Assembly: GCF_003254295.1 (NCBI RefSeq)
Contig: NZ_QKZO01000001.1
Location: 248,001 to 312,000, forward strand
DNA: 64,000 nt
Origin: Rhodobacter capsulatus
GTDB taxonomy: Bacteria; Pseudomonadota; Alphaproteobacteria; Rhodobacterales; Rhodobacteraceae
Direction of reading: 5' to 3'
Part shown: piece by piece, positions 1-64,000 of the stretch
Position numbering within the stretch: the first letter of the stretch is position 1
Layout of the letters: every line of letters begins with the position of its first letter
Translations under genes and position numbers: made by a program
Notes under the pieces: model-generated
What the model was told of the DNA's origin: nothing
Databases searched by the model: none
What the model saw: the letters and a program-made list of their open reading frames with translations, nothing else

Positions 1-1257
1 TCAGGTGCCGCAGCTGCTGGCGCTTTCGGGGATCAGTGACAGCTGACGCGCCAGATCGGCCTTGCGGGCCAGAAGCTTCTCGGCCAGGCCCACGCGGCCC
101 TTATGGCGGGCGACGACCTTGCGGATCGCCGCCTCGGGCAGGGCGATCACCACGGTCAGGGCGGCGCGCAGGGCCGCGGGCGGCATCGGCCCGAAAAGCT
201 GCCGGGCAAAGGGGTTGTCCGGGTCTTCGCGCAGCCGCGTGACCTCGGGTACTTCGGGGCCGAAGGCGCTCCCCTTGGGGTCGCCCTGGGCCCGAAACTC
301 CAGCGCGCCGCCGACATCCAGCGTCGTCACCACGCCGCCGATCACGCCCTGATTGTCACCCTGAAACCCGGCGGCGTCCCAGTTCGCCAGCCAAGCATGC
401 ACGCCGAACCAGTGCCAGGCCTGCGCGCGCTCGGCCTCGCTCAGCTGCGACAGGCGGGATTTCTCCAGATCGACGAAGACCGTCGCCACCTGATCTGGGG
501 CCGCGCAGGGCAGATAGGACAGCACCGGCGCCCCGGCCAGCCGATAAAGCGCCGCCGCCAGATATTCGTTCTGCGCCTGGGCGGGGCTTTCCAGTTCCTT
601 GACGTAGATGCGCCCGCCTGCCGCATCGGCCCAGATCCCGCCGGGGTTCGAGCCGAGCCGCCCGCCGATGCGCTCCATCTGCGCCGGATCGACCCGCGCC
701 GGTTCCTTGATCGCAACCGTCGCGCGCACAAGCGCCAGCTGCGCGGGCGTCTCGATCGCGCCGGGCCGGGCCGTACGCACCGCCTTGACCGCCGCTTTCG
801 GATCGGCGCCCAGTTCCACCAGCAGCCGCGCCGCGATCATCCCCGCGCGCCCCAGACCGCCCTTGCAATGCACGACGACATCGGCGCCGGCGCGCAGGGC
901 GGACCGGATCACCCGCCCCTCGGCCCGCCAGCGCGCCTCGAAAGCCGGGGTCGGCACGGAATAATCGGCAATCGGCAGGGGATGCCAGTCCATCCCCCGC
1001 GCCCGGACCTGCGTGCCAAGCTCCGGCACCTTGAGCGCAGCCAATTCCTGCGGCTCGACCAGCGTCACGACATGGGTCGCGCCCCAGCTCGCGATAGCGT
1101 CAAGATCAAGGTCCAGATCGCGCGCCCAGGCGCCCGACATCGCGGCGCGGTCGTGCTTGCCGGGGCAGAAGGTGATGCCGATCCGGCCCAGGCCGGGCCC
1201 GGCCGGAACTTCGGCGATCTGCAACGGATGGGTAAGGCTGGTGCGGGCGGTGGCCAT
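1..1257 (-). CDS. CDKN3-like protein phosphatase fused to an atypical kinase-like domain
   Basis: A 418-residue protein with two domains. Residues about 25-180 look like a CDKN3-type dual-specificity/tyrosine phosphatase, with the signature HCKGGLGRAG (H130, C131, R137; the CX5R loop). Residues about 195-400 look like an atypical kinase fold: a glycine-rich GSNPGG at 203-208, a lysine in YVKEL (K220), NE at 230-231, a catalytic-loop-like ANWD (D294) followed by GDNQG (N302), and a metal-binding-like LDVGG (D314). The ATG at 1257 is preceded by GAGAGGGG; in-frame sequence further upstream lacks a good start. The stop is the first codon of the window, so the gene is complete. It lies 100 bp downstream of dctM, separated by a hairpin. 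The phosphatase assignment is firm; the kinase-like reading is inferred from motif order only. Confidence 0.85.
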   Translation of the reverse strand: MATARTSLTHPLQIAEVPAGPGLGRIGITFCPGKHDRAAMSGAWARDLDLDLDAIASWGATHVVTLVEPQELAALKVPELGTQVRARGMDWHPLPIADYSVPTPAFEARWRAEGRVIRSALRAGADVVVHCKGGLGRAGMIAARLLVELGADPKAAVKAVRTARPGAIETPAQLALVRATVAIKEPARVDPAQMERIGGRLGSNPGGIWADAAGGRIYVKELESPAQAQNEYLAAALYRLAGAPVLSYLPCAAPDQVATVFVDLEKSRLSQLSEAERAQAWHWFGVHAWLANWDAAGFQGDNQGVIGGVVTTLDVGGALEFRAQGDPKGSAFGPEVPEVTRLREDPDNPFARQLFGPMPPAALRAALTVVIALPEAAIRKVVARHKGRVGLAEKLLARKADLARQLSLIPESASSCGT

Positions 1258-1324
1258 GATCCCCTCTCGGACGGACGGGATCAGGATAGGGGCGGCACGC
1301 GGGGCGCCCAAGGCCCGGAACGTC

Positions 1325-1350
1325 GCAGGGCCGGGAAAACCCGGCCCTGC
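1325..1350 (-). terminator. Hairpin after dctM
   Basis: A perfect 11-bp GC-rich inverted repeat around an AAAA loop, starting 8 bases after the dctM stop codon. There is no T-run on the minus strand, so it may act as an mRNA-stabilising 3' end or a weak terminator separating dctM from the phosphatase gene. Confidence 0.55.
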
Positions 1351-1357
1351 GCGAAAC

Positions 1358-2680
1358 TTACATGCCAAGCAGATTTGGCAAGCCAAGGCTGATCGCCGGG
1401 ACATAGGTCACCAGAACCAGGAAGGCGAGCATGGTCAGAAGCCAGGGCCAGACCGCCACCGTCAGCTCGGTGATCCCCATCTTGGTGATCCCCGAGGCGA
1501 CGTAAAGGTTCAGCCCCACCGGCGGGTGACACATGCCGACTTCCATGTTCACGACGATCATGATGCCGAAATGCACCGGGTCGATGCCCAGCCGCACCGC
1601 GACCGGAAACAGGATCGGCGCCATGATCAGCACGATCGACGAGGGCTCCATGAAATTGCCCGCGGCCAACAGCAGCACGTTGACGATGATCAGGAACATC
1701 CACCACGAGAGGCCCGCGTTGACCATCCATTCGCCCAAAGCCTGCGGGATGCCCTCATGCGCCATCAGGAAGCTGAACAGCACCGCGTTGGTGATGATGT
1801 AAAGCAGCATCGCCGACATGTTGGCCGAGGACAAGAGCACGCGGGGCACGTCGCGCAGGGTCAGGTCTTTATAGACGAAGACCGAGATCACGAAGGCATA
1901 GACGGCGCTCATCGCGGCGGCTTCGGTGGGGGTGAAGATGCCCGCATAGATCCCGCCGATGACGACGATGATCAGCATCAGCCCCCAGGCGGCCTCGCGG
2001 AAGGCGGTCCAACGTTCGCGCAAGCTGGCCTTGGCCAGCCGCGGATAGTTGAATTTGCGCGCCCGGTTCCAGGTGGTGAAGGCGAGGAAGCCTGCCAGCA
2101 TCAGACCGGGCACGACGCCCGCCATGAACAACTCGCCCACCGAGGCCGAGGAAACGGGTTGGCCATCGGGCCCCGTCACCACCATCCCCGAGGTGGCGAC
2201 GGCATACATCACCATCACGATCGAGGGCGGAATGAGGATGCCCAGCGCGCCGGAGGTGGTGATGACACCCGCGCCGAATTGCTTCGGAAAGCCCTGATTG
2301 ACCATCGCGGGCAGGATCACCGAGCCGATGGCGACGACGGTGGCGGGCGAGGAGCCCGAGACGGCGGCGAAGAGCGCGCAGGCGATCACGCCCGCAAGGC
2401 CAAGCCCGCCGTGCCAGTGCCCGACCATCGCCGTGGCGAAGTTGATCATCCGCTTCGCCACCCCGCCATGGGTCAGGAAGTTCCCGGCGAGGATGAAGAA
2501 CGGGATCGCCATGATCTCGAATTTCTCGATGCCGGTGAACAGCTTGAGCGCCACCGTGTCGATCGGCACCTCGGTCATGGTGAAGAGGAAGGTCAGCACC
2601 GTCAGGCCAAGCGAGATCGAGATCGGCATGCCGGTGAGCATCAGGGCCAGAAGCAGCCCAAAGATGATGAGGGCGCTCAT
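1358..2680 (-). CDS. dctM: TRAP transporter large membrane subunit DctM
   Basis: A 440-residue polytopic inner-membrane protein of the DctM family. It is the ion-coupled translocation subunit of a TRAP transporter for C4-dicarboxylates (malate, succinate, fumarate). It is highly hydrophobic throughout, with the family-typical PPSIVMVMYAVAT and GNFMEPSSIVLI stretches. The start MSALIIF at 2680 is chosen because it lies one base after the dctQ stop, giving tight translational coupling; the nine residues readable upstream overlap dctQ. It is the last gene of dctPQM. Confidence 0.95.
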   Translation of the reverse strand: MSALIIFGLLLALMLTGMPISISLGLTVLTFLFTMTEVPIDTVALKLFTGIEKFEIMAIPFFILAGNFLTHGGVAKRMINFATAMVGHWHGGLGLAGVIACALFAAVSGSSPATVVAIGSVILPAMVNQGFPKQFGAGVITTSGALGILIPPSIVMVMYAVATSGMVVTGPDGQPVSSASVGELFMAGVVPGLMLAGFLAFTTWNRARKFNYPRLAKASLRERWTAFREAAWGLMLIIVVIGGIYAGIFTPTEAAAMSAVYAFVISVFVYKDLTLRDVPRVLLSSANMSAMLLYIITNAVLFSFLMAHEGIPQALGEWMVNAGLSWWMFLIIVNVLLLAAGNFMEPSSIVLIMAPILFPVAVRLGIDPVHFGIMIVVNMEVGMCHPPVGLNLYVASGITKMGITELTVAVWPWLLTMLAFLVLVTYVPAISLGLPNLLGM

Positions 2681-2681
2681 G

Positions 2682-3365
2682 TCAGTTGTCCTTCGGTTTT
2701 TCGACAAGGTCGCGCGGCGTCAGCGGCGAATGCAGCAAGCCATCGCCTTCGGCATCGATGCCATCGGTCTCGGTGTCGACGCCATCGACATGGCCGTGGT
2801 CGTGATGCGGCAGCTCGCCGGTGCGGGCGAAGGAAAAGGCCACCTGCAGGAAGCGGAAGCACATCAGCGAAGAGCCCGCCGGGATCGCCAGATAAACCAG
2901 CCACATCGGCAGTTCGAGATCGGGCGAGGTCGAGGAGGCGTGATACATGTGCATCACGAAATTCGCGCCCAGCGTCGCGATGATGCCGGTGAACAGCGCC
3001 CCGGCGCCCAGACCCAGCAGGATGAAGAAGCGGCGTTTCGGCGCGTCGAGCCGGTTGATCAGCACGTCGATGCCGACGTGAATCCCGGTGCGCACGCCGT
3101 AGGCCGCGCCGAATTTCGCCATCCAGACGAACAGGATGATGCACAGCTCCTGCGCCCAGACGAGGTTGATGCCACGCAACGTCGTGTAAAGGCTTTTCGC
3201 GGCGGCGGCGGCACCGGTCATGCCGTGGCCGCGGAAGAAGCCGACGAAATCGGCGACGAAGCCAAGGGTGAAACGATGGGTGACCGAGACGAAGATCAGC
3301 ACCGTCGCCGTCGCGATGAGCGCGGCGATCAGCACCTCCTCGGCCCGGTCGAGGATGCGCAGCAT
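2682..3365 (-). CDS. dctQ: TRAP transporter small membrane subunit DctQ
   Basis: A 227-residue DctQ-family protein with four predicted membrane helices (about residues 10-30, 70-95, 112-135 and 155-175). It pairs with DctM to form the membrane part of the C4-dicarboxylate TRAP transporter. Between helices 2 and 3 it carries the family-typical WMAKFGAAYGVRTGIHVGID region. The C-terminal tail is acidic and histidine-rich (HHDHGHVDGVDTETDGID) and longer than in many DctQ proteins. It is 67 bp after dctP, with a hairpin between, and is coupled to dctM. Confidence 0.93.
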   Translation of the reverse strand: MLRILDRAEEVLIAALIATATVLIFVSVTHRFTLGFVADFVGFFRGHGMTGAAAAAKSLYTTLRGINLVWAQELCIILFVWMAKFGAAYGVRTGIHVGIDVLINRLDAPKRRFFILLGLGAGALFTGIIATLGANFVMHMYHASSTSPDLELPMWLVYLAIPAGSSLMCFRFLQVAFSFARTGELPHHDHGHVDGVDTETDGIDAEGDGLLHSPLTPRDLVEKPKDN

Positions 3366-3401
3366 GGCGGCCCCCGCTTAGGTCGTGAAAGGAAAGGGAA
3401 A

Positions 3402-3425
3402 GGGCGGCCCCGCTTGGAGCCGCCC
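3402..3425 (-). other. Intercistronic hairpin dctP/dctQ
   Basis: GGGCGGC and GCCGCCC form a 7-bp stem around a 10-base loop just after the dctP stop. In TRAP operons the binding protein is needed in excess over the membrane subunits. A stem here could stabilise the dctP 3' end or cause partial termination. This is inference from position and structure. Confidence 0.5.
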
Positions 3426-3432
3426 GAAGGTC

Positions 3433-4434
3433 TTATTCCGCCGTCGCGGCCTTGACGGCGGCGATGGTCTCGGCGCCGATGCGGCCGGCCATTTCGTCAT
3501 GCACCGGGGTCAGAACTTCTTCCCAGGCGGCGCGTTCTTCCGCGGTCAGCTCGTGGAATTCGGTCTTGCCGGCGTCTTTCATCGCCTGCAGGGCCGCCTC
3601 GTTCTCTTCCTTGGCGATGCCGTTCGCGTAATCGGTCGATTCCGCCATCGCCTTTTCAAGACCGGTGCGGACATCGGCGGGCAGGCCGTCCCAGAACTGC
3701 TTGTTCACGATCACCGCATAGCCCAGATAGCCATGGTTCGAGATCGTGGCGTGTTTCTGCACCTCGTTCATCTTTTGCGTGAACATGTTCGAGGGCGGGT
3801 TTTCGGTGCCGTCGACAACGCCCGTCTGCAGCGCCTGATAGACTTCCGAGAAGGCCATGACCTGCGGCACGGCGCCCAGCGCGTTCATCTCGGCTTCCAG
3901 CACTTTCGAGGACTGGATCCGCATCTTCAGGCCGAGAAAATCATCGGGCGTCATCAGCGGGCTGTTCGCCGACATGATCTTGAAGCCGTTGTCCCAGAAG
4001 GCCAGCCCGGTGATGCCCTTGGCTTCCAGTTTCGACAAAAGCATCTTGCCCACGTCGCCTTGCGTGACCGTGTGCAGCGCGTCGTAATCCTTGAAGATAT
4101 AGGGCAGGTCGAAAACCTCGAAATCCTGCACGCCAAGCGGGCCGAATTTCGCCAGCGAGGGGGCGAGCATCTGCACGGCGCCCAGTTGCAGCGCCTCGAG
4201 CTCTTCCTTGTCCTTGTAAAGCTGGCTGTTCGGATAGACTTCCACATCCACCGCGCCGTTGGTGTATTTCTCGGCCAGTTCCTCGAATTTCGTGGCGCCC
4301 TTGCCCTTGGGCGTGTCGGGGGCGACGACATGGCTGAACTTGATCACGATCGGCTCGGCGAGCGCGGGGACCGAGAGCGCAAGGCTCAGCGCGGTGGCAC
4401 CGACAAGGGCGCCCAGAATACGACGGGTCAACAT
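3433..4434 (-). CDS. dctP: C4-dicarboxylate-binding periplasmic protein DctP
   Basis: A 333-residue extracytoplasmic solute-binding protein of the TRAP type. The Sec signal peptide MLTRRILGALVGATALSLALSVPALA is cleaved before EPIVIKFSHV. The family-typical carboxylate-binding region (GLKMRIQSS, with the conserved arginine) lies near residues 165-175, and the sequence matches DctP of Rhodobacter closely in layout. The start MLTRR at 4434 gives a proper signal peptide and has GGAGGAGA just upstream. It is the first gene of dctPQM, divergent from dctS, and probably activated by DctR from the palindromes at 4482-4523. Confidence 0.95.
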   Translation of the reverse strand: MLTRRILGALVGATALSLALSVPALAEPIVIKFSHVVAPDTPKGKGATKFEELAEKYTNGAVDVEVYPNSQLYKDKEELEALQLGAVQMLAPSLAKFGPLGVQDFEVFDLPYIFKDYDALHTVTQGDVGKMLLSKLEAKGITGLAFWDNGFKIMSANSPLMTPDDFLGLKMRIQSSKVLEAEMNALGAVPQVMAFSEVYQALQTGVVDGTENPPSNMFTQKMNEVQKHATISNHGYLGYAVIVNKQFWDGLPADVRTGLEKAMAESTDYANGIAKEENEAALQAMKDAGKTEFHELTAEERAAWEEVLTPVHDEMAGRIGAETIAAVKAATAE

Positions 4435-4481
4435 GTGATTCTCCTCCGGTTCCCGCTCTCCACGGCGGGCCGCGGCTTTCA

Positions 4482-4500
4482 TGCGCAAGAATCTTGCGCA
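4482..4500. promoter_or_regulatory. Perfect palindrome, candidate DctR operator
   Basis: TGCGCAAGA-A-TCTTGCGCA is a perfect 9-bp inverted repeat with a single central base. It lies 48 bp upstream of the dctP start in the dctP/dctS divergent region. Its position fits a binding site for DctR, the response regulator that controls dctP; that link is inferred. Confidence 0.6.
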
Positions 4501-4505
4501 ACGCT

Positions 4506-4523
4506 ATTGCGGCTTTCCGCAAT
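4506..4523. promoter_or_regulatory. Second inverted repeat in dctP/dctS region
   Basis: ATTGCGG-CTTT-CCGCAAT is a perfect 7-bp inverted repeat five bases from the palindrome at 4482-4500. It shares the TTGCG core with it. It may be a second, lower-affinity DctR site or part of the dctS promoter. Confidence 0.5.
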
Positions 4524-4585
4524 CGAAAGACATGTTATGACCAAACGAACGGGAGGGATGTGCCATTTCCAAGCTGCGCGACACC

Positions 4586-6547
4586 ATGGGCGGCCCTGCG
4601 GGGGACGCGGTCTGGACCGTTCCGGGCCTTCTTGGCGCGCGCAAGCTCGACCTTCTGGCGCTGATCCCGCTGGTGGCGATCGTCGCGCTGATGACGCTGG
4701 TGGGCGCGCTGCTGTTTGCCGTCGCGCAATCCGATGCCAGCCGCGCCCGGGCGAAACTGGCCACCGATGCGCTGTGGGTCGAACAGACGCTGCGCTTTCA
4801 GATGGCGGTGGACGAGGATGTGCTGGTGCGGCTGGCGCTGGACGCCAGCGCCGGGGCCTCGCAACAGGCCTTGTCGGCCCGGGCCCGGCTGCATCTGGCG
4901 GCGAACCCGGAAACGCTGGGCCTGCGCTGGTATGATGCGACGGGCCGTCTGGTCGCCGCCGTGCCCGAAGGCCCGGGGGCGGCCGAGGCGACGCTGGCGC
5001 AACAGCTGCTCGCCTCGGGGGCGCTGCCGCCGCGGCCGGTCTATGGGCCGGTGCAGGACGGCCGGGTGGTGCTGGCGGAACGGGTTTCGGCCTCGGGGGG
5101 CGTGGTGGTGGCGACGGTGTCGCTGCCGATGATGCTCGAACGCCATCTGCCCTGGTGGATCGCGGAACAATACGGGGTGCGGATTTCCGACACTTCGGGG
5201 GTGCTAGCCGAGCGCGCCCGCCGCCCGATCGCCGCCGAGGCGCCGCGGCACGGCATCAGCTTCGATCCGCCGCTGGCGGGAACGACGCTGGAGATCATGG
5301 CCTATGACGCCCCCGATGCCTTTGGCAATGCAGCCCTTCTGGCGGCGATCGGGGCGCTTTCGGTCTTTGCGGTGCTGGCGATGGTGGTGCTGCACAGGAA
5401 CGCCCTGCGCCGCCGCATGGCCGAGGACCGGCTGCGCGCCGAAATGGCCTTTCGCCGCGCGATGGAGGAAAGCCTGACCGTGGGGATGCGGGCCAAGGAT
5501 CTCTCGGGGCGCATCCTTTATGTGAACGGCGCCTTTTGCAAGCTGGTCGGGCTGGCGGCCGAGGATCTGGTGGGGCGCCCGCAGCCGATGCCCTATTGGG
5601 CGCCCGACATCCTGGAGGAGACCCTCGCCCGGCAACGGCAATTGATCGAGGGGCAGCCGGTGCCGCAGGCCTTTGAAACCCGGTTCCGCCGCTCGGACGG
5701 CTCCGAGATTGAAGTGCAGGTCTTCGAGGCGCCGCTGATCGACGCGGGCGGCAAGCATCGCGGCTGGATGGGCTCGGTGATCGACATCACCCAGGCGAAA
5801 CAGGCGGCACGGCTGGCGCGCGCGCAGGACGAAAGCCTGGCCCGCACCGGGCGGCTGGTGACCCTGGGCGAGATGGCCTCGACCCTTGCGCATGAGCTGA
5901 ACCAGCCGCTTGCCGCCATTGCCTCTTATGCCGCCGGGGGGCTCAATCTGTTCGACCAGCCCGAGCCGAACCTGGGCATGCTGCGGCAAGCCTTTGAAAA
6001 AATGGGGGCGCAGGCGCGGCGTGCCGGGCTGGTGATCCGCCGGGTGCAGGATTTCGTGAAGAAGCGCACGCCGCAGCTGGCGCCGCTTGACCTGTCCGAG
6101 GTGCTGGCCGAGGCGCTGGCCATCACCGCCCCCGTCGCGCGCGAACATCGGGTGAAGCTCGCCTCGCTGATCGAGGGCCGCATCCCCGGGGTGCAGGCCG
6201 ACCGCATCCTGATCGAACAGGTGCTGGTCAATCTGATCCGCAACGGCGTCGAGGCGATGGCCGAGGGCCCCCGCACCGGCGACGACCTGACCGTGCGGCT
6301 GGCCCGCGCGGGCGCCACGGTCACCATCGGGGTGATGGACCGCGGCCCGGGCATTTCCGATGCCGTCGCGGCCAGTCTTTTCGACCCCTTCACCTCGACC
6401 AAATCCGAAGGCATGGGAATGGGGCTGAACATCTGCCGCTCGATCGTCGAGATGCATCATGGCAGCCTGTCGCACGGCCCCCGCACCGGCGGCGGCACCG
6501 TCTTCACCGTCACCCTGCCCGTCCCGCAGGAGGAGGCCCCGGCATGA
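4586..6547 (+). CDS. dctS: C4-dicarboxylate sensor histidine kinase DctS
   Basis: A membrane histidine kinase of about 653 residues. A helix at about residues 22-45, a periplasmic sensing domain (about 46-250) and a second helix (about 252-275) are followed by a PAS domain (about 290-410, starting AMEESLTVGMRAKDLSG). Next come the HisKA box with LAHELNQPLAAIASY (phosphorylated His near 436) and a HATPase domain with N, G1 (MDRGPGIS) and G2 (GMGMGLNICRS) boxes. It phosphorylates DctR in response to C4-dicarboxylates. The ATG at 4586 has no good ribosome site. GGGAGGG at 4551-4557 instead sits 8 bases before an in-frame ATT at 4565, which could be the true start. The stop overlaps the dctR ATG. 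Confidence 0.93.
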   Translation: MGGPAGDAVWTVPGLLGARKLDLLALIPLVAIVALMTLVGALLFAVAQSDASRARAKLATDALWVEQTLRFQMAVDEDVLVRLALDASAGASQQALSARARLHLAANPETLGLRWYDATGRLVAAVPEGPGAAEATLAQQLLASGALPPRPVYGPVQDGRVVLAERVSASGGVVVATVSLPMMLERHLPWWIAEQYGVRISDTSGVLAERARRPIAAEAPRHGISFDPPLAGTTLEIMAYDAPDAFGNAALLAAIGALSVFAVLAMVVLHRNALRRRMAEDRLRAEMAFRRAMEESLTVGMRAKDLSGRILYVNGAFCKLVGLAAEDLVGRPQPMPYWAPDILEETLARQRQLIEGQPVPQAFETRFRRSDGSEIEVQVFEAPLIDAGGKHRGWMGSVIDITQAKQAARLARAQDESLARTGRLVTLGEMASTLAHELNQPLAAIASYAAGGLNLFDQPEPNLGMLRQAFEKMGAQARRAGLVIRRVQDFVKKRTPQLAPLDLSEVLAEALAITAPVAREHRVKLASLIEGRIPGVQADRILIEQVLVNLIRNGVEAMAEGPRTGDDLTVRLARAGATVTIGVMDRGPGISDAVAASLFDPFTSTKSEGMGMGLNICRSIVEMHHGSLSHGPRTGGGTVFTVTLPVPQEEAPA

Positions 6548-7137
6548 GTTTCACCGTTCATATCGTCGATGACGAGGAAAGCCTGCGCGACAGTCTGGGG
6601 TTTCTGTTCGCCTCGCGCGCGATTGCCACGCGGACCTGGGCCTCGGGGGCGGATCTCTTGGCGGAATGGCCGCTTGCCGATTGCGGCTGTCTGATTCTCG
6701 ACGTGCGGATGGAGGGGATGTCGGGGCCGCAGCTGCTGGATGCGCTGCAGGCGCGCCCCGAGGGGCTGGTGCCGCCGGTGATCTTTCTGACCGGCCATGC
6801 CGATGTGCCGCTGGCAGTGCAGTCACTGAAGGCGGGGGCCTTTGACTTCGTCGAAAAACCCTTCAACGACAACCACATCGTCGACATTGCCCTGGCCGCG
6901 ATCGCGGCCCACGCGGGCCGTCTGGCCGAGGTGCAGGCGCGCGAGGCGGTGGCGGCGCGGCAGGCCAGCCTGTCGGCGCGCGAGGCCGAGGTGATGGGGC
7001 TGATGCTGGAAGGGCTGATGAACAAGCAGATCGCCGAACGGCTGGGCATCGCCATGCGGACGGTCGAGGTGCATCGCTCGCGCGTGCTGGCGAAGATGGG
7101 GGCGCGCAACATCGCCGATCTGGCCCGGATGACCTGA
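6544..7137 (+). CDS. dctR: C4-dicarboxylate response regulator DctR (FixJ/NarL type)
   Basis: A 197-residue response regulator. The receiver domain (about 1-120) has acidic residues VDDEE at 8-12, phospho-acceptor D53 in LILDVRMEG and the lysine in FVEKPF. The C-terminal LuxR-type helix-turn-helix is LSAREAEVMGLMLEGLMNKQ onward, ending RTVEVHRSRVLAKMGARN. The start codon overlaps the dctS stop (ATGA), so the pair is translationally coupled. It is expected to activate dctPQM transcription from the palindromes between dctP and dctS. Confidence 0.95.
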   Translation: MSFTVHIVDDEESLRDSLGFLFASRAIATRTWASGADLLAEWPLADCGCLILDVRMEGMSGPQLLDALQARPEGLVPPVIFLTGHADVPLAVQSLKAGAFDFVEKPFNDNHIVDIALAAIAAHAGRLAEVQAREAVAARQASLSAREAEVMGLMLEGLMNKQIAERLGIAMRTVEVHRSRVLAKMGARNIADLARMT

Positions 7138-7138
7138 C

Positions 7139-7165
7139 TTGATTTCGGCAGGGCGTGAACATAAT
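7139..7165 (+). promoter_or_regulatory. Candidate promoter of the radical SAM operon
   Basis: TTGATT (7139-7144) and CATAAT (7160-7165) are separated by 15 bases; shifting the -35 to CTTGAT gives 16. Transcription would start around 7172-7174, on or next to the ATG, so the mRNA would be leaderless. The -10 lies inside the SOS box, as expected for LexA repression. Confidence 0.5.
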
Positions 7166-7171
7166 GTGAAC
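7157..7171. promoter_or_regulatory. LexA (SOS) box in front of the radical SAM gene
   Basis: GAAC-ATAATGT-GAAC is an exact match to the alphaproteobacterial LexA operator GTTC-N7-GTTC (read on either strand as direct repeats). It ends two bases before the ATG at 7174 and overlaps a CATAAT -10 candidate. Another exact copy precedes mmcB at 54017-54031. Confidence 0.8.
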
Positions 7172-7173
7172 AT

Positions 7174-8403
7174 ATGGTTCAGCGCACCCTGCCCGAGAAA
7201 CTGTCGATTCTGGCCGACGCCGCGAAATATGACGCCTCCTGCGCGTCGTCGGGCGGCGAACGGCGCGGCTCGCGCGATGGCAAGGGGATCGGCTCGACCA
7301 CCGGCGCGGGGATCTGCCACGCCTGGGCGCCCGATGGCCGCTGCATCTCGCTGCTGAAAGTGCTGCTGACGAATTTCTGCATCTACGACTGTGCTTACTG
7401 CATCAACCGGGTCTCCAGCCGGGTCGAACGGGCGCGGTTCAGCGTCGAAGAGGTCGTCAGCCTGACGCTGGAATTCTACCGGCGCAACTATATCGAGGGG
7501 CTGTTTCTGTCCTCGGGCATCATCCGCTCGCCCGACGAGACGATGGCCGAGATGGTCCGCGTAGCCCGCACCCTGCGCGAGCGCGAGCATTTCCGTGGCT
7601 ACATCCATCTGAAAACCATCCCCGATGCCGCGCCCGAACTGATTGCCGAGGCGGGGACATGGGCCGACCGGCTCTCGATCAATGTCGAACTGCCGACCGA
7701 GGCCGCGCTGACGCAGCTGGCGCCGGAGAAATCGGTCAAGACGATCCACGGCGCGATGGCCGAGGTGAAGGCCCGCGGCGAGGCCGCCCGGGATCGCACC
7801 GCGCGCGGCACGCGGGCGCCGCGCTTTGCGCCCGCCGGGCAATCGACGCAGATGATCGTTGGTGCCGATGCCGCGACCGATGGCGAGATCCTGCGCAGAT
7901 CCTCTAGCCTTTACAACAGCTTCGCGCTGCGGCGCGTCTATTACTCGGCGTTTTCGCCGATCCCCGATGCGTCAAGGATGCTGCCCCTGATCCAGCCGCC
8001 GCTGGTGCGTGAACATCGGCTCTATCAGGCCGATTGGCTGATGCGGAACTACGGCTTTGACGCGACCGAGATTGCCCCGCCGACCGGCATGCTCGATCTG
8101 CAGATCGACCCGAAACTGGCCTGGGCGCTGGCGCATCGGGCGCTGTTTCCGGTCGATGTGAACCGCGCTGCGCGCGAGATGCTGTTGCGCATCCCCGGCA
8201 TCGGTCCGCGCAGTGTCGAGCGCATCGTGACGGCGCGGCGTCACCGGACGCTGCGTTACGAAGACCTGCTGGCCATCGGTTGCGTGCTGAAACATGCCGA
8301 GCCCTTCATCACCCTGCCCGGCTGGTCGCCCCGCGCGCTGCCCGATGACGCCAATCTGCGCGCGCGCTTTGCCCCCGCGCCGGAACAGCTGAGCCTCTTT
8401 TGA
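7174..8403 (+). CDS. Putative DNA modification/repair radical SAM protein
   Basis: A 409-residue radical SAM enzyme of the family linked to UdgX/DUF4130 proteins. The [4Fe-4S]-binding motif is CIYDCAYC (C69, C73, C76; CX3CX2C). A second cysteine pair, C48 and C57, precedes it. The C-terminus has a helix-hairpin-helix DNA-binding motif, LLRIPGIGPRSVERIVTARR (about 335-355), consistent with action on DNA. The start ATG at 7174 has no Shine-Dalgarno and lies two bases after a LexA box, suggesting a leaderless, DNA-damage-induced transcript. The stop overlaps the next gene (TGATG). The reaction is not established for the family as far as I know. Confidence 0.9.
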   Translation: MVQRTLPEKLSILADAAKYDASCASSGGERRGSRDGKGIGSTTGAGICHAWAPDGRCISLLKVLLTNFCIYDCAYCINRVSSRVERARFSVEEVVSLTLEFYRRNYIEGLFLSSGIIRSPDETMAEMVRVARTLREREHFRGYIHLKTIPDAAPELIAEAGTWADRLSINVELPTEAALTQLAPEKSVKTIHGAMAEVKARGEAARDRTARGTRAPRFAPAGQSTQMIVGADAATDGEILRRSSSLYNSFALRRVYYSAFSPIPDASRMLPLIQPPLVREHRLYQADWLMRNYGFDATEIAPPTGMLDLQIDPKLAWALAHRALFPVDVNRAAREMLLRIPGIGPRSVERIVTARRHRTLRYEDLLAIGCVLKHAEPFITLPGWSPRALPDDANLRARFAPAPEQLSLF

Positions 8404-9236
8404 TGCAGATCACCCTGCCACGCATCGGCACCGTGGCCGCCTGGCGGCAGCAGGTGCGCCGTCTGGCCGCCGCGGGCATCGATCCGGCAGCGGTGATCTG
8501 GTCGGTGGGCGAAACGGCGCCCGATCTCTTCGCCGCAGCCCCCCCGCGGCCCGCTGCGCCGACGCGGCTCATGCTCTCGCGCGAGGCGGTGGAAGGGATC
8601 GAGATGGCCTTGATGCACAGTGACCCCGAGCGGTTTTCCCGCGCCCATGCGCTGGTGCTGCGGCTCTCGCGCCGGGAGCTGCGCTGGGGGGATCGGTCCG
8701 ACCCGGCCTTGCGGCGGCTTCTCGATCAGCAAAAGGCGGTCGGACGCGAGATCCACAAGATGCATGGTTTCGTGCGCTTTCGCGAGGTGACGCCGCCCGG
8801 GGCGAACCGGCGCGCCTTTGCCGCCTGGTTCGAGCCGGAGCACCCCATTCTGGAGGCCGCCGCGCCGTTCTTTGCCCGCCGGTTTGGCGACATGGACTGG
8901 CTGATCGCAACGCCAACTCTGACAGCCAGCTGTGAAGACGGAGAGATGCGGATCACCGAGACCGAGGCCAGGCAACCACCGCCCGAAGACGCGGCCGAGG
9001 AGCTGTGGCGGGTCTATTTCGCCGCGATCTTCAACCCGGCGCGGCTGATGGTGCGCGCGATGAAATCGCATATGCCGCAGAAATACTGGAAGAACCTGCC
9101 CGAGGCCGATCTGATCCCCGGGCTGATCCGGGCCGCCGAGACCCGGGTGCGGGCGATGCACGACCCCGGCACCGCCCTGCCCGCCACCCTGCCCGGTCCC
9201 CGGCTGCGCCGGAAAGCGCCTGCGGGCAGGAGCTAG
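8403..9236 (+). CDS. DUF4130 protein, partner of the radical SAM enzyme (no UdgX domain)
   Basis: A 277-residue protein matching the TIGR03915/DUF4130 family ('probable DNA metabolism protein'). Conserved stretches are KMHGFVRFREV, AWFEPEHPILEAAAPFFARR, FNPARLMVRAMKSHMPQKYW and KNLPEADLIPGLI. In many bacteria this domain is fused to a C-terminal UdgX uracil-DNA-binding domain. Here the protein stops soon after DUF4130, so it is the stand-alone form. The ATG at 8403 overlaps the radical SAM stop codon (TGATG), so both genes are read from the SOS-controlled promoter. The 3' end overlaps the convergent DUF4105 gene at a shared CTAG. Confidence 0.88.
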   Translation: MQITLPRIGTVAAWRQQVRRLAAAGIDPAAVIWSVGETAPDLFAAAPPRPAAPTRLMLSREAVEGIEMALMHSDPERFSRAHALVLRLSRRELRWGDRSDPALRRLLDQQKAVGREIHKMHGFVRFREVTPPGANRRAFAAWFEPEHPILEAAAPFFARRFGDMDWLIATPTLTASCEDGEMRITETEARQPPPEDAAEELWRVYFAAIFNPARLMVRAMKSHMPQKYWKNLPEADLIPGLIRAAETRVRAMHDPGTALPATLPGPRLRRKAPAGRS

Positions 9237-10213
9237 CGGCCCCGGATCAGATCGGAAAAGGGTTTCGTGCCGTGATGGCGCTGCCCGAGCGGGGTGATCA
9301 GCGCCGCCGCGTCGCGTTCGGCGGCCGGGACCGCCGCGATCAGCCCCAGATCGGTCAGGTAATCGGGCAGACGGCCCGACAGCACCAGACGCCGGTCAAG
9401 CGGCAGATCGGGTTTCAGCCTGCGCGCCAGCTGCCAGACCGCGGTGGTGCAATTCGAGGTCAGCGTATTGTAAAATCTGGGCTCCTGTTCCAGCTCCTGC
9501 GCCAGCGCAAGATAGGACAGGAACATGTCCCGGATCTGCCCGGGCGTCAGATCGACCGGATAAAGCCGCACCTGTTCCTTGCGGTAATTGGTGCGCAGCT
9601 TGACGATGTCATCTTCGGTCGCCGCGATCAGCACCTGTTCGAACTGCCGGAAGAAGCCGCCGATCTCGTTGAACTTTTCGCCCCTCTCGCGGCGGATCTC
9701 GACCGAGAACACCACATGCTGGCCGGTCGAGAAGCCGAAACTGACCAGCAGATGCGCGATATCGGGGCGCGACCAGACCGAGGTGAACATGTCGAGACTG
9801 TCCAGTTTCGACAGGTCATATTCTTGCGAGATCCAGCGCGGTGTCGCCTCGGTCTCCGATGTCCAGTCGAAATCGCGGATGTTCGACAGCGTCACCCGCT
9901 CTCCCTCGATCCGCGCGGTCACGCCCCGGGCGACGTCGATCTCCCAGTCGCGGTCCTGCCGCGGCGTGATCGTGTGATACCAGAGGCCCACCGTGACCGC
10001 GGCCAGCCCGACCAGCGCCAGCGCCAGCCCGCGGTGATCGCCAAACCAGAGCCCAAGCGCAGAGAGCGCCGTCAGACCCAGAAGCGCCAGCGCGATCAGG
10101 CGCACGGGACCGGAGAGCTGCAGCCAGACCGCCGTGACGGCCCAGGCGGTGCCCGCCAGGATCAGCCCGACGACAAGGACATGGCCCAGAACATGCAACA
10201 GACGGATCATCAT
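9233..10213 (-). CDS. DUF4105 (Lnb-like periplasmic domain) membrane protein
   Basis: A 326-residue protein with three N-terminal membrane helices (about residues 5-27, 32-52 and 58-78) followed by a large extracytoplasmic DUF4105 domain. This contains the conserved YNTLTSNCTTAVWQLARR block, whose cysteine is the likely catalytic or structural residue. The family resembles the N-terminal domain of lacto-N-biosidase-type proteins and is often found in envelope-stress loci. The ATG at 10213 follows AAGGAG by four bases; a second ATG at 10210 is also possible. It is the last gene of pspA-yiaA-DUF4105. The stop shares CTAG with the convergent DUF4130 gene. The substrate is unknown. Confidence 0.82.
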   Translation of the reverse strand: MMIRLLHVLGHVLVVGLILAGTAWAVTAVWLQLSGPVRLIALALLGLTALSALGLWFGDHRGLALALVGLAAVTVGLWYHTITPRQDRDWEIDVARGVTARIEGERVTLSNIRDFDWTSETEATPRWISQEYDLSKLDSLDMFTSVWSRPDIAHLLVSFGFSTGQHVVFSVEIRRERGEKFNEIGGFFRQFEQVLIAATEDDIVKLRTNYRKEQVRLYPVDLTPGQIRDMFLSYLALAQELEQEPRFYNTLTSNCTTAVWQLARRLKPDLPLDRRLVLSGRLPDYLTDLGLIAAVPAAERDAAALITPLGQRHHGTKPFSDLIRGR

Positions 10214-10256
10214 GGTTCTCCTTGGGGGATGGGCGGGGTGCCCCCGCCCGGCTCCG

Positions 10257-10538
10257 TTACAGGCTCGTCTTGCCCGAGGCTTCGGCCAAAAGACGCTCGG
10301 TCCGGGCCTCTTCCAGCTTGTTGTAGATCCGGTCCGCTTCCTCCTTGTCACGCAAGGCTTTCGACAGCGCCGCGGTGGTGTAGACAAGCATCAGCGCAGA
10401 CATCGCATAATAGCCCTTGGCGGAAAAGCTCGCTTCCAGCGACCAGATCCCCCCGGCCATCATCACCGCGGCGATGGTGAACATGACATAGGTGAACAGG
10501 TTCCAGGCGTTCGAGACTTTCGGGGCATAGGTGGTCAT
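10257..10538 (-). CDS. YiaA/YiaB-family inner membrane protein
   Basis: A 93-residue membrane protein with two hydrophobic segments (about residues 14-33 and 43-60) in the arrangement of the YiaAB two-helix domain. A charged, helical C-terminal tail (SKALRDKEEADRIYNKLEEA) follows. AAGGAT lies eight bases before the ATG. It is 42 bp downstream of pspA and 43 bp upstream of the DUF4105 gene. YiaA-like proteins recur beside pspA in proteobacteria, suggesting a part in membrane-stress response, but no molecular function can be read from the sequence. Confidence 0.85.
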   Translation of the reverse strand: MTTYAPKVSNAWNLFTYVMFTIAAVMMAGGIWSLEASFSAKGYYAMSALMLVYTTAALSKALRDKEEADRIYNKLEEARTERLLAEASGKTSL

Positions 10539-10580
10539 GATGTCGATCCTTGGTTGAGATTCAATGTCCGGGGGCAGGCG

Positions 10581-11258
10581 TCAGAGCGATTTTTCGCGCA
10601 GCCGGGCCAGCACTTGCGCCGCCTCGTGGCGCAGGGCCGCGCCGCAGCCCGCCGCGGCAAGCCGGGCCACCGTCGCCTCGGCCGAGGCGGCGCGGCCAAG
10701 CTCGCTCATCGCGCTCTCGACCGCTTCGGCATGGGATTGCCGCGCCTGCAGCCGCGCCAGCGTCGCTTCGGCCTCGGTCAGCGAGGCCGTCACCCCGTCG
10801 GGCAGCGTGCCGCGCAGCTTATGCGTGCGGCTGGCGGCATCGGCGATCTGCCTGCCCCGCTGCAGCGCCCGCAAGCGCTGTTCGGCAAGGTTCACCGTCT
10901 CGCGCAGCCGCCGCGTCTCGGCGTCGTAATGCGCGATGGCGCGGGCGGTGGCTTCGGCTTCGGCCTGCAAATCGGCGATGGCCGTGGCAGCTTCTGTCGC
11001 CAGATCCTCGCGGCCCCGCCCCAAGGCCGCCAGCGCCCGGGTTTCCAGATCGGCGATCTGTCCCGCGATCCGCGCCGCCGATTGCTGCTCGCGCGCGGCG
11101 TAAGCCATCACCACGGCCACGGCGCGTTTCGCCCCCTCCAACCCCTCGGCCGCGTCGCGCAGCTGCTGACGCAGGATCGTCAGCGCCTGCGCATCGGTGA
11201 AAGCCTCCTCCGCATCGGCGGCTCCGGCCCGGATCAGGGTGGTGATCCTCTTGAACAT
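10581..11258 (-). CDS. pspA: Phage shock protein A (PspA/IM30 family)
   Basis: A 225-residue, almost wholly helical coiled-coil protein of the PspA/IM30 family. It begins MFKRITTLIRAGAADAEEAF, the N-terminal amphipathic helix that binds stressed inner membrane, followed by long heptad-patterned helices. GAGGAGG lies just before the ATG at 11258. No pspF or sigma-54 promoter is present; the gene is divergent from a TetR regulator with three matching palindromes in the 107-bp gap. It is probably the lead gene of pspA-yiaA-DUF4105. Alanine content is high, as usual for GC-rich versions. Confidence 0.9.
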   Translation of the reverse strand: MFKRITTLIRAGAADAEEAFTDAQALTILRQQLRDAAEGLEGAKRAVAVVMAYAAREQQSAARIAGQIADLETRALAALGRGREDLATEAATAIADLQAEAEATARAIAHYDAETRRLRETVNLAEQRLRALQRGRQIADAASRTHKLRGTLPDGVTASLTEAEATLARLQARQSHAEAVESAMSELGRAASAEATVARLAAAGCGAALRHEAAQVLARLREKSL

Positions 11259-11275
11259 CGGCGTCCTCCTCGTTA

Positions 11276-11288
11276 TGAACGTTGTTCA
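11276..11288. promoter_or_regulatory. TetR operator copy 1 (TGAAC-GTT-GTTCA)
   Basis: A 5-bp inverted repeat with a 3-bp spacer; the symmetry extends to ATGAAC...GTTCAT (11275-11289). It lies 17 bp from the pspA start. It is one of three copies with identical arms in the pspA/TetR divergent region. Confidence 0.75.
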
Positions 11289-11310
11289 TGGAGACTGTAT
11301 GCCAGAGTCG

Positions 11311-11323
11311 TGAACGCCGTTCA
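11311..11323. promoter_or_regulatory. TetR operator copy 2 (TGAAC-GCC-GTTCA)
   Basis: It has the same arms and spacer length as the copies at 11276 and 11333. The central position is 35 bp from copy 1 and 22 bp from copy 3 (start to start). Confidence 0.75.
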
Positions 11324-11332
11324 AGATATTTT

Positions 11333-11345
11333 TGAACATTGTTCA
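11333..11345. promoter_or_regulatory. TetR operator copy 3 (TGAAC-ATT-GTTCA)
   Basis: Third copy, 20 bp upstream of the TetR start at 11366, in a position suited to autorepression. Confidence 0.75.
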
Positions 11346-11365
11346 CACAAACGATCGGGGGCCGG

Positions 11366-11974
11366 ATGGGACAGAATCGCGAGGAGAAGAAAGCCGATCT
11401 GAAGGCCCGGCTGATTGCGGCGGCCGAGGCCGAGATCGCCGAACATGGTCTGGCGGGGCTGAAGGCGCGGGCGGTGACGGCGCGGGCGGGCTGTGCGCTT
11501 GGCGCGCTTTACACGGCGGTCGAAGATCTCGACATGCTGGTGGTCGAGGTGAATTCGCGCACCCTGGCGCGGCTCGGTGCGAGCCTGTCCGAGGCGATGG
11601 CGGGCGCCGCGGGGCCAGAGGCGGCATTGCAGGCGCTGGCCGCGCGTTACATCGATTTCGCTTTGGAAAACCGGGCCTTGTGGCTGGCGCTCTTCGAGCA
11701 TCGCCTGCCCGAGGGGCGCGACTTTCCCGACTGGCACCGGCAGGAACACGCGGTTTTGCTGACGGTGATCGCGCCGCATCTGGCGGCGTTGCGCCCCGAT
11801 CTGAGCGGCGAGGCGCTGGTGCTGCGCGGCCGCACCACCTTTGCCGCGGTGCATGGCGTCGTGCATCTGGCGCTGCAGGGCCGGTTTGTCGGCCTGCCCT
11901 TGCAAAGCCTGCGCGCCGAGGTGGCGGCCCTGGTCGAAACGATGACCGCCGGGGCGGCCGCGCTTGCGCGTTAA
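11366..11974 (+). CDS. TetR/AcrR-family regulator, probable repressor of pspA operon
   Basis: A 202-residue TetR-family regulator. The N-terminal helix-turn-helix covers about residues 15-60 (LIAAAEAEIAEHGLAGLKAR, then RAGCALGALYTAVEDLDML, the recognition helix region). The C-terminal ligand-binding half contains YIDFALENRALWLALFEHRL. The ATG at 11366 follows a GGGGG site; readable sequence upstream runs through operator copy 3. It is divergent from pspA. The three TGAAC-N3-GTTCA palindromes in the shared intergenic region are its likely operators. The ligand is unknown. Confidence 0.88.
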   Translation: MGQNREEKKADLKARLIAAAEAEIAEHGLAGLKARAVTARAGCALGALYTAVEDLDMLVVEVNSRTLARLGASLSEAMAGAAGPEAALQALAARYIDFALENRALWLALFEHRLPEGRDFPDWHRQEHAVLLTVIAPHLAALRPDLSGEALVLRGRTTFAAVHGVVHLALQGRFVGLPLQSLRAEVAALVETMTAGAAALAR

Positions 11975-11990
11975 GCGCTGGGGGAAGCGT

Positions 11991-12206
11991 TCACGCGCCG
12001 ACCGGGCGGATCTGCGGCGCGGCGGCGATGACCAGCGGATCAAGCCCGGGGCTGCCCGCCGCGACATGCGCCAGCAGCGCCGCCCGCATCGGGGGTGACC
12101 AGTTTTCGGAAATATGCGCGGCGACGGGTCCGGCCCCGTCGCCCGGTTGCACCGCGAAAAAGGCGGCGATCTGGTTCGCCATCCGGATGATCTTGTCGTC
12201 GCTCAT
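11991..12206 (-). CDS. fdsD: Formate dehydrogenase delta subunit / accessory protein FdsD
   Basis: A 71-residue protein, MSDDKIIRMANQIAAFFAVQ onward, of the FdsD family with the conserved HISENWSPPMR segment. It is the last gene of fdsGBACD. In Rhodobacter formate dehydrogenase it is described as a small subunit or maturation factor needed for full activity. The ATG overlaps the fdsC stop (ATGA), confirming the start and coupling. Confidence 0.93.
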   Translation of the reverse strand: MSDDKIIRMANQIAAFFAVQPGDGAGPVAAHISENWSPPMRAALLAHVAAGSPGLDPLVIAAAPQIRPVGA

Positions 12207-12991
12207 TCTGCCTCCGTGTCCGTGTAAAGGGTCGGCCCGTCGGGGCCGCGGGCGATCAGCGCAAGGCCCGCGGCCTGCGCCTCGGCCACGGCCAGCGCCG
12301 TCGGTGCCGAAGCCGCGATCAGCAGCCGCGCGCCGATCATCGCCGCCTTCTGCACCAGATCGACCGACAGCCGCGAGGTCAGCACCAAAGCCCCCGCCGC
12401 CGCATCGATCCCCTGCCCCGCCAGCGCCCCCGCCAGCTTGTCGAGCGCATTGTGTCGCCCGACATCCTCGCGCAGCATCAGCATCTTCGCGCCGTCCCAG
12501 AACCCCGCCGCATGCACGGCGCGGACCGCATCCTGCAAGACCTGCCCCGCCCGCAGGGCCGCAAGCGCGCCATCGGCCAAAGGGGCGGGGGCGCCAAGCG
12601 CCAGCTTGGCGCCCCCGCCCCGGGGCGCCCGCGGCAGCGGGCGCAACACAGCCGCAAGGCTGTCGAGGCCACAAAGCCCACAGCCGACCGGACCGGCCAT
12701 CGCCCGCCGCCGCGCGGCAAAGCGCTGCCCGGCCGGGGCCGCCAGCCAGCCCCGAACCTCGATCCCCTGCGGTTGCCGCACCACCTCATGGCGCAAAAGC
12801 TCCGCGCGCTCGGCAATCATCCCCTCGGTCAGGGCAAAGCCCAAAAGAAAGTCCGCAAGATCGGTGGGCGAGGCCATCATCACCGCCTGCGTCACCCCCT
12901 CAAAGACCAGCGCCACCGGCACTTCCTCGGCCAGAACCGCCCCGCCGCCACCGGGCAGGCGGACCGTGACCGCCCCGGCGGGCAGGCTCAT
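12203..12991 (-). CDS. fdsC: Formate dehydrogenase chaperone FdsC (FdhD family)
   Basis: A 262-residue FdhD-family protein. It binds the bis-molybdopterin guanine dinucleotide cofactor and helps load sulfurated cofactor into FdsA. Visible features are the central VGCGLCGLDSL, with the paired cysteines of the FdhD sulfur-transfer loop, and the REDVGRHNALDKLAGA motif. The start MSLPAG at 12991 overlaps the fdsA stop (ATGA). The encoded protein is not a subunit of the mature enzyme in the known Rhodobacter system. Confidence 0.95.
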   Translation of the reverse strand: MSLPAGAVTVRLPGGGGAVLAEEVPVALVFEGVTQAVMMASPTDLADFLLGFALTEGMIAERAELLRHEVVRQPQGIEVRGWLAAPAGQRFAARRRAMAGPVGCGLCGLDSLAAVLRPLPRAPRGGGAKLALGAPAPLADGALAALRAGQVLQDAVRAVHAAGFWDGAKMLMLREDVGRHNALDKLAGALAGQGIDAAAGALVLTSRLSVDLVQKAAMIGARLLIAASAPTALAVAEAQAAGLALIARGPDGPTLYTDTEAE

Positions 12992-15864
12992 TCGGCCGCC
13001 TCGATCCGCCGCGCGGCGGCGGCCTGCACCGCATAGTCCCGCTGCCAGTCCGAGGGCCCGTTCGACGCCGCCACCTGCACCGCCGTCACCTTGTATTCCG
13101 GGCAGTTCGTCGCCCAGTCGGAATTGTCGGTGGTGACCACATTCGCCTGCGTGTCGGGGTGGTGGAAGGTGGTGTAGACGACGCCGGGCGAGATCCGATC
13201 CGTCACCCTCGCCCGCAGCGCGGTTTCCCCGGCGCGGGACGCCAGCCGCACCCAGTCGCCGTCGCGGATGCCGCGCGTCTCGGCATCGCTCGGGTGGATC
13301 TCCAGCCGATCCTCGCCATGCCAGACGGTGTTTTCCGTCCGCCGCGTCTGCGCCCCGACGTTGTACTGGCTCAAAATCCGCCCGGTCGTCAGCAAAAGCG
13401 GGAACCGCGGCCCGGTCTTTTCGTCGGTCGGCAGATAGGCGGTGCGGATGAACCGGCCGCGCCCCCGCACGAAGCCTTCGACATGCATGATCGGCGAGCC
13501 CTCGGGCGCCTGATCGTTGCAGGGCCATTGCACCGAGCCGCGGGCGTCGAGCATCTCATAGGTGACGCTCGCAAAGCCCGGCGTCGTCGCGGCGATTTCG
13601 GCCATGATCTCCGCAGGATGGGTGTAATGCCAGCCCGCCCCCAGCGCATTCGCCAGCATCTGCGTCACTTCCCAATCGGCAAAGCCCGCCTTCGGCGCCA
13701 TCACCCGGCGCACCCGGTTGATGCGGCGTTCCGCATTGGTGAAGGTGCCGTCCTTTTCCAGAAAGGTCGAGCCGGGCAGGAAGACATGGGCGTAATTCGC
13801 GGTCTCGTTCAGGAAAAGATCATGCACGATCACCAGATCCATCGCCGCGAGGCCCGCCGAGACATGCCGCGTATCGGGGTCCGATTGCAGGATATCCTCG
13901 CCCTGAACGTAAAGCGCCTTGAACCGCCCCTCGACCGCGGCATCGAGCATGTTCGGAATGCGCAACCCGGGTTCCGAAGACAGCGTCACCCCCCAGGTGC
14001 GCTCGAACAGACCCCGCGTGGCATCGTCGGACACATGCCGATAGCCCGGGAATTCATGCGGGAAACTGCCCATGTCGCAGCTGCCCTGAACGTTGTTCTG
14101 CCCGCGCAGCGGGTTCACGCCGACGCCGGGCCGGCCGATATTGCCGGTCATCATCGCGAGGTTCGCAATCGCGATGACGGTGGTCGAGCCCTGGCTATGC
14201 TCGGTCACGCCCAGACCATAGTAGATCGCGGCATTGGGCGCCGCCGCATAGGCCCGGGCCGCCGCGCGCAGGGTTTCGGCCGGAACGCCGGTCAGGCTTT
14301 CCACCGCCTCGGGCGCATAGTCGGGGTTGGCGACGAAGTCGGCGTAATCGGCCCATTCATCCCAGTCGCACCGATCCTTGATGAAGCGGCTGTCGAAAAG
14401 CTGTTCGGTCACGATCACATGCGCCATCGCGGTCAGGACGGCCACGTTCGTCCCGGGCTTCAGCTGCAGATGCCAGGCCTCGCCCCGGTGTGGCGTCTCC
14501 AGCAGATCAATCCGGCGCGGATCGACAACAATGAGCTTCGCCCCCGCCCGCAGCCGCTTGCGCAGACGGCTTGCGAAGACCGGGTGCCCATCGGTCGGGT
14601 TCGCCCCGATCACCAGCGCCAGATCGGTCTTTTCGACCGAGTCGAAATCCTGCGTGCCCGCAGAGGTGCCGAAGGTCTGTTTCAACCCGTAGCCGGTGGG
14701 CGAATGGCAGACCCGCGCGCAGGTGTCGGTGTTGTTGGTGCCAAAGACCGCGCGGGCCAGCTTTTGCACCAGATAGGTTTCCTCGTTCGTGCAGCGCGAG
14801 GAGGTGATGACGCCCAGGGCATCGGCGCCGTGGCTGTCGCGCAGCGCCCGCAGCCGGGTGGCGGTGAACTCAAGCGCCTCGGTCCAGTTCACCTCGCGCC
14901 AGGGGTCGGTGATCCTGTCGCGGATCATCGGTTTCAGGATGCGGTCGCGATGCGTCGCATAGCCGTAAGCGAAGCGGCCCTTGACGCAGGAATGGCCCCG
15001 GTTCGCCGCGCCGCCCTTCCAGGGCACCATGCGCACCAGCTGATCGCCCAGCATATGCGCCTCGAAGCTGCAACCGACGCCGCAATAGGCGCAGGTGGTG
15101 ACGACTTTCCGTTCCGGCGTGCCGATCTGTTCGACCGATTTTTCAACCAAGGTCGCGGTCGGGCAGGCCTGCACGCAGGCGCCGCAGGAAACGCAATCCG
15201 AGGACAGGAAATCGGGCGCCGCGGGCGAGATCCGGGCCTCAAAGCCGCGGCCCATCACCGTCAGCGCGAACGTGCCCTGCACCTCCTCGCAGGCCCGGAC
15301 GCAGCGCATGCAGACGATGCATTTCGCCGGATCATAGCTGAAATAGGGGTTGGAGTTGTCTTTCGGGATATAGAGCGGGTTCGGCCCCGTGGCATCGCGG
15401 CGCGCGAAATGGGTGTCCTTCGCCTGATAGCGGACCTCGCGCAGGCCGACCGCACCCGCCATGTCCTGCAGCTCGCAATCGCCATTCGCCGCGCAGGTCA
15501 GACAATCCAGCGGATGGTCCGAGATATAAAGCTCCATCACGCCGCGGCGCAGTTTTTGCAGCTGCGGCGTCTGCGTATGCACCCGCATCCCGGGCGCAAC
15601 CGGGGTGGTGCACGACGTCGGCGTGCCCCGCATCCCCTCGATCTCGACCATGCAGAGCCTGCAGGAGCCCACCGGCTCCACGCTGTCGGTGGCGCAAAGC
15701 TTGGGGATCGAGATCCCGGCCTCGGCCGCGGCGCGCAGCACCGAGGTGCCCGCAGGCACGGTGATCTCGACGCCGTCGATGGTCAGATGCACCGGCGCGC
15801 CCTCGCGTTTCGGCGTGCCCATGTCCTGCGTCCAGTCCAGCGGGGGAAGGATCAGGTCTTTCAT
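12988..15864 (-). CDS. fdsA: NAD-dependent formate dehydrogenase catalytic subunit FdsA
   Basis: A 958-residue molybdenum-dependent formate dehydrogenase alpha subunit that oxidises formate to CO2. The N-terminus carries a [2Fe-2S] cluster (C57, C68, C71, C85), a His-Cys3 cluster site (H117, C121, C124, C130), two [4Fe-4S] ferredoxin motifs (C182/185/188/192 and C224/227/230/234), then a proximal [4Fe-4S] (C258/261/265/293). The cofactor ligand is C386 with H387 in TCARVCHSPTG, matching the numbering known for the Rhodobacter capsulatus enzyme. The start MKDLIL at 15864 overlaps the fdsB stop (ATGA). Cytoplasmic; partners are FdsB and FdsG. Confidence 0.98.
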   Translation of the reverse strand: MKDLILPPLDWTQDMGTPKREGAPVHLTIDGVEITVPAGTSVLRAAAEAGISIPKLCATDSVEPVGSCRLCMVEIEGMRGTPTSCTTPVAPGMRVHTQTPQLQKLRRGVMELYISDHPLDCLTCAANGDCELQDMAGAVGLREVRYQAKDTHFARRDATGPNPLYIPKDNSNPYFSYDPAKCIVCMRCVRACEEVQGTFALTVMGRGFEARISPAAPDFLSSDCVSCGACVQACPTATLVEKSVEQIGTPERKVVTTCAYCGVGCSFEAHMLGDQLVRMVPWKGGAANRGHSCVKGRFAYGYATHRDRILKPMIRDRITDPWREVNWTEALEFTATRLRALRDSHGADALGVITSSRCTNEETYLVQKLARAVFGTNNTDTCARVCHSPTGYGLKQTFGTSAGTQDFDSVEKTDLALVIGANPTDGHPVFASRLRKRLRAGAKLIVVDPRRIDLLETPHRGEAWHLQLKPGTNVAVLTAMAHVIVTEQLFDSRFIKDRCDWDEWADYADFVANPDYAPEAVESLTGVPAETLRAAARAYAAAPNAAIYYGLGVTEHSQGSTTVIAIANLAMMTGNIGRPGVGVNPLRGQNNVQGSCDMGSFPHEFPGYRHVSDDATRGLFERTWGVTLSSEPGLRIPNMLDAAVEGRFKALYVQGEDILQSDPDTRHVSAGLAAMDLVIVHDLFLNETANYAHVFLPGSTFLEKDGTFTNAERRINRVRRVMAPKAGFADWEVTQMLANALGAGWHYTHPAEIMAEIAATTPGFASVTYEMLDARGSVQWPCNDQAPEGSPIMHVEGFVRGRGRFIRTAYLPTDEKTGPRFPLLLTTGRILSQYNVGAQTRRTENTVWHGEDRLEIHPSDAETRGIRDGDWVRLASRAGETALRARVTDRISPGVVYTTFHHPDTQANVVTTDNSDWATNCPEYKVTAVQVAASNGPSDWQRDYAVQAAAARRIEAAE

Positions 15865-17363
15865 TCGGCGGCCTCGCGTGCGCAGGGGAAATCGGCGGGG
15901 AAATGGCGGATCGCGCTTTGCACCGGATAGGGGGTGAAACCACCCAAGGCGCAAAGCGAGCCCAGTTTCATCGTCTGGCAAAGGTCATCGAGCAGCGGCA
16001 TGGCCGAAGCGTCGCCCGCCGCGATGCGGTCGATCACCTCGACGCCCCTCACGGCGCCGATGCGGCAAGGCGTGCAGGTGCCGCAAGATTCGATGGCGCA
16101 GAATTCCATCGCAAACCGGGCGAGTTTCAGCATGTCGGCGGTGTCGTCATGCACCACAAGCCCGGCGTGCCCGACCAACCCGCCCTGCCCCGCGAATTTT
16201 TCGTAGCAGAACGGCAAATGGTAGTCGGCAACCGGGTGATAGGCGCCCAAGGGGCCGCCCACCTGCACCGCCTTGACCGGACGGCCGGTGGCGGTGCCAC
16301 CGCAGATCTCCTCGACCAGTTCGCCCAAGGTGATGCCAAAGCCGGTCTCGAACAGCCCGCCGCGCTTCACATTGCCGCCGATCTGCAACGGGATCGTGCC
16401 GCGGGAGCGGTCCATGCCGAAGCTTTCATAGGCCTTGGCCCCATGCGCGATGATCCACGGCACGGCGGCGAGCGACAGCAGGTTGTTCACCACGGTCGGC
16501 TTGCCGAACAGCCCCTTCAGCGCGGGCAAGGGCGGTTTCGTGCGCACCGTGCCGCGCTTGCCTTCAAGCGAGTTCAGCAGCGCGGTTTCCTCGCCGCAGA
16601 CATAGGCGCCCGCGCCGACGCGGACCTCCATCTCGAACCCGGCTTCGGCCAGGAAGGGTCTCGCCATCGCGATCGCCGCGCGCATCACCGCGATGGCGTC
16701 CGGATATTCCGAGCGAATGTAGACATAGCCGCGGGTAGCGCCGACCGCGTGACCGGCAATCGCCATGCCCTCGATCAGGCAAAAGGGGTCGCCCTCGATC
16801 AGCATCCGGTCGGCGAAGGACCCGCTGTCGCCCTCGTCGACGTTGCAGACGATGTATTTCTGATCGGCCTGCGCCGCGGCGACGGTGCGCCATTTGATCC
16901 CCGTGGGAAAACCCGCGCCGCCGCGGCCGCGCAGGCCCGAGGCAAGCACTTCCTCGACCACCTCGGCCGGCGTCATCTTCAGCGCCTTGCGCAGACCGGC
17001 CCAGCCCTCACTGGCGGCGAATTGCGCCAGCGACAGGGGCTCGATCCTGCCGCAGCGGGCAAAGGTCAACCGCGTCTGGCGCTTGAAAAAGGGGATCTCC
17101 TCGACCAGCCCCAGGGCTTTCGGATGGCTCTCGGGGGCCTCGAACAGCGCGGGCACATCGGCGGGTGTCATCGGGCCAAAGCCGATCCGGCCTGCGGGCG
17201 TTTCAAGTTCCAGCAAAGGTTCAAGCCAGATCATGCCCCGAGAGCCGTTGCGGGCGATCTCGAGCCGCACACCGCGCTTTTCGGCCTCCAGCTTCAGCGC
17301 GGCCAGCACCGCCTCGGCACCGCAGGCCTTGGCGGCGGCATCACAGGGCAGCCAGATCTTCAT
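15861..17363 (-). CDS. fdsB: Formate dehydrogenase FMN/NAD subunit FdsB
   Basis: A 500-residue diaphorase subunit homologous to NuoF, with an N-terminal thioredoxin-like extension. The FMN/NAD-binding region has GRGGAGFPTGIKW (near 170) and the NVDEGDSGSFADR loop; the C-terminal [4Fe-4S] motif is ESCGTCTPCRIGA. It passes electrons from FdsA's clusters to NAD+. The ATG at 17363 overlaps the fdsG stop. Length agrees with known FdsB. Confidence 0.97.
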   Translation of the reverse strand: MKIWLPCDAAAKACGAEAVLAALKLEAEKRGVRLEIARNGSRGMIWLEPLLELETPAGRIGFGPMTPADVPALFEAPESHPKALGLVEEIPFFKRQTRLTFARCGRIEPLSLAQFAASEGWAGLRKALKMTPAEVVEEVLASGLRGRGGAGFPTGIKWRTVAAAQADQKYIVCNVDEGDSGSFADRMLIEGDPFCLIEGMAIAGHAVGATRGYVYIRSEYPDAIAVMRAAIAMARPFLAEAGFEMEVRVGAGAYVCGEETALLNSLEGKRGTVRTKPPLPALKGLFGKPTVVNNLLSLAAVPWIIAHGAKAYESFGMDRSRGTIPLQIGGNVKRGGLFETGFGITLGELVEEICGGTATGRPVKAVQVGGPLGAYHPVADYHLPFCYEKFAGQGGLVGHAGLVVHDDTADMLKLARFAMEFCAIESCGTCTPCRIGAVRGVEVIDRIAAGDASAMPLLDDLCQTMKLGSLCALGGFTPYPVQSAIRHFPADFPCAREAAE

Positions 17364-17812
17364 GCGCCCAGCTCCGCCACGATGCCCGCGACCGCCGCCG
17401 CATCCAGCCGCCCGACCAGCCGGTCATTCACCATCGCCGCGGGGGCACAGGCGCACAGGCCCAGACAATAGACCGCCTCCAGCGTCACCGCTTCCGTGCC
17501 TTGCCCCAGCCGCAGCCCCAGCGCCGTTTCGAGCCGCGCCTGCACCGCATCGCCGCCCATCGCCTGACAGGCCTCGGCCCGGCAAAGCTTGATCACATGC
17601 CGCCCCGCAGGCGCCTTGCGGAAATCGTGATAAAAGCCGACCACCCCCGCCACTTCGGCCCGCGTCAGCCCCAGTTCGGCGGCGATGGGCGCATAGGTGT
17701 CGTCGGGGATGAAGCCAAAGGCCGCCTGCACGTCGTGCAGGATCGGCAAAAGCGCCCCTTCCCGGCCGTGATGGGCCACAAGAATGGCGCGCAGGCGCGC
17801 GGTATCGGTCAT
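17360..17812 (-). CDS. fdsG: Formate dehydrogenase [2Fe-2S] subunit FdsG
   Basis: A 150-residue NuoE-like subunit with a thioredoxin-fold [2Fe-2S] cluster; the ligands are in LCRAEACQAMG and CLGLCACAP. It is the first gene of fdsGBACD. The 83-bp gap to the moaE stop could hold a promoter; none stands out, so read-through from moaDE is possible. Confidence 0.96.
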   Translation of the reverse strand: MTDTARLRAILVAHHGREGALLPILHDVQAAFGFIPDDTYAPIAAELGLTRAEVAGVVGFYHDFRKAPAGRHVIKLCRAEACQAMGGDAVQARLETALGLRLGQGTEAVTLEAVYCLGLCACAPAAMVNDRLVGRLDAAAVAGIVAELGA

Positions 17813-17895
17813 GTCGTCCTCCCGCCTTCAGCCTGCGACGAAGGGGCGCACAAGGCAATGCGGTTTCCGACAGGTGATGGCGGTTTTGCGAAGGA

Positions 17896-18342
17896 TCAGC
17901 CCTGCCAGCGGCTCAGCGCGTCCTCGTCGATGTCCTTGGCGGCAACCCAGGCGGTGCCGTCGCGGCTGACTTCCTTCTTCCAGAACGGCGCGCGGGATTT
18001 CAGATAATCCATCAGGAATTCCGCCGCCTCGAAGGCCGCCACCCGGTGCCGCGCCGCCGTCGCCACCATCATGATCTGCGCACCCACCGCCAGCCGCCCG
18101 TGCCGGTGAATGACCAGCGCATCGGCCAGATCCCAGCGCGCCCGCGCCTGATCGACCATCGCCGCAATCGCGCTTTCGCACATGCCGGGGTAATGCTCGA
18201 TCTCCAGCGCCTCGAGATTGCCGGTATCGTCTCGCACAAGGCCAAGGAAGCCCACGACCGCGCCGACGTTTTCGCGATTTTCGGAAAAGGCGGACAATTC
18301 CGAACCAAAGTCGAAACCGGCGTCCTGCACCCGAACCTGCAT
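17896..18342 (-). CDS. moaE: Molybdopterin synthase catalytic subunit MoaE
   Basis: A 148-residue MoaE. With thiocarboxylated MoaD it converts cyclic pyranopterin monophosphate to molybdopterin. Typical stretches are VGAVVGFLGLVRD, ALEIEHYPGM, HRHGRLAVG and LKSRAPFWKKE, the last containing the active-site lysines. It is one base downstream of moaD and directly upstream of fdsG, so cofactor synthesis sits beside the molybdoenzyme that needs it. Confidence 0.96.
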   Translation of the reverse strand: MQVRVQDAGFDFGSELSAFSENRENVGAVVGFLGLVRDDTGNLEALEIEHYPGMCESAIAAMVDQARARWDLADALVIHRHGRLAVGAQIMMVATAARHRVAAFEAAEFLMDYLKSRAPFWKKEVSRDGTAWVAAKDIDEDALSRWQG

Positions 18343-18343
18343 C

Positions 18344-18592
18344 TCAGCCCCCTGTCATCGGCGGAAAAAAGGCAACCTCGCGCACGCCTGCCAAGGGCGA
18401 GTCGAAACCGGCCAGTTGCTGATCAAGCGCCACGCGCAGCGCCGAAGTATCGGCAAAGGCGGCCTCATAGCGCGGTTCGCGGGCGCGCAGTTCGGCCACG
18501 AGGTCAAGGACGGTGGCGGCCGAGGTCTCGACCCGCTCGCGCGGCAGGCCGATGCGCTCGCGCACCCAGGCGAAATAGACGATGTCGAGCAT
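18344..18592 (-). CDS. moaD: Molybdopterin synthase sulfur carrier MoaD
   Basis: An 82-residue ubiquitin-fold sulfur carrier beginning MLDIVYFAWVRERIGL and ending FFPPMTGG. The terminal Gly-Gly is adenylated and thiocarboxylated by MoeB. It is tightly followed by moaE. About 140 bp separate it from the AT-rich DUF6338-type unit upstream; this gap contains no gene I can support. Confidence 0.95.
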   Translation of the reverse strand: MLDIVYFAWVRERIGLPRERVETSAATVLDLVAELRAREPRYEAAFADTSALRVALDQQLAGFDSPLAGVREVAFFPPMTGG

Positions 18593-18733
18593 GTGCCCCC
18601 CGGTGGTGGTTCGGGTCTAGGGTAGCGAGGCCGGGGGGCAGAGGCAACCGGGGGGGGTAGAGGGCAGCGCCCGACCCGAGGGTGGGCGAGAAGCGCCGAC
18701 GGCTGAGCGCGACAGAACGCCCCGGATACGCGA

Positions 18734-18913
18734 TCAATCTTTGCGTTTGCCGGTGGCGGAATCTGAGCTTGGAGGCTTCTTGGGAGAGCCCGACCCCGTA
18801 GGACCTTGGTAGCTATTTTGAGCATGCCCCAATCCCGACGGCGTTTTCTCGCCACTGCTCGGACGATAGACCTTTTCAACGTTTATAACGCGGTCAGTCT
18901 TCTTTTCACTCAT
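18734..18913 (-). CDS. Small hydrophilic protein paired with the DUF6338-like gene
   Basis: A 59-codon gene, MSEKKTDRVINVEKVYRPSS at the start and SATGKRKD at the end. It is rich in Gly, Pro, Ser and Lys, with no hydrophobic segment, and is probably disordered. GATGGAG, inside the end of the upstream gene, lies ten bases before the ATG at 18913. The ATG is two bases after that gene's TAA, so the two are translationally coupled. Codon choice and base composition match the AT-richer upstream gene, not the flanks, which supports it as real. Function unknown. Confidence 0.65.
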   Translation of the reverse strand: MSEKKTDRVINVEKVYRPSSGEKTPSGLGHAQNSYQGPTGSGSPKKPPSSDSATGKRKD

Positions 18914-18915
18914 AG

Positions 18916-19518
18916 TTAGTCTCCATCTGAAACTATCTCGATGTGCTTGATCTCATCTTCGCGCAACCATATGCCTCTTGCCCTCCCATCGCCTTCGAAG
19001 GGCTCAAAGTTTGAACGCCTGACATCTGCGATGAATATGTCGCGCCGATCGAGATCGGTTGAAGCTCCGGATTCTCGATCAAACCAACCGTGAACCTTTG
19101 TTCCATCAGAGAGGGTTACGATTATCCACTTCGGGTTTCGCATAGTGCCGAACATGTAGTCCCACCCGGTGGTGGCGGGATGTATTGGATTAATTCCCAA
19201 AAGCTCAAACAACTTATCAAACCACCTCTTTTGTGCCGCGGCACCAAGAAAGAATCCAATAAGTGACGGGATTCCAAACGACAGGGCTAACAGAGACCAC
19301 CAATTCCAATAGCCAATAATGAAAAAAATTGAGCCGAAAACTGAGTAATACACGGCGGAGATGAACAACAACTCCACCGCTCTGTCTGCGATCTTCGGAT
19401 GGCGCCCCGTGACGAAATTATTTCGAAAGTATGAAATCAACACCCCAGGAGACAGGAGTGCGACAGCGACAAGAACGTCTTGCAACTCCCCAATCCCAAT
19501 TTCATCCAGGATGGCCAT
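18916..19518 (-). CDS. DUF6338-like membrane protein
   Basis: A 200-residue protein with a hydrophobic segment at about residues 14-31, two more at about 53-98 (VELLFISAVYYSVF... and WWSLLALSFGIPSLIGFFLG) and a soluble C-terminal half. The half contains TLSDGTKVHGWFDRES and RRDIFIADVRR, resembling the DUF6338 family from memory. The start is uncertain: ATG at 19518 lies 11 bases after the thyX stop, while a TTG at 19548 inside thyX would add ten residues. The stretch is visibly AT-richer than its neighbours and uses codons rare there (ATA, AAT, TTA), suggesting transfer. Function unknown; a defence role is possible because such compact two-gene imports are often defensive, but nothing here proves it. 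Confidence 0.75.
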   Translation of the reverse strand: MAILDEIGIGELQDVLVAVALLSPGVLISYFRNNFVTGRHPKIADRAVELLFISAVYYSVFGSIFFIIGYWNWWSLLALSFGIPSLIGFFLGAAAQKRWFDKLFELLGINPIHPATTGWDYMFGTMRNPKWIIVTLSDGTKVHGWFDRESGASTDLDRRDIFIADVRRSNFEPFEGDGRARGIWLREDEIKHIEIVSDGD

Positions 19519-19528
19519 CTGTGTTAAA

Positions 19529-20443
19529 TCATCCCCATTCCTCAACAAACTCCCGCCACTCGCCTTTGCTCATCCCCGAGTTGGCCTCAGTGACTATCTC
19601 GCCTTTAAGGCGACGTTTCAACACCTCTTTCGCCTTCGCGGACACACTCACCGCGCCCAGGCGGTAATCCTCGAAGGCCTCGTAGGCCTGCGGCACCCAG
19701 TCCTTCACGATGTCGCCCATGATCTGCGCATAGACCCGGATTTCATATTGCGCATGCACGTCGGCCCGCAGCCTCAGGAAGTGGAAGAGATTGTGCAGGT
19801 CGATCTTCCAATACCATTGCGTATAGACATTCGCGGGCAGGTTCATCCGCGCCAGTTCCCGCGCCAGACCCAGCTTGCCGGTGTCGGCATCCGGCGTCAG
19901 CATGTCCTCGTAATGGTCATAGGCGCGCATCGCATCTTCGCGCAGAAGATCGAGCACCCGGGCCGCCTCGGCGCCTTGCAGAACCTGACCGCGGCCTTGG
20001 TTGTTCACCACCGATTGCGCCGCCAGATGCTCGGGCGCGGGGATGTAGAATTCGCGGTCCATCACCGAATAGCGCGCGGAATATTCGTTCACATTCGCGG
20101 TGCGGTGGCGGATCCATTGCCGGGCGACAAAGATCGGCAGCTTGACGTGGAACTTGACCTCGCACATCTCGAAGGGGGTCGAGTGCCAGTGCCGCATCAG
20201 ATAGCGGATCAGGCCGCGGTCATCCGACACCGCCTTGGTGCCGCGGCCATAGCTGACGCGGGCGGCCTGACAGATCGCGGCATCGTCGCCCATGTAGTCG
20301 ATGACCCGGATCAGCCCGTGGTCCAGCACCGGATGGGCCTGGTAAAGCCGCGCCTCCATCCCCGCCGAGGTGGCGCGCAGCGTGGTCTGGTGCGTGGAAC
20401 GCTGGGCGTCGATCTCGGCGAGCTGGTCAGGGGTAAGCGACAT
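19529..20443 (-). CDS. thyX: Flavin-dependent thymidylate synthase ThyX
   Basis: A 304-residue ThyX, which makes dTMP from dUMP using FAD, NADPH and methylenetetrahydrofolate. The signature [15 protein letters not shown] (consensus RHRxxSxNExSxRYS; here T replaces the first S, then A) is near residue 90. Other typical regions are [17 protein letters not shown] and [10 protein letters not shown]. The start MSLTPD at 20443 is preceded by GGAGG. The 3' end overlaps or abuts the AT-rich gene that follows. Confidence 0.95.
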
Positions 20444-20647
20444 GGGGGCCTCCGGGCATAGAATCGCCGCGACTATATCTGGCAAAGACAGCCGCCGAAA
20501 CCGCGAGATACGGTGGCGTCTCGGACAGCACTGTCGCAGCCGGGGCACGCTTGCCCGGGGCACCGGCCGCGGGGCCGTTGCAAATTGACTTTTTTGCGAT
20601 TTCTCGTCAACTTTGGGGCAACGAGCAGTCAACGAAAGACGAACATA

Positions 20648-21580
20648 ATGATCAGACGGGTTTGGCCGCTTGCGGCCTTCTTGGCGGTTGCCGCCTGCAG
20701 TGGCGCCGCGATCGTCGGCCCCAAGGATGACGGTGGGGATGGCGGCGGCGGCGGCGAGACGACGGCGATCCCGCAGGCTTTGAGCAACAACCTGAAGGCG
20801 GTCCGCTATGATGGCACGACGATGAAGGTGACCATCGACCTGCTCGATTCCACCCCGGCCGAGGTGACCTATGACCGCGATGCCCGGCTCGATGTGCCGG
20901 GCTATACCGCCTACCGCATGCAGGAGGATTCGCTGGACCGGCTCTTTGTCGCGCTGGGGGCGATTTCGGAGGACGGGTCGGTGCAGGCGGTGACGGTGGG
21001 CGACGGCGGACAGTTCAACCGTTATTATGCCGGCGGCAGCTATGACCGGGAAGGCGGCTTCGACCGGCCCGAGATCGGTACCGGCCCGGGGCGCGGGCAG
21101 GTTTCCTATGCGGGCACCTATGCCGCGGTGACAAACATCGATGCGCCGCGCGACGGCGGGCCGGATGATGTGGCGTTGCCGATCAGCGGCACGGTCGATC
21201 CGGTCAACGTTCCGGCGCAACCGGGCCGGATCACCGGGGATGTCTTCCTCAACGCGAACTTCAGCGACAATACGGTGAACGGCGCGATTTCGAACCGGGT
21301 GCTGGTCGATGCGAATTATGCGTTGGCCGATGTGATCCTTGTTCCGGGCACGATCGCCGCCGACGGCACTTTCACCGGCAGCGCCGAAAACCCGGCCCTG
21401 AGCACGATCGGCAGCTATGGCGGCATCTTCGGCGGCACCGATGCGAATTCGGTGGCGGGGCTCGTGCATCTGACCGAGTACGACCAGGCCCTGGAAAACG
21501 AACAGGAACACGGCGTTTTCGTGCTGACGCAATGCGGTCCGAACAACACGCTGCCGATCTGTGACAATGTGGCCCCCTGA
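20648..21580 (+). CDS. Surface lipoprotein, probable Slam substrate (TbpB/HpuA-like barrel)
   Basis: A 310-residue lipoprotein precursor. The signal peptide [19 protein letters not shown] has a lipobox with C17, followed by a flexible acidic, glycine-rich linker ([12 protein letters not shown]) and then a beta-rich domain. The C-terminal part has the repeated fold pattern [20 protein letters not shown] and ends [14 protein letters not shown]...HGVFVLTQC. This resembles the barrel of transferrin-binding-protein-type surface lipoproteins. The 3' end overlaps the Slam-like gene by 14 bases. The ligand is unknown. Confidence 0.8.
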
Positions 21581-22997
21581 AACGGGACGCCGCGCCGCCG
21601 CGGGGCTGGTGCTGGCGCTTGGCCTTGCCCTTCCGGCCGCGGCCGAGCCGCCGCACCGCCTGCCGCTTTCCGCGGCAAGCGCGGAACAGATCGGCGTGGC
21701 CGCGGTGCAGGCGCTGGCCGGACGGCAAGGCCCCGAGGCGGCGGCGCTGGCCACCGAGCTTTTGCGCCGCGATCCGAAGGACCCGCTTGGCCATTACATC
21801 TTCGCCCGGCTGGCGCTGGCCGAAGGCGACACCGCCACCGCCCGCAAGGCGGCGCGGCGCAGCTTTTTCGCCGCGCAATCGCCGCGCCAGCATTACGAGG
21901 CCGCCCGGATCGCCGGTCAGGCGGCGCTGGCCGAGCAGCGCTTCGGCGCGGCGGCCTTCTGGGCGCGGCAGACGGTGCAATATGCCCCCGACCCGCGGGC
22001 CCGCGCCGTCGGCGTGCAGGATCACCGCCGCCTTGTCGCGCTCAACCCGCTGGCCTTCAACCTGAAACTGGGTCTGCGCCCCTCGAACAACGTGAACGGC
22101 GGCGCGGACGACCGTTTCAACGTGATCGACGGCTTCGATGCGGTCGGCGTGCTCAGCGACGAGGCGATGGCGCTGGGCGGGGTGGTCGGCACCGCCGATG
22201 CCTCGGCCAGCCTGCGGATCGCCGAAGACGCGCGCTCGCAGACCCGGCTGGGCCTGAGCGGCTATGTCCGGCTGGTCGATTTCTACGGCCGCCCGACCAC
22301 GACGCCGCCTTACTGGTGGGGCACCACCCGCCCTGCCCCGGTCGAGATCCGCAATTCCGACTATTCGACCGCCTCGCTGGCGACCCATCTGCAGCACAGC
22401 CGCAGCTTCGGCGCGGGACTTTTCGGCACGGCGCAGATCGAGGCCGGGCGGCTGTGGCAGGGCGGCCAGCCCGCCTATGACTGGCAGGGGCTCGCGCTTT
22501 CGGGCAGCAAGCGGCTGAACGACCGGCTGCAGCTGACCTTCGGCGCCGCGCATGAACGCCGCGACTGGGTCGCGCGCGCCCGGCTCGACCGGCGCCAGCA
22601 GCTGGATTTCGGCCTGCGCGGGGCGGCGGCCAAGGGCGGCTGGGGCCTTGGTCTTTCGGCCAGCACCCTGCTCAGCCCGGCGTCGCAGGCGCGGCTCTGG
22701 TCGCTTTCGGGCAGCGCCAGCTTTCAACCGCGGGCGCAGCTGGGCCCGGTGGCGCTCAGCCTGGCCGCCGGGGCCTCGACCACGGTTTACCCGGATTACA
22801 TGGTGGGGTTCCTGCATCCCGAAGGCGGTCGGCAGGATGATGCGATCTTTGCCGAACTGGGGCTGACGGTGCCGAAACTCGGCATCGCCGCCTTCGCGCC
22901 CGAGGTGAAACTGCAGGCGGTGAAGGTGGAGAGCAATGTCTCGCGCTTCAGCCGCACCGAGCTGTCGGTGGCGGTGGGCTGGCGCTCGACCTTCTGA
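21567..22997 (+). CDS. Slam-like outer-membrane surface lipoprotein assembly protein
   Basis: A 476-residue protein with a signal peptide (cleaved near PAAAEPP), an N-terminal TPR-like helical domain (about 30-150; [39 protein letters not shown]) and a C-terminal beta-barrel of about 300 residues. The barrel has alternating strands and ends in aromatic ...VAVGWRSTF. This is the Slam architecture (TPR plus DUF560 barrel), which moves lipoproteins across the outer membrane. The start is ATG 21567, with GTG 21561 as alternative; neither has a clear ribosome site, so coupling to the overlapping lipoprotein gene is likely. The adjacent lipoprotein is the natural cargo. Confidence 0.82.
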
Positions 22998-23053
22998 GGC
23001 GCTTGCCCCCGCCGGTGGTTGCGCTATCGTGGCGCCGGAAATGGAGACCTCCC

Positions 23054-23482
23054 ATGCAGATACGCTACCTTCACACCATGCTGCGCGTGCTTGATTTGCA
23101 GCGCACGATGGATTTCTTTGCCCTTCTGGGCCTGCACGAAACCCACCGGATCGAGAATGAGCAGGGCCGCTTCACGCTGGTCTTCATGGCCGCGCCGGGG
23201 CAGGAAGACACCCCGGTCGAGCTGACGTATAACTGGGACGGTGACCCGGCCCTGCCGTCGGACAGCCGCCATTTCGGCCATCTCGCCTATGGGGTCGAGA
23301 ATATTTACGACATCTGCGCGCATCTGCAGGCCCATGGCGTGACGATCAACCGCCCGCCGCGCGATGGCCGCATGGCCTTCATCCGCAGCCCCGACAATGC
23401 CTCGGTGGAGCTGTTGCAGATCGGCGAAGCCCTGCCGCCCGCCGAGCCCTGGGCCTCGATGCCCAATATCGGGCATTGGTAA
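23054..23482 (+). CDS. gloA: Lactoylglutathione lyase (glyoxalase I)
   Basis: A 142-residue VOC-fold protein. All four metal ligands can be placed: H in YLHTMLRV, E in VELTYNWD, H in HFGHLAYGV and E in SVELLQIG. It isomerises the methylglyoxal-glutathione hemithioacetal to S-lactoylglutathione. GGAGA lies nine bases before the ATG at 23054. A separate 56-bp gap divides it from the Slam-like gene. Confidence 0.93.
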   Translation: MQIRYLHTMLRVLDLQRTMDFFALLGLHETHRIENEQGRFTLVFMAAPGQEDTPVELTYNWDGDPALPSDSRHFGHLAYGVENIYDICAHLQAHGVTINRPPRDGRMAFIRSPDNASVELLQIGEALPPAEPWASMPNIGHW

Positions 23483-23581
23483 GACTGCGCGATTATCACC
23501 CAGCCGCGGGGCGTTTCGCTGCGCGGCAACTTCGGCTAGAGCGGGGCGGCGGGATCAATCCCGCGCAAGACCGAGGATGCC

Positions 23582-24946
23582 ATGCCCGCCAAAGACCCTG
23601 TCACCGCCGATCTGATCCGCCGTCTGGACGCGACCGACGCGCCGCTGCCGCTTGTACAGGCGCTTGCGCAGGATTTCGCCACCGGGCGGTTTCCCGACCC
23701 GGAACTGGCGTTGAACGGGCTGCGCGCGGCCTTGGCGGCGGCGGCGGAAACCGCCGCTCTGGCCGATGAAAACGAGACCCTGCGCGCGGTGGCGGCGCTG
23801 AATGCCGCCGGGGATCGCGCCGGGGCCGCCGCCCTGCTCGATGGCGCGACGGAAGAGCCCCTGATCTCGGCCGCGGCGCGACAGGACCGGATCTGCAACG
23901 CCCCCGAACAGGCCGCCGCGCGGCAGATTGCGCGGCTCAAGGCCGCCGCCCCCGCGGGGGGCGTGTTCCGGGCCACGGTCGATCTGCTTTATGAAAAACT
24001 TGAGGCCGGGGAAAAGGCGGGCGATCCCTTTGACATGCTTCTGGCGCTGGAACTGGCCAAGGCGCTTTACAAGCGCGCCAAGGGCGGCGAGCTGGGGCAG
24101 GCGCAGACGAGCCTTGGCAATTGCCACCAGATCATCGGCCAGTTCCGCCCCGGGCGCAAACATCTGGACCTTGCGGCCGAGCTGTTCACCGCCGCCGCCA
24201 AGGCCGTGGCGCGGACGAAACAGCCGGAAAACTGGGCCTTTTCGCAGCACAATCTGGGCGGCATCCACGAGCTGATCGGCCTGCGCCACCGTGACGGCGC
24301 GATGCTGAAAAAGGCGATCAAGGCCTATGCGGCGGTGCTCGAGGTGTTCAATTCGCAAGGCTCGCCGGTGGAATGGGCCAACAGCACGGCGGCGCGGGCG
24401 AATGTGCGCGCGGCTTTGGGCCGGATGACGGGCGATGCGGCACTGATCGAGACCGCGCTTTCGGATCTGGATTCCGTGCTCGAAGTGCTGAAACAGGACG
24501 ACCATCCGGCCGAATGGGCCTCGGCGCTGGCGACGCGGGCGCTCGCCCGGCGGCATCTGGCCGAGGTGACGGGCGAGGCCGCGCCCCTGCCCGCGGCGAT
24601 CGCGGAATTCGAGCAGGCCGATGCGGTTCTGGCCGGGCTGGATGCGCCCGCCGAGCGGGCACGGTTGCAGCACAATCTGGGCCTGACGGCGCTGGCCCTG
24701 CCCGGGGGCGCGGGGCTTGAGCGGGCCGAGCAGGCCTTTACGGCAGCACTGGCGCTTGGCCGTCGCGATCACGCCGATTATCGCTGGGCGGAAAGCCTGA
24801 CCGGGCTGGGCGAGGTGGCGCTTTTGCGCGGCGACACCGCGGCCGCAAAGGCGCATCTGACCGAGGCGCAGGCGGTTCTGGCGCTTGATCCGGCCAGCGC
24901 CGCGCTGGAACGCTGCGCGGATCTGCTGGCCGGGATTGCGGGCTAA
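23582..24946 (+). CDS. TPR-repeat protein of unknown function
   Basis: A 454-residue cytoplasmic protein, alanine-rich and helical. Tetratricopeptide-like repeats are visible from about residue 150 to the end, for example ALAKALYKRAKGGELGQAQT, LGNCHQIIGQFRPGRKHLDL, FSQHNLGGIHELIG and LTGLGEVALLRGDTAAAKAH. There is no signal peptide or membrane helix. Such proteins act as protein-interaction scaffolds, but no partner is apparent. It is convergent with ychF, whose stop is two bases after this gene's end. Confidence 0.85.
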   Translation: MPAKDPVTADLIRRLDATDAPLPLVQALAQDFATGRFPDPELALNGLRAALAAAAETAALADENETLRAVAALNAAGDRAGAAALLDGATEEPLISAAARQDRICNAPEQAAARQIARLKAAAPAGGVFRATVDLLYEKLEAGEKAGDPFDMLLALELAKALYKRAKGGELGQAQTSLGNCHQIIGQFRPGRKHLDLAAELFTAAAKAVARTKQPENWAFSQHNLGGIHELIGLRHRDGAMLKKAIKAYAAVLEVFNSQGSPVEWANSTAARANVRAALGRMTGDAALIETALSDLDSVLEVLKQDDHPAEWASALATRALARRHLAEVTGEAAPLPAAIAEFEQADAVLAGLDAPAERARLQHNLGLTALALPGGAGLERAEQAFTAALALGRRDHADYRWAESLTGLGEVALLRGDTAAAKAHLTEAQAVLALDPASAALERCADLLAGIAG

Positions 24947-24948
24947 GA

Positions 24949-26046
24949 TCAGGCGTTGAACAGGAAGTGCAGCACGTCGCCGTCCTGCACTTCGTAGGTC
25001 TTGCCCTCGACGCGGAACTTGCCCGCCTCTTTCGCGCCGCTTTCGCCGCGGTATTGCACGTAATCGTCATAGGCGACGGTTTCGGCGCGGATGAAGCCGC
25101 GCTCAAAGTCACCATGGATGACGCCCGCGGCGGCGGGCGCCAGCGTGCCCTTGCGGATCGTCCAGGCGCGGGCCTCTTTCGGGCCGACGGTGAAATAGGT
25201 CTGCAGGCCCAGAAGGTCGTGACCGGCGCGGATCAGACGATCCAGCCCCGCCTCGTGCAGGCCGAGTTCCTCAAGGAACATCGACGCTTCATCGGCGGCA
25301 AGCTGGGAAATCTCTTCCTCGATCTTCGCCGAAATCACCACCGTCGCCGCGCCGCTTTCCCGCGCCATCTCGGCCACGCGCGCGGATTGCGCATTGCCCT
25401 TGGCGGCGTTCTCTTCCTCGACGTTGCAGACGTAAAGCACCGGTTTCGCGGTCAGAAGCTGCAGCATCCCCCAGGCCTTGCGGTCGTCCTCGGCGATCTT
25501 GACCGTGCGCGCCGGGCGGCCCGCCTCCAAAGCCTCTTTCGCCGCCAGCATCAGCCGCGCGTCTTCCTTGGCCTGCTTGTCGCCCGCATTGATCTTGCGC
25601 GCGATGTTGCTCAGCCGCTTTTCCAGGCTTTCGAGATCGGCAATCATCAGCTCGGTCTCGATCGTCTCGGCATCGGCCAAGGGATCGACGCGACCCTCGA
25701 CATGGGTCACGTCGCCATCCTCAAAACAGCGCAGCACATGGGCGATGGCGTCGGTCTCGCGGATGTTGGCCAGAAACTGGTTGCCCAGCCCCTCGCCCTT
25801 CGAGGCGCCCTTCACGAGGCCCGCGATATCGACAAAGGTCATCCGCGTCGGGATGATCTGCTTTGAGCCTGCAATCTCGGCCAGGGTGTCCAGGCGCGGA
25901 TCGGGCACGGCCACCTCGCCGACATTCGGCTCGATGGTGCAAAAGGGGAAGTTCGCCGCCTGCGCCGCGGCGGTTTTCGTCAGCGCATTGAACAGCGTCG
26001 ATTTGCCGACGTTGGGAAGACCCACGATCCCCATGCGAAAGCCCAT
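24949..26046 (-). CDS. ychF: Redox-regulated ATPase/GTPase YchF
   Basis: A 365-residue YchF/OLA1 protein, a ribosome-associated ATP-binding member of the Obg-like family. The P-loop GLPNVGKST is at residues 8-16, switch region EPNVGEV follows, and the C-terminal TGS domain is [17 protein letters not shown] to the end ([10 protein letters not shown]). The start MGFRMGIVG at 26046 has an AGGAG site six bases upstream. Confidence 0.97.
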
Positions 26047-26194
26047 GGCACACTCCTGAATTGTTTCGCGCCTCATACGCGGCCCACGCCTCGCGCGCAA
26101 GCTTGCAGGCCGTCAAAGCAGGCCGCGCCCCTTTGACCATTGATTTTCCGCGCCGCTTCCCGCAAACCCGCACGGACATTCGAAGGGGACCGCC

Positions 26195-26986
26195 ATGACT
26201 CGCATCGACGCCAAATTCGCCGCCCTGAAGGCCGAGGGCAAGAAAGCCTTCGTCGCCTATATCATGGCGGGCGACCCGGATCTGGCGACCTCGGCCGAGA
26301 TCCTGAAGGGCCTGCCCGCGGCGGGGGTGGATGTGATCGAGCTCGGCCTGCCCTTCACCGATCCGATGGCCGATGGCACGACGATCCAGCTGGCGGGGCA
26401 ACGCGCGCTGGAGGGCGGGCAGACGCTGCAAAGGACGCTCGACATGGTGGCGGCGTTTCGCAAGACCGATGACACGACGCCGATCGTGATGATGGGCTAT
26501 TACAACCCGATCTACAGTCGCGGCGTTCCGAAGTTTCTGAAAGACGCAAAAGAGGCAGGGATCGACGGGCTGATCGTCGTCGATCTGCCGCCCGAAGAGG
26601 ATGGCGAGCTTTGCCTTCCGGCGGCCGAGGCCGGGATCAATTTCATTCGCCTCGCGACGCCGACGACCGATGACAAGCGCCTGCCGAAGGTGCTGCAAAA
26701 CACCAGCGGATTTGTCTATTACGTCTCGGTCACCGGCATCACCGGCTCGCAAGCCGCGCAGGTGAACGATGTCGCGCCGGAAGTGGCGCGGATCAAGGCG
26801 GCGACCGATCTGCCGCTGATCGTCGGTTTCGGCATCTCGACCCCCGAGGCGGCGCGGACGATTGCCGCGGTGGCCGATGGCTGTGTCGTCGGCTCTGCCA
26901 TCGTCAAGGAGATCGGCGCGGGGAAAAGCCCGGCCGAGGTTCTGGCCACCGTCGCGGCGCTGGCCGCGGGCGCGCATTCGGCCTGA
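26195..26986 (+). CDS. trpA: Tryptophan synthase alpha chain
   Basis: A 263-residue (beta/alpha)8 TrpA that cleaves indole-3-glycerol phosphate to indole and glyceraldehyde 3-phosphate. The catalytic acids are in [15 protein letters not shown] (E49-type and D60-type). [18 protein letters not shown] and YVSVTGITG form the phosphate-binding and core loops. AAGGGG lies before the ATG. It is alone here; trpB is not in the window. Confidence 0.97.
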
Positions 26987-27041
26987 GCGCCCCTTCTTCA
27001 TGCGCCAAGGGGGGGGGGCGCTGCCCCCCGTCCTGCGGACT

Positions 27042-27068
27042 CCCCCCGAGGTATTTCTGGCAAGATGA
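27042..27068. repeat. Intergenic repeat with GAGGTATTT...GGCAAGATGAA core
   Basis: Downstream of trpA, a G/C-tract region is followed by CCCGAGGTATTTCTGGCAAG and ATGAA. The same core, with one base changed, occurs as a 22-bp inverted repeat at 30420-30470. A more diverged version is present at 44375-44435. It appears to be a dispersed extragenic element of this lineage. Confidence 0.6.
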
Positions 27069-27167
27069 ATGGCAACGGGAGAGGGGCGCGGCGCCTCGCC
27101 CTGACCAGTTGCTTGCAATCCTTCCAAAGATTGGTAAGTTCACTTGACCACTTGGAGGAGGGACCCC

Positions 27168-28331
27168 GTGACCGTCATCACCTGCATTGACGATCTGAAG
27201 GCATTGCACCGCAAGCGCACGCCGAAGATGTTCTACGATTACTGCGAGAGCGGCTCGTATACCGAGCAGACCTTCCGCGAGAACACGACGGATTTCGCGC
27301 AGATCCGGTTGCGGCAGAAGGTGGCGGTGGACATGTCGGGCCGCTCGGTCGCGACCACGATGGCGGGCCAGAAGGTGGCGATGCCGGTGGCTTTGGCGCC
27401 GGTCGGGCTTTTGGGGATGCAGCGGGCGGATGGCGAGATCAAGGCGGCGCGGGCGGCGGCGGCCTTCGGCGTGCCGTTCACGCTTTCGACCATGTCGATC
27501 TGCTCGATCGAGGATGTGGCGGCGCAATCCCCCGATCCGTTCTGGTTCCAGCTTTACGTGATGCGCGATGAAGACTTCGTCGATGCGATCCTTGAGCGGG
27601 CGAAGAAGGCGCGCTGCTCGGCGCTGGTTTTGACGCTGGATCTGCAAATTCTGGGCCAGCGTCACAAGGATCTGAAGAACGGCCTGACCGCGCCGCCGAA
27701 GCTGACGCCGGCGAACCTTCTCGACATGGCGACGAAGCTGACCTGGGGGCGCGAGATGCTGGCCACGCCGCGCCGCTTCTTTGGCAATATCGTCGGCCAT
27801 GCCAAGGGGGTGGGCGACGCGGCGTCCTTGATGAGCTGGACCTCGGAGCAGTTCGACCCCTGTCTCGACTGGAAAAAGATCGCCCGCATCCGCGATCAAT
27901 GGGGCGGCAAATTCATCCTGAAGGGGATTCTGGATGCCGAGGACGCCCGCGCCGCCGCCGATTTCGGCGCCGATGCGATCATCGTCTCGAACCATGGCGG
28001 GCGGCAGCTGGATGGTGCGCTCAGCTCCATCCGCATGCTGCCCGAGATCGTCGCGGCGGTGGGCGACACCACCGAGGTCTGGCTGGATAGCGGCATCCGC
28101 TCGGGTCAGGACATCCTGAAGGCGCTGGCGCTCGGCGCCAAGGGCACGATGATCGGCCGCGCCTATGTGCACGGGCTGGGCGCGATGGGCGAAGCAGGCG
28201 TGACCCGGGCGCTCGAGGTGATGCGCAAGGAGCTTGATATCTCGATGGCGCTGTGCGGCGAGAAGCGGGTGCAGGATCTGCGCCGCGACAATCTGCTGGT
28301 GCCCGAGGGCTTCTTTACCACCTATCGCTGA
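27168..28331 (+). CDS. lldD: FMN-dependent L-lactate dehydrogenase-like alpha-hydroxy acid oxidase
   Basis: A 387-residue FMN enzyme of the alpha-hydroxy acid oxidase family. The active-site [15 protein letters not shown] carries the catalytic His and substrate Arg, the FMN-phosphate loop is [18 protein letters not shown], and [11 protein letters not shown] is typical of LldD. It most likely oxidises L-lactate to pyruvate, feeding the quinone pool. GGAGGAGG at 27154-27161 points to the GTG at 27168 as start. The family also covers glycolate and mandelate oxidation, so the exact substrate is inferred. Confidence 0.88.
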
Positions 28332-28361
28332 CAGGCTGCGGCCCGGGTTTGGCCCGGGCCC

Positions 28362-29513
28362 TCAGGCCCGCCGGATCCGCCTCAGCGCCCAAAGCCCAGG
28401 CAGGATCGCGGCAAGGATCAGCGCCACCGCAACAAAGGCCGCGCGCAGACCGAAGCCCTGCGCCAGCGCCCCCATCACCACCGGACCGATGAAGAAGCCG
28501 GTGAAGCCGATCATCCAGGCGCGCGAGATCGCCAGCGCCCGTTCCGAGGCCGCAACCCGTTGCCCCAAAAGCGAATTGGCCGAGGGCACGACGACCGCGA
28601 CCCCCATGCCGATCAGGCCGATGCCGAAAACGGCAATCGCCTGCACCGGGGCCACGGCGGTCACCAGCGCGCCAAGGCAGCCCAGCACCGCCGACAACGC
28701 GACCAGACGCGCCTCGCCCAGCCGCGCGGCCAGCAGCTGCCCGCCAAAGCGCCCCGCCGCCATCGTCAGGCCCAGCATCGCCGGGCCAAAGGCGCCCTCG
28801 CCCGGGGCGCCGCCCAGATTGCGCTCGATATGCAGCGCCGACCAGGTCTCGGTCGCGTTCTCGGCAACGAAGGCCGCGAACAGGATCGCCGCCGCCGCCA
28901 GCGCCGCCGCCCAGGGCGTGCGGGCGGCAGCCTTGGCCGCGGCCTCCTCGGCACTGGCGGGCGCCCGCCGCGCCTCGATCATCGCCGCGGCCATCGCGAC
29001 AAGGACGAGCGCCAGCACCGGCTGTACCGCCTCGGGGGAGAGACCCGCCCGCCGCGCCATCCCGGCCAGCAATGCCGAGACGGCAAAACCCGCCGAAAAC
29101 AGCGCATGGTTCCAGTTCATCAGCGGCAGGGCGGTGTCGTGCTCCAGCTCGGAAATCCGCACATTCGCCGCCAGATCAAGGCTCGACATCGCCACGCCCA
29201 TCACGACCAGCGCCAGCGCAAGGGTCAGACCGGAGTGGATGAACAGCGGCATCAGGGCCGCGAGCGCCAGAAACGCCCCGGTCAGCGGCAACACCCGCGG
29301 GCCCAGCCAGCGCCCGACCTGCGGCGCCAGCGCCATCGCCGCCATCCCCCCCAGAGCCGAGCCGAGCAAGAGCACGCCGAAAAGCCCGTCCCCGACCCCG
29401 GCCCGGTCCTTGAACGCGGGCATCTGCGCCGCGAAAGCGCCCCAGAACACCCCCAGCGCGCAAAGCCCGATCCCCGTCGCCCGGCTGACCCGTGCCACCT
29501 GCCGCAATGCCAT
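28362..29513 (-). CDS. Major facilitator superfamily transporter
   Basis: A 383-residue protein with about 12 membrane helices split by a charged central loop near residue 190 ([19 protein letters not shown]). The MFS pattern GxLGxxxxxR-like [10 protein letters not shown] is near residue 65. It resembles sugar- or drug-type MFS proteins. No substrate can be deduced from the sequence or neighbours. It is convergent with lldD. Confidence 0.85.
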
Positions 29514-29708
29514 TCCCGCCCCCTCAAACCGCTTTGAAACCGGTTACCACAGCCTGCGACCCGCGCCCACTCCCCGGGGGGCAGGCATCGGCACGGTTTC
29601 GCCGGGGCTGTTACCAAAGCGTGATGAAACCCCTGCAAAACAAGGCGCGAATCTGGGCGCGAATCTGCTGGACAAGCGGGGGCATCCTGTCTATCTCCCC
29701 CCGTTCAT

Positions 29709-29731
29709 GGGCCCCACCCTTGGAGGGGGCC
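29709..29731 (+). other. Hairpin in the rplY leader
   Basis: GGCCCC (29710-29715) can pair with GGGGCC (29726-29731) 24 bases upstream of the rplY start. It lies in a 240-bp upstream region that also holds two direct copies of GGCGCGAATCT. It could be an attenuation or autoregulatory element; this is speculative. Confidence 0.3.
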
Positions 29732-29754
29732 TCAATTTGCATTGGAGATACCAA

Positions 29755-30354
29755 ATGGCGAAAGAGATCGAAACTCTCGTAGCCGAGGTGCGCACGGGGA
29801 CGGGCAAGGGGGCCGCTCGCGCAGCACGTCGTGAGGGCAAGGTTCCCGGGATCGTTTATGGCGACGGCAAAGAGCCGCTGGCCATCAACCTCGACTACAA
29901 CAAGCTGCTGACCCGCCTGCGCAAGGGTCGGTTCCTGTCGACGCTGTTCAACCTGCACATCGACGGGCAGGACGACGTCCGCGTGATCTGCCGCGGCGTG
30001 CAGAAAGACGTGGTGAAGGACCTCCCGACCCACATCGACTTCATGCGCACCCACCGCGCCTCGCGCATCAACCTGTTCATCCACGTGAACTTCGACAACG
30101 CCGAAGCCTCGCCGGGGCTGAAGCGTGGCGGCACCCTGACCATCGTGCGTCCGGAAGTCGAACTCGAAGTGCTCGCCGGGGACATTCCGGATCACATCAC
30201 CGTCGACCTGACCGGCCGCAACATCGGTGACGTCATCCACATCAACGACATCCCGCTGCCGGAAGGCTGCAAGCCCACGATCGACCGCAACTTCGTCGTT
30301 GCCAATATCGCGGCGCCCTCGGGTCTCGTCTCGGCCGATCACGCCGAAGAGTGA
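29755..30354 (+). CDS. rplY: 50S ribosomal protein L25/general stress protein Ctc
   Basis: A 199-residue long-form L25 (CTC family) that binds 5S rRNA. The N-terminal L25 domain covers about 1-95 ([34 protein letters not shown]), and the TL5-type C-terminal beta domain follows ([20 protein letters not shown]). TTGGAGAT lies eight bases before the ATG at 29755. Long in-frame sequence upstream is antisense to the MFS gene and is not part of the protein. Confidence 0.96.
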
Positions 30355-30376
30355 TCCTTTCCGCAAGGAAACGGGA

Positions 30377-30400
30377 AACGCCGGGCCTTTGCCCGGCGTT
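30377..30400 (+). terminator. rplY terminator
   Basis: AACGCCGGGC-CTTT-GCCCGGCGTT forms a perfect 10-bp stem with a 4-base loop, 22 bases after the rplY stop. Only a short T-stretch follows, as is common in this genus. Confidence 0.75.
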
Positions 30401-30419
30401 TCACATTCTGCCTCCGGCG

Positions 30420-30470
30420 GAGGTATTTGTGGCAAGATGAAATACCCCTTCATCTTGCCACAAATACCTC
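30420..30470. repeat. Perfect 22-bp inverted repeat, extragenic element
   Basis: Arms at 30420-30441 and 30449-30470 are exact reverse complements (GAGGTATTTGTGGCAAGATG...), separated by ATACCCC. One arm is nearly identical to the element at 27042-27068. It lies between rplY and pth and would form a very stable cruciform or RNA hairpin. Confidence 0.85.
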
Positions 30471-30529
30471 GGGGGCGCGGGGGCTGGCCCCCGCTCTGCG
30501 AGGTTTGAGACCGCCACAGGAGAGTCGCG

Positions 30530-31219
30530 ATGCAGCTTTGGGTCGGCCTTGGCAATCCGGGGGCGAAATATGCCGCCAACCGGCACAATATCGGCTTCAT
30601 GGCGGTGGATCGCATCGCCGCCGATCACGGCTTCGCGCCCTGGAAGAAGGCGTTTCAAGGGTTTGTCAGCGAAGGCCGCTTCGGCTCGGCGCGGGTGATC
30701 CTTCTGAAGCCCGAGACGTTCATGAACCTGTCCGGCCAATCGGTGCGGGCGGCGGCGGATTTCTACAAGATCCCGGTCGCGGGCCTCACCGTCTTTCACG
30801 ATGAACTTGACCTTGCCCCCGGGAAATGCCGTCTGAAACAGGGCGGCGGCCATGCGGGGCACAACGGGCTGCGCTCGATCCACCAACACCTGGGCGAGGC
30901 CTATGCGCGGGTGCGGCTGGGCATCGGCCATCCGGGCGACAAGGACCGGGTGGCAGGCTATGTGCTGTCGGATTTCGCCAAGGCCGAGGCGGTCTGGCTG
31001 GACGATCTGATGCGGGGGATCTCGGACGGCGCGGCGGCGCTGGCCGCGGGCGACGGGGCGAAATTCCTCAATGCGGTGGCGCTGCGCACGGCACCGCCGC
31101 GGCCCTCGACCGGGACCCGGCCGAACGACACCGCCCCCCCGCCGGGGAAGACAGCCCCCGCCGCCGAGACGGATACACGTTCAGCGCTCGAGAAGCTGGC
31201 AGATCGTTTCAAGCGCTGA
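30530..31219 (+). CDS. pth: Peptidyl-tRNA hydrolase
   Basis: A 229-residue Pth that frees tRNA from stalled peptidyl-tRNA. The active-site histidine is in [11 protein letters not shown] (H22), with FMNLSGQSV and [24 protein letters not shown] as family motifs. It is longer than the usual 190 residues because of a Pro/Thr/Ala-rich C-terminal tail (about 190-229). GGAG precedes the ATG. It is often paired with rplY, as here. Confidence 0.96.
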
Positions 31220-31234
31220 TCGCGGCACCCCGGT

Positions 31235-32080
31235 TCAGGCGGAAAGCCGTGCGGTGTCACCTGCGCGCCGCCCCGAACGCAGCGCCCCCCCGGCCGGGAT
31301 CGCACCGATCTGCGGGGCGTCAGGGCCCGGCGGTTGCGCCTGCGGCTGCTCCTGCGCGCCCATCGTCTTGCGGATCGCCTCCATCCGCGCCAGATGCTTG
31401 GCGAAATGCGCCTCCAGCCCGCCATCCAGCGCGATTTCCCGCCGGATCAGATCGACCGCCGCATCGAAAGGCAGCGCCGCGACATCGGGCAGATGCGCCA
31501 GCGTGTCATGCGGGTCCAGATCGGCCCAATCGTCGAACATCGAGCCGATATCGCAGAGCATCACCGCGCCGCGATCGGTCACCACAAGCTCGGGACGCTC
31601 GAACAGGAAGCGATAGAGAACCGCCTTCGGCCCCGGGTTCACGGTGGTCACCTGCGGCAGCAGGCCCATCACCTTGGCAGGCACCAGAAGCAGGCTCTTG
31701 CCCAGCTCCCGCGCCGCCAGATCGCTTTGCAAAAGCAGGCATTGCTCGGGCGCGACGAAGCGGCTGCGCGTGTTGTCGAAGAGACCCGGCGGCAGGCTGA
31801 GCGGCCAGAACCGATGCGGCATCGGATGGCGCAACCGCGCCAGCGGGAAGCGCTCGACCGTCAGCACGGGGGCGAGGCCGCCGGTGAAAGTCCGCAACTT
31901 CTCGCCCTCGAGGATCGAGGAGACCCGGCGCAAGCCGCGCGCGGTCTGCAGCACGGTCTCGCCATAAAAGCCCTGCGCCAGATCGAGAAACTCGTCCGTG
32001 CGCCGCAGGTGCTGCCCCGTCGTCGCCATGCGATCATCGAAATGAAACGTATCGGCGAACGTATCCCGAAACATGGTCAT
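31235..32080 (-). CDS. Conserved-looking protein of unknown function
   Basis: A 281-residue soluble protein that I do not recognise. The start ATG at 32080 follows GGAGGG by six bases. There is no signal peptide or membrane segment. The middle (HRFWPLSLPPGLFDNTRSRF, ELGKSLLLVPAKVMGLLPQV) is well ordered; the C-terminus (about 240-281) is Pro/Gln/Gly-rich and probably flexible. It is convergent with pth, 15 bases away. Codon usage is like the surrounding core genes. Confidence 0.75.
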   Translation of the reverse strand: MTMFRDTFADTFHFDDRMATTGQHLRRTDEFLDLAQGFYGETVLQTARGLRRVSSILEGEKLRTFTGGLAPVLTVERFPLARLRHPMPHRFWPLSLPPGLFDNTRSRFVAPEQCLLLQSDLAARELGKSLLLVPAKVMGLLPQVTTVNPGPKAVLYRFLFERPELVVTDRGAVMLCDIGSMFDDWADLDPHDTLAHLPDVAALPFDAAVDLIRREIALDGGLEAHFAKHLARMEAIRKTMGAQEQPQAQPPGPDAPQIGAIPAGGALRSGRRAGDTARLSA

Positions 32081-32240
32081 CTTGCGCCCTCCATCTCCCA
32101 CCGGGTTCAGTCTGGGACAAGAATGTTAAGGCGCCGTTGACGAAATCCGAAAAAGACAGTCTGAAATACAGATTTGCAACCGCGACGTGCGCGGGTCCGT
32201 TCAAGACCTCTCCGAGAGGCGGCCGCCCGGCAGGTCACGA

Positions 32241-33311
32241 TCAGGCTTTGCGGGATCGCTCCGCCATCAATGACCCAAGCCGCCACTGGGGCATCCCGCT
32301 GGCGACGTGGACATTATTGCTGTCGCACCAATATTCGACGGGCGTATCGTCAAACGACACCAGCGCACGTTGCGCCGGCTTTTCAGCAACGATCCGGCGC
32401 AGGGCCTCCCACCATTTGACCAGTGTCTTGTGACCTTGAACGACCGGATGGTGCGGCCAGGGCAAGGTATAGGTGAACTGCGTATGCTCTCCCGTCCATG
32501 GCGACAGAAGGCGCAGCAACTCCGGATGATCCCGCCCTTCATAGCTGTCGTGATAAGAGACGTCGCTTTCCGTCGGCCAGATCCAGATCTCGTCAAAGAC
32601 CCTTTGCCCCCCGACCCTTCCAAGCGCGTCAAAGGCGGCGTCCACATTGCGCCGCATCACCTCGCGCAACCAGTCTTGCGCGGGGTAAAGCCGAACGGCC
32701 GTGCCATCCAAAGGCGGCCACGCGGTCGCGGAAACGACCGAAATTTCCTGCGAAAACCACGATCCGCTTTGTTCTCTCGGTCCGGTGATCTCGAAAACGA
32801 TCGTGCGGGAGGGATCATCGGCAACTTCGAGACGCGCGGGGCGGACCCTCTTCAAAGGCATGCCAAGATTTGTTGCGCCGCGAAAGCGCAACCAGCCCTC
32901 CTTGTCGCGGGGCGCATAGAAGATCCTGTCAGCCGCGTCAGAGATGTGCACGCTGCCCGCTTCGTGCCCTTCCGCGGGCGTGCCCGTCCAGAGGTAATCC
33001 ATCCCGACCGCGGCCCTGACCCCCGTCCCGCCGGTCGCACAGACGACCAGATGGTAATCGATCCCGGGGTTCTTTTCGGCAAGCGTCGCAACCGCCGCTG
33101 TCGGCACGGATATGCTGTCTGCGCTCAGGGCCTTGAAAGCCGTTCCGTCCTGCCCCTTGACGCCGCCATTCCACAGATGGGCATTGCTCGGCGGACACCA
33201 GGGGAAGTCATTGCCGATCTTCGCAAAATTGCTTTGAGAGTAGGCAAGGATGATCTTCTTCCCACGCCTGGCGGAAATACTCTCGTGCCACCGATCCGCT
33301 TGCTCTTGCAT
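32241..33311 (-). CDS. SGNH-hydrolase-like protein of unknown substrate
   Basis: A 356-residue protein. The early motif IILAYSQSNFAKIGND resembles the GQSN block of sialate O-acetylesterase-like SGNH hydrolases. VCATGGTGVR and the late VEYWCDSNNVHVASG could supply the other conserved blocks, with a possible Asp...His pair. No signal peptide is visible. Base composition is somewhat AT-richer than the neighbours. The ATG at 33311 is 18 bases after the rpoD stop, so it may be co-transcribed with rpoD. The enzyme class is inferred from short motifs only. Confidence 0.65.
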   Translation of the reverse strand: MQEQADRWHESISARRGKKIILAYSQSNFAKIGNDFPWCPPSNAHLWNGGVKGQDGTAFKALSADSISVPTAAVATLAEKNPGIDYHLVVCATGGTGVRAAVGMDYLWTGTPAEGHEAGSVHISDAADRIFYAPRDKEGWLRFRGATNLGMPLKRVRPARLEVADDPSRTIVFEITGPREQSGSWFSQEISVVSATAWPPLDGTAVRLYPAQDWLREVMRRNVDAAFDALGRVGGQRVFDEIWIWPTESDVSYHDSYEGRDHPELLRLLSPWTGEHTQFTYTLPWPHHPVVQGHKTLVKWWEALRRIVAEKPAQRALVSFDDTPVEYWCDSNNVHVASGMPQWRLGSLMAERSRKA

Positions 33312-33329
33312 GCCTGCATCCCCGACCCG

Positions 33330-35354
<2,025 letters not shown>

Positions 35355-35432
35355 GGGCGCTCCTCGTCGGGCTGCATCGGGGCTGCGCACGGGCTGGCGC
35401 ACAGCGGGTCGAATCGGTTCTCGCCGTTTTAT

Positions 35433-35465
35433 CGAATCACGGCGGCGAATCACAGGGGCGAATCA
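35433..35465. repeat. Three CGAATCA repeats spaced exactly 13 bp
   Basis: CGAATCA occurs at 35433, 35446 and 35459 in the dnaG/rpoD gap, with a related CGAATCG at 35410. They are followed by G/C-rich spacers of six bases. The regular 13-bp period is iteron-like; it could be a regulator site in front of rpoD. Confidence 0.55.
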
Positions 35466-35478
35466 AAGGCGGAAATTC

Positions 35479-37419
35479 TCACCCGCCGCCGTGCTTGTCG
35501 AGCAGGGACTGCAGGAAATCCGACATCGCGGCCCGGTCCTCGCCAAGGTCGCCTGTGTCTTCAAGTTTCGACTTTCCGGCACGGTGAAAGGCTTTCGTCG
35601 CTTGGCTGATCCGCCAGGTCACACCCTCGTCGGCCAGGCCTTCAAGAGCTTCCACGGCTTCTTCGGTTTCCGCCCGCACCGCCCGCGTCGCCTGCAACTT
35701 GGCCAGTTCCTCGGCCAGACACATGCGGGCAAAGTCCCTGTCGTCACGGCGCAGCACCGGTGGGGCCGAGCGCACATGGGGATGCGACATCAGGGTTTCA
35801 AGCACCCCCGGGTTTTCGCGCGCCAAAGCTTCAGCCAAAGCCTCGGACGGCCGGTCGGCCTGCATCAGCATCGTGTCGCGCAGCCTGGCAACGCCGGGAT
35901 CGGACAGGCGCAGCCGTTCGATCTGGCTTTCGAATTCCGCGACCAGCGCGGGATGGGCGCAGAGGATCGCCATGATCATCGTCTCGCGCAGCTGTTCGGC
36001 CACCGCCTCGCTGCCCGCCGAAGCCAGAAGCGAGGCGCGCGTGGCCGACAGCGGCAAGGCGGGCGGCTTCGCGCCGCGGGGGCCCGCGCCCGGGCTGCGC
36101 GGCATGCTCCAGCGCGGCGCCTGCCCGCCGCGGCCCAAGCCGAACAGCTCTTCGCGCAGCCGCTTGATATCCTCGCCGTAATGGGCGCGGATCGAGGGAT
36201 CGGCGATCTTCCTGAGCGCCGCGCGCAGGCTCTTGTCGAGCGCCGCCTTGCGTTCGGGGCTGTCGAAGACCTTGCCCTCGATTTCCCGCTGCCAGAGCAG
36301 ATCGACCATCGGTTTCGCGCCCGCCAGCACCCGCTCCATCGCCTCGCGGCCCTCGGCCTTGATCAGATCGTCCGGGTCCTGACCGCCGGGCAGGATGGCA
36401 AAGCGCAGCGCCTTGCCCGCCTCCAGCAGCGGCAGCGCCAGATCGACCAGCCGCAGCCCCGCCCGCAGCCCGGCCGCATCGCCATCGAGCGCGATCACCG
36501 GCTCGTCGGCAATGCGCCACATCAGGCGCAACTGATCTTCGGTGATCGCCGTGCCCAGCGGCGCGACAGCGCCGGTGAAGCCCGCCTCGACCAGCGCGAT
36601 CACGTCGACATAACCCTCGGCGACGATCAGGGGCTTGCCCTTGCCGCAGGCCTCGCGCGCGGGGCCAAGGTTGTAAAGATTGCGGCCCTTGTCGAACAGC
36701 TCGGTTTCCGGGCCGTTGAGGTATTTCGCCCGCGCATTGGGGTCCATCGCCCGCCCGCCCAAGCTGATCGCCCGGCCGCGCGCGTCGCGGATGGGAAAGA
36801 TGATCCGGCCGCGGAAGCGGTCATAGGGGGCGCCGCCCTCGTCGGGGCGGATGCACAGCCCGGCATCGACGATCAGGTCGGGGGCGATGCCTTTGCCGGT
36901 CAGCGCCTGATAAAGGCCGTTGCGGCTGTCGGGGGCAAAACCGATCTCGAAGCGTTCGAGCGCCGAGGCCCCCAGCCGCCTGCGCGCCAGATAATCCCGC
37001 GCCGCCGCCCCCGCCTGGGTGTTCAGCTGCAGCCGGAACCACTTCACCGCCTCTTCCATCACCCGCACCAGTTCGGTGCGCCGGTCGGCCTTTTGCGCCG
37101 CCTGCGGATCGCGGGCGGGCATCACCATGCCCGCTTCGCGCGCCAGGATCTCGACCGCCTCGATGAAACCGACATTCTCGGTTTCCTTGACGAAGCTCAC
37201 CGCGTCGCCCTTGGCGTGGCAGCCGAAGCAGTAATAGAAGCCCTTGCGGTCATCGACGTGGAACGAGGCCGACTTTTCGGTGTGGAACGGACAGGGCGCC
37301 CAGAAATCGCCCTTGCCGCGGTTCGACTTGCGCGGATCCCAGATCACCTTGCGGCCGACCACCTGCGACAGCGGCAGGCGGTTGCGCAATTCGTCAAGGA
37401 AACCGGGCGGCAGGGACAT
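35479..37419 (-). CDS. dnaG: DNA primase DnaG
   Basis: A 646-residue primase that makes RNA primers for replication. The zinc-binding domain is CPFHTEKSASFHVDDRKGFY through YCFGCHAKG (CHC2 type), the TOPRIM domain has EGYVDVIAL and the DGDAAG metal motif, and a C-terminal helicase-binding domain follows. It is transcribed with rpoD downstream. The 298-bp region to the divergent tad genes holds the upstream signals of both and no further gene. Confidence 0.98.
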   Translation of the reverse strand: MSLPPGFLDELRNRLPLSQVVGRKVIWDPRKSNRGKGDFWAPCPFHTEKSASFHVDDRKGFYYCFGCHAKGDAVSFVKETENVGFIEAVEILAREAGMVMPARDPQAAQKADRRTELVRVMEEAVKWFRLQLNTQAGAAARDYLARRRLGASALERFEIGFAPDSRNGLYQALTGKGIAPDLIVDAGLCIRPDEGGAPYDRFRGRIIFPIRDARGRAISLGGRAMDPNARAKYLNGPETELFDKGRNLYNLGPAREACGKGKPLIVAEGYVDVIALVEAGFTGAVAPLGTAITEDQLRLMWRIADEPVIALDGDAAGLRAGLRLVDLALPLLEAGKALRFAILPGGQDPDDLIKAEGREAMERVLAGAKPMVDLLWQREIEGKVFDSPERKAALDKSLRAALRKIADPSIRAHYGEDIKRLREELFGLGRGGQAPRWSMPRSPGAGPRGAKPPALPLSATRASLLASAGSEAVAEQLRETMIMAILCAHPALVAEFESQIERLRLSDPGVARLRDTMLMQADRPSEALAEALARENPGVLETLMSHPHVRSAPPVLRRDDRDFARMCLAEELAKLQATRAVRAETEEAVEALEGLADEGVTWRISQATKAFHRAGKSKLEDTGDLGEDRAAMSDFLQSLLDKHGGG

Positions 37420-37487
37420 GGCACCTATATCGGGATTTGGAACGCCGGTGTCGAGAGGCCCAAGGCCGAATCATAACGCCTAACAGA

Positions 37488-37502
37488 TTAACATCTTCCT
37501 AA
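37488..37502. promoter_or_regulatory. Candidate CtrA site
   Basis: TTAAC-ATCTTC-CTAAC differs by one base from the CtrA full site TTAAC-N6-TTAAC (TTAA-N7-TTAA). It lies in the dnaG/tad divergent region. CtrA controls pilus and motility genes in related bacteria, so regulation of the Tad-type genes is plausible but unproven. Confidence 0.4.
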
Positions 37503-37717
37503 CGGCGCCGGGGAAATCGATGCTTCGGCAAAGCATTGTCCCGAACCGCACGACTGCGCCCGCCGCGGCCCGCAGAATGTTGCAAATTCCTGTACAATCA
37601 ACGCCCTGCGCCACCGATGCGCCACATTTCCGCCCGGTTCCGGCGCAAGAAGGAAGATGGAACAGTCCGGACCCCGGCGAGTCGGGGCCGGGCCGCGCAC
37701 CGGATCGGAGACAGGCG

Positions 37718-39664
37718 ATGAAACTGGGCAGTCGGGACGGGAAAGCTCGGGGCGAGAAGGCTCGGGGCGGCGGGATGCTGCGCCGACTGCTTCGCAACGA
37801 GGATGGCGCCCTGATCATCCTGTCGCTGCAGATCTTCCTGTTCATGCTGATCACCACCGGGATCGCGATCGATCTGGTCCGGGTCGAGGAACGCCGCACC
37901 CTGATCCAGAACACCATCGACCGCGCAGTGCTGGCCGCCGCCTCGCTGAGCCAGAAACGCGATCCGAAACTGGTGGTGAAGGATTATCTGACCAAGGCCG
38001 GGCTGGGCTATATTGCCAACGATGCAAGCTTCAACCCGAAGGTCGAAGGCAGCATCGCGCAGGGATGGCGGCGCGTCACCGTCGAGGTCGACGACAAGAT
38101 GCCGACGATCTTCGGGCCGCTGCTCGGGGTGAACAGCCTTGCCGCCGCCGGCGACACCCAGGCGATGCAGGCGGTCGGCAATGTCGAGATCTCGCTCGTG
38201 CTCGACATTTCGGGCTCGATGGACACTGCGGTGCCGGACAATCCCGACTGCACCTACAACTGCGTCAAGTCCAAGACCCGGATCCAGCATCTGCGGGAAG
38301 CGGCGAAAACCTTCGTGAACACGGTCTTCGCCTCGGCGAATGGCGGCGTGGCGGCCGGACGCACCAGCATCAGCGTCGTGCCCTATTCGACGAATGTCTA
38401 TCTGGGTCCGGAAATGCAGGAGGGCTTCCCGCTCTCGAACGATTTCACCATCACGCCCGGCAGCGGCTATGCGATGCCGCAATGCGCCGATTTCGTCGCC
38501 AGCGATTACGACACGCTGCAGATCGACGGCAAGACGCCGCTGACCCGGACGATGTACGGCAGCTCCTACAAATACGGTGACACGCTCGGCACGCTCGTGA
38601 GCAACAACAACACCGGAAACAACCCGGCCCAGGTCTGGCACAACTGCCTCGACACCGTGCAGAACAGGGTGATCCCGCTGTCCGACGACCCCGCCTTCCT
38701 GGCCGCCGACACCACGGGCTTCATCGACAAGCTGACCGTCAGCGGCTCGACCTCGATCGAACTCGGCACGAAATGGGGCCTTGCGCTGCTCGATCCCTCG
38801 GCGCGCGACGAGGTGGCCAAGATGTCCTCGGTCAGCAGCAGCTTCCGGGAAACGAAGCCGCGGCCGATCGACTATGACGGCGACACGATGAAGGTTCTGG
38901 TGCTGATGACCGACGGCGAGAACCAGTACAACTTCTCGACCCTGCCGGGATTCCGCTCCGGCCCCTCGGGGATCATGTCGACGCTGGGCGTGGACACCCT
39001 CGGCAGCTTCGGCCCCTCGGCGACGACGGCAAGCGGGATCTATTATCACGACGCCTCGAAAACCAGCGCGCCCTATTACAAATACGAGACCGGCACCTGG
39101 GTCGCCCGCAGCGCGATCACCAAGACCACGCAGGAGCAGCAGGTCCAGACCGCGACCTGCACGCAATACAAGAACTCCTGGGGGCAATGGAAATGGAACA
39201 GCTGCTCGGTGGGCACCAGCAACTGCACCCAGATCAGCGCCACCTCGACCCTGCGCACCTACACCTGCAAGAAGACCGTCACGATCGATGTCGTCACCGA
39301 AGCGCCGATCTACGACGTCAGCTATGACCATCTCTATCAGGTGAAGAACTGGAACCTGAACACCGTGGCCGGGCTTGTGGGCAAACCCTATGGCCGTAAC
39401 GCCGGGGCGCAATATGACCTGATGGCGAATTCCGTGCTGGCGCGCGACACCAAGGACGCCAGAACCAAGAAGCTCTGCACGGCGGCGAAGGCCAAGGGCA
39501 TCTACATCTTCACCATCGCGACCGATGCGCCCTCCGCCGCCAAGACGCTGCTGCAAGACTGCTCCAGCGGGCCCAGCTATTATTACGCGGTTCAGGGCAG
39601 CAACCTGTCGACGGCCTTCGCCTCGATCGCCGCCTCGATCTCCTCCTTGCGGCTGACGAACTGA
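37718..39664 (+). CDS. TadG-like protein with von Willebrand A domain
   Basis: A 648-residue Tad/Flp-pilus-associated protein. An N-terminal membrane helix follows the TadE-like EDGALIILSLQIFLFMLITT (about 28-52), and a VWA domain begins near residue 158 with the metal-binding VLDISGSMD (DxSxS) and a later LMTDGENQYN. The long Thr/Ser/Tyr-rich insert near 450-530 contains paired cysteines (ATCTQYKN, SCSVGTSNC, TYTCKK). The start MKLGSR at 37718 follows GGAG. It is first of three Tad-type genes here, away from any tadA/flp genes. Confidence 0.85.
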   Translation: MKLGSRDGKARGEKARGGGMLRRLLRNEDGALIILSLQIFLFMLITTGIAIDLVRVEERRTLIQNTIDRAVLAAASLSQKRDPKLVVKDYLTKAGLGYIANDASFNPKVEGSIAQGWRRVTVEVDDKMPTIFGPLLGVNSLAAAGDTQAMQAVGNVEISLVLDISGSMDTAVPDNPDCTYNCVKSKTRIQHLREAAKTFVNTVFASANGGVAAGRTSISVVPYSTNVYLGPEMQEGFPLSNDFTITPGSGYAMPQCADFVASDYDTLQIDGKTPLTRTMYGSSYKYGDTLGTLVSNNNTGNNPAQVWHNCLDTVQNRVIPLSDDPAFLAADTTGFIDKLTVSGSTSIELGTKWGLALLDPSARDEVAKMSSVSSSFRETKPRPIDYDGDTMKVLVLMTDGENQYNFSTLPGFRSGPSGIMSTLGVDTLGSFGPSATTASGIYYHDASKTSAPYYKYETGTWVARSAITKTTQEQQVQTATCTQYKNSWGQWKWNSCSVGTSNCTQISATSTLRTYTCKKTVTIDVVTEAPIYDVSYDHLYQVKNWNLNTVAGLVGKPYGRNAGAQYDLMANSVLARDTKDARTKKLCTAAKAKGIYIFTIATDAPSAAKTLLQDCSSGPSYYYAVQGSNLSTAFASIAASISSLRLTN

Positions 39665-39672
39665 GGCCCGCG

Positions 39673-40227
39673 ATGAAACGGCTGCGCGTCACCTTGCGAT
39701 CTGTCCCGTGGCTCGGACATCTGCTGCGCTCCGAAGAGGGCGCGGCCTCGATCCCGGCGGTGTTCTGGATGCCGTTCTTCGTGATGATGATGGTGGCCTC
39801 GGTCGAGATGTGCATTCTGGGGATCCGGCAAACCCTGCTCGATCGCGGCGTCGATCTGACCACGCGGATCCTGCGGCTGGGCGTGGCCGCGATGCCGAGC
39901 CACGACCAGCTCAAGCGCTCGATCTGCGGCAACATCGCCTTCCTGCCCGATTGCATGCAGGATCTGACCGTCGAGGTGTTTCAGGTCGACCGCGCCACCT
40001 GGAGCTCGGATCTCAACGGCCGAAGCGTGCTGTGCGCCGATTCGATCACCGAGACCAACAAGCCGGTCATTCAGCCCGGCGTCTCGGGTCAGCTGATGAT
40101 CCTGCGCGCCTGCCTGCGCGTCTCGCCGATGGAGACGCTCAACCCGCTGTCTCAGGCGCTGACCCATGATATCGGCGGGGATTATGCGCTGATCACCACC
40201 ACCGCCTTTGTCAACGAACCGCAGTAG
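39673..40227 (+). CDS. TadE-like pilus assembly protein
   Basis: A 184-residue TadE-family minor pseudopilin-like protein. The N-terminal membrane segment is in SEEGAASIPAVFWMPFFVMM (about 20-47), with the glutamate pair before it as in prepilin-type sequences. The rest is extracytoplasmic, with cysteines that could pair (SICGNIAFLPDCM). It is nine bases after the TadG-like gene. Confidence 0.85.
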   Translation: MKRLRVTLRSVPWLGHLLRSEEGAASIPAVFWMPFFVMMMVASVEMCILGIRQTLLDRGVDLTTRILRLGVAAMPSHDQLKRSICGNIAFLPDCMQDLTVEVFQVDRATWSSDLNGRSVLCADSITETNKPVIQPGVSGQLMILRACLRVSPMETLNPLSQALTHDIGGDYALITTTAFVNEPQ

Positions 40228-40234
40228 GGCCCCG

Positions 40235-40921
40235 ATGACCGCAGTCCGCAGTCCAGAACGACCGGGGGCAGAGCGCGGCGGCGCGGCCTGGCTGATGCGC
40301 CGTCTGCGCCGGCTTCTGCGCGACGAACGCGGCTCGATCCCGATCGAGGGGGTGATGGGCGCCTTGCTCATCCTTGGCTGGTATGTCATCGCCTTTCAGT
40401 TCTTCGACGCCTTCCGCGCCAAGGCGCAGACCTTGAAGGCCAGCTACACCGTCGCCGACATGATCTCGCGGGAGGAAACACCGATCGGCCCCAGCTATAT
40501 GGCGGGGGCGAAGCGGATGTTCGATTTCATGCTGAACAGCGATGCCAGCCGCAGCTGGATGCGGGTCTCGATCATCTACTGCCCGAGCGACGGCAAGGCC
40601 GATACCACGATCGATTGCGACGGCAGCACCTACAAATTCGCGATCGAGAAATCCTGGGCCACGGGCGCGACCCCGGTGCATACGGCAACCACGATCAATG
40701 CCGAGAAAGACCGGATCCCGCTGATGTCCGAGGGGGATTACGCGGTGATTCTGGAAACCTCGCTCAGCTACAACCCGATCTTCGACATCGGCCAGAAGTC
40801 CCTGACGCTGGACGGCGGCCAGACCTGGACCAGCCAGGGCCTGTCCGAGCAGCTCCGGTTCTCGAATTTCATCATCACCCGCTCGCGCGGGGTGCGCAAC
40901 ACCTGGAGCGACGCCAGCTGA
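40235..40921 (+). CDS. TadE/TadF-like pseudopilin
   Basis: A 228-residue protein with an N-terminal basic stretch, a prepilin-like DERGSIPIEGVMGALLILGW (about 36-58) membrane segment and an extracytoplasmic domain. The domain has a cysteine pair (YCPSDGKADTTIDCDGS). The start MTAVRS at 40235 is seven bases after the preceding stop; an alternative inside the upstream gene is possible. It is the third gene of the small Tad-type operon. Confidence 0.82.
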   Translation: MTAVRSPERPGAERGGAAWLMRRLRRLLRDERGSIPIEGVMGALLILGWYVIAFQFFDAFRAKAQTLKASYTVADMISREETPIGPSYMAGAKRMFDFMLNSDASRSWMRVSIIYCPSDGKADTTIDCDGSTYKFAIEKSWATGATPVHTATTINAEKDRIPLMSEGDYAVILETSLSYNPIFDIGQKSLTLDGGQTWTSQGLSEQLRFSNFIITRSRGVRNTWSDAS

Positions 40922-40937
40922 TCCGGGGCCCCGACGC

Positions 40938-41525
40938 TCAGGCGCCGACCGCCTTGCGCACCATGTCCCAATAGATCGTCTCGATCCCCTCGCGGCTCAG
41001 CCGCCCGCCCTCGCGGTACCAGGTATTGACCCCGGTCAGCATCGCGATGATCGCCATCGCCGCCAGTTTCGTGTCGGGCAGGGCAAAGACCCCCTCGGCC
41101 TGACCGGCCCGCAAGATCGTCTCCAGCTCGGTCTCATAGGCGCGGCGCAGCGCCTCGATGACGGCGAAATTCCCCTCCGAGAGATTGCGCAATTCCATGT
41201 AGCTCAGGAACACCGCCTCGGCCCGGGGCAGGTTGTGGCGGATGTGAAAGCGCACGAAGCTCTCCAGCGCCGCCAGCGCCCCCGGCCCGCGCGGCACCCC
41301 GGCCCAGGCGGCCAGAAGCTCGTCCATATGCGTCTTGAGCAGATCGAAAAGCAGCGCCTCCTTGTCGGGGGTGTAAAGATAAAGCGCCCCCGCCTGCACC
41401 CCGACCGCCGCCGCGATCTGCCGCATCGAGACCGCGGCAAAGCCGTGCCGGGCGAAAAGGCGGCTCGCCTCGGCGCGGATGCGCGGCCCGGTGATTTCCG
41501 AATGAGACCCTGTCTTGCGTGCCAT
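40938..41525 (-). CDS. TetR-family transcriptional regulator
   Basis: A 195-residue regulator. The helix-turn-helix lies in RLFARHGFAAVSMRQIAAAV and GVQAGALYLYTPDKEALLFD (about 23-65). The C-terminal half resembles regulators of acyl-CoA or fatty-acid metabolism (AVFLSYMELRNLSEGNFAVI), but this is weak. A palindrome 15 bp upstream (41540-41553) is its probable operator. It is divergent from a small lipoprotein gene. Confidence 0.88.
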   Translation of the reverse strand: MARKTGSHSEITGPRIRAEASRLFARHGFAAVSMRQIAAAVGVQAGALYLYTPDKEALLFDLLKTHMDELLAAWAGVPRGPGALAALESFVRFHIRHNLPRAEAVFLSYMELRNLSEGNFAVIEALRRAYETELETILRAGQAEGVFALPDTKLAAMAIIAMLTGVNTWYREGGRLSREGIETIYWDMVRKAVGA

Positions 41526-41539
41526 GGTCGCAGGCTATC

Positions 41540-41553
41540 TGAACGCGCGTTCA
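41540..41553. promoter_or_regulatory. Palindrome, probable TetR operator
   Basis: TGAACGCGCGTTCA is a perfect 14-bp palindrome between the TetR gene (start 41525) and the divergent small lipoprotein gene (41622). Typical TetR-type sites have this TTGAACG...CGTTCAA form. The arms share TGAAC/GTTCA with the pspA-region operators, but the spacing differs (4 instead of 3). Confidence 0.65.
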
Positions 41554-41621
41554 ATATCAAACCGGCTCTGGCGGCGCGGGGCCGGGCTCCTTATGCTGGC
41601 GCGACATCACCCGGAGCCCCC

Positions 41622-41819
41622 ATGCTGCGCCCTGCCCTGATCCTGCCGCTTGCCCTTGCCGCCTGTTCGGCCGCGCCCGGGACGGATTTCCCGAAACTGG
41701 TCCCCGCCGAGACGCTTCTGGTCGAGGAACCGCTCTCGCCCTCGCCCGCGCCGGGGCTCGAGGCCCGGGCCGAAGCCCTGCGCGCCCGCGCCGAGGCCCT
41801 GCGCGCCGAGACCCCGTGA
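41622..41819 (+). CDS. Small lipoprotein
   Basis: A 65-residue protein with a lipoprotein signal MLRPALILPLALAACSAAPG (C15). It ends in a short helical repeat rich in Ala, Arg and Glu (EARAEALRARAEALRAETP). CCGGAG lies before the ATG. Function unknown. It is divergent from the TetR gene and may be under its control. Confidence 0.6.
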   Translation: MLRPALILPLALAACSAAPGTDFPKLVPAETLLVEEPLSPSPAPGLEARAEALRARAEALRAETP

Positions 41820-41894
41820 CGCAAGCCGCGCGTTGCTTTGCGCGCCGCGAAAGGCTAACAGGGCGCATCTGATCGCCAACTGCATGAGGTTCCC

Positions 41895-43193
41895 ATGACC
41901 GCCGCCGCCGCTCGACCGCTTCGCCTTGGCATCGCGGGGCTTGGCACCGTCGGCATTGGCGTGGTGAAGATCGTGCAGCGTCACGCCGATCTTCTGGCGG
42001 CGCGCTCCGGCCGCCCGGTGGAGATCACCGCCGTTTCCGCCCGCGACCGCACGAAGAACCGCGATGCGGATCTGTCGGGCTACGCCTGGGAAACCGACCC
42101 GGTGGCGCTGGCCTTGCGCGACGATGTCGATGTGCTGGTCGAGGTGATGGGCGGCCACGAAGGCGCGGCCCGCGACGCGACCGAGGCCGCGCTGAAGGCG
42201 GGCAAGGATGTCGTCACCGCGAACAAGGCGCTTTTGGCGCATCACGGTCAGGCTTTGGCCGAACTCGCCGAGGGTCTGGGCCGGGTGATCCGCTATGAGG
42301 CCGCCGTCGCGGGCGGCATTCCGGTAATCAAGGCGCTGACCGAGGGGCTGGCGGGCAATCAGATCCGCCGGGTGATGGGGGTGATGAACGGCACCTGCAA
42401 CTACATCCTGACGCGGATGGAAACCGCGGGCCTGCCCTATGACACGGTGTTCGAGGAAGCCCGGCAGCTGGGCTATCTGGAAGCCGACCCGCAGCTGGAT
42501 GTGGGCGGCATCGACGCGGGCCACAAGCTCTCGATCCTCGCCGCCATCGCCTTCGGCACGAAAGTCAGCTTTGCCAATGTCGTGCTGGAAGGCATCGGCT
42601 GCATCTCGATCGACGACATCCGCCGCGCCGGTGACATGGGCTACAAGATCAAGCTTTTAGGCGTGGCGCAGATGACCGGCCGGGGGCTGGAACAGCGGAT
42701 GATGCCCTGCCTCGTGCCCGCGGCCTCGCCCTTGGGGCAGTTGCAGGGCGGCACCAACATGGTGGTGATCGAGGGCGACTCGGTCGGCCAGATCGTCTTG
42801 CGCGGCGCGGGGGCGGGCGAAGGCCCGACGGCTTCGGCGGTGATGGGCGACGTGCTGGATCTTGCGCGCGGGCTGCGCCTGCCGACCTTCGGGCAACCGG
42901 CGGCGAGCCTTGCCGATCCGATCCCGGCCGCGGTTTCGGCCCCCGCCCCCTATTACCTGCGCCTCGAGCTGATGGACAAGCCCGGCGCGCTGGCCAAGGT
43001 CGCCGCCGTGCTGGGCGAGGCGGGCGTCTCGATTTCCCGCATGCGCCAATACGGCCACGAGGACACCTCGGCCCCGGTTCTGATCGTGACCCACAAGACC
43101 ACCCGCGATGCGATCGACCTGGCGATTGCGGCCCTGCCCGCCACCGGCGTCGTGCTGGGCGATCCGGTGGCGCTTCGGATCGAAGAAGTCTGA
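41895..43193 (+). CDS. hom: Homoserine dehydrogenase
   Basis: A 432-residue enzyme that reduces aspartate semialdehyde to homoserine for Met/Thr synthesis. The Rossmann motif GLGTVGIGV is near residue 16; the catalytic region has AAVAGGIPVIKAL, NGTCNYILTRM and DVGGIDAGHKL. A C-terminal ACT domain (about 350-432, LELMDKPGALAKVAAVLGEA) suggests feedback by threonine. A strong hairpin follows. Confidence 0.97.
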   Translation: MTAAAARPLRLGIAGLGTVGIGVVKIVQRHADLLAARSGRPVEITAVSARDRTKNRDADLSGYAWETDPVALALRDDVDVLVEVMGGHEGAARDATEAALKAGKDVVTANKALLAHHGQALAELAEGLGRVIRYEAAVAGGIPVIKALTEGLAGNQIRRVMGVMNGTCNYILTRMETAGLPYDTVFEEARQLGYLEADPQLDVGGIDAGHKLSILAAIAFGTKVSFANVVLEGIGCISIDDIRRAGDMGYKIKLLGVAQMTGRGLEQRMMPCLVPAASPLGQLQGGTNMVVIEGDSVGQIVLRGAGAGEGPTASAVMGDVLDLARGLRLPTFGQPAASLADPIPAAVSAPAPYYLRLELMDKPGALAKVAAVLGEAGVSISRMRQYGHEDTSAPVLIVTHKTTRDAIDLAIAALPATGVVLGDPVALRIEEV

Positions 43194-43200
43194 CCGGACC

Positions 43201-43240
43201 CGCCCCGGTCCGGTGCATCTGCGCACCGGACCGGGCGGGG
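43201..43240 (+). terminator. hom terminator hairpin
   Basis: CCCCGGTCCGGTGC and GCACCGGACCGGG pair around a short loop directly after hom. The stem is strong and GC-rich, with no T-run. Confidence 0.6.
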
Positions 43241-43355
43241 ATCCGCCGCCGCTCTCGACAGATTGAACGCAGTTTCAGATCGTTAGCGCTGTCAGACTTG
43301 TCAAGGCGGCGCGTCTCTGGCCTAGCTGTGCCAACCCAAAAGCACAGGACATGCC

Positions 43356-44321
43356 ATGACCACCCCCACCGATTTCAATGATCGCCTGCTGTCGCTCGGC
43401 CTTGCGCGCGTGTCGGAAGCCGCCGCCCATGCCTCGGCCCGGCTGATCGGCCACGGCGATGAAAAGGCCGCCGACCAGGCCGCCGTTAACGCGATGCGCG
43501 AGCAGCTCAACATCCTCGACATCCGCGGCGTCGTGGTGATCGGCGAGGGCGAGCGCGACGAGGCGCCGATGCTTTACATCGGCGAGGAAGTCGGCACCGG
43601 CGAAGGCCCGGCGGTGGATATCGCGCTCGACCCGCTCGAAGGCACGACGCTGACCGCGAAAGACATGCCGAACGCGCTCACCGTGATCGCGATGGCGCCG
43701 CGCGGCACGCTTCTGCACGCGCCCGATGTCTACATGGAAAAGCTGGCGATCGGGCCGGGGTTCGAAAAGGACGTGGTCAGCCTCGACATGACGCCGTCCG
43801 AGCGCATCCACGCCCTGGCCAAGGCCAAGGGCTGCGCGGCGCATGACATCACCTGCTGCATCCTGGAACGTCCGCGCCACGAAGAGCTGATCGCCGAGGT
43901 CCGCGCGACGGGCGCCTCGATCCGGCTGATCACCGATGGCGACGTGGCCGGCATCATCCACTGCGCCGAACCCGACGTGACCGGCATCGACATCTACATG
44001 GGCTCGGGCGGCGCGCCGGAAGGCGTTCTGGCGGCCTCGGCGCTCAAATGCATGGGCGGGCAGATGTGGGGCAAGCTCTTGTTCCGCAACGACGACGAAC
44101 GCGGCCGGGCGAAAAAGGCCGGGATCACCGATCTCGACAAGGTCTATGCCCGCGACGACATGGTCCGCGCCGACGTGATCTTCGCCGCGACCGGCGTGAC
44201 CAACGGCTCGATCCTGCATGGCGTCAAGCGCAACCCGAAATTCATCGAGACCGAAACGATCCTGATGCGCTCGAAAACCGGCTCGGTGCGCCGGGTGATC
44301 TATCGCAACCCGATCCGCTGA
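43356..44321 (+). CDS. glpX: Class II fructose-1,6-bisphosphatase
   Basis: A 321-residue GlpX-type FBPase of gluconeogenesis and the Calvin cycle. Metal- and substrate-binding stretches are VVIGEGERDEAPMLYIGEEV, DIALDPLEGTTLTAKDMPNA and YMGSGGAPEGVLAASALKCM. In phototrophs the GlpX form can supplement the cbb-linked enzyme. hom-glpX-recJ run in the same direction. Confidence 0.96.
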   Translation: MTTPTDFNDRLLSLGLARVSEAAAHASARLIGHGDEKAADQAAVNAMREQLNILDIRGVVVIGEGERDEAPMLYIGEEVGTGEGPAVDIALDPLEGTTLTAKDMPNALTVIAMAPRGTLLHAPDVYMEKLAIGPGFEKDVVSLDMTPSERIHALAKAKGCAAHDITCCILERPRHEELIAEVRATGASIRLITDGDVAGIIHCAEPDVTGIDIYMGSGGAPEGVLAASALKCMGGQMWGKLLFRNDDERGRAKKAGITDLDKVYARDDMVRADVIFAATGVTNGSILHGVKRNPKFIETETILMRSKTGSVRRVIYRNPIR

Positions 44322-44331
44322 GGCGCGGTCA

Positions 44332-44490
44332 CGCGAACGTCACGGGGGGCTGCCGCCCCCCGCACCCCCCGCGCGTATTTTGCCAAGGAAAACCGGATCC
44401 GTTTCACCTTGGCCGAAATATCCCGGGGGTGAATTTGCCGTCAGGCAAAGAGGGGGCGGCGCCCCCGTCCGCCCGCCACTGGCGGGCGTT
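44332..44490. repeat. Extragenic repeat-like spacer between glpX and recJ
   Basis: A G/C-tract hairpin (GGGGGGC-TGCC-GCCCCCC) is followed by GCGTATTTTGCCAAGG and an inverted TTGGCCGAAATATC. It is a diverged version of the elements near 27050 and 30420. CGCCCGCCACTGGCGGGCG (44471-44489) adds a further stem. No gene fits this 193-bp gap. Confidence 0.5.
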
Positions 44491-44514
44491 CCCGTTTTTC
44501 GCTAGAGCTGCGCC

Positions 44515-46257
44515 ATGAGCAGTTTTCTCGATGTCGATACGTCGCTGACCGGGCGGCGCTGGGTCGGCCCCAGCCTGGAAGCCGACCGACTGGCCGAGGC
44601 GATGGCGCAAGCGACCCGTCTGCCCTTGCCGCTTGCCCGGGTTCTGGTCGCCCGCGGCGTGACGCCCGAGGAGGCGGCGGGGTTTCTGGAACCGACCCTG
44701 CGCGATCTGCTGCCCGATCCGCAGCGGCTGAAGGACATGGAAAAGGCCGCGGCGCGGTTTTTGCGGGCGGTGAAGCGCCGCGAGAAGATCGCGATCTTCG
44801 CCGATTACGACGTTGATGGCGGCGCCTCGGCGGCGCTGCTGATCTGCTGGCTGCGCGCCTTCAACCAGACCGCCACGCTTTATATTCCCGACCGCATCGA
44901 CGAGGGCTATGGCCCGAACGTCCCCGCGATGCAGGCGCTTGGCCGCGAGCACGGGCTGATCGTCTGCGTCGACTGCGGCACGCTCAGCCATGAGCCCGTC
45001 GCCGCCGCCGCGCCGGCCGATGTCGTCATCCTTGACCACCATCTGGGTGGCGAGACCCTGCCCGCCGCGGCCGCCTGCGTGAACCCGAACCGGCAGGACG
45101 AGACCGGCGATCTGGGGCATCTTTGTGCCGCCTCGGTGGTGTTCCTGATGCTGGTGGAGGCGAACCGGCAGCTGCGCGCCGAGGGCGTCAAGGGCCCCGA
45201 TCTGATGGCGATGCTTGATCTGGTGGCGCTGGCGACGGTGGCCGATGTGGCGCCGCTCTTGGGCGTGAACCGGGCGCTGGTGCGGCAGGGCCTCAAGGTC
45301 ATGGCCCGGCGCGAGCGGCCGGGGCTGGTGGCGCTCTCCGACGTCGCCCGTCTCGACAAGGCGCCCACCGCCTATCATCTGGGCTTTCTTCTGGGGCCGC
45401 GGGTCAATGCGGGCGGACGCATCGGCGCCGCCGATCTGGGCGCGCGCCTGCTTGCGACCGACAGCGCCGCCGAGGCGGCCGCGCTGGCCGAGCGGCTCGA
45501 CCGGCTGAACACCGAACGGCGCGAGATCGAGAATCGCGTCCGCGATGCGGCGCTGGCCCAGGCCGAGGCCCGCGGGCTGGACGGTCCGCTTGTCTGGGCC
45601 GCGGGCGCGGGCTGGCATCCGGGCGTCGTCGGCATCGTCGCCGCGCGGCTGAAGGAGGCGACGAACCGCCCCGCCGTGGTGATCGGGCTTGACGGCGGGA
45701 TCGGCAAGGGCTCGGCGCGCTCGGTCGCGGGCGTCGATCTTGGCGCCGCGGTGCAGCGCGTCGCGGCCGAGGGGCTTTTGATCAAGGGCGGCGGGCACCG
45801 CATGGCCGCGGGTCTGACCGTGGCCGAGGCGCAGCTGGAGCCCGCGATGGCGCGGCTTGCCGAACTGCTCGCCCGGCAGGGCGCGGGCACGGGCGGCCCG
45901 GCCGATCTGCGGCTGGACGGTCTGTTGATGCCCGGCGCCGCGACGCCCGCGCTGATCGAGGATCTTGACCGCGCCGGTCCCTATGGTCAGGCGGCGCCCT
46001 CGCCGCGCTTCGCCTTTGCCTCGGTGGCGATCCTGAACGCCCGGCGGATCGGCGAAAGCCACCTGCGGCTCAGCTTCGGCGACGGGCTGGGGGCGAAGCT
46101 CGACGCCATCGCCTTTGGCGCCTTCGACGGCCCGCTTGGCCCGGCGCTCTCGGCCGGAGGGGCGGGCCGGTTTCATCTGGCGGGCAAGCTCGAACTGGAC
46201 AGCTGGGGCGGCCGGTCCAAGGTGCAACTGCGCCTTGACGATGCAGCGCGGGCCTGA
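44515..46257 (+). CDS. recJ: Single-stranded-DNA-specific exonuclease RecJ
   Basis: A 580-residue 5'-3' ssDNA exonuclease for recombination and mismatch repair. DHH-family motifs are visible: IFADYDVDGGASAALL (motif I), VCVDCGT, VILDHHLGG (DHH, motif III) and the DHHA1 motif GGGHRMAAGLTV. The OB-like C-terminus is present. The ATG at 44515 is 193 bp after glpX. Confidence 0.97.
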   Translation: MSSFLDVDTSLTGRRWVGPSLEADRLAEAMAQATRLPLPLARVLVARGVTPEEAAGFLEPTLRDLLPDPQRLKDMEKAAARFLRAVKRREKIAIFADYDVDGGASAALLICWLRAFNQTATLYIPDRIDEGYGPNVPAMQALGREHGLIVCVDCGTLSHEPVAAAAPADVVILDHHLGGETLPAAAACVNPNRQDETGDLGHLCAASVVFLMLVEANRQLRAEGVKGPDLMAMLDLVALATVADVAPLLGVNRALVRQGLKVMARRERPGLVALSDVARLDKAPTAYHLGFLLGPRVNAGGRIGAADLGARLLATDSAAEAAALAERLDRLNTERREIENRVRDAALAQAEARGLDGPLVWAAGAGWHPGVVGIVAARLKEATNRPAVVIGLDGGIGKGSARSVAGVDLGAAVQRVAAEGLLIKGGGHRMAAGLTVAEAQLEPAMARLAELLARQGAGTGGPADLRLDGLLMPGAATPALIEDLDRAGPYGQAAPSPRFAFASVAILNARRIGESHLRLSFGDGLGAKLDAIAFGAFDGPLGPALSAGGAGRFHLAGKLELDSWGGRSKVQLRLDDAARA

Positions 46258-46415
46258 CCCTGCTGCTTCAACCCCCTGTTTTCCTGTTCTTTTTGACGTT
46301 TTTTCGAGGAGGACGAAGAAAGTTTGGAAAAACTGCAAAATCCCTCTTGCGAGTCACCGGCGCCTGGCCTAAACACCGCTCACGCCGCGCAGCACAGCTG
46401 ACAAAGCGAAAAGGT

Positions 46416-46490
46416 GGTCCGTTCGTCTATCGGTTAGGACACCAGGTTTTCAACCTGGGAAGAGGGGTTCGACTCCCCTACGGACTGCCA
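46416..46490 (+). tRNA. tRNA-Glu (anticodon TTC)
   Basis: 75 bases with encoded CCA. The acceptor stem GGTCCGT/ACGGACT pairs with one G-T, the anticodon stem-loop is CCAGG-TTTTCAA-CCTGG, and the T arm is GGGGTTCGACTCCCC. The anticodon TTC reads Glu. Confidence 0.97.
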
Positions 46491-46686
46491 AATCTGCCCC
46501 CAAACATGACCGTGATGACTTGCTTCCCCGAAGCAAGGTCAGCCGTCTGCGTCCGGATTTCGACGATCTCGGACCCGGCCGCGAAGCAAGCGTATCGGCG
46601 GCGCAAAACGCCCCCATCCGACCCGGCGACAGGATGCCTCCTGCCCTGACCCCGATCGCCGCAGCGATGGGCGCAAAAGATGTATC

Positions 46687-46734
46687 TTGACTATTTTTAT
46701 CGCCCCGCATATCCGACAAAATAAATAAGGATAT
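46687..46734 (+). promoter_or_regulatory. Candidate efe promoter and inverted repeat
   Basis: TTGACT (46687-46692) and TATCCG (46710-46715), 17 bases apart, precede efeU. ATATCC (46709-46714) and GGATAT (46729-46734) form an inverted repeat over an A/T-rich centre just before the gene. It may be an iron-regulator site; the regulator is not identified. The rest of the 250 bp after tRNA-Glu shows nothing else. Confidence 0.4.
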
Positions 46735-46742
46735 GAGAGACC

Positions 46743-47573
46743 ATGCTTGCCCCGCTTCTGATCATGTTGCGCGAAGGGCTCGAAGCTGCCCTTGTCGTCG
46801 TCATCATCGCCGCCTATTTGCGCCGCACCGGGCGGAGCGCCTGGATCGGGGCGATCTGGGTCGGCGTGCTCTTTGCCATCGCCCTGTCGCTTTTCGTCGG
46901 CGCGGCGCTGCAATTCCTGCAGGCAGGCTTCCCGCAAAAGACGCAAGAAGGCTTCGAGGCGGCGGTGGCGCTGATCGCGGTCGCCGTGCTGGTCTGGATG
47001 GTGTTCTGGATGCGCGCCGCCGCCCGCTCGATCCGCGCGACGCTCGAAAGCGGCGTCGACGCCGCCTTTGACACGTCCCCCGGTCAGGGCACGGTCTGGG
47101 CGCTGATCGCGATGTCCTTCTTTGCCGTCGCCCGCGAGGGCCTCGAGTCGGTCTTTTTCCTGCTGGCGATCTTCCAGCAAAGCCCGGGCCCCGCCGCCCC
47201 CCTCTCGGCGCTGGCGGGCATCGCGATCGCGGTGGCGCTCGGCTTCGGGATCTATTCCGGCGGCATGCGGCTGGATCTGCGCCGGTTCTTCCGGCTCTCC
47301 GGCCTCTTCATCCTGTTCGTCGCCGCGGGGCTGCTCTCGGGGGCGCTGCGCAGCCTGCACGAGGCCGGGCTCTGGAATGCGCTGCAGACCCCCGCCTGGG
47401 ATCTGAGCCGGACCCTGCCCAATGCCTCGATCCCGGGCACCGTGCTTTCGGCGCTCTTCGGCTATCACGACAGCCCGACGCTGGGCGAAGTCGGCCTCTG
47501 GGCGGCGTTCCTCGCCGTGACCCTGCCGCTGTTCCTGCGCCCCGCGCCCGCTCCTCTTCCGCAAAAGGCCTGA
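46743..47573 (+). CDS. efeU: Ferrous/ferric iron permease EfeU (FTR1 family)
   Basis: A 276-residue inner-membrane protein with seven predicted helices. Two REGLE motifs, LREGLEAALVV (residues 9-19) and AREGLESVFF (about 129-138), are the iron-binding elements of the OFeT/FTR1 family. It imports iron with EfeO and EfeB. The ATG at 46743 follows GAGAG. It is first of a four-gene operon. Confidence 0.95.
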   Translation: MLAPLLIMLREGLEAALVVVIIAAYLRRTGRSAWIGAIWVGVLFAIALSLFVGAALQFLQAGFPQKTQEGFEAAVALIAVAVLVWMVFWMRAAARSIRATLESGVDAAFDTSPGQGTVWALIAMSFFAVAREGLESVFFLLAIFQQSPGPAAPLSALAGIAIAVALGFGIYSGGMRLDLRRFFRLSGLFILFVAAGLLSGALRSLHEAGLWNALQTPAWDLSRTLPNASIPGTVLSALFGYHDSPTLGEVGLWAAFLAVTLPLFLRPAPAPLPQKA

Positions 47574-47577
47574 TCCG

Positions 47578-48714
47578 ATGACCCCCCCTGTCTCCGCGCC
47601 GTCCGGGCGCCTCCTGCCGCTGCTTCTGGGCACCGGCGCCCTGCTTGTTCTTGGCGGCGTCGCGCTGTTCTGGCTCGCCTCGGCGCGGAACCAGCCGCAG
47701 ACCGCGGGCGCCGTGCCGGTGACCGTCACCGCCACCGCCTGCGAACCGATGGCGATCGAGGTGCCCGCGGGTCCGACCCGCTTCCTGATCCGCAATGCCT
47801 CGGACCGGCCGGTGGAATGGGAAATCCTGAATGGCGTCATGGTGGTGGCCGAGCGCGAGAACATCGCCCCCGGCTTTTCCTCGGTGCTGAGCGAACGGCT
47901 GAAACCCGGCGTCTATGACATCACCTGCGGGCTGCTGTCGAACCCGCGCGGCAAGCTGACGGTGCTGGCCACCGCCGAAAGCGCCGCGGAAACCGCCGCG
48001 CCGCCGCTGCGCGAGCTGATCGGCCCGCTCTCCGAACGCAAGGTGCAGCTGATGAAGGCGGCGGGGAAATTCGCCCGCGCCACGCAGGCTTTGGAACAGG
48101 CGATCGCGGCGGGCGATCTGGCGGCGGCGAAGACCGCCTGGATGCGGGCCGCGGCGGACTGGGCCAGCCTGGGAACCGTCGCCCCGCAGGCGGCCGATCT
48201 GCAAAACCGCATCGCCCCGCAGGCCGCCTGGCTGGCCGCGCGCGAGGAGGACCCGGCCTTCACCGGCCTGTCCCGGATCGAATACGGGCTTTTCGCCCGT
48301 TCCTCGGTTGCGGGCCTTGCCCCGGTGGCCGCGGCGCTGAGCCGGGATGCGACGGAATTTCAAAGCCGCGTCAAGGCCTTCGACGGCACGCCCGCGGGCA
48401 TCGCCGCCGATGCCGCCCGTTATGCCCGCAGCCTGGCCGATGCGACCGCCGCCGGGACCCTGACGCCCTATGCGGCCGACGACACCGTGCCTTTGGGGGC
48501 CGCGCTGGACACGCTCGAGCGCGCCCGCGCCGTGCTCGACCCGCTGCTCGCGGCCGCCGATCCGGCGCAATCGGCCCGGGTCAAGGACCGGCTTGCCGCC
48601 GCCCATGCCGCGGCAAGCGCGGTTCCGCAGGATCGCAAGGCCACCGCCGCGGCGCTGACCGCCGCCGCCGAGGCCCTGGCCGGGATCAATCCCACCCTTG
48701 GACTGGAGCCCTGA
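47578..48714 (+). CDS. efeO: EfeO: cupredoxin plus M75 domain, membrane-anchored, HxxE lost
   Basis: A 378-residue protein. An N-terminal hydrophobic segment (about 10-35) without a clear cleavage site suggests an anchor. The cupredoxin domain (about 45-125) is very like E. coli EfeO (ACEPMAIEVPAG, VEWEILNGVMVVAERENIAP, YDITCGLL). The M75/imelysin domain follows. Its metal motif, normally HxxE, reads SRIE in DPAFTGLSRIEYGLF, so the histidine is missing. The downstream M75 protein keeps HRLE. It is four bases after efeU and one base before efeB. Confidence 0.93.
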   Translation: MTPPVSAPSGRLLPLLLGTGALLVLGGVALFWLASARNQPQTAGAVPVTVTATACEPMAIEVPAGPTRFLIRNASDRPVEWEILNGVMVVAERENIAPGFSSVLSERLKPGVYDITCGLLSNPRGKLTVLATAESAAETAAPPLRELIGPLSERKVQLMKAAGKFARATQALEQAIAAGDLAAAKTAWMRAAADWASLGTVAPQAADLQNRIAPQAAWLAAREEDPAFTGLSRIEYGLFARSSVAGLAPVAAALSRDATEFQSRVKAFDGTPAGIAADAARYARSLADATAAGTLTPYAADDTVPLGAALDTLERARAVLDPLLAAADPAQSARVKDRLAAAHAAASAVPQDRKATAAALTAAAEALAGINPTLGLEP

Positions 48715-48715
48715 G

Positions 48716-50014
48716 ATGAGCCCTTCTCCCTCTCGCCGTGCCGTTCTGGGCGGGCTTGGCCTCGGCCTTGCCGCCTGCCCGTTCAGCCTCGGTCTGGCCC
48801 GGGCCGAGACCGCGCCGCAGGCCCCGGCGCTGACCGCCGCGCCGCAGGCGGGCGCCAGCTCGGCCTCTGACCGCATCGCGCCGCAGGGCCGGTTTCAGGC
48901 GGGCATCGTCACGCCCCGACCGGCCTGGGGTCTGGTGGCCGCCTTCGACGTGATCGTCGACACCCCCGCCGATCTGGAACGGCTGTTCCGCCGCCTGACC
49001 GACCGCATCGCCTTTCTGACCAGCGGCGGCACGGTGCCCGAGCTGGACCCCGCCCTGCCGCCCGCCGATAGCGGCATCCTTGGCCCGGAGCTGCGCCCCG
49101 ATGCGCTGACGGTGACACTGGCGCTGGGGGCCTCGCTTTTTGACGCCCATCCCTGGCTTGGCCCGCTGCGTCCGGCGCAGCTGACCCGGATGACCGGCTT
49201 TCCGAATGACGCGCTCAACCCCGATCTGTGCCATGGCGACCTTGCGATCCAGATCTGCGCGAACACGCAGGAAACCATCATCCATGCGCTGCGCGATCTG
49301 ATCAAGAACCTGCCCGACCAGCTGGTGCTGCGCTGGAAACAGGAGGGCAACGTGCCCGTCATTGCGCCGCAAGCCCCGGGCGTGGTGGAAAGTGCGCGCA
49401 ATTTCCTCGGCTTCCGCGACGGCTCGGCCAATCCCGACAGCGCCGATGCGGCGCTGATGGAGCGCGTCCTTTGGGTGCATGATGCCGCCGAACCGGCCTG
49501 GGCGAAAGACGGCAGCTACATGGCGGTGCGGCTGATCCGCAATTTCGTCGAACGCTGGGACCGCACGCCGCTGGCGGAACAGGAACGCATCTTCGGGCGC
49601 ACCCGGATCACCGGGGCGCCGCTTGACAAGCGCGACGGCACCGAGGCGGACGTGCCCGATTACGCCGCCGATCCCGAGGGCGCCGCCACGCCGCTCGACA
49701 GCCATATCCGGCTGGCGAACCCCCGCGACGCGGGCGAGCGGCATCTGATGCTGCGCCGTCCGTTCAACTATTCGAACGGGGTGACGAAATCGGGCCAGCT
49801 GGATCAGGGGCTTCTCTTCATCGCCTGGCAGGCCAGCCTGACCGACGGTTTCCTCGCCGCGCAGACCCGGCTGAATGGCGAACCCCTTGAAGAATATATC
49901 AAACCCGTGGGCGGAGGCTATTTCTTCGCCCTGCCGGGCTTTGGCCCCGGGCCCGACGATTACCTCGGCCGTCAGCTGATCGACGCCATCGGCCACGCCC
50001 CGCAGAAGACCTGA
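48716..50014 (+). CDS. efeB: Deferrochelatase/DyP-type peroxidase EfeB
   Basis: A 432-residue heme peroxidase. The Tat signal is SPSRRAVLGGLGLGLAACPF, so it is exported folded. The DyP motif GFRDGSANP (GxxDG) contains the distal aspartate; SHIRLANPRD holds the likely proximal His and nearby Arg. It oxidises Fe(II) or extracts iron in the periplasm. ATG at 48716, one base after the efeO stop. Confidence 0.95.
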   Translation: MSPSPSRRAVLGGLGLGLAACPFSLGLARAETAPQAPALTAAPQAGASSASDRIAPQGRFQAGIVTPRPAWGLVAAFDVIVDTPADLERLFRRLTDRIAFLTSGGTVPELDPALPPADSGILGPELRPDALTVTLALGASLFDAHPWLGPLRPAQLTRMTGFPNDALNPDLCHGDLAIQICANTQETIIHALRDLIKNLPDQLVLRWKQEGNVPVIAPQAPGVVESARNFLGFRDGSANPDSADAALMERVLWVHDAAEPAWAKDGSYMAVRLIRNFVERWDRTPLAEQERIFGRTRITGAPLDKRDGTEADVPDYAADPEGAATPLDSHIRLANPRDAGERHLMLRRPFNYSNGVTKSGQLDQGLLFIAWQASLTDGFLAAQTRLNGEPLEEYIKPVGGGYFFALPGFGPGPDDYLGRQLIDAIGHAPQKT

Positions 50015-50029
50015 GAAAGGACGAACCCG

Positions 50030-50833
50030 ATGAAGATGCTGTCCCTTGCCGCCACTTTGGCCGTGCTGGCCACCCCCCTTGCCGCCGCCGATGCGACGCT
50101 CGACCTTGTGGCGCCGATTGCCGAATACAAGCTTTACGTGTCGGAAAACACCGAAGCTCTGGTGACCGACACCCAGGCTTTCGTCGCCGCGGTGAAGGCG
50201 GGCGAGATCGACAAGGCCAAGGCGCTGTTTGCGCCGACGCGGCTGTCCTATGAAAAGATCGAGCCGGTGGCCGAGCTTTTCGCCGATCTGGACGCGCCGA
50301 TCGACGCCCGTGCCGATGACTACGAAAAAGCCGAGGCCGATCCGGCCTTTACCGGCTTTCACCGGCTCGAATACGCGCTTTGGGTCGAGGGCAAGACCGA
50401 TCACGTCACCGCTGTTGCCGACAAGCTCGAGGCCGATGTGACGGAACTGGCCAAGCGCATCGACGGGCTGACCTTCCCGCCCGCGGTGGTGGTGGGCGGC
50501 GCCTCGGTGCTGATGGACGAGGTCGCGGCGACGAAGATCTCGGGCGAGGAAGACCGTTATTCCCGCACCGACCTGTGGGATTTTCAGGGCAATTTCGACG
50601 GCGCGAAGAAGATCGTCGATCTCTTCGGCCCGATGGTCGAGGACCGCGATTTCGTCGCCTCGGTCGAGGGCAATTTCGCCAAGGTCTACGAAACGCTCGA
50701 CAAATACCGCGAGGGCGAAGGCTTCGTTAGCTATGAGAAGCTGACCGACGAGGATCGCAAGCGGCTCTCGGCGCTGGTCAACACGCTGGCCGAGGACCTG
50801 TCCACCCTGCGCGCCCGGCTCGGCCTGAGCTGA
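50030..50833 (+). CDS. Second M75/imelysin periplasmic protein (EfeM-like)
   Basis: A 267-residue periplasmic protein with a Sec signal MKMLSLAATLAVLATPLAAA and a complete M75 domain but no cupredoxin domain. The metal motif is intact: DPAFTGFHRLEYALW (HRLE). It is 15 bases after efeB with AGAAAGGA before the ATG. It probably supplies the iron-binding site missing from the upstream EfeO. A GC-rich hairpin closes the operon. Confidence 0.93.
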   Translation: MKMLSLAATLAVLATPLAAADATLDLVAPIAEYKLYVSENTEALVTDTQAFVAAVKAGEIDKAKALFAPTRLSYEKIEPVAELFADLDAPIDARADDYEKAEADPAFTGFHRLEYALWVEGKTDHVTAVADKLEADVTELAKRIDGLTFPPAVVVGGASVLMDEVAATKISGEEDRYSRTDLWDFQGNFDGAKKIVDLFGPMVEDRDFVASVEGNFAKVYETLDKYREGEGFVSYEKLTDEDRKRLSALVNTLAEDLSTLRARLGLS

Positions 50834-50850
50834 GACCGCCCCGGCAAGGC

Positions 50851-50874
50851 GCCCCCCGGCCCGGTCCGGGGGGC
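50851..50874 (+). terminator. Terminator of the efe operon
   Basis: GCCCCCCGG and CCGGGGGGC form a 9-bp stem around CCCGGT, 17 bases after the last efe gene. Confidence 0.65.
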
Positions 50875-50953
50875 CTCATTGCGACGCAGGGGAAGGCTGT
50901 TCAGGGAATCGGAAACAGATCGGGCTATAACGGGACGAATCGACCGAACCGGG

Positions 50954-53062
50954 ATGCCCGCGATGGCCCAGAGGACAGCACGAAAGGCGGACCGGAAAGG
51001 CCCGGCCGCGGGGGCGGTGCCGCTCAAGGCCTGGCTCTGGCGGTCTTATGTCAAGGCCGCGCTGATCCCGCTGCTGCTGATCGAATTCGGCTTCGTCGCG
51101 ATCTACTGGGCCACAAGCCAGGTGGTCTATGACCGCTCCGCCGCCGCGATCACCCGGATTTCCACCGATTCCGTCCGCGACGCCGCCCTGCGCGAGGCGA
51201 ATGTCATCGCGCATCGGCTGGACGCGATCACCGCGATGACCCGGATCTATGCCGCGGAAACCGGCCGCGCCCTGCAGACCCCGGCCCTCGTCTCGCAGGC
51301 GGAAAAGGACAATCACGCGCTCAGCCCGGACGGCGCCTTTCACAGCCTGCGCGACACCGGCGGCTCGGCCGTCTTCTATTCCGGCATCGTGCCGGTGGGC
51401 GAGGCGGAACGGGACAAGGTCTGGCGCACGGTGCGGCTTGATCCGCTGATGCGCTCGATCAAGGCCAGCGACCCCTTGATCGCGCAGCTTTATCTGAACA
51501 CCCATGACAGCCTGAACCGGATCTATCCGTGGTTCGACGTGCTGAAGATCTATCCGCCGAAGATGGATATCCCGAGCTATAATTTCTATTACGAGGCCGA
51601 TGCCGCCCATGACCCGGAGCGCGAGCCGGTCTGGACCGACGCCTATGTCGATCCGGCGGGCGGCGGCTGGATGGTCTCCTCGATCGCGCCGGTCTACAGC
51701 CCCGCGCGGCTCGAAGGCGTGGTGGGGATCGATGTCACCATCGGCACCATCGTGCAGCGCGTGCTGGACATCCGCATCCCGGGCGACGGCTATGCCGTGC
51801 TTGTCGGCCGCGAGGGCACGATTCTGGCCCTGCCGCCAAAGGGTGAGGCCGATCTGGGGCTGAGCGAGCTTCTGGCGCACAGCTACGAGGAGGCGATCCT
51901 GAAGGACAGGTTCAAGCCCGCGGAATTCAACATCTTGCAAAAGCCGATGCTGACCGAATTGGCCGGGGCGATGCGCGCCGCCCCCGAGGGCGTGCGGCGC
52001 ATCGATCTGGGGCGGCCGATGATCGCCTCCTGGGCGCAGGTCGCGGGGCCGGACTGGTCGCTGCTCGTGCTCGCAAGCGAAGACAGCGTGCTGGCCGCCT
52101 CCAGCGATCTGCGCAGCCAATTGGCCTTCGTCTCCAAGGGGATGGTCGGCATCCTTCTGGTCTTTTACGCCGGGTTCTTCGCTTTCCTGTGGCGCCGCTC
52201 CGCCGCGATGAGCGCCCGGGTGGCCGAGCCGCTGGGCGATCTCGAACGCCGGATGGCGGTGATTTCGGACGGCGGCACCCTGCCCCCCGCCCCACCCTCG
52301 GCGATCGAGGAACTGCAGAAGGTGGGCGAGCATCTGGTGCGGATGGGCGACAAGATCGATGCCGCGAATCGGGCCAAGGCGAATTTCCTGTCGGCGATGA
52401 GCCACGAGCTGCGCACGCCGCTCAATGCGATCATCGGCTATGCCGATCTGCTCGAAGGCTACGAGGGCGAGCGGCTGGAGGGGGCGCGGCTCGATCAGCT
52501 GCGGGCGATCACCGCGGCGGGCTGGGATCTGGTGCGGCTGGTCGATGTGGTGCTGGATCTGAGCCGGATCGAGCGTCAGGATCTGGCGTTGAGCAATGAA
52601 CCGCTGGCGCTGCGGCCGCTGCTGGAAGAGGCACTGGAAAGCCACCGCACCGAGGCAGAGAAACGGGCGATCACGCTGGATCTGGTCTGGCCCGAGGGCC
52701 CGCTGCCGCCGCTGCGGGGCGATGCGAAGATCCTGCGCCGCATCCTCGACGAGCTTTTGTCGAATGCGGTGAAATACAACCTGCCCGGCGGCCGGGTGAC
52801 GCTGCAGGTCGCCCCCGAGGCGGCGGGCTTCCTGCCGTTGCGGATCATCGACACCGGCGTCGGTATCGGCGCCGAGCATCGCGACAGCGTGTTCAAGGCC
52901 TTCCACCGGCTTGGCCATGAAAACAGCACGATCAGCGGCGCTGGCATCGGCCTTGCCATTGCGAAGCGCTTCGCCGAGATCTCGGGCTGCGGCCTTGATT
53001 TCGACAGCACGGCGGGCGCGGGCAGCACCTTCACCCTGCGCATCCCGTGCCGCCCGCAGTGA
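50954..53062 (+). CDS. Membrane sensor histidine kinase (dCache-like sensor)
   Basis: About 702 residues. A basic N-terminus, helix at about 33-55, a large periplasmic double-Cache-like domain (about 56-400; motifs WFDVLKIYPPKMDIPSYNFY, WTDAYVDPAGGGWMVSSIAP, GVVGIDVTI) and a second helix (about 405-425) are followed by HAMP-like sequence. HisKA has FLSAMSHELRTPLNAIIGYA, and the HATPase has LLSNAVKYN, IDTGVGI and GAGIGLAIAK. No response regulator is adjacent, so it is an orphan. Start could be ATG 50954 or 50963. Confidence 0.9.
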   Translation: MPAMAQRTARKADRKGPAAGAVPLKAWLWRSYVKAALIPLLLIEFGFVAIYWATSQVVYDRSAAAITRISTDSVRDAALREANVIAHRLDAITAMTRIYAAETGRALQTPALVSQAEKDNHALSPDGAFHSLRDTGGSAVFYSGIVPVGEAERDKVWRTVRLDPLMRSIKASDPLIAQLYLNTHDSLNRIYPWFDVLKIYPPKMDIPSYNFYYEADAAHDPEREPVWTDAYVDPAGGGWMVSSIAPVYSPARLEGVVGIDVTIGTIVQRVLDIRIPGDGYAVLVGREGTILALPPKGEADLGLSELLAHSYEEAILKDRFKPAEFNILQKPMLTELAGAMRAAPEGVRRIDLGRPMIASWAQVAGPDWSLLVLASEDSVLAASSDLRSQLAFVSKGMVGILLVFYAGFFAFLWRRSAAMSARVAEPLGDLERRMAVISDGGTLPPAPPSAIEELQKVGEHLVRMGDKIDAANRAKANFLSAMSHELRTPLNAIIGYADLLEGYEGERLEGARLDQLRAITAAGWDLVRLVDVVLDLSRIERQDLALSNEPLALRPLLEEALESHRTEAEKRAITLDLVWPEGPLPPLRGDAKILRRILDELLSNAVKYNLPGGRVTLQVAPEAAGFLPLRIIDTGVGIGAEHRDSVFKAFHRLGHENSTISGAGIGLAIAKRFAEISGCGLDFDSTAGAGSTFTLRIPCRPQ

Positions 53063-53144
53063 CGCACGGCGCGACGTCCCGGAAGACATCGGCAAAAGAA
53101 AACCGCAGATCCTGCGCCGATCGTGTCATTCTCTTTTCGGGGAG

Positions 53145-53221
53145 TGGTACCGCCTCCCCGGCTCGAACGGGGGACCTCTGGATCCACAATCCAGCGCTCT
53201 AACCAACTGAGCTAAGGCGGC
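53145..53221 (-). tRNA. tRNA-His (anticodon GTG)
   Basis: 77 bases on the minus strand with encoded CCA. The acceptor is GCCGCCT/AGGCGGT, the anticodon loop TTGTGGA, the discriminator A73, and there is no encoded G at -1 (the preceding base is T). This is the derived form known in Alphaproteobacteria. Confidence 0.97.
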
Positions 53222-53340
53222 ACTGAGGGGGCATTTAGCGGGCGGCGCGGGGGAATGCAAGGGGGGAAACGCGCTCTTTGCGCGGTGCCGCTTGCTCCGC
53301 CGTCGCAGTTTGGCTAGGCACGGGCAAAATGGAGGCTCCG

Positions 53341-53565
53341 ATGGGCATCAACGACGAAAACGACATGGCCGGCGATCTGCAGATCGGCCCCACCGATCAG
53401 GGGATGGTGCGAATCTTCGTCTCGGGCGAGGGGTTCGAGCTGCCCTTCGATTTTGACCCCGAAGAGGCCGAGGAAATCGCCCGCGAATTGATCGATGCGG
53501 CCGAGATGGCGCGGTCGATCACCGAGGGCGCCGCGAAGGGCGGCAAGCCCCGGGGCAAGCGCTAG
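53341..53565 (+). CDS. DUF6324-type small acidic protein
   Basis: A 74-residue acidic protein (MGINDENDMAGDLQIGPTDQ onward; FDFDPEEAEEIARELIDAAE) ending in a basic KGGKPRGKR tail. It fits the small DUF6324 family as I recall it. GGAGG precedes the ATG at 53341. The stop overlaps that of convergent mmcB at a shared CTAG. Function unknown. Confidence 0.75.
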   Translation: MGINDENDMAGDLQIGPTDQGMVRIFVSGEGFELPFDFDPEEAEEIARELIDAAEMARSITEGAAKGGKPRGKR

Positions 53566-54005
53566 GCCTGAAACGCCAGCCCGGAATCCGCCCGCCCCGC
53601 CAGCCGCAGCGCGGCAGTGCGGGCGAATCCCTGCAGCACCAGCTTGCGCCGCGGCGCGGCCAGCCTCGTCTCGGGCGCCAGGCGCAGGATCTCGGCACCG
53701 AAGCGGTCGGCCAGAATCAGCCCCGTCCCTTCGGGCAGGATCTCGACCGGGAAATCGGTGTCCACCGCCCAGAAAAACCGGTCGGCATAGTCCAGATAGC
53801 CCTGCCATTTCCGGTCCGAGGTAAAATCGGCGCGCGAGGACTTGCACTCGACCACCCAGATTTCGCCCTTGCGGCCCAGCGCCATCACGTCTACCCGCAG
53901 ACCCGGACGGGGCACGACCTCGGGCAGACAGGCGAAGCCGTGATCCATCAGGCAGCGGCACACGCCGCGCGCCAGAAGCTGACCGGGAGAGAGATCGTTT
54001 GCCAT
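53562..54005 (-). CDS. mmcB: MmcB-family DNA repair protein
   Basis: A 147-residue MmcB protein, a PD-(D/E)xK-like nuclease-fold family. The likely active site is RVDVMALGRKGEIWVVECKS (D...ExK: VDV, VECK). In Caulobacter it is SOS-induced after mitomycin C. Here an exact LexA box lies 12 bp upstream of the ATG at 54005, in agreement. Cytoplasmic. Confidence 0.9.
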   Translation of the reverse strand: MANDLSPGQLLARGVCRCLMDHGFACLPEVVPRPGLRVDVMALGRKGEIWVVECKSSRADFTSDRKWQGYLDYADRFFWAVDTDFPVEILPEGTGLILADRFGAEILRLAPETRLAAPRRKLVLQGFARTAALRLAGRADSGLAFQA

Positions 54006-54016
54006 GCGCAAGCTAT

Positions 54017-54031
54017 GAACGAAGCATGAAC
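54017..54031. promoter_or_regulatory. LexA (SOS) box of mmcB
   Basis: GTTC-ATGCTTC-GTTC on the minus strand, an exact match to the alphaproteobacterial SOS operator, 12 bp upstream of mmcB. Confidence 0.85.
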
Positions 54032-54102
54032 ACCCGTCGAGAGGGTTGACGCGCCCGTTCCGCGTGGCAAACATGCACCGCAAAACCATCAAAGGTTGCA
54101 CC

Positions 54103-54450
54103 ATGGAAGACTACCAACGCCGCCTCGCTGCCGCTCGGGCCGAACTCGAAGCGCTCGGATTGCGGGGCTTGCCGCATCCGATCCAGGACCGGGTGATGCG
54201 GCTTTTCGGCGGTGAGGCGCGGCCCTGGCCCTATCTGCCGCTCGGCGTGCGGATGAGCGCCTATGCGATCCCCTATGCCTTCATCTGGACCACGGCGAAT
54301 TTCTTCCTGCGCTGGAAAGACCGGCCGATCGAGCCGGGCGAGGCGGTGGTCTCGACGGTGATGACGGTGGCGCTGTTTTCGATGCTGATGCTCGGCTATG
54401 AACTGCGGCGCTGGCAATCGGTGAAGCTGAGCCGCTGGGAAGATCTGTAA
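54103..54450 (+). CDS. DUF6404 membrane protein
   Basis: A 115-residue protein: a soluble N-terminus (MEDYQRRLAAARAELEALGL, typical of DUF6404) and two helices at about 55-75 and 85-105. AAGG lies nine bases before the ATG. It is divergent from mmcB and lies just upstream of the probable 6S RNA. Function unknown. Confidence 0.78.
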   Translation: MEDYQRRLAAARAELEALGLRGLPHPIQDRVMRLFGGEARPWPYLPLGVRMSAYAIPYAFIWTTANFFLRWKDRPIEPGEAVVSTVMTVALFSMLMLGYELRRWQSVKLSRWEDL

Positions 54451-54455
54451 CCGCC

Positions 54456-54485
54456 CTTGCCGCGGCGGCGCGGCGCCCCTATCTT
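54456..54485 (+). promoter_or_regulatory. Candidate promoter of 6S RNA
   Basis: CTTGCC (54456-54461) and TATCTT (54480-54485) are 18 bases apart. Initiation would fall at about 54491-54493, where the closing stem of the predicted RNA begins. Confidence 0.45.
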
Positions 54486-54490
54486 GCGAC

Positions 54491-54658
54491 TTGGCGGTTA
54501 CTGCTCTTCGCGTGAACGGGGCCTTTTTCCAGTGGCCGATAACTATTTCCGAGGGAGCTGGCTCTGCTTTGGCCCTGGCCTCTGTATCTGGCACCCACCT
54601 GACTTGTCAGGCTCTCGGGAAATTTCGCCCCAACGGTCGCTGCGGTTTCCGCCACCTC
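54491..54658 (+). ncRNA. ssrS: Probable 6S RNA
   Basis: A stretch of about 168 bases without a gene that folds as a long rod. TGGCGG (54492) pairs with CCGCCA (54649), enclosing a large central bubble. Then GGGGC pairs with GCCCC, TTTCC with GGGAAA and GGGAGC with GCTCTC; CCTGAC-TT-GTCAGG is a terminal hairpin. The segment CTTCGCGTGAACGGGGCC, then GGCCGATA and TATTTCC, follows the order of E. coli 6S RNA (TTCGCAAGCGGGCC, GCCGATATTTC). 6S RNA binds sigma-70 RNA polymerase. Ends are approximate; the identification is by eye. Confidence 0.72.
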
Positions 54659-54675
54659 ACGACAGCCGGAAACGG

Positions 54676-54706
54676 AAAACCCCCCGCCTTGCGGCAGGGG
54701 GATTTT
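54676..54706. terminator. Bidirectional terminator
   Basis: AAAACCCCCCGCC and GGCAGGGGGATTTT form a stem with two mismatches and T-runs in both directions. It lies between the 6S RNA (plus) and the small membrane protein gene (minus). Confidence 0.7.
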
Positions 54707-54746
54707 CGTCTTCCGGAGGTCTTCGCGAAACTGTCGCCAGGGAACC

Positions 54747-55100
54747 TCAGCGCGGGTTGCGGCCCAGCTGGCGGCGGGCGCGGCTTTCGGCGCGCACGGG
54801 CACCGGAATCGCGATCAGCCCGGCCGCCATGTCATCGCGCAGGATCGCATCGCGCTTGCCGCCGCCGGGGGGCAGATCGTCTTCGGCCATGTTCATCACG
54901 GCGATGCCGAACTGCACGGCCGAAAACACCACCGTATTGAAGGTGAACAAAAGCGCCACGGCGATGTAGCCGATGTCGGAGCCAAGGATCAGATGCCGCA
55001 GATGCGCGACATCGAAGCCCAGAAGCAACGCAACGAACACGGCCGAGAGCCCGGCCCCGATGATGACGTTGCGGATGTAAAGACGAACGAGTTCCGGCAT
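54747..55100 (-). CDS. Small inner-membrane protein of unknown function
   Basis: A 117-residue protein with two helices (about 10-30 and 42-66) and a charged, Arg-rich C-terminal tail. The ATG at 55100 has a GGAGG site seven bases upstream. A membrane protein beside 6S RNA also occurs in Rhodobacter sphaeroides (salC), but there it is co-directional; this one is convergent. I do not recognise it. Confidence 0.7.
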   Translation of the reverse strand: MPELVRLYIRNVIIGAGLSAVFVALLLGFDVAHLRHLILGSDIGYIAVALLFTFNTVVFSAVQFGIAVMNMAEDDLPPGGGKRDAILRDDMAAGLIAIPVPVRAESRARRQLGRNPR

Positions 55101-55227
55101 GACGATTCCTCCGTCGTTGGAATCATTCTAGCGCAGTCTGGCGGAATTCAAACCGCAAATTTGCCGTTTTGCCGCAGTTCCGTCACAAAATATTGGTGAA
55201 GCGGCGCTTGCGGGCGCCGCGACTCGG

Positions 55228-55725
55228 TCAGAATGCCTCGGGGCGGACTTCGCGGGCCATGTGATCGAGCACGGCATTGACGAATTTCGTCTCTTTCCCC
55301 TCGGGGAAGAAGGCGCGGGCGACCTCGACGAATTCGTTGATCACCACCTTGATCGGCGTCGCCGGATTGACCATTTCGGCCCCCGCAGCGCGGAACAGCG
55401 CGCGCAGGACCGGGTCGATGCGCTCGATCGGCCAGGCGGCGACCAGCGCGCGGTCGGTGGTCTGGTCGATCTTCGCCTGCCACATCACCGCATCGTCCAG
55501 AAGACGGCGGAACAGGTCGTAATCGCCCTCGGCCAGTTCCTCGCCCTCGTCGTTGACCATGCCGAAGCGGAAGCTTTCGAATTCACGGGCGACGCGATCC
55601 ACCCCCTGCCCCGCCGCTTCCATCTGGAACAGCGCCTGCACGGCATAAAGCCGGGCGGCCGAGCGCATCCGGCGTTTTTCTTCCGGGCTCGGCTTGCGGG
55701 GCGTCTCGGGGGTGGTCTCGGTCAT
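55228..55725 (-). CDS. nusB: Transcription antitermination factor NusB
   Basis: A 165-residue NusB with an N-terminal Lys/Arg-rich region (RRMRSAARLYAVQALFQME). It binds boxA RNA with ribosomal protein S10. The C-terminal part VVINEFVEVARAFFPEGKET is typical. It is 25 bases after ribH and is the last gene of ribE-ribB-ribH-nusB. Confidence 0.96.
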   Translation of the reverse strand: MTETTPETPRKPSPEEKRRMRSAARLYAVQALFQMEAAGQGVDRVAREFESFRFGMVNDEGEELAEGDYDLFRRLLDDAVMWQAKIDQTTDRALVAAWPIERIDPVLRALFRAAGAEMVNPATPIKVVINEFVEVARAFFPEGKETKFVNAVLDHMAREVRPEAF

Positions 55726-55750
55726 GATATGCGATCCTTCGGTGGCCCGG

Positions 55751-56266
55751 TCAGACGGTTTCGCCCTTGGGGCGGAAGCCGATTCCCTGCGTCCGGGTGG
55801 CCCATTTGCGCGAGAGCGCGATCAGATGCAAGGCCGCAGCCGCCGCCCCGCCGCCCTTGTCCTGATCTTCGGGCTTCGCCCGGGCCTCGGCCTGCGCCCG
55901 GTTTTCCACCGTCAGGATGCCATTGCCGATGCAAAGCCCCTGCAGGCCCAGCATCATCAGCCCGCGCGAGCTGTCATTGCAGACCGTGTCGTAATGCGTG
56001 GTTTCGCCGCGGATCACGCAGCCCAGCGCCACATAGCCGTCGTAGTCGCCCAGCCGCTCGGCCATGCCGATGGCGGTGGGCACCTCGAGCGCGCCGGGCA
56101 CTTCGACGATCTCGACCTCGGCGCCCGCCTTGGCCGCCACCGCCCGCGCCCCCGCGATCATCCAATCGGCGATGTCGCGGTAATAGGGCGCGACGACGAT
56201 CAAAAGCTTCACCGGCTTGTCAAAGACAGGCAGCGGCAGCGTATAGTGGTTTTCGTTCGCCGCCAT
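55751..56266 (-). CDS. ribH: 6,7-dimethyl-8-ribityllumazine synthase
   Basis: A 171-residue lumazine synthase, which condenses the RibB product with the RibD-pathway pyrimidine. Typical regions are VEVPGALEVPTAI, ALGCVIRGETTHYD and GILTVENRAQAEARA. The insert EDQDKGGGAAAAAL is normal for proteobacteria. The start MAANENHY at 56266 is two bases after the ribB stop at 56268. Confidence 0.96.
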   Translation of the reverse strand: MAANENHYTLPLPVFDKPVKLLIVVAPYYRDIADWMIAGARAVAAKAGAEVEIVEVPGALEVPTAIGMAERLGDYDGYVALGCVIRGETTHYDTVCNDSSRGLMMLGLQGLCIGNGILTVENRAQAEARAKPEDQDKGGGAAAAALHLIALSRKWATRTQGIGFRPKGETV

Positions 56267-56267
56267 C

Positions 56268-57401
56268 TCAATACCCCCGGGTTTCGTCGATCGAAAGCCC
56301 ATAGCCCTCGATGCCGACGACCTTGGGTTTCGGCGAATTCGTCAGCAGTTTCAGATGGCTGATCCCCAGCGCCAGCAGAATCTGCGCGCCAAGCCCATAT
56401 TGGCGCAGCGTCTGCGGCGAGGCCTCGCCCGGCATCGGCATCTTGGCCGAGGTTTCGCGCAACAGCACGACGACGCCACGGCCCTCGGCGGCGATCGCCT
56501 CCATCGCGCGGCCCAGATCGTTGCTCTTGCCCGGACGCAGCCCCAGCACATCCGACAGCGGATCGAGCGCATGCATCCGCACCAGCACCGGCCCGGGGCC
56601 GGAAATGTCGCCCTTGGTCAGCACGATATGCTCGGCGCCTTCGGTCTGGTCGGCAAAGATCCGCATCGACCAGTCGCCGCCGAATTCCGACTGCACGGCG
56701 CGTTGCGCGGTTTCGCGCACCAGATGGTCATAGCGGCGGCGATAGGCGATCAGGTCGGAAATCGTGCCGATCTTCAGCCCGTGGCGCTGCGCGAAGGCGA
56801 TCAGATCGGGCAGACGCGCCATCGTGCCGTCTTCGTTCATCACCTCGCAGATCACGCCCGAGGGGTTCAGCCCGGCCAGACGCGAGATATCGACCGCCGC
56901 TTCGGTATGCCCGGCGCGGACCAGCACGCCGCCGTCGCGGGCGCGCAGCGGGAACAGATGCCCCGGCGTCGCGATGTCCTGACGGCCCTTGCTCGGGTCG
57001 ATCGCCACGGCCACGGTGCGGGCGCGGTCATGCGCCGAAATCCCGGTCGAGATCCCCTCGCGCGCCTCGATCGACACGGTAAAGGCGGTCTCGTGGCGGC
57101 TGGAATTGCTCGATGCCATCAAGGGCAGCCCCAGCGCCTCGATCCGCTCGGCGGTCAGCGCGAGGCAAACAAGGCCCCGGCCATGCATCGCCATGAAGTT
57201 GATCGCATTCGGCGTCGCCATCTGCGCCGGAATGATCAGATCGCCCTCGTTCTCGCGGTCCTCGTGATCGACCAGAATGAACATCTTGCCGTTGCGGGCA
57301 TCCTCGATGATCTCCTCGATCGAGGACATCGCATCGCGGTAGCTTTGCTCCACCGGGCCCGGGGTTTCGTGATTGCCAGCTTTGTCCACCGGGTTCGTCA
57401 T
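56268..57401 (-). CDS. ribB: 3,4-dihydroxy-2-butanone 4-phosphate synthase with degenerate RibA domain
   Basis: 377 residues. The N-terminal RibB domain (about 25-230) is complete: VDHEDRENEGDLI, SNSSRHETAFTVSIEAR, GHLFPLRAR and AGHTEAAVDI. The C-terminal half aligns with GTP cyclohydrolase II (HIVLTKGDI, VLVRMHALDPLSDVLG). It has none of the zinc-binding cysteines (the usual SECLTGD...CDC) and lacks the QEGRGIGL motif, so it is not expected to have RibA activity. This is the RibBX-like state. ATG 57401 overlaps the ribE stop (ATGA). Confidence 0.93.
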   Translation of the reverse strand: MTNPVDKAGNHETPGPVEQSYRDAMSSIEEIIEDARNGKMFILVDHEDRENEGDLIIPAQMATPNAINFMAMHGRGLVCLALTAERIEALGLPLMASSNSSRHETAFTVSIEAREGISTGISAHDRARTVAVAIDPSKGRQDIATPGHLFPLRARDGGVLVRAGHTEAAVDISRLAGLNPSGVICEVMNEDGTMARLPDLIAFAQRHGLKIGTISDLIAYRRRYDHLVRETAQRAVQSEFGGDWSMRIFADQTEGAEHIVLTKGDISGPGPVLVRMHALDPLSDVLGLRPGKSNDLGRAMEAIAAEGRGVVVLLRETSAKMPMPGEASPQTLRQYGLGAQILLALGISHLKLLTNSPKPKVVGIEGYGLSIDETRGY

Positions 57402-57988
57402 GCCTTCCACTCCGTCAGCCGGGCCACGTAACGGGCCAGCGTGTCTATTTCCAGATTGACCTTGTCGCCCACCCGGGCGGTGCCGAAGGTGGTCACCGCC
57501 TTGGTATGGGGAATGATATTGATGCCGAAGGTGCTGCCGTCCACCTCGTTCACCGTCAGTGACGCACCGTCCAGCGCGACCGAGCCCTTGGGCGCGATGT
57601 ATTTCGCCAAAGCCTCGGGGGCGCGAAAGCTGAAGCGGGTGCTTTCGCCCTCGTCGCGCAGCGCGGTGATTTCCGCCACGCCATCGACATGGCCGGAAAC
57701 GATATGGCCACCGAGCTCGTCGCCCACCTTCAGCGCGCGTTCGAGGTTGATCCGGCTGCCCACCGTCCAGCCACCCAGATTGGTCTTCGAAACCGTCTCG
57801 GCCGAGATCTGCACGTCATACCAGTCGGCGCCGGTCGCAATGACGGTCAGGCAGACCCCCGCATGGGCGATCGAGGCGCCGATCTCGACCGAGCCCATGT
57901 CATAGCCGCAACGGATCCGCGCGCGCAGATCGCCGGTGTTTTCAAGGGCGACGATCTCGCCCAGATCGGTGACGATTCCGGTGAACAT
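57398..57988 (-). CDS. ribE: Riboflavin synthase alpha chain
   Basis: A 196-residue riboflavin synthase with two tandem lumazine-binding domains: MFTGIVTDLGEIVALE first half and GGHIVSGHVDGVAEIT second. It converts lumazine to riboflavin. It is first of ribE-ribB-ribH-nusB. The capsule genes start 203 bp away, divergent. Confidence 0.96.
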   Translation of the reverse strand: MFTGIVTDLGEIVALENTGDLRARIRCGYDMGSVEIGASIAHAGVCLTVIATGADWYDVQISAETVSKTNLGGWTVGSRINLERALKVGDELGGHIVSGHVDGVAEITALRDEGESTRFSFRAPEALAKYIAPKGSVALDGASLTVNEVDGSTFGINIIPHTKAVTTFGTARVGDKVNLEIDTLARYVARLTEWKA

Positions 57989-58191
57989 GGCTTTCCCTAC
58001 CGTGATTTCTTCCTGCCTAGCTTGCACGGGCCCGGCACGCAAGGCTTGCTCCCGACGCTTGGGTGCACAGCCGCGGCGCGAAAATGCGGCCCGCCGTCGC
58101 GGTGCCGCGGTTTTGCCGCCAAAACGCCGGGGCGGCACGCAATTTGTCGTGACACCCTGCAAGCGAGGGGCCAAAAGGAGGCGTTTTCACC

Positions 58192-59487
58192 GTGAGCCCG
58201 ATGACCAGCCCTCGCCCCCGCACCTTCCTTCTGCTGCAAGGTCCGCACGGGCCGTTCTTTCGCCAGCTCGGCGCGATGCTGCGCGCCGCCGGAGCCGAGG
58301 TCTGGCGGGCAGGCTTCAACCGCGGCGACGAGGCGTTCTGGGCCGATCCGGCCAGCTACATCCGCTTTGACGCCCCCCCGGCCCTCTGGCCCACGCGGAT
58401 CGAAACGCTGCTGGCGGAAAAATCCGTCACCGATCTGGTGCTTTACGGCGACACGCGGCCGGTGCACGCCCAGGCAATCGCCGCCGCGCGGGCCGCGGGC
58501 GTCACCGTGCATGTCTTCGAGGAAGGCTATCTGCGGCCCTATTGGGTCACCTATGAACGCGGCGGCGCCAATGGCCATTCCCGGCTGATGACGCTCTCGG
58601 TCGCGCAGATGCGCGCCGCGCTGGCGCAAAGCAAGATCGACTTCCCCGAGGCCCCGCCGCGCTGGGGCGACATGCGTCAGCATGTGTTCTATGGCGCGCT
58701 TTATCATTTCCTCGTCATGGTGCAGAACCGGCGCTATCGCAATTTCACCCCGCACCGGGGCGTCCCGGTCTTTGACGAATTCCGGCTTTACCTGCGCCGG
58801 TTGCTGCTGATGCCTGTGCAGGCGCTGGAACGGATGCTGGCGACGCGGCGGGTGCGGCGCTCGGGCCATCCGATCCATCTGGTGCTGTTGCAGCTGGAAC
58901 ATGACGCCTCGTTCCGGATGCATTCGCCCTTCGCCAGCCAGACCGAGTTCATCGATCTGGTGATGACCGGTTTCGCCGCGGGGGCGCCCCGGCATCATCA
59001 CCTCGTCTTCAAGGCGCATCCGCTGGAAGACGGCCGCGCGCCGATCGCGCAGACGATCACCGCCGCCACCGCCCGGCACGGGCTGGCGGGCCGGGTGCAT
59101 TTCATCCGCGGCGGCAAGCTGGCGGAACTTCTGGCGCAGGCGCGCTCGGCCGTCACGGTGAATTCGACCGCGGCGCAGCAGGTGCTCTGGCGCGGGCTGC
59201 CGCTCAAGGCCTTTGGCCGCGCCGTCTTCGACAAGCCGGAATTCGTCTCGACCCAGCCGCTGCCCGACTTCTTTGCCAGCCCGCAAAGACCGGATACGCG
59301 GGCCTATCGCGCCTATCGCCACTACCTGCTCGAGACGTCGCAAATTCCGGGCGGCTTCTATTCGGCGCGCGGCCGCCGCATCCTGCTGCGGCAGGTGGTC
59401 GACCTGATGCTCTCGCCCGAAGATCCCTATGACGCGCTGAGCGCGGGCAAAGCGGCGCCAAGGCAACAGTTGCGCGTGGTGACGTGA
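58192..59487 (+). CDS. kpsS: KpsS-like capsule beta-Kdo transferase
   Basis: A 431-residue protein of the KpsS/LipB family, which adds beta-Kdo residues to the lipid anchor of group 2-type capsule. Recognisable features are FLLLQGPHGPFFRQLG, DLVLYGDTRPVHAQAI, VFEEGYLRPYWVTYE and the KAHPLEDGR region. AGGAGG at 58176 suits the GTG at 58192; ATG at 58201 is the alternative. It begins a three-gene cassette inserted between ribE and ribD. Confidence 0.92.
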   Translation: MSPMTSPRPRTFLLLQGPHGPFFRQLGAMLRAAGAEVWRAGFNRGDEAFWADPASYIRFDAPPALWPTRIETLLAEKSVTDLVLYGDTRPVHAQAIAAARAAGVTVHVFEEGYLRPYWVTYERGGANGHSRLMTLSVAQMRAALAQSKIDFPEAPPRWGDMRQHVFYGALYHFLVMVQNRRYRNFTPHRGVPVFDEFRLYLRRLLLMPVQALERMLATRRVRRSGHPIHLVLLQLEHDASFRMHSPFASQTEFIDLVMTGFAAGAPRHHHLVFKAHPLEDGRAPIAQTITAATARHGLAGRVHFIRGGKLAELLAQARSAVTVNSTAAQQVLWRGLPLKAFGRAVFDKPEFVSTQPLPDFFASPQRPDTRAYRAYRHYLLETSQIPGGFYSARGRRILLRQVVDLMLSPEDPYDALSAGKAAPRQQLRVVT

Positions 59488-59560
59488 TCGCGCTGGAAAT
59501 TTTGCCGCCGCATCGCTATCGTGGCGGAAAAACAAGGCAATCCCCAGAGGAGCCCGAGCA

Positions 59561-60697
59561 GTGAGCGTGACTTTTCCCCGCAGGACCCTGTTGCTGGGTC
59601 TCTCGGCGGTGCTTCTTGGCACTGCCTCCTGTGGCCTGCCCCGGCCCGGCCCGAACAAGCGTGAAATCTTCGCCGGATCGGTGATGCGCAGGGGCGATGC
59701 CTTTGTCGTCACCGTCGATGACCATGTGGCGCGGGCGACCGCGGTGCAACCGGCGCTTGGCTTTTCCTCCAGCTTCCAGACCGCAGGCGTCGTCGGGTCG
59801 GACACGATCAACCCCGGCGATACATTGCAGCTGACGATCTGGGAAAACGTCGATGACGGGCTTCTGGCCCAGGAAGGCGCCACGGCCACGCAATTGACCG
59901 AAGTGCAGGTCGATGGCGCGGGCTATATTTTCGTCCCCTATGCCGGCAAGATCAAGGCGGCGGGCAATTCCCCCGATGCGTTGCGCAAGATCATCACCGA
60001 AAAGCTGGACGCGCAGACCCCCGACCCGCAGGTGCTGATCACACGCACGGCGGGGGATGGCTCCACCGTCTCGGTCATGGGCTCGGTCGGCGGGCAGGGC
60101 GTCTATGCGATCGAACGGCCGACGCGGACGCTCTCGTCGATGATCGCGCGGGCGGGCGGCGTGACGATCAAGCCCGAGATCACCAAGATCACCATCAAGC
60201 GCGGCGGCAAGCAGGGCACGGTCTGGCTGACCGATCTTTACAAGAACCCGAAAATGGATATCGCGCTGCGATCGGGCGACGTGATCCTGGTCGAGGAAGA
60301 CACCCGCGCCTTCACCTCGCTGGGCGCCACCGGCGCGCAGGCCCGGGTGCCGTTCGAAACCCAGACGCTCTCGGCGCTCGAGGCCATCGCCACCGTGGGC
60401 GGGCTTTCGTCCAGCACCGCCGATCCGAAGGGTGTCTTCGTCTTCCGCAACGAACCGGCAGAAATCGCCCGGGTCGTGCTGGGCCGCAACGATCTCGTCG
60501 GCGATCAGCGCATGGTCTATGTGCTCAACCTGACCGAGCCGAACGGCATGTTCCTGGCCCGCGATTTCGTGATCCGCGACGGCGACACCGTCTATGTCAC
60601 CGAAGCGCCCTTCGTGCAGTGGCAAAAGTCGCTTTCGGCGCTGACCGGATCGGCCACGGCGGCAAATTCGCTCGACAACGTCGCCTCCGGGAACTGA
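59561..60697 (+). CDS. Polysaccharide export lipoprotein (Wza/KpsD type)
   Basis: A 378-residue outer-membrane lipoprotein. The signal MSVTFPRRTLLLGLSAVLLG TASC carries a lipobox with C24. The PES/Poly_export domain (about 75-160) has INPGDTLQLTIWENVDDGLL, GYIFVPYAGKIKAAG; two SLBB-like repeats follow. It forms the capsule export channel. The GTG at 59561 follows AGAGGAG. Its stop overlaps the kpsC ATG (TGATG). Confidence 0.93.
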   Translation: MSVTFPRRTLLLGLSAVLLGTASCGLPRPGPNKREIFAGSVMRRGDAFVVTVDDHVARATAVQPALGFSSSFQTAGVVGSDTINPGDTLQLTIWENVDDGLLAQEGATATQLTEVQVDGAGYIFVPYAGKIKAAGNSPDALRKIITEKLDAQTPDPQVLITRTAGDGSTVSVMGSVGGQGVYAIERPTRTLSSMIARAGGVTIKPEITKITIKRGGKQGTVWLTDLYKNPKMDIALRSGDVILVEEDTRAFTSLGATGAQARVPFETQTLSALEAIATVGGLSSSTADPKGVFVFRNEPAEIARVVLGRNDLVGDQRMVYVLNLTEPNGMFLARDFVIRDGDTVYVTEAPFVQWQKSLSALTGSATAANSLDNVASGN

Positions 60698-62712
60698 TGC
60701 CCGAAACGGCCCACACCCGGCGGCTATTTCCCTATGCGGCCGGGTTTCTGTGGCAACCGCAGCTGCGCGCGATGCTGCGCGCGGCGGGCTACAGCCTGCA
60801 TCCGGGCCTGCCCGGGCCCCGCGATCGCGTCGTGGTCTGGGGCCGCTCGCCCCATTCCGCGCGCGGCGAGGCGGTGGCGGCGCGGCGCGGGGTCGGGCTC
60901 GTGCGGCTCGAAGACGCCTTCTTGCGCTCGGTCCGTCCGGGGCGGGCGCGGGGCGCGGGCGGCCCGCTTGGCCTGTTCATTGATCCCTTCGGCGTGCATT
61001 TCGACGCCGCGACGCCCTCGTTGCTGGAGCGTCTGCTGGCAAAGGAACCTCTCGACGACACCGCGCTTCTGGATCGCGCCCGCGACGGCATCGCCCGGTT
61101 GAAGGCGCTGAACCTGTCGAAATACAATGACTTCGACGAAACCCTGCCGCCGCCCGCGCCGGGCTATGTGCTGGTGATCGACCAGACCCGGGGCGATGCC
61201 GCGATCGCCCATGGCGGGGCGCGTGCCGCCACCTTCCGCGAAATGCTGGCCGTGGCGCAGATCGAAAACCCCGGCGCGCGGATCGTGATCAAGACCCATC
61301 CCGAGACCCGGGCGGGCCTGCGCCCGGGCCATTACGGCGCGGAAGATGAAAACGCCCGGATCACGCTTCTGACCGATCCGGTCGCGCCCTGGACCCTGCT
61401 TGAGGGCGCCATCGCGGTCTATACCGTGTCGTCGCTTCTGGGCTACGAGGCGATCCTGGCCGGTCACAAGCCGCGCGTTTTCGGCCAACCCTTCTATGCG
61501 GGCTGGGGGCTGAGTGTGGATGAAACTCCGGTCGCCCGGCGGCAAAGGCGACTGACGCGCGCGCAGATCTTTGCCGTCAGCCATATTCTGGCGCCGACCT
61601 GGGTCGACCCCTGCCGCGGGCGGCTCTGCCGGTTCGAGGAGGCGGTCGATCAGCTGGAAGCCGAGGTCCGCGCCTTCCGCGCCGACCGGGCGGGCCATGT
61701 CGCCACCGGCATGCGGCTGTGGAAACGCCGCCCGGTGCAGCAGTTTTTCGGCCGCGAAAAGCCGCTGCGCTTCGTCGATCCGCCCGAGCGCGCCGCGGCG
61801 CTGGCGCAGGCCAGCGGCCGCAGCCTGCTGATCTGGGCGGGCAAGGAACCGGCGGGCTTCACCGCCCCCGCGCTGCGGGTTGAAGATGGGTTCCTGCGCT
61901 CCAAGGGCCTCGGCGCCGATCTGGTGCCGCCCTTGTCGCTGGTCACCGATGCGCGGGGGATCTACTTCGATCCGACCCGGCCTTCGGATCTGGAAGAGCT
62001 GATTTCCGGCCCCCCGCCGCCCGGCGGACTTGCCCGGGCCGAGCGTCTGATCGCGGCGCTGCGCAGGGGCAAAGTGTCAAAATACAATCTCGACGGGGAT
62101 AGCCCCGATCTGCCGGAGGGGCATCGCATCCTGGTTCCCGGGCAGGTGGAGGATGACGCCTCGATCCGCCTTGGCGCGGGCAGGACTTGCACAAATCTGA
62201 CCTTGCTGAGCCTTGTGCGGCAGTCAAACCCCGAAGCAATCATCCTTTTCAAACCTCACCCGGATGTCGAGGCCGGTCTGCGTCCGGGCGCCGTGCCCGA
62301 GGCCGAGGCCCTGCGCTTCGCCAACAGGATCTTGCACAAATCGAACCCGGTGACGCTGATCGAGGCCGTTGACGAGGTCTGGACGATGACCTCGCTTCTC
62401 GGGTTCGAGGCGCTTCTGCACGGCAAGAAGGTCACGGTGACCGGGGCGCCGTTTTATGCCGGTTGGGGGCTGACCCGCGACCTTGGCCCGGTGCCCGACC
62501 GTCGCAAGGCCCGGCCGAGCCTTGCGCAGCTCGCCCATGCCGCACTGATCGCCTATCCGCGCTATTTCGACCCCGTGACCCGCCGCCCCTGCCCGCCCGA
62601 GGTGGTGCTGGAACGTCTCGCCCATGGCCCCCTGCCCCGCCCGGGGCCGCTGAACCGGAGCCTTGCAAAACTGCAGGGACTGCTTTCGGGCTTCGCGTTT
62701 CTCTGGCGTTAG
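60697..62712 (+). CDS. kpsC: Dual-domain capsule beta-Kdo transferase KpsC
   Basis: A 671-residue protein with two tandem related halves, as in KpsC (alternating beta-Kdo linkages). The repeated motif is LLGYEAILAGHKPRVFGQPF then YAGWGLS in the first half and GFEALLHGKKVTVTGAPFYA GWGLT in the second. Both halves also share FLRS...LSKYN and KTHPE/KPHPDVEAGLRPG blocks. The end overlaps convergent ribD. Confidence 0.95.
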   Translation: MPETAHTRRLFPYAAGFLWQPQLRAMLRAAGYSLHPGLPGPRDRVVVWGRSPHSARGEAVAARRGVGLVRLEDAFLRSVRPGRARGAGGPLGLFIDPFGVHFDAATPSLLERLLAKEPLDDTALLDRARDGIARLKALNLSKYNDFDETLPPPAPGYVLVIDQTRGDAAIAHGGARAATFREMLAVAQIENPGARIVIKTHPETRAGLRPGHYGAEDENARITLLTDPVAPWTLLEGAIAVYTVSSLLGYEAILAGHKPRVFGQPFYAGWGLSVDETPVARRQRRLTRAQIFAVSHILAPTWVDPCRGRLCRFEEAVDQLEAEVRAFRADRAGHVATGMRLWKRRPVQQFFGREKPLRFVDPPERAAALAQASGRSLLIWAGKEPAGFTAPALRVEDGFLRSKGLGADLVPPLSLVTDARGIYFDPTRPSDLEELISGPPPPGGLARAERLIAALRRGKVSKYNLDGDSPDLPEGHRILVPGQVEDDASIRLGAGRTCTNLTLLSLVRQSNPEAIILFKPHPDVEAGLRPGAVPEAEALRFANRILHKSNPVTLIEAVDEVWTMTSLLGFEALLHGKKVTVTGAPFYAGWGLTRDLGPVPDRRKARPSLAQLAHAALIAYPRYFDPVTRRPCPPEVVLERLAHGPLPRPGPLNRSLAKLQGLLSGFAFLWR

Positions 62713-63800
62713 GCGCGCAGCCAGCGCGCCAGCAGATCGGGGCCGACCGGTTGCAGGCTGTCCAGCCGATAGCGCGGCGCCTCGGCCAGCCGCGTCAGAC
62801 CCAGATCGCCGATGCCCGGCCGCGCATCGCCGCCCAGCACCACGCCCGCGGTGAAGCCGATCAGCTCATCAACCAGACCCGCCGCCATCAGGCTTGCCGC
62901 AAACTGCCCGCCGCCTTCGCAAAAGACCCGGGTCAGACCGCGCGCGGCCAAAGCCGCCAGCAGCGCCGCCGGATCAAGCCCCGCGTCACGCCCGGGAACC
63001 TCGATCAACTCGGCGCCGAGCCCGGCCCAGAAGGTCCGCGCCTCGACCGGCGCCTCGGCCCCGTGCAAAAGCCACAGCGGCGCCTGCCCGACCGATCCCG
63101 CCAGCCGCCCGCGCGGCAGATCCAGCCGTCGCGACGCCACCACCCGCACCGGCGCCCGCAAGGGCGTGAAATCGCGCACCGTCAAGAGCGGATCATCCGC
63201 CCGCGCCGTGCCGCCGCCGACCAGAACCGCATCGAACCGCGCCCGCAAGACCTGCACCTGCGCGCGCGCCTGCGGCCCGGTGATCCACTGGCTTTCGCCG
63301 CTCGCAAGCGCGATCCGGCCATCGAAACTGGCGCCCAGCTTCAGCGCGAGCCAAGGCCGCCCGCGCTCGATCCGGCTTAAAAACCCTGCCTGCGCCGCCC
63401 GCGCCTCGGCCGCCAGCACCCCGGTTTCCACCGCAATCCCCGCCGCGCGCAGCATCGCATGACCGCGCCCCGAGACCCGCGGATCAGGATCTTCCAGCGC
63501 CGACACCACCCGCGCCACCCCGGCCGCGATCAGCGCCGCCGCACAGGGCGGGGTCTTGCCATGATGCGCGCAGGGCTCCAGCGTCACATAGGCGGTGGCC
63601 CCGCGCGCCGCCGCCCCGGCCTGATCCAGCGCCCGGCGTTCGGCATGCGGCCGCCCGCCCGGCTGGGTCCAGCCCCGCCCGACGATGCGCCCACCCTGAA
63701 CGATCACGCAGCCCACCGCGGGATTGGGCCAGACATTGCCCAATCCGCGTCCGGCCAGCGCCAGCGCCAGCCGCAGGAAGCGGCTGTCGGCCTCGCTCAC
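62709..63800 (-). CDS. ribD: Riboflavin biosynthesis deaminase/reductase RibD
   Basis: A 363-residue bifunctional enzyme. The N-terminal deaminase has HAERRAL and [16 protein letters not shown] (zinc ligands H, C, C); the C-terminal reductase starts [12 protein letters not shown] and contains [16 protein letters not shown] start at 63800 overlaps the nrdR stop (GTGA). It is separated from ribE by the capsule cassette. Confidence 0.96.
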
Positions 63801-64000
63801 TCGGCATCTCCAGGATGCGGGCGCAGCTCCGACACGAATTTGTCGAAATCATCCGCCGCCTGGAAGTTCTTGTAAACGCTGGCAAACCGCACATAGGCCA
63901 CGGTGTCGATCCGGGCCAGCGTCTCCATCACGATTTCGCCGATCGCGCGCGAGGGGATGTCGGTCTCGCCCAGACTTTCCAGCCGCCGCACGATCCCCGA
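63797..64000 (-). CDS. nrdR: Transcriptional repressor NrdR (C-terminal part)
   Basis: The C-terminal 67 residues or so of NrdR, cut by the window edge. [20 protein letters not shown] and [15 protein letters not shown] are the end of the ATP-cone domain that senses ATP/dATP. The N-terminal zinc ribbon lies outside. It is upstream of and coupled to ribD. Confidence 0.93.

Follow-up and report, generated by a model that had tools for sequence, protein, structure and literature searches.

The radical SAM family TIGR03916, which we take to be equivalent to COG4277, has already been described in print, together with its connections to the SOS response and to uracil glycosylases. SOS control of the COG1573–COG4277 gene pair has been predicted in Bacteroidetes, in a study that also cites such control for Verrucomicrobia and for Alphaproteobacteria, the latter through a paper on Caulobacter (PMC8565304). 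DUF4130 has been described as a predicted mutagenesis-related enzyme that is linked with SplB-like enzymes and uracil glycosylases (PMC3765255). The uracil glycosylase UdgX is characterized by GEQPG and KRRIH-type motifs and by covalent capture of uracil sites, and its physiological role has been called largely unknown (PMC10359453). Furthermore, a radical SAM gene, its family not stated, belongs to the LexA damage regulon of Streptomyces (PMC9380542), and a gene bearing the TIGR03916 family name is raised in desiccated Acinetobacter (PMC13130816). The main text of a Dinoroseobacter study contains neither ‘radical’ nor ‘uracil’ (PMC6473078), and a literature text search pairing UdgX with radical SAM yielded no paper. 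Three aspects of the locus are added here and were not found in the literature examined: a conserved operator–promoter of predicted leaderless type, a form of the system that lacks UdgX in the genus under study, and a set of extra cysteines in the radical SAM protein.

The locus resides in the window, which is the whole 64,000-nucleotide stretch of DNA that was analysed, and comprises two overlapping genes.

7174 to 8403, forward strand: radical SAM gene, 409 amino acids, TIGR03916 (rSAM_link_UDG), 580.6 bits against a cut-off of 343.5
8401 to 8405, forward strand: TGATG stop/start overlap, read directly
8403 to 9236, forward strand: DUF4130/TIGR03915 gene, 277 amino acids, without a UdgX domain, 185.4 bits against a cut-off of 112.25

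We propose, with a probability of roughly 0.7, that these genes form a LexA-repressed, DNA-damage-inducible operon whose radical SAM enzyme and DUF4130 partner act on damaged DNA. The coupling of the two genes by TGATG, proposed when the locus was first described, is present at 8401–8405. A convergent gene on the reverse strand (9236–10387) encodes an Lnb N-terminal periplasmic domain (152.5 bits), and no terminator-like site was found between window positions 6900 and 9500.

The region upstream of the radical SAM gene holds four elements, of which the box is read directly and the others are predicted.

7139 to 7144, forward strand: predicted −35 element, TTGATT, 17 nt before the −10, with TTG recurring at the matching place in relatives
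7157 to 7171, forward strand: LexA box, GAACATAATGTGAAC, an exact GAAC-N7-GAAC with a counterpart in 127 of 131 distinct relatives
7162 to 7167, forward strand: predicted −10 element, TAATGT, lying within the LexA box and 6 nt before the ATG, in the register that on average scores best as a promoter across relatives
7174, forward strand: predicted transcription start on the A of the ATG, giving a leaderless mRNA, as suggested by the spacing between −10 and ATG

Position 7174 is the forced start of the radical SAM gene, because an in-frame TAA within the LexA box (7162–7164) closes the frame upstream and no further ATG, GTG or TTG occurs before the conserved YDASC. Only the dinucleotide AT at 7172–7173 separates the box from this start codon, a gap that leaves no space for a Shine–Dalgarno sequence, and none precedes 7174. 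Direct reading of positions 7157–7174 thus confirms two elements of the original prediction, namely an exact LexA box 2 nt before the ATG and the lack of room for a ribosome-binding site. The −10 element had also been predicted to overlap the box; the overlap holds, but the hexamer named at the time (CATAAT, 7160–7165) is better replaced by TAATGT, which is the best-scoring register in relatives.

A match to the bare motif is worth little. Exact GAAC-N7-GAAC repeats occur 3 times in the window where 1.35 are expected, and 82 times genome-wide compared with 77 for a reversed control pattern. Because both counts are at chance level, bare motif counting was dropped as evidence of SOS control, and positional conservation in relatives was examined instead. 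By our own arithmetic, which assumes equal base frequencies, an exact box of either form lies 0–6 nt before a given ATG with a chance of about 2 in 10,000. At the level of sequence, the position of the box, unlike the bare motif count, exceeds chance.

Elsewhere in the window, a third exact GAAC-N7-GAAC (23702–23716) lies inside a 454-amino-acid open frame (23582–24946) and is probably a chance match. An exact LexA-type repeat at 54017–54031 precedes, by 11 nt, the ATG of a reverse-strand gene for an MmcB-like DNA repair protein (53562–54005; Pfam PF06319, 153.6 bits); this is probably a second SOS gene in the 64-kb window.

The TIGR03916 family is patchily distributed. In the genus, 8 of 18 genomes have a match and 7 of these score over the cut-off; the corresponding figures are 27 of 149 and 26 for the family, 41 of 385 and 25 for the class, and 99 of 398 and 84 for the phylum. 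Among the 26 over-cut-off family loci, 25 carry an exact box of the GAAC or GTTC form close to the start. For a broader comparison, the family, genus and class loci were combined with 80 named loci; the latter are the best-scoring 80 of 595, so the resulting counts favour close relatives. These 140 loci were reduced to 131 distinct ones by removing two that could not be anchored (L092 and L119), four that are broken or in pieces (L058, L059, L067 and L068) and three exact duplicates. Five weak matches (L060 and L093–L096) and the later-fetched loci L237–L279 stand outside the 140.

A family-wide scan for SOS boxes, which had been suggested as a check alongside the original prediction, found an exact box upstream of the radical SAM gene in 127 of the 131 distinct relatives. 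The gap between box and start is 0–6 nt in 93 of the 131 when the candidate start closest to the box is used (the count is 84 if the nearest candidate start is chosen and 89 if the furthest), and 50 of these 93 share the window's gap of exactly 2 nt. The box lies 7–82 nt upstream in 34 loci, which indicates that direct overlap of operator and −10 is not universal. Clustering at 60% upstream identity retains the box in 116 of 120 cases, with a gap of 0–6 nt in 83, and the DNA further upstream has a mean pairwise identity of 0.26. An exact box is also present in all 22 further class loci that fall outside the main set (L238–L259).

The exceptions among the 131 are two loci with a one-mismatch box (L055 and L129) and two with no box (L071 and L168). 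At L055, the ATG next to the box is out of frame and the gene begins at a later start codon preceded by AGGAG, which looks like a leaderless start that has become leadered. In a separate case from the genus (genome G157; loci L067, L068, L280 and L288), the radical SAM gene is split over two frames and the exact LexA box is kept; this genome has two UdgX-type domains over the cut-off.

Known SOS genes provide a reference for these distances. In the window genome, lexA has two boxes just upstream and recA has a box 84 nt upstream, and thus the marks by which a LexA regulon is recognized in Alphaproteobacteria, a GAAC/GTTC-N7 repeat at the promoter together with boxed lexA and recA in the same genome, are found here. 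Across the same genomes as the relatives, 27 of 30 recA loci were scored: 25 have the box 68–124 nt upstream of the start and 2 lack one; taking the next in-frame upstream ATG as the start instead shortens the distance to a minimum of about 49 nt. For lexA, 22 of 30 loci were scored; 18 have the box 16–70 nt upstream of the start, and the 4 without a box are apparently mis-anchored, judging by their N termini. These boxes are further off, so contact between box and start is not the rule for recA and lexA.

Outside the class, we hand-picked 20 loci from the 29 over-cut-off matches in other classes of the phylum. An exact CTGT-N8-ACAG box is close to the start in 16 of the 20, one locus has a box with one mismatch and 3 have none. 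The presence of a different operator at the same gene in other classes speaks for lasting SOS control. If the GAAC repeat were instead a chance match in an operon that is not SOS-regulated, the chance-level frequency of the bare motif in both window and genome would be as expected, but this explanation is hardly credible given that 127 of 131 relatives, with unrelated DNA further upstream, have the box in one place and that another LexA box occurs at the same gene in other classes. SOS control of the radical SAM/DUF4130 operon is very likely, and this part of the original prediction gains strong support from the boxes in relatives, the CTGT-N8-ACAG boxes of other classes and the recA and lexA controls.

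In some of the other-class loci, such as L261 and L273, visual inspection shows GGAG before the start, and their messages may carry a short leader. At L277, 2 nt separate the CTGT-N8-ACAG box from the start codon, and at L272 and L278 it overlaps the start by one base. The leaderless form may have arisen in other classes too, as these last three loci would illustrate.

When loci are aligned by start codon, TTG recurs near −35 and TA near −12/−11. The mean promoter score peaks with the −10 hexamer ending 6 nt before the ATG, both in the 93 near loci and in the 34 far loci, and this spacing would place +1 on the A of the ATG. For the 29 far loci in which the box ends at least 12 nt before the ATG, and hence off the −10, the scores add up to 169.5 compared with a shuffle mean of 97.8, a sum reached by none of 5,000 shuffles (single-base shuffles of positions −40 to −1, scored with our own weights). 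Moreover, TTG is found at the matching −35 position in 70 of 127 relatives, compared with 3–11 when the anchor is moved by at least 4 nt. The same −10/−35 register with the box located elsewhere indicates that the distance from promoter to start is kept apart from the operator.

The operon could alternatively be SOS-controlled with a short leader that lacks a Shine–Dalgarno sequence, its transcription beginning upstream of or within the box. Leaders without Shine–Dalgarno sites are common in Caulobacter, where 24.6% of start sites have one (PMC4117421), and a strict sigma-70 scan reports no promoter at the window locus, where both hexamers are weak by consensus. Shine–Dalgarno-like 4-mers also occur in 6 of the 29 far loci, but they are present in just 5 of the 93 near loci. 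A leader would, furthermore, permit drift, whereas the −10/−35 elements sit at one preferred distance from the ATG in near and far loci alike, and leaderless mRNAs are frequent in the class, with 375 in Caulobacter and 171 in S. meliloti (PMC4117421). We consider such a leader unlikely.

The window locus itself combines the absence of a Shine–Dalgarno sequence with a predicted −10 about 6 nt before the ATG, the window hexamers being weak ones. A leaderless operon mRNA is likely, and the box position and the −10/−35 register in relatives lend the leaderless start proposed earlier strong comparative support. An SOS operator and a leaderless start would thus be combined in one promoter element of about 40 nt. 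A search of 8 genomes for the box-then-ATG pattern gave 82 sites, compared with 26 for a reversed control. Part of these sites was read for other leaderless SOS genes, a candidate list that we dropped because most of the frames are not evident genes; one frame (L301) resembles imuB by eye.

The radical SAM protein (AlphaFold2 model, pLDDT 83.5) has three regions of interest.

7240 to 7344, forward strand: segment with the extra cysteines C23, C48 and C57 and with H49, invariant in 53 of 53 aligned sequences, mostly with pLDDT below 50
7378 to 7401, forward strand: radical SAM motif CIYDCAYC (C69, C73 and C76), invariant in 53 of 53 aligned sequences
8104 to 8241, forward strand: helix-hairpin-helix (HhH) region, residues 311–356, Pfam HHH_5 and HHH_3 below cut-off

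Both motif and fold place the protein in the radical SAM superfamily, as it has a CX3CX2C motif, matches Pfam PF04055 (33.2 bits against 29.5) and matches HydE by Foldseek (E 1.2e-7). Six cysteines (C23, C48, C57, C69, C73 and C76) as well as H49 and H145 are invariant in the 53 aligned sequences, which are 50–79% identical to the window protein. Alignments A1 (53 rows) and A2 (48 rows) were drawn from 168 and 131 usable proteins, respectively, and thinned by similarity and by hand. The extra N-terminal cysteines C23, C48 and C57 may form a second iron–sulfur cluster, in a region where the model is uncertain (pLDDT below 50 at residues 22–34 and 41–58). Lipoyl synthase and MiaB contain such a second cluster.

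The C-terminal HhH that had been noticed previously is present, though at scores below the Pfam cut-offs (HHH_5, 22.4 bits against 27; HHH_3, 21.7 against 27), and its profile touches ComEA and RuvA chains weakly, with a best E of 0.016. A comparison with the sequences of solved structures returned chains with an HhH, fragments of radical SAM proteins and one dehydrogenase. The 50 structural matches shown are general radical SAM enzymes, including HydE, viperin, MiaB and biotin synthase. These four act on substrates other than DNA. Membership in the spore photoproduct lyase (SPL, SplB) family is not supported, given that only TIGR03916 matched at E 0.001 and that no SPL was among those 50.

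DUF4130 is a constant neighbour, adjoining the radical SAM gene in 176 of 178 loci; the 178 include duplicates, and one of the two loci without it (L091) is cut off by the contig. Its AlphaFold2 model is confident (pLDDT 89.6, pTM 0.80) and has no PDB match at E 0.001 or better and none in a viral structure library, and a sequence search of solved structures gave nothing usable. Repeated weak matches to DHH phosphatases (8a8k, E 0.024, TMq 0.27) were too poor to retain that relation. Antiphage defence and phage families were also dropped as candidates, with no match in PADLOC or PHROGs.

The partner carries a fused UDG domain of the UdgX type in 140 of the 178 loci; in 1 locus the domain is encoded by a separate downstream frame, and in 35 it was not found, two of which (L076 and L274) offer too little DNA to tell. 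The fused partners carry a GE[AQS]PG motif in 100 of 101 cases and a K-x-x-[IYL]-H loop in 87 of 101. One fused example matches TIGR03914, which is named UdgX in NCBIfam, at 310 bits, and also matches UdgX structures (6ail, E 6.1e-47).

In contrast, the 277-amino-acid window partner has no UDG domain, in which the GEQPG motif A and the KRRIH loop of UdgX would lie. The partners in all seven intact genus members, the window included, are 271–282 amino acids long and lack UdgX, and none of 8 tested genomes with short partners has UdgX over the cut-off elsewhere. The one UDG match in the window genome (119 bits) is below the UdgX cut-off and looks like family 4 by eye. Because the pair is kept where UdgX is absent, the core of the system is the radical SAM–DUF4130 pair, and the existence of a fusion in most relatives and a UdgX-less pair in the window's genus offers a clear genetic test of the radical SAM family's reaction and of the physiological role of UdgX. 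The original prediction mentioned neither the UdgX fusion, nor its absence in this genus, nor the three extra cysteines.

A role of the operon in DNA modification or repair by a radical enzyme, as first proposed, would fit the names of the two families, the regulation, the HhH and the fusion to UdgX in relatives, but the HhH scores fall below cut-offs. The substrate during the SOS response could instead be RNA, a free nucleotide or a protein, with another role for the HhH, as might be expected from the general radical SAM enzymes among its structural matches and from the weak HhH scores. However, SOS boxes recur across classes, the partner in relatives carries a fused UdgX domain, which traps uracil in DNA, and the family model is named for DNA repair by context, all of which make a substrate other than DNA improbable. 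DNA is a plausible substrate of the radical SAM enzyme.

The box and its position, the promoter geometry, the gene pair and the absence of UdgX are shown by comparison with relatives; for LexA binding, induction, the transcription start, the DNA substrate and the reaction, we infer the following course. LexA bound at 7157–7171 would cover the −10 and block RNA polymerase until DNA damage releases it, and the leaderless message would then yield the radical SAM enzyme. With a [4Fe-4S] cluster and SAM, this protein would generate a 5′-deoxyadenosyl radical, while its C-terminal HhH would put it on DNA, with a nucleotide that is damaged or miscodes as the target. The DUF4130 protein, its synthesis linked to that of the enzyme by the TGATG overlap, would be the constant partner, contributing substrate recognition or a second step. 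The UdgX domain fused to the partner in most examined relatives would capture uracil or AP sites, and the window's genus would do without it.

More tentatively, the pair might represent a new form of DNA-damage repair, in which an SOS-induced radical enzyme with a second, N-terminal iron–sulfur cluster (C23, C48 and C57) reverses or rewrites a DNA lesion by a chemistry unlike that of spore photoproduct lyase, DUF4130 is its dedicated partner with no detected relative among solved folds, and UdgX is an optional trap for uracil sites. If this more specific proposal is correct, the system would be a physiological setting of UdgX. A damage-type operator at the radical SAM gene ties an enzyme family of uncharacterized reaction to DNA repair and makes that role testable.

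Several known systems resemble the proposed SOS operon in part. Spore photoproduct lyase SplB is, like the window enzyme, a radical SAM enzyme of SOS networks, and DUF4130-associated enzymes have been called SplB-like (PMC3765255); unlike SplB, the window protein has six invariant cysteines and an HhH. UdgX of Mycobacterium smegmatis shares GEQPG and KRRIH-type motifs and a structure match with the C-terminal domain of the relatives' partners, whereas UdgX is absent from the window protein and from its genome. In Mycobacterium tuberculosis, the lexA mRNA is leaderless (PMC3062782), which makes it a leaderless SOS gene like the predicted window operon, but it is another gene in another phylum, and that report, as far as it bears on lexA, describes no class-wide conserved geometry (PMC3062782). 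Closest of all is the TIGR03916/TIGR03915 pair, to which the window proteins correspond in adjacency and in scores far over the cut-offs. The window pair differs from the known COG4277/COG1573 pair in having a partner without the UDG domain and a promoter of predicted leaderless type, with the LexA box placed over the −10.
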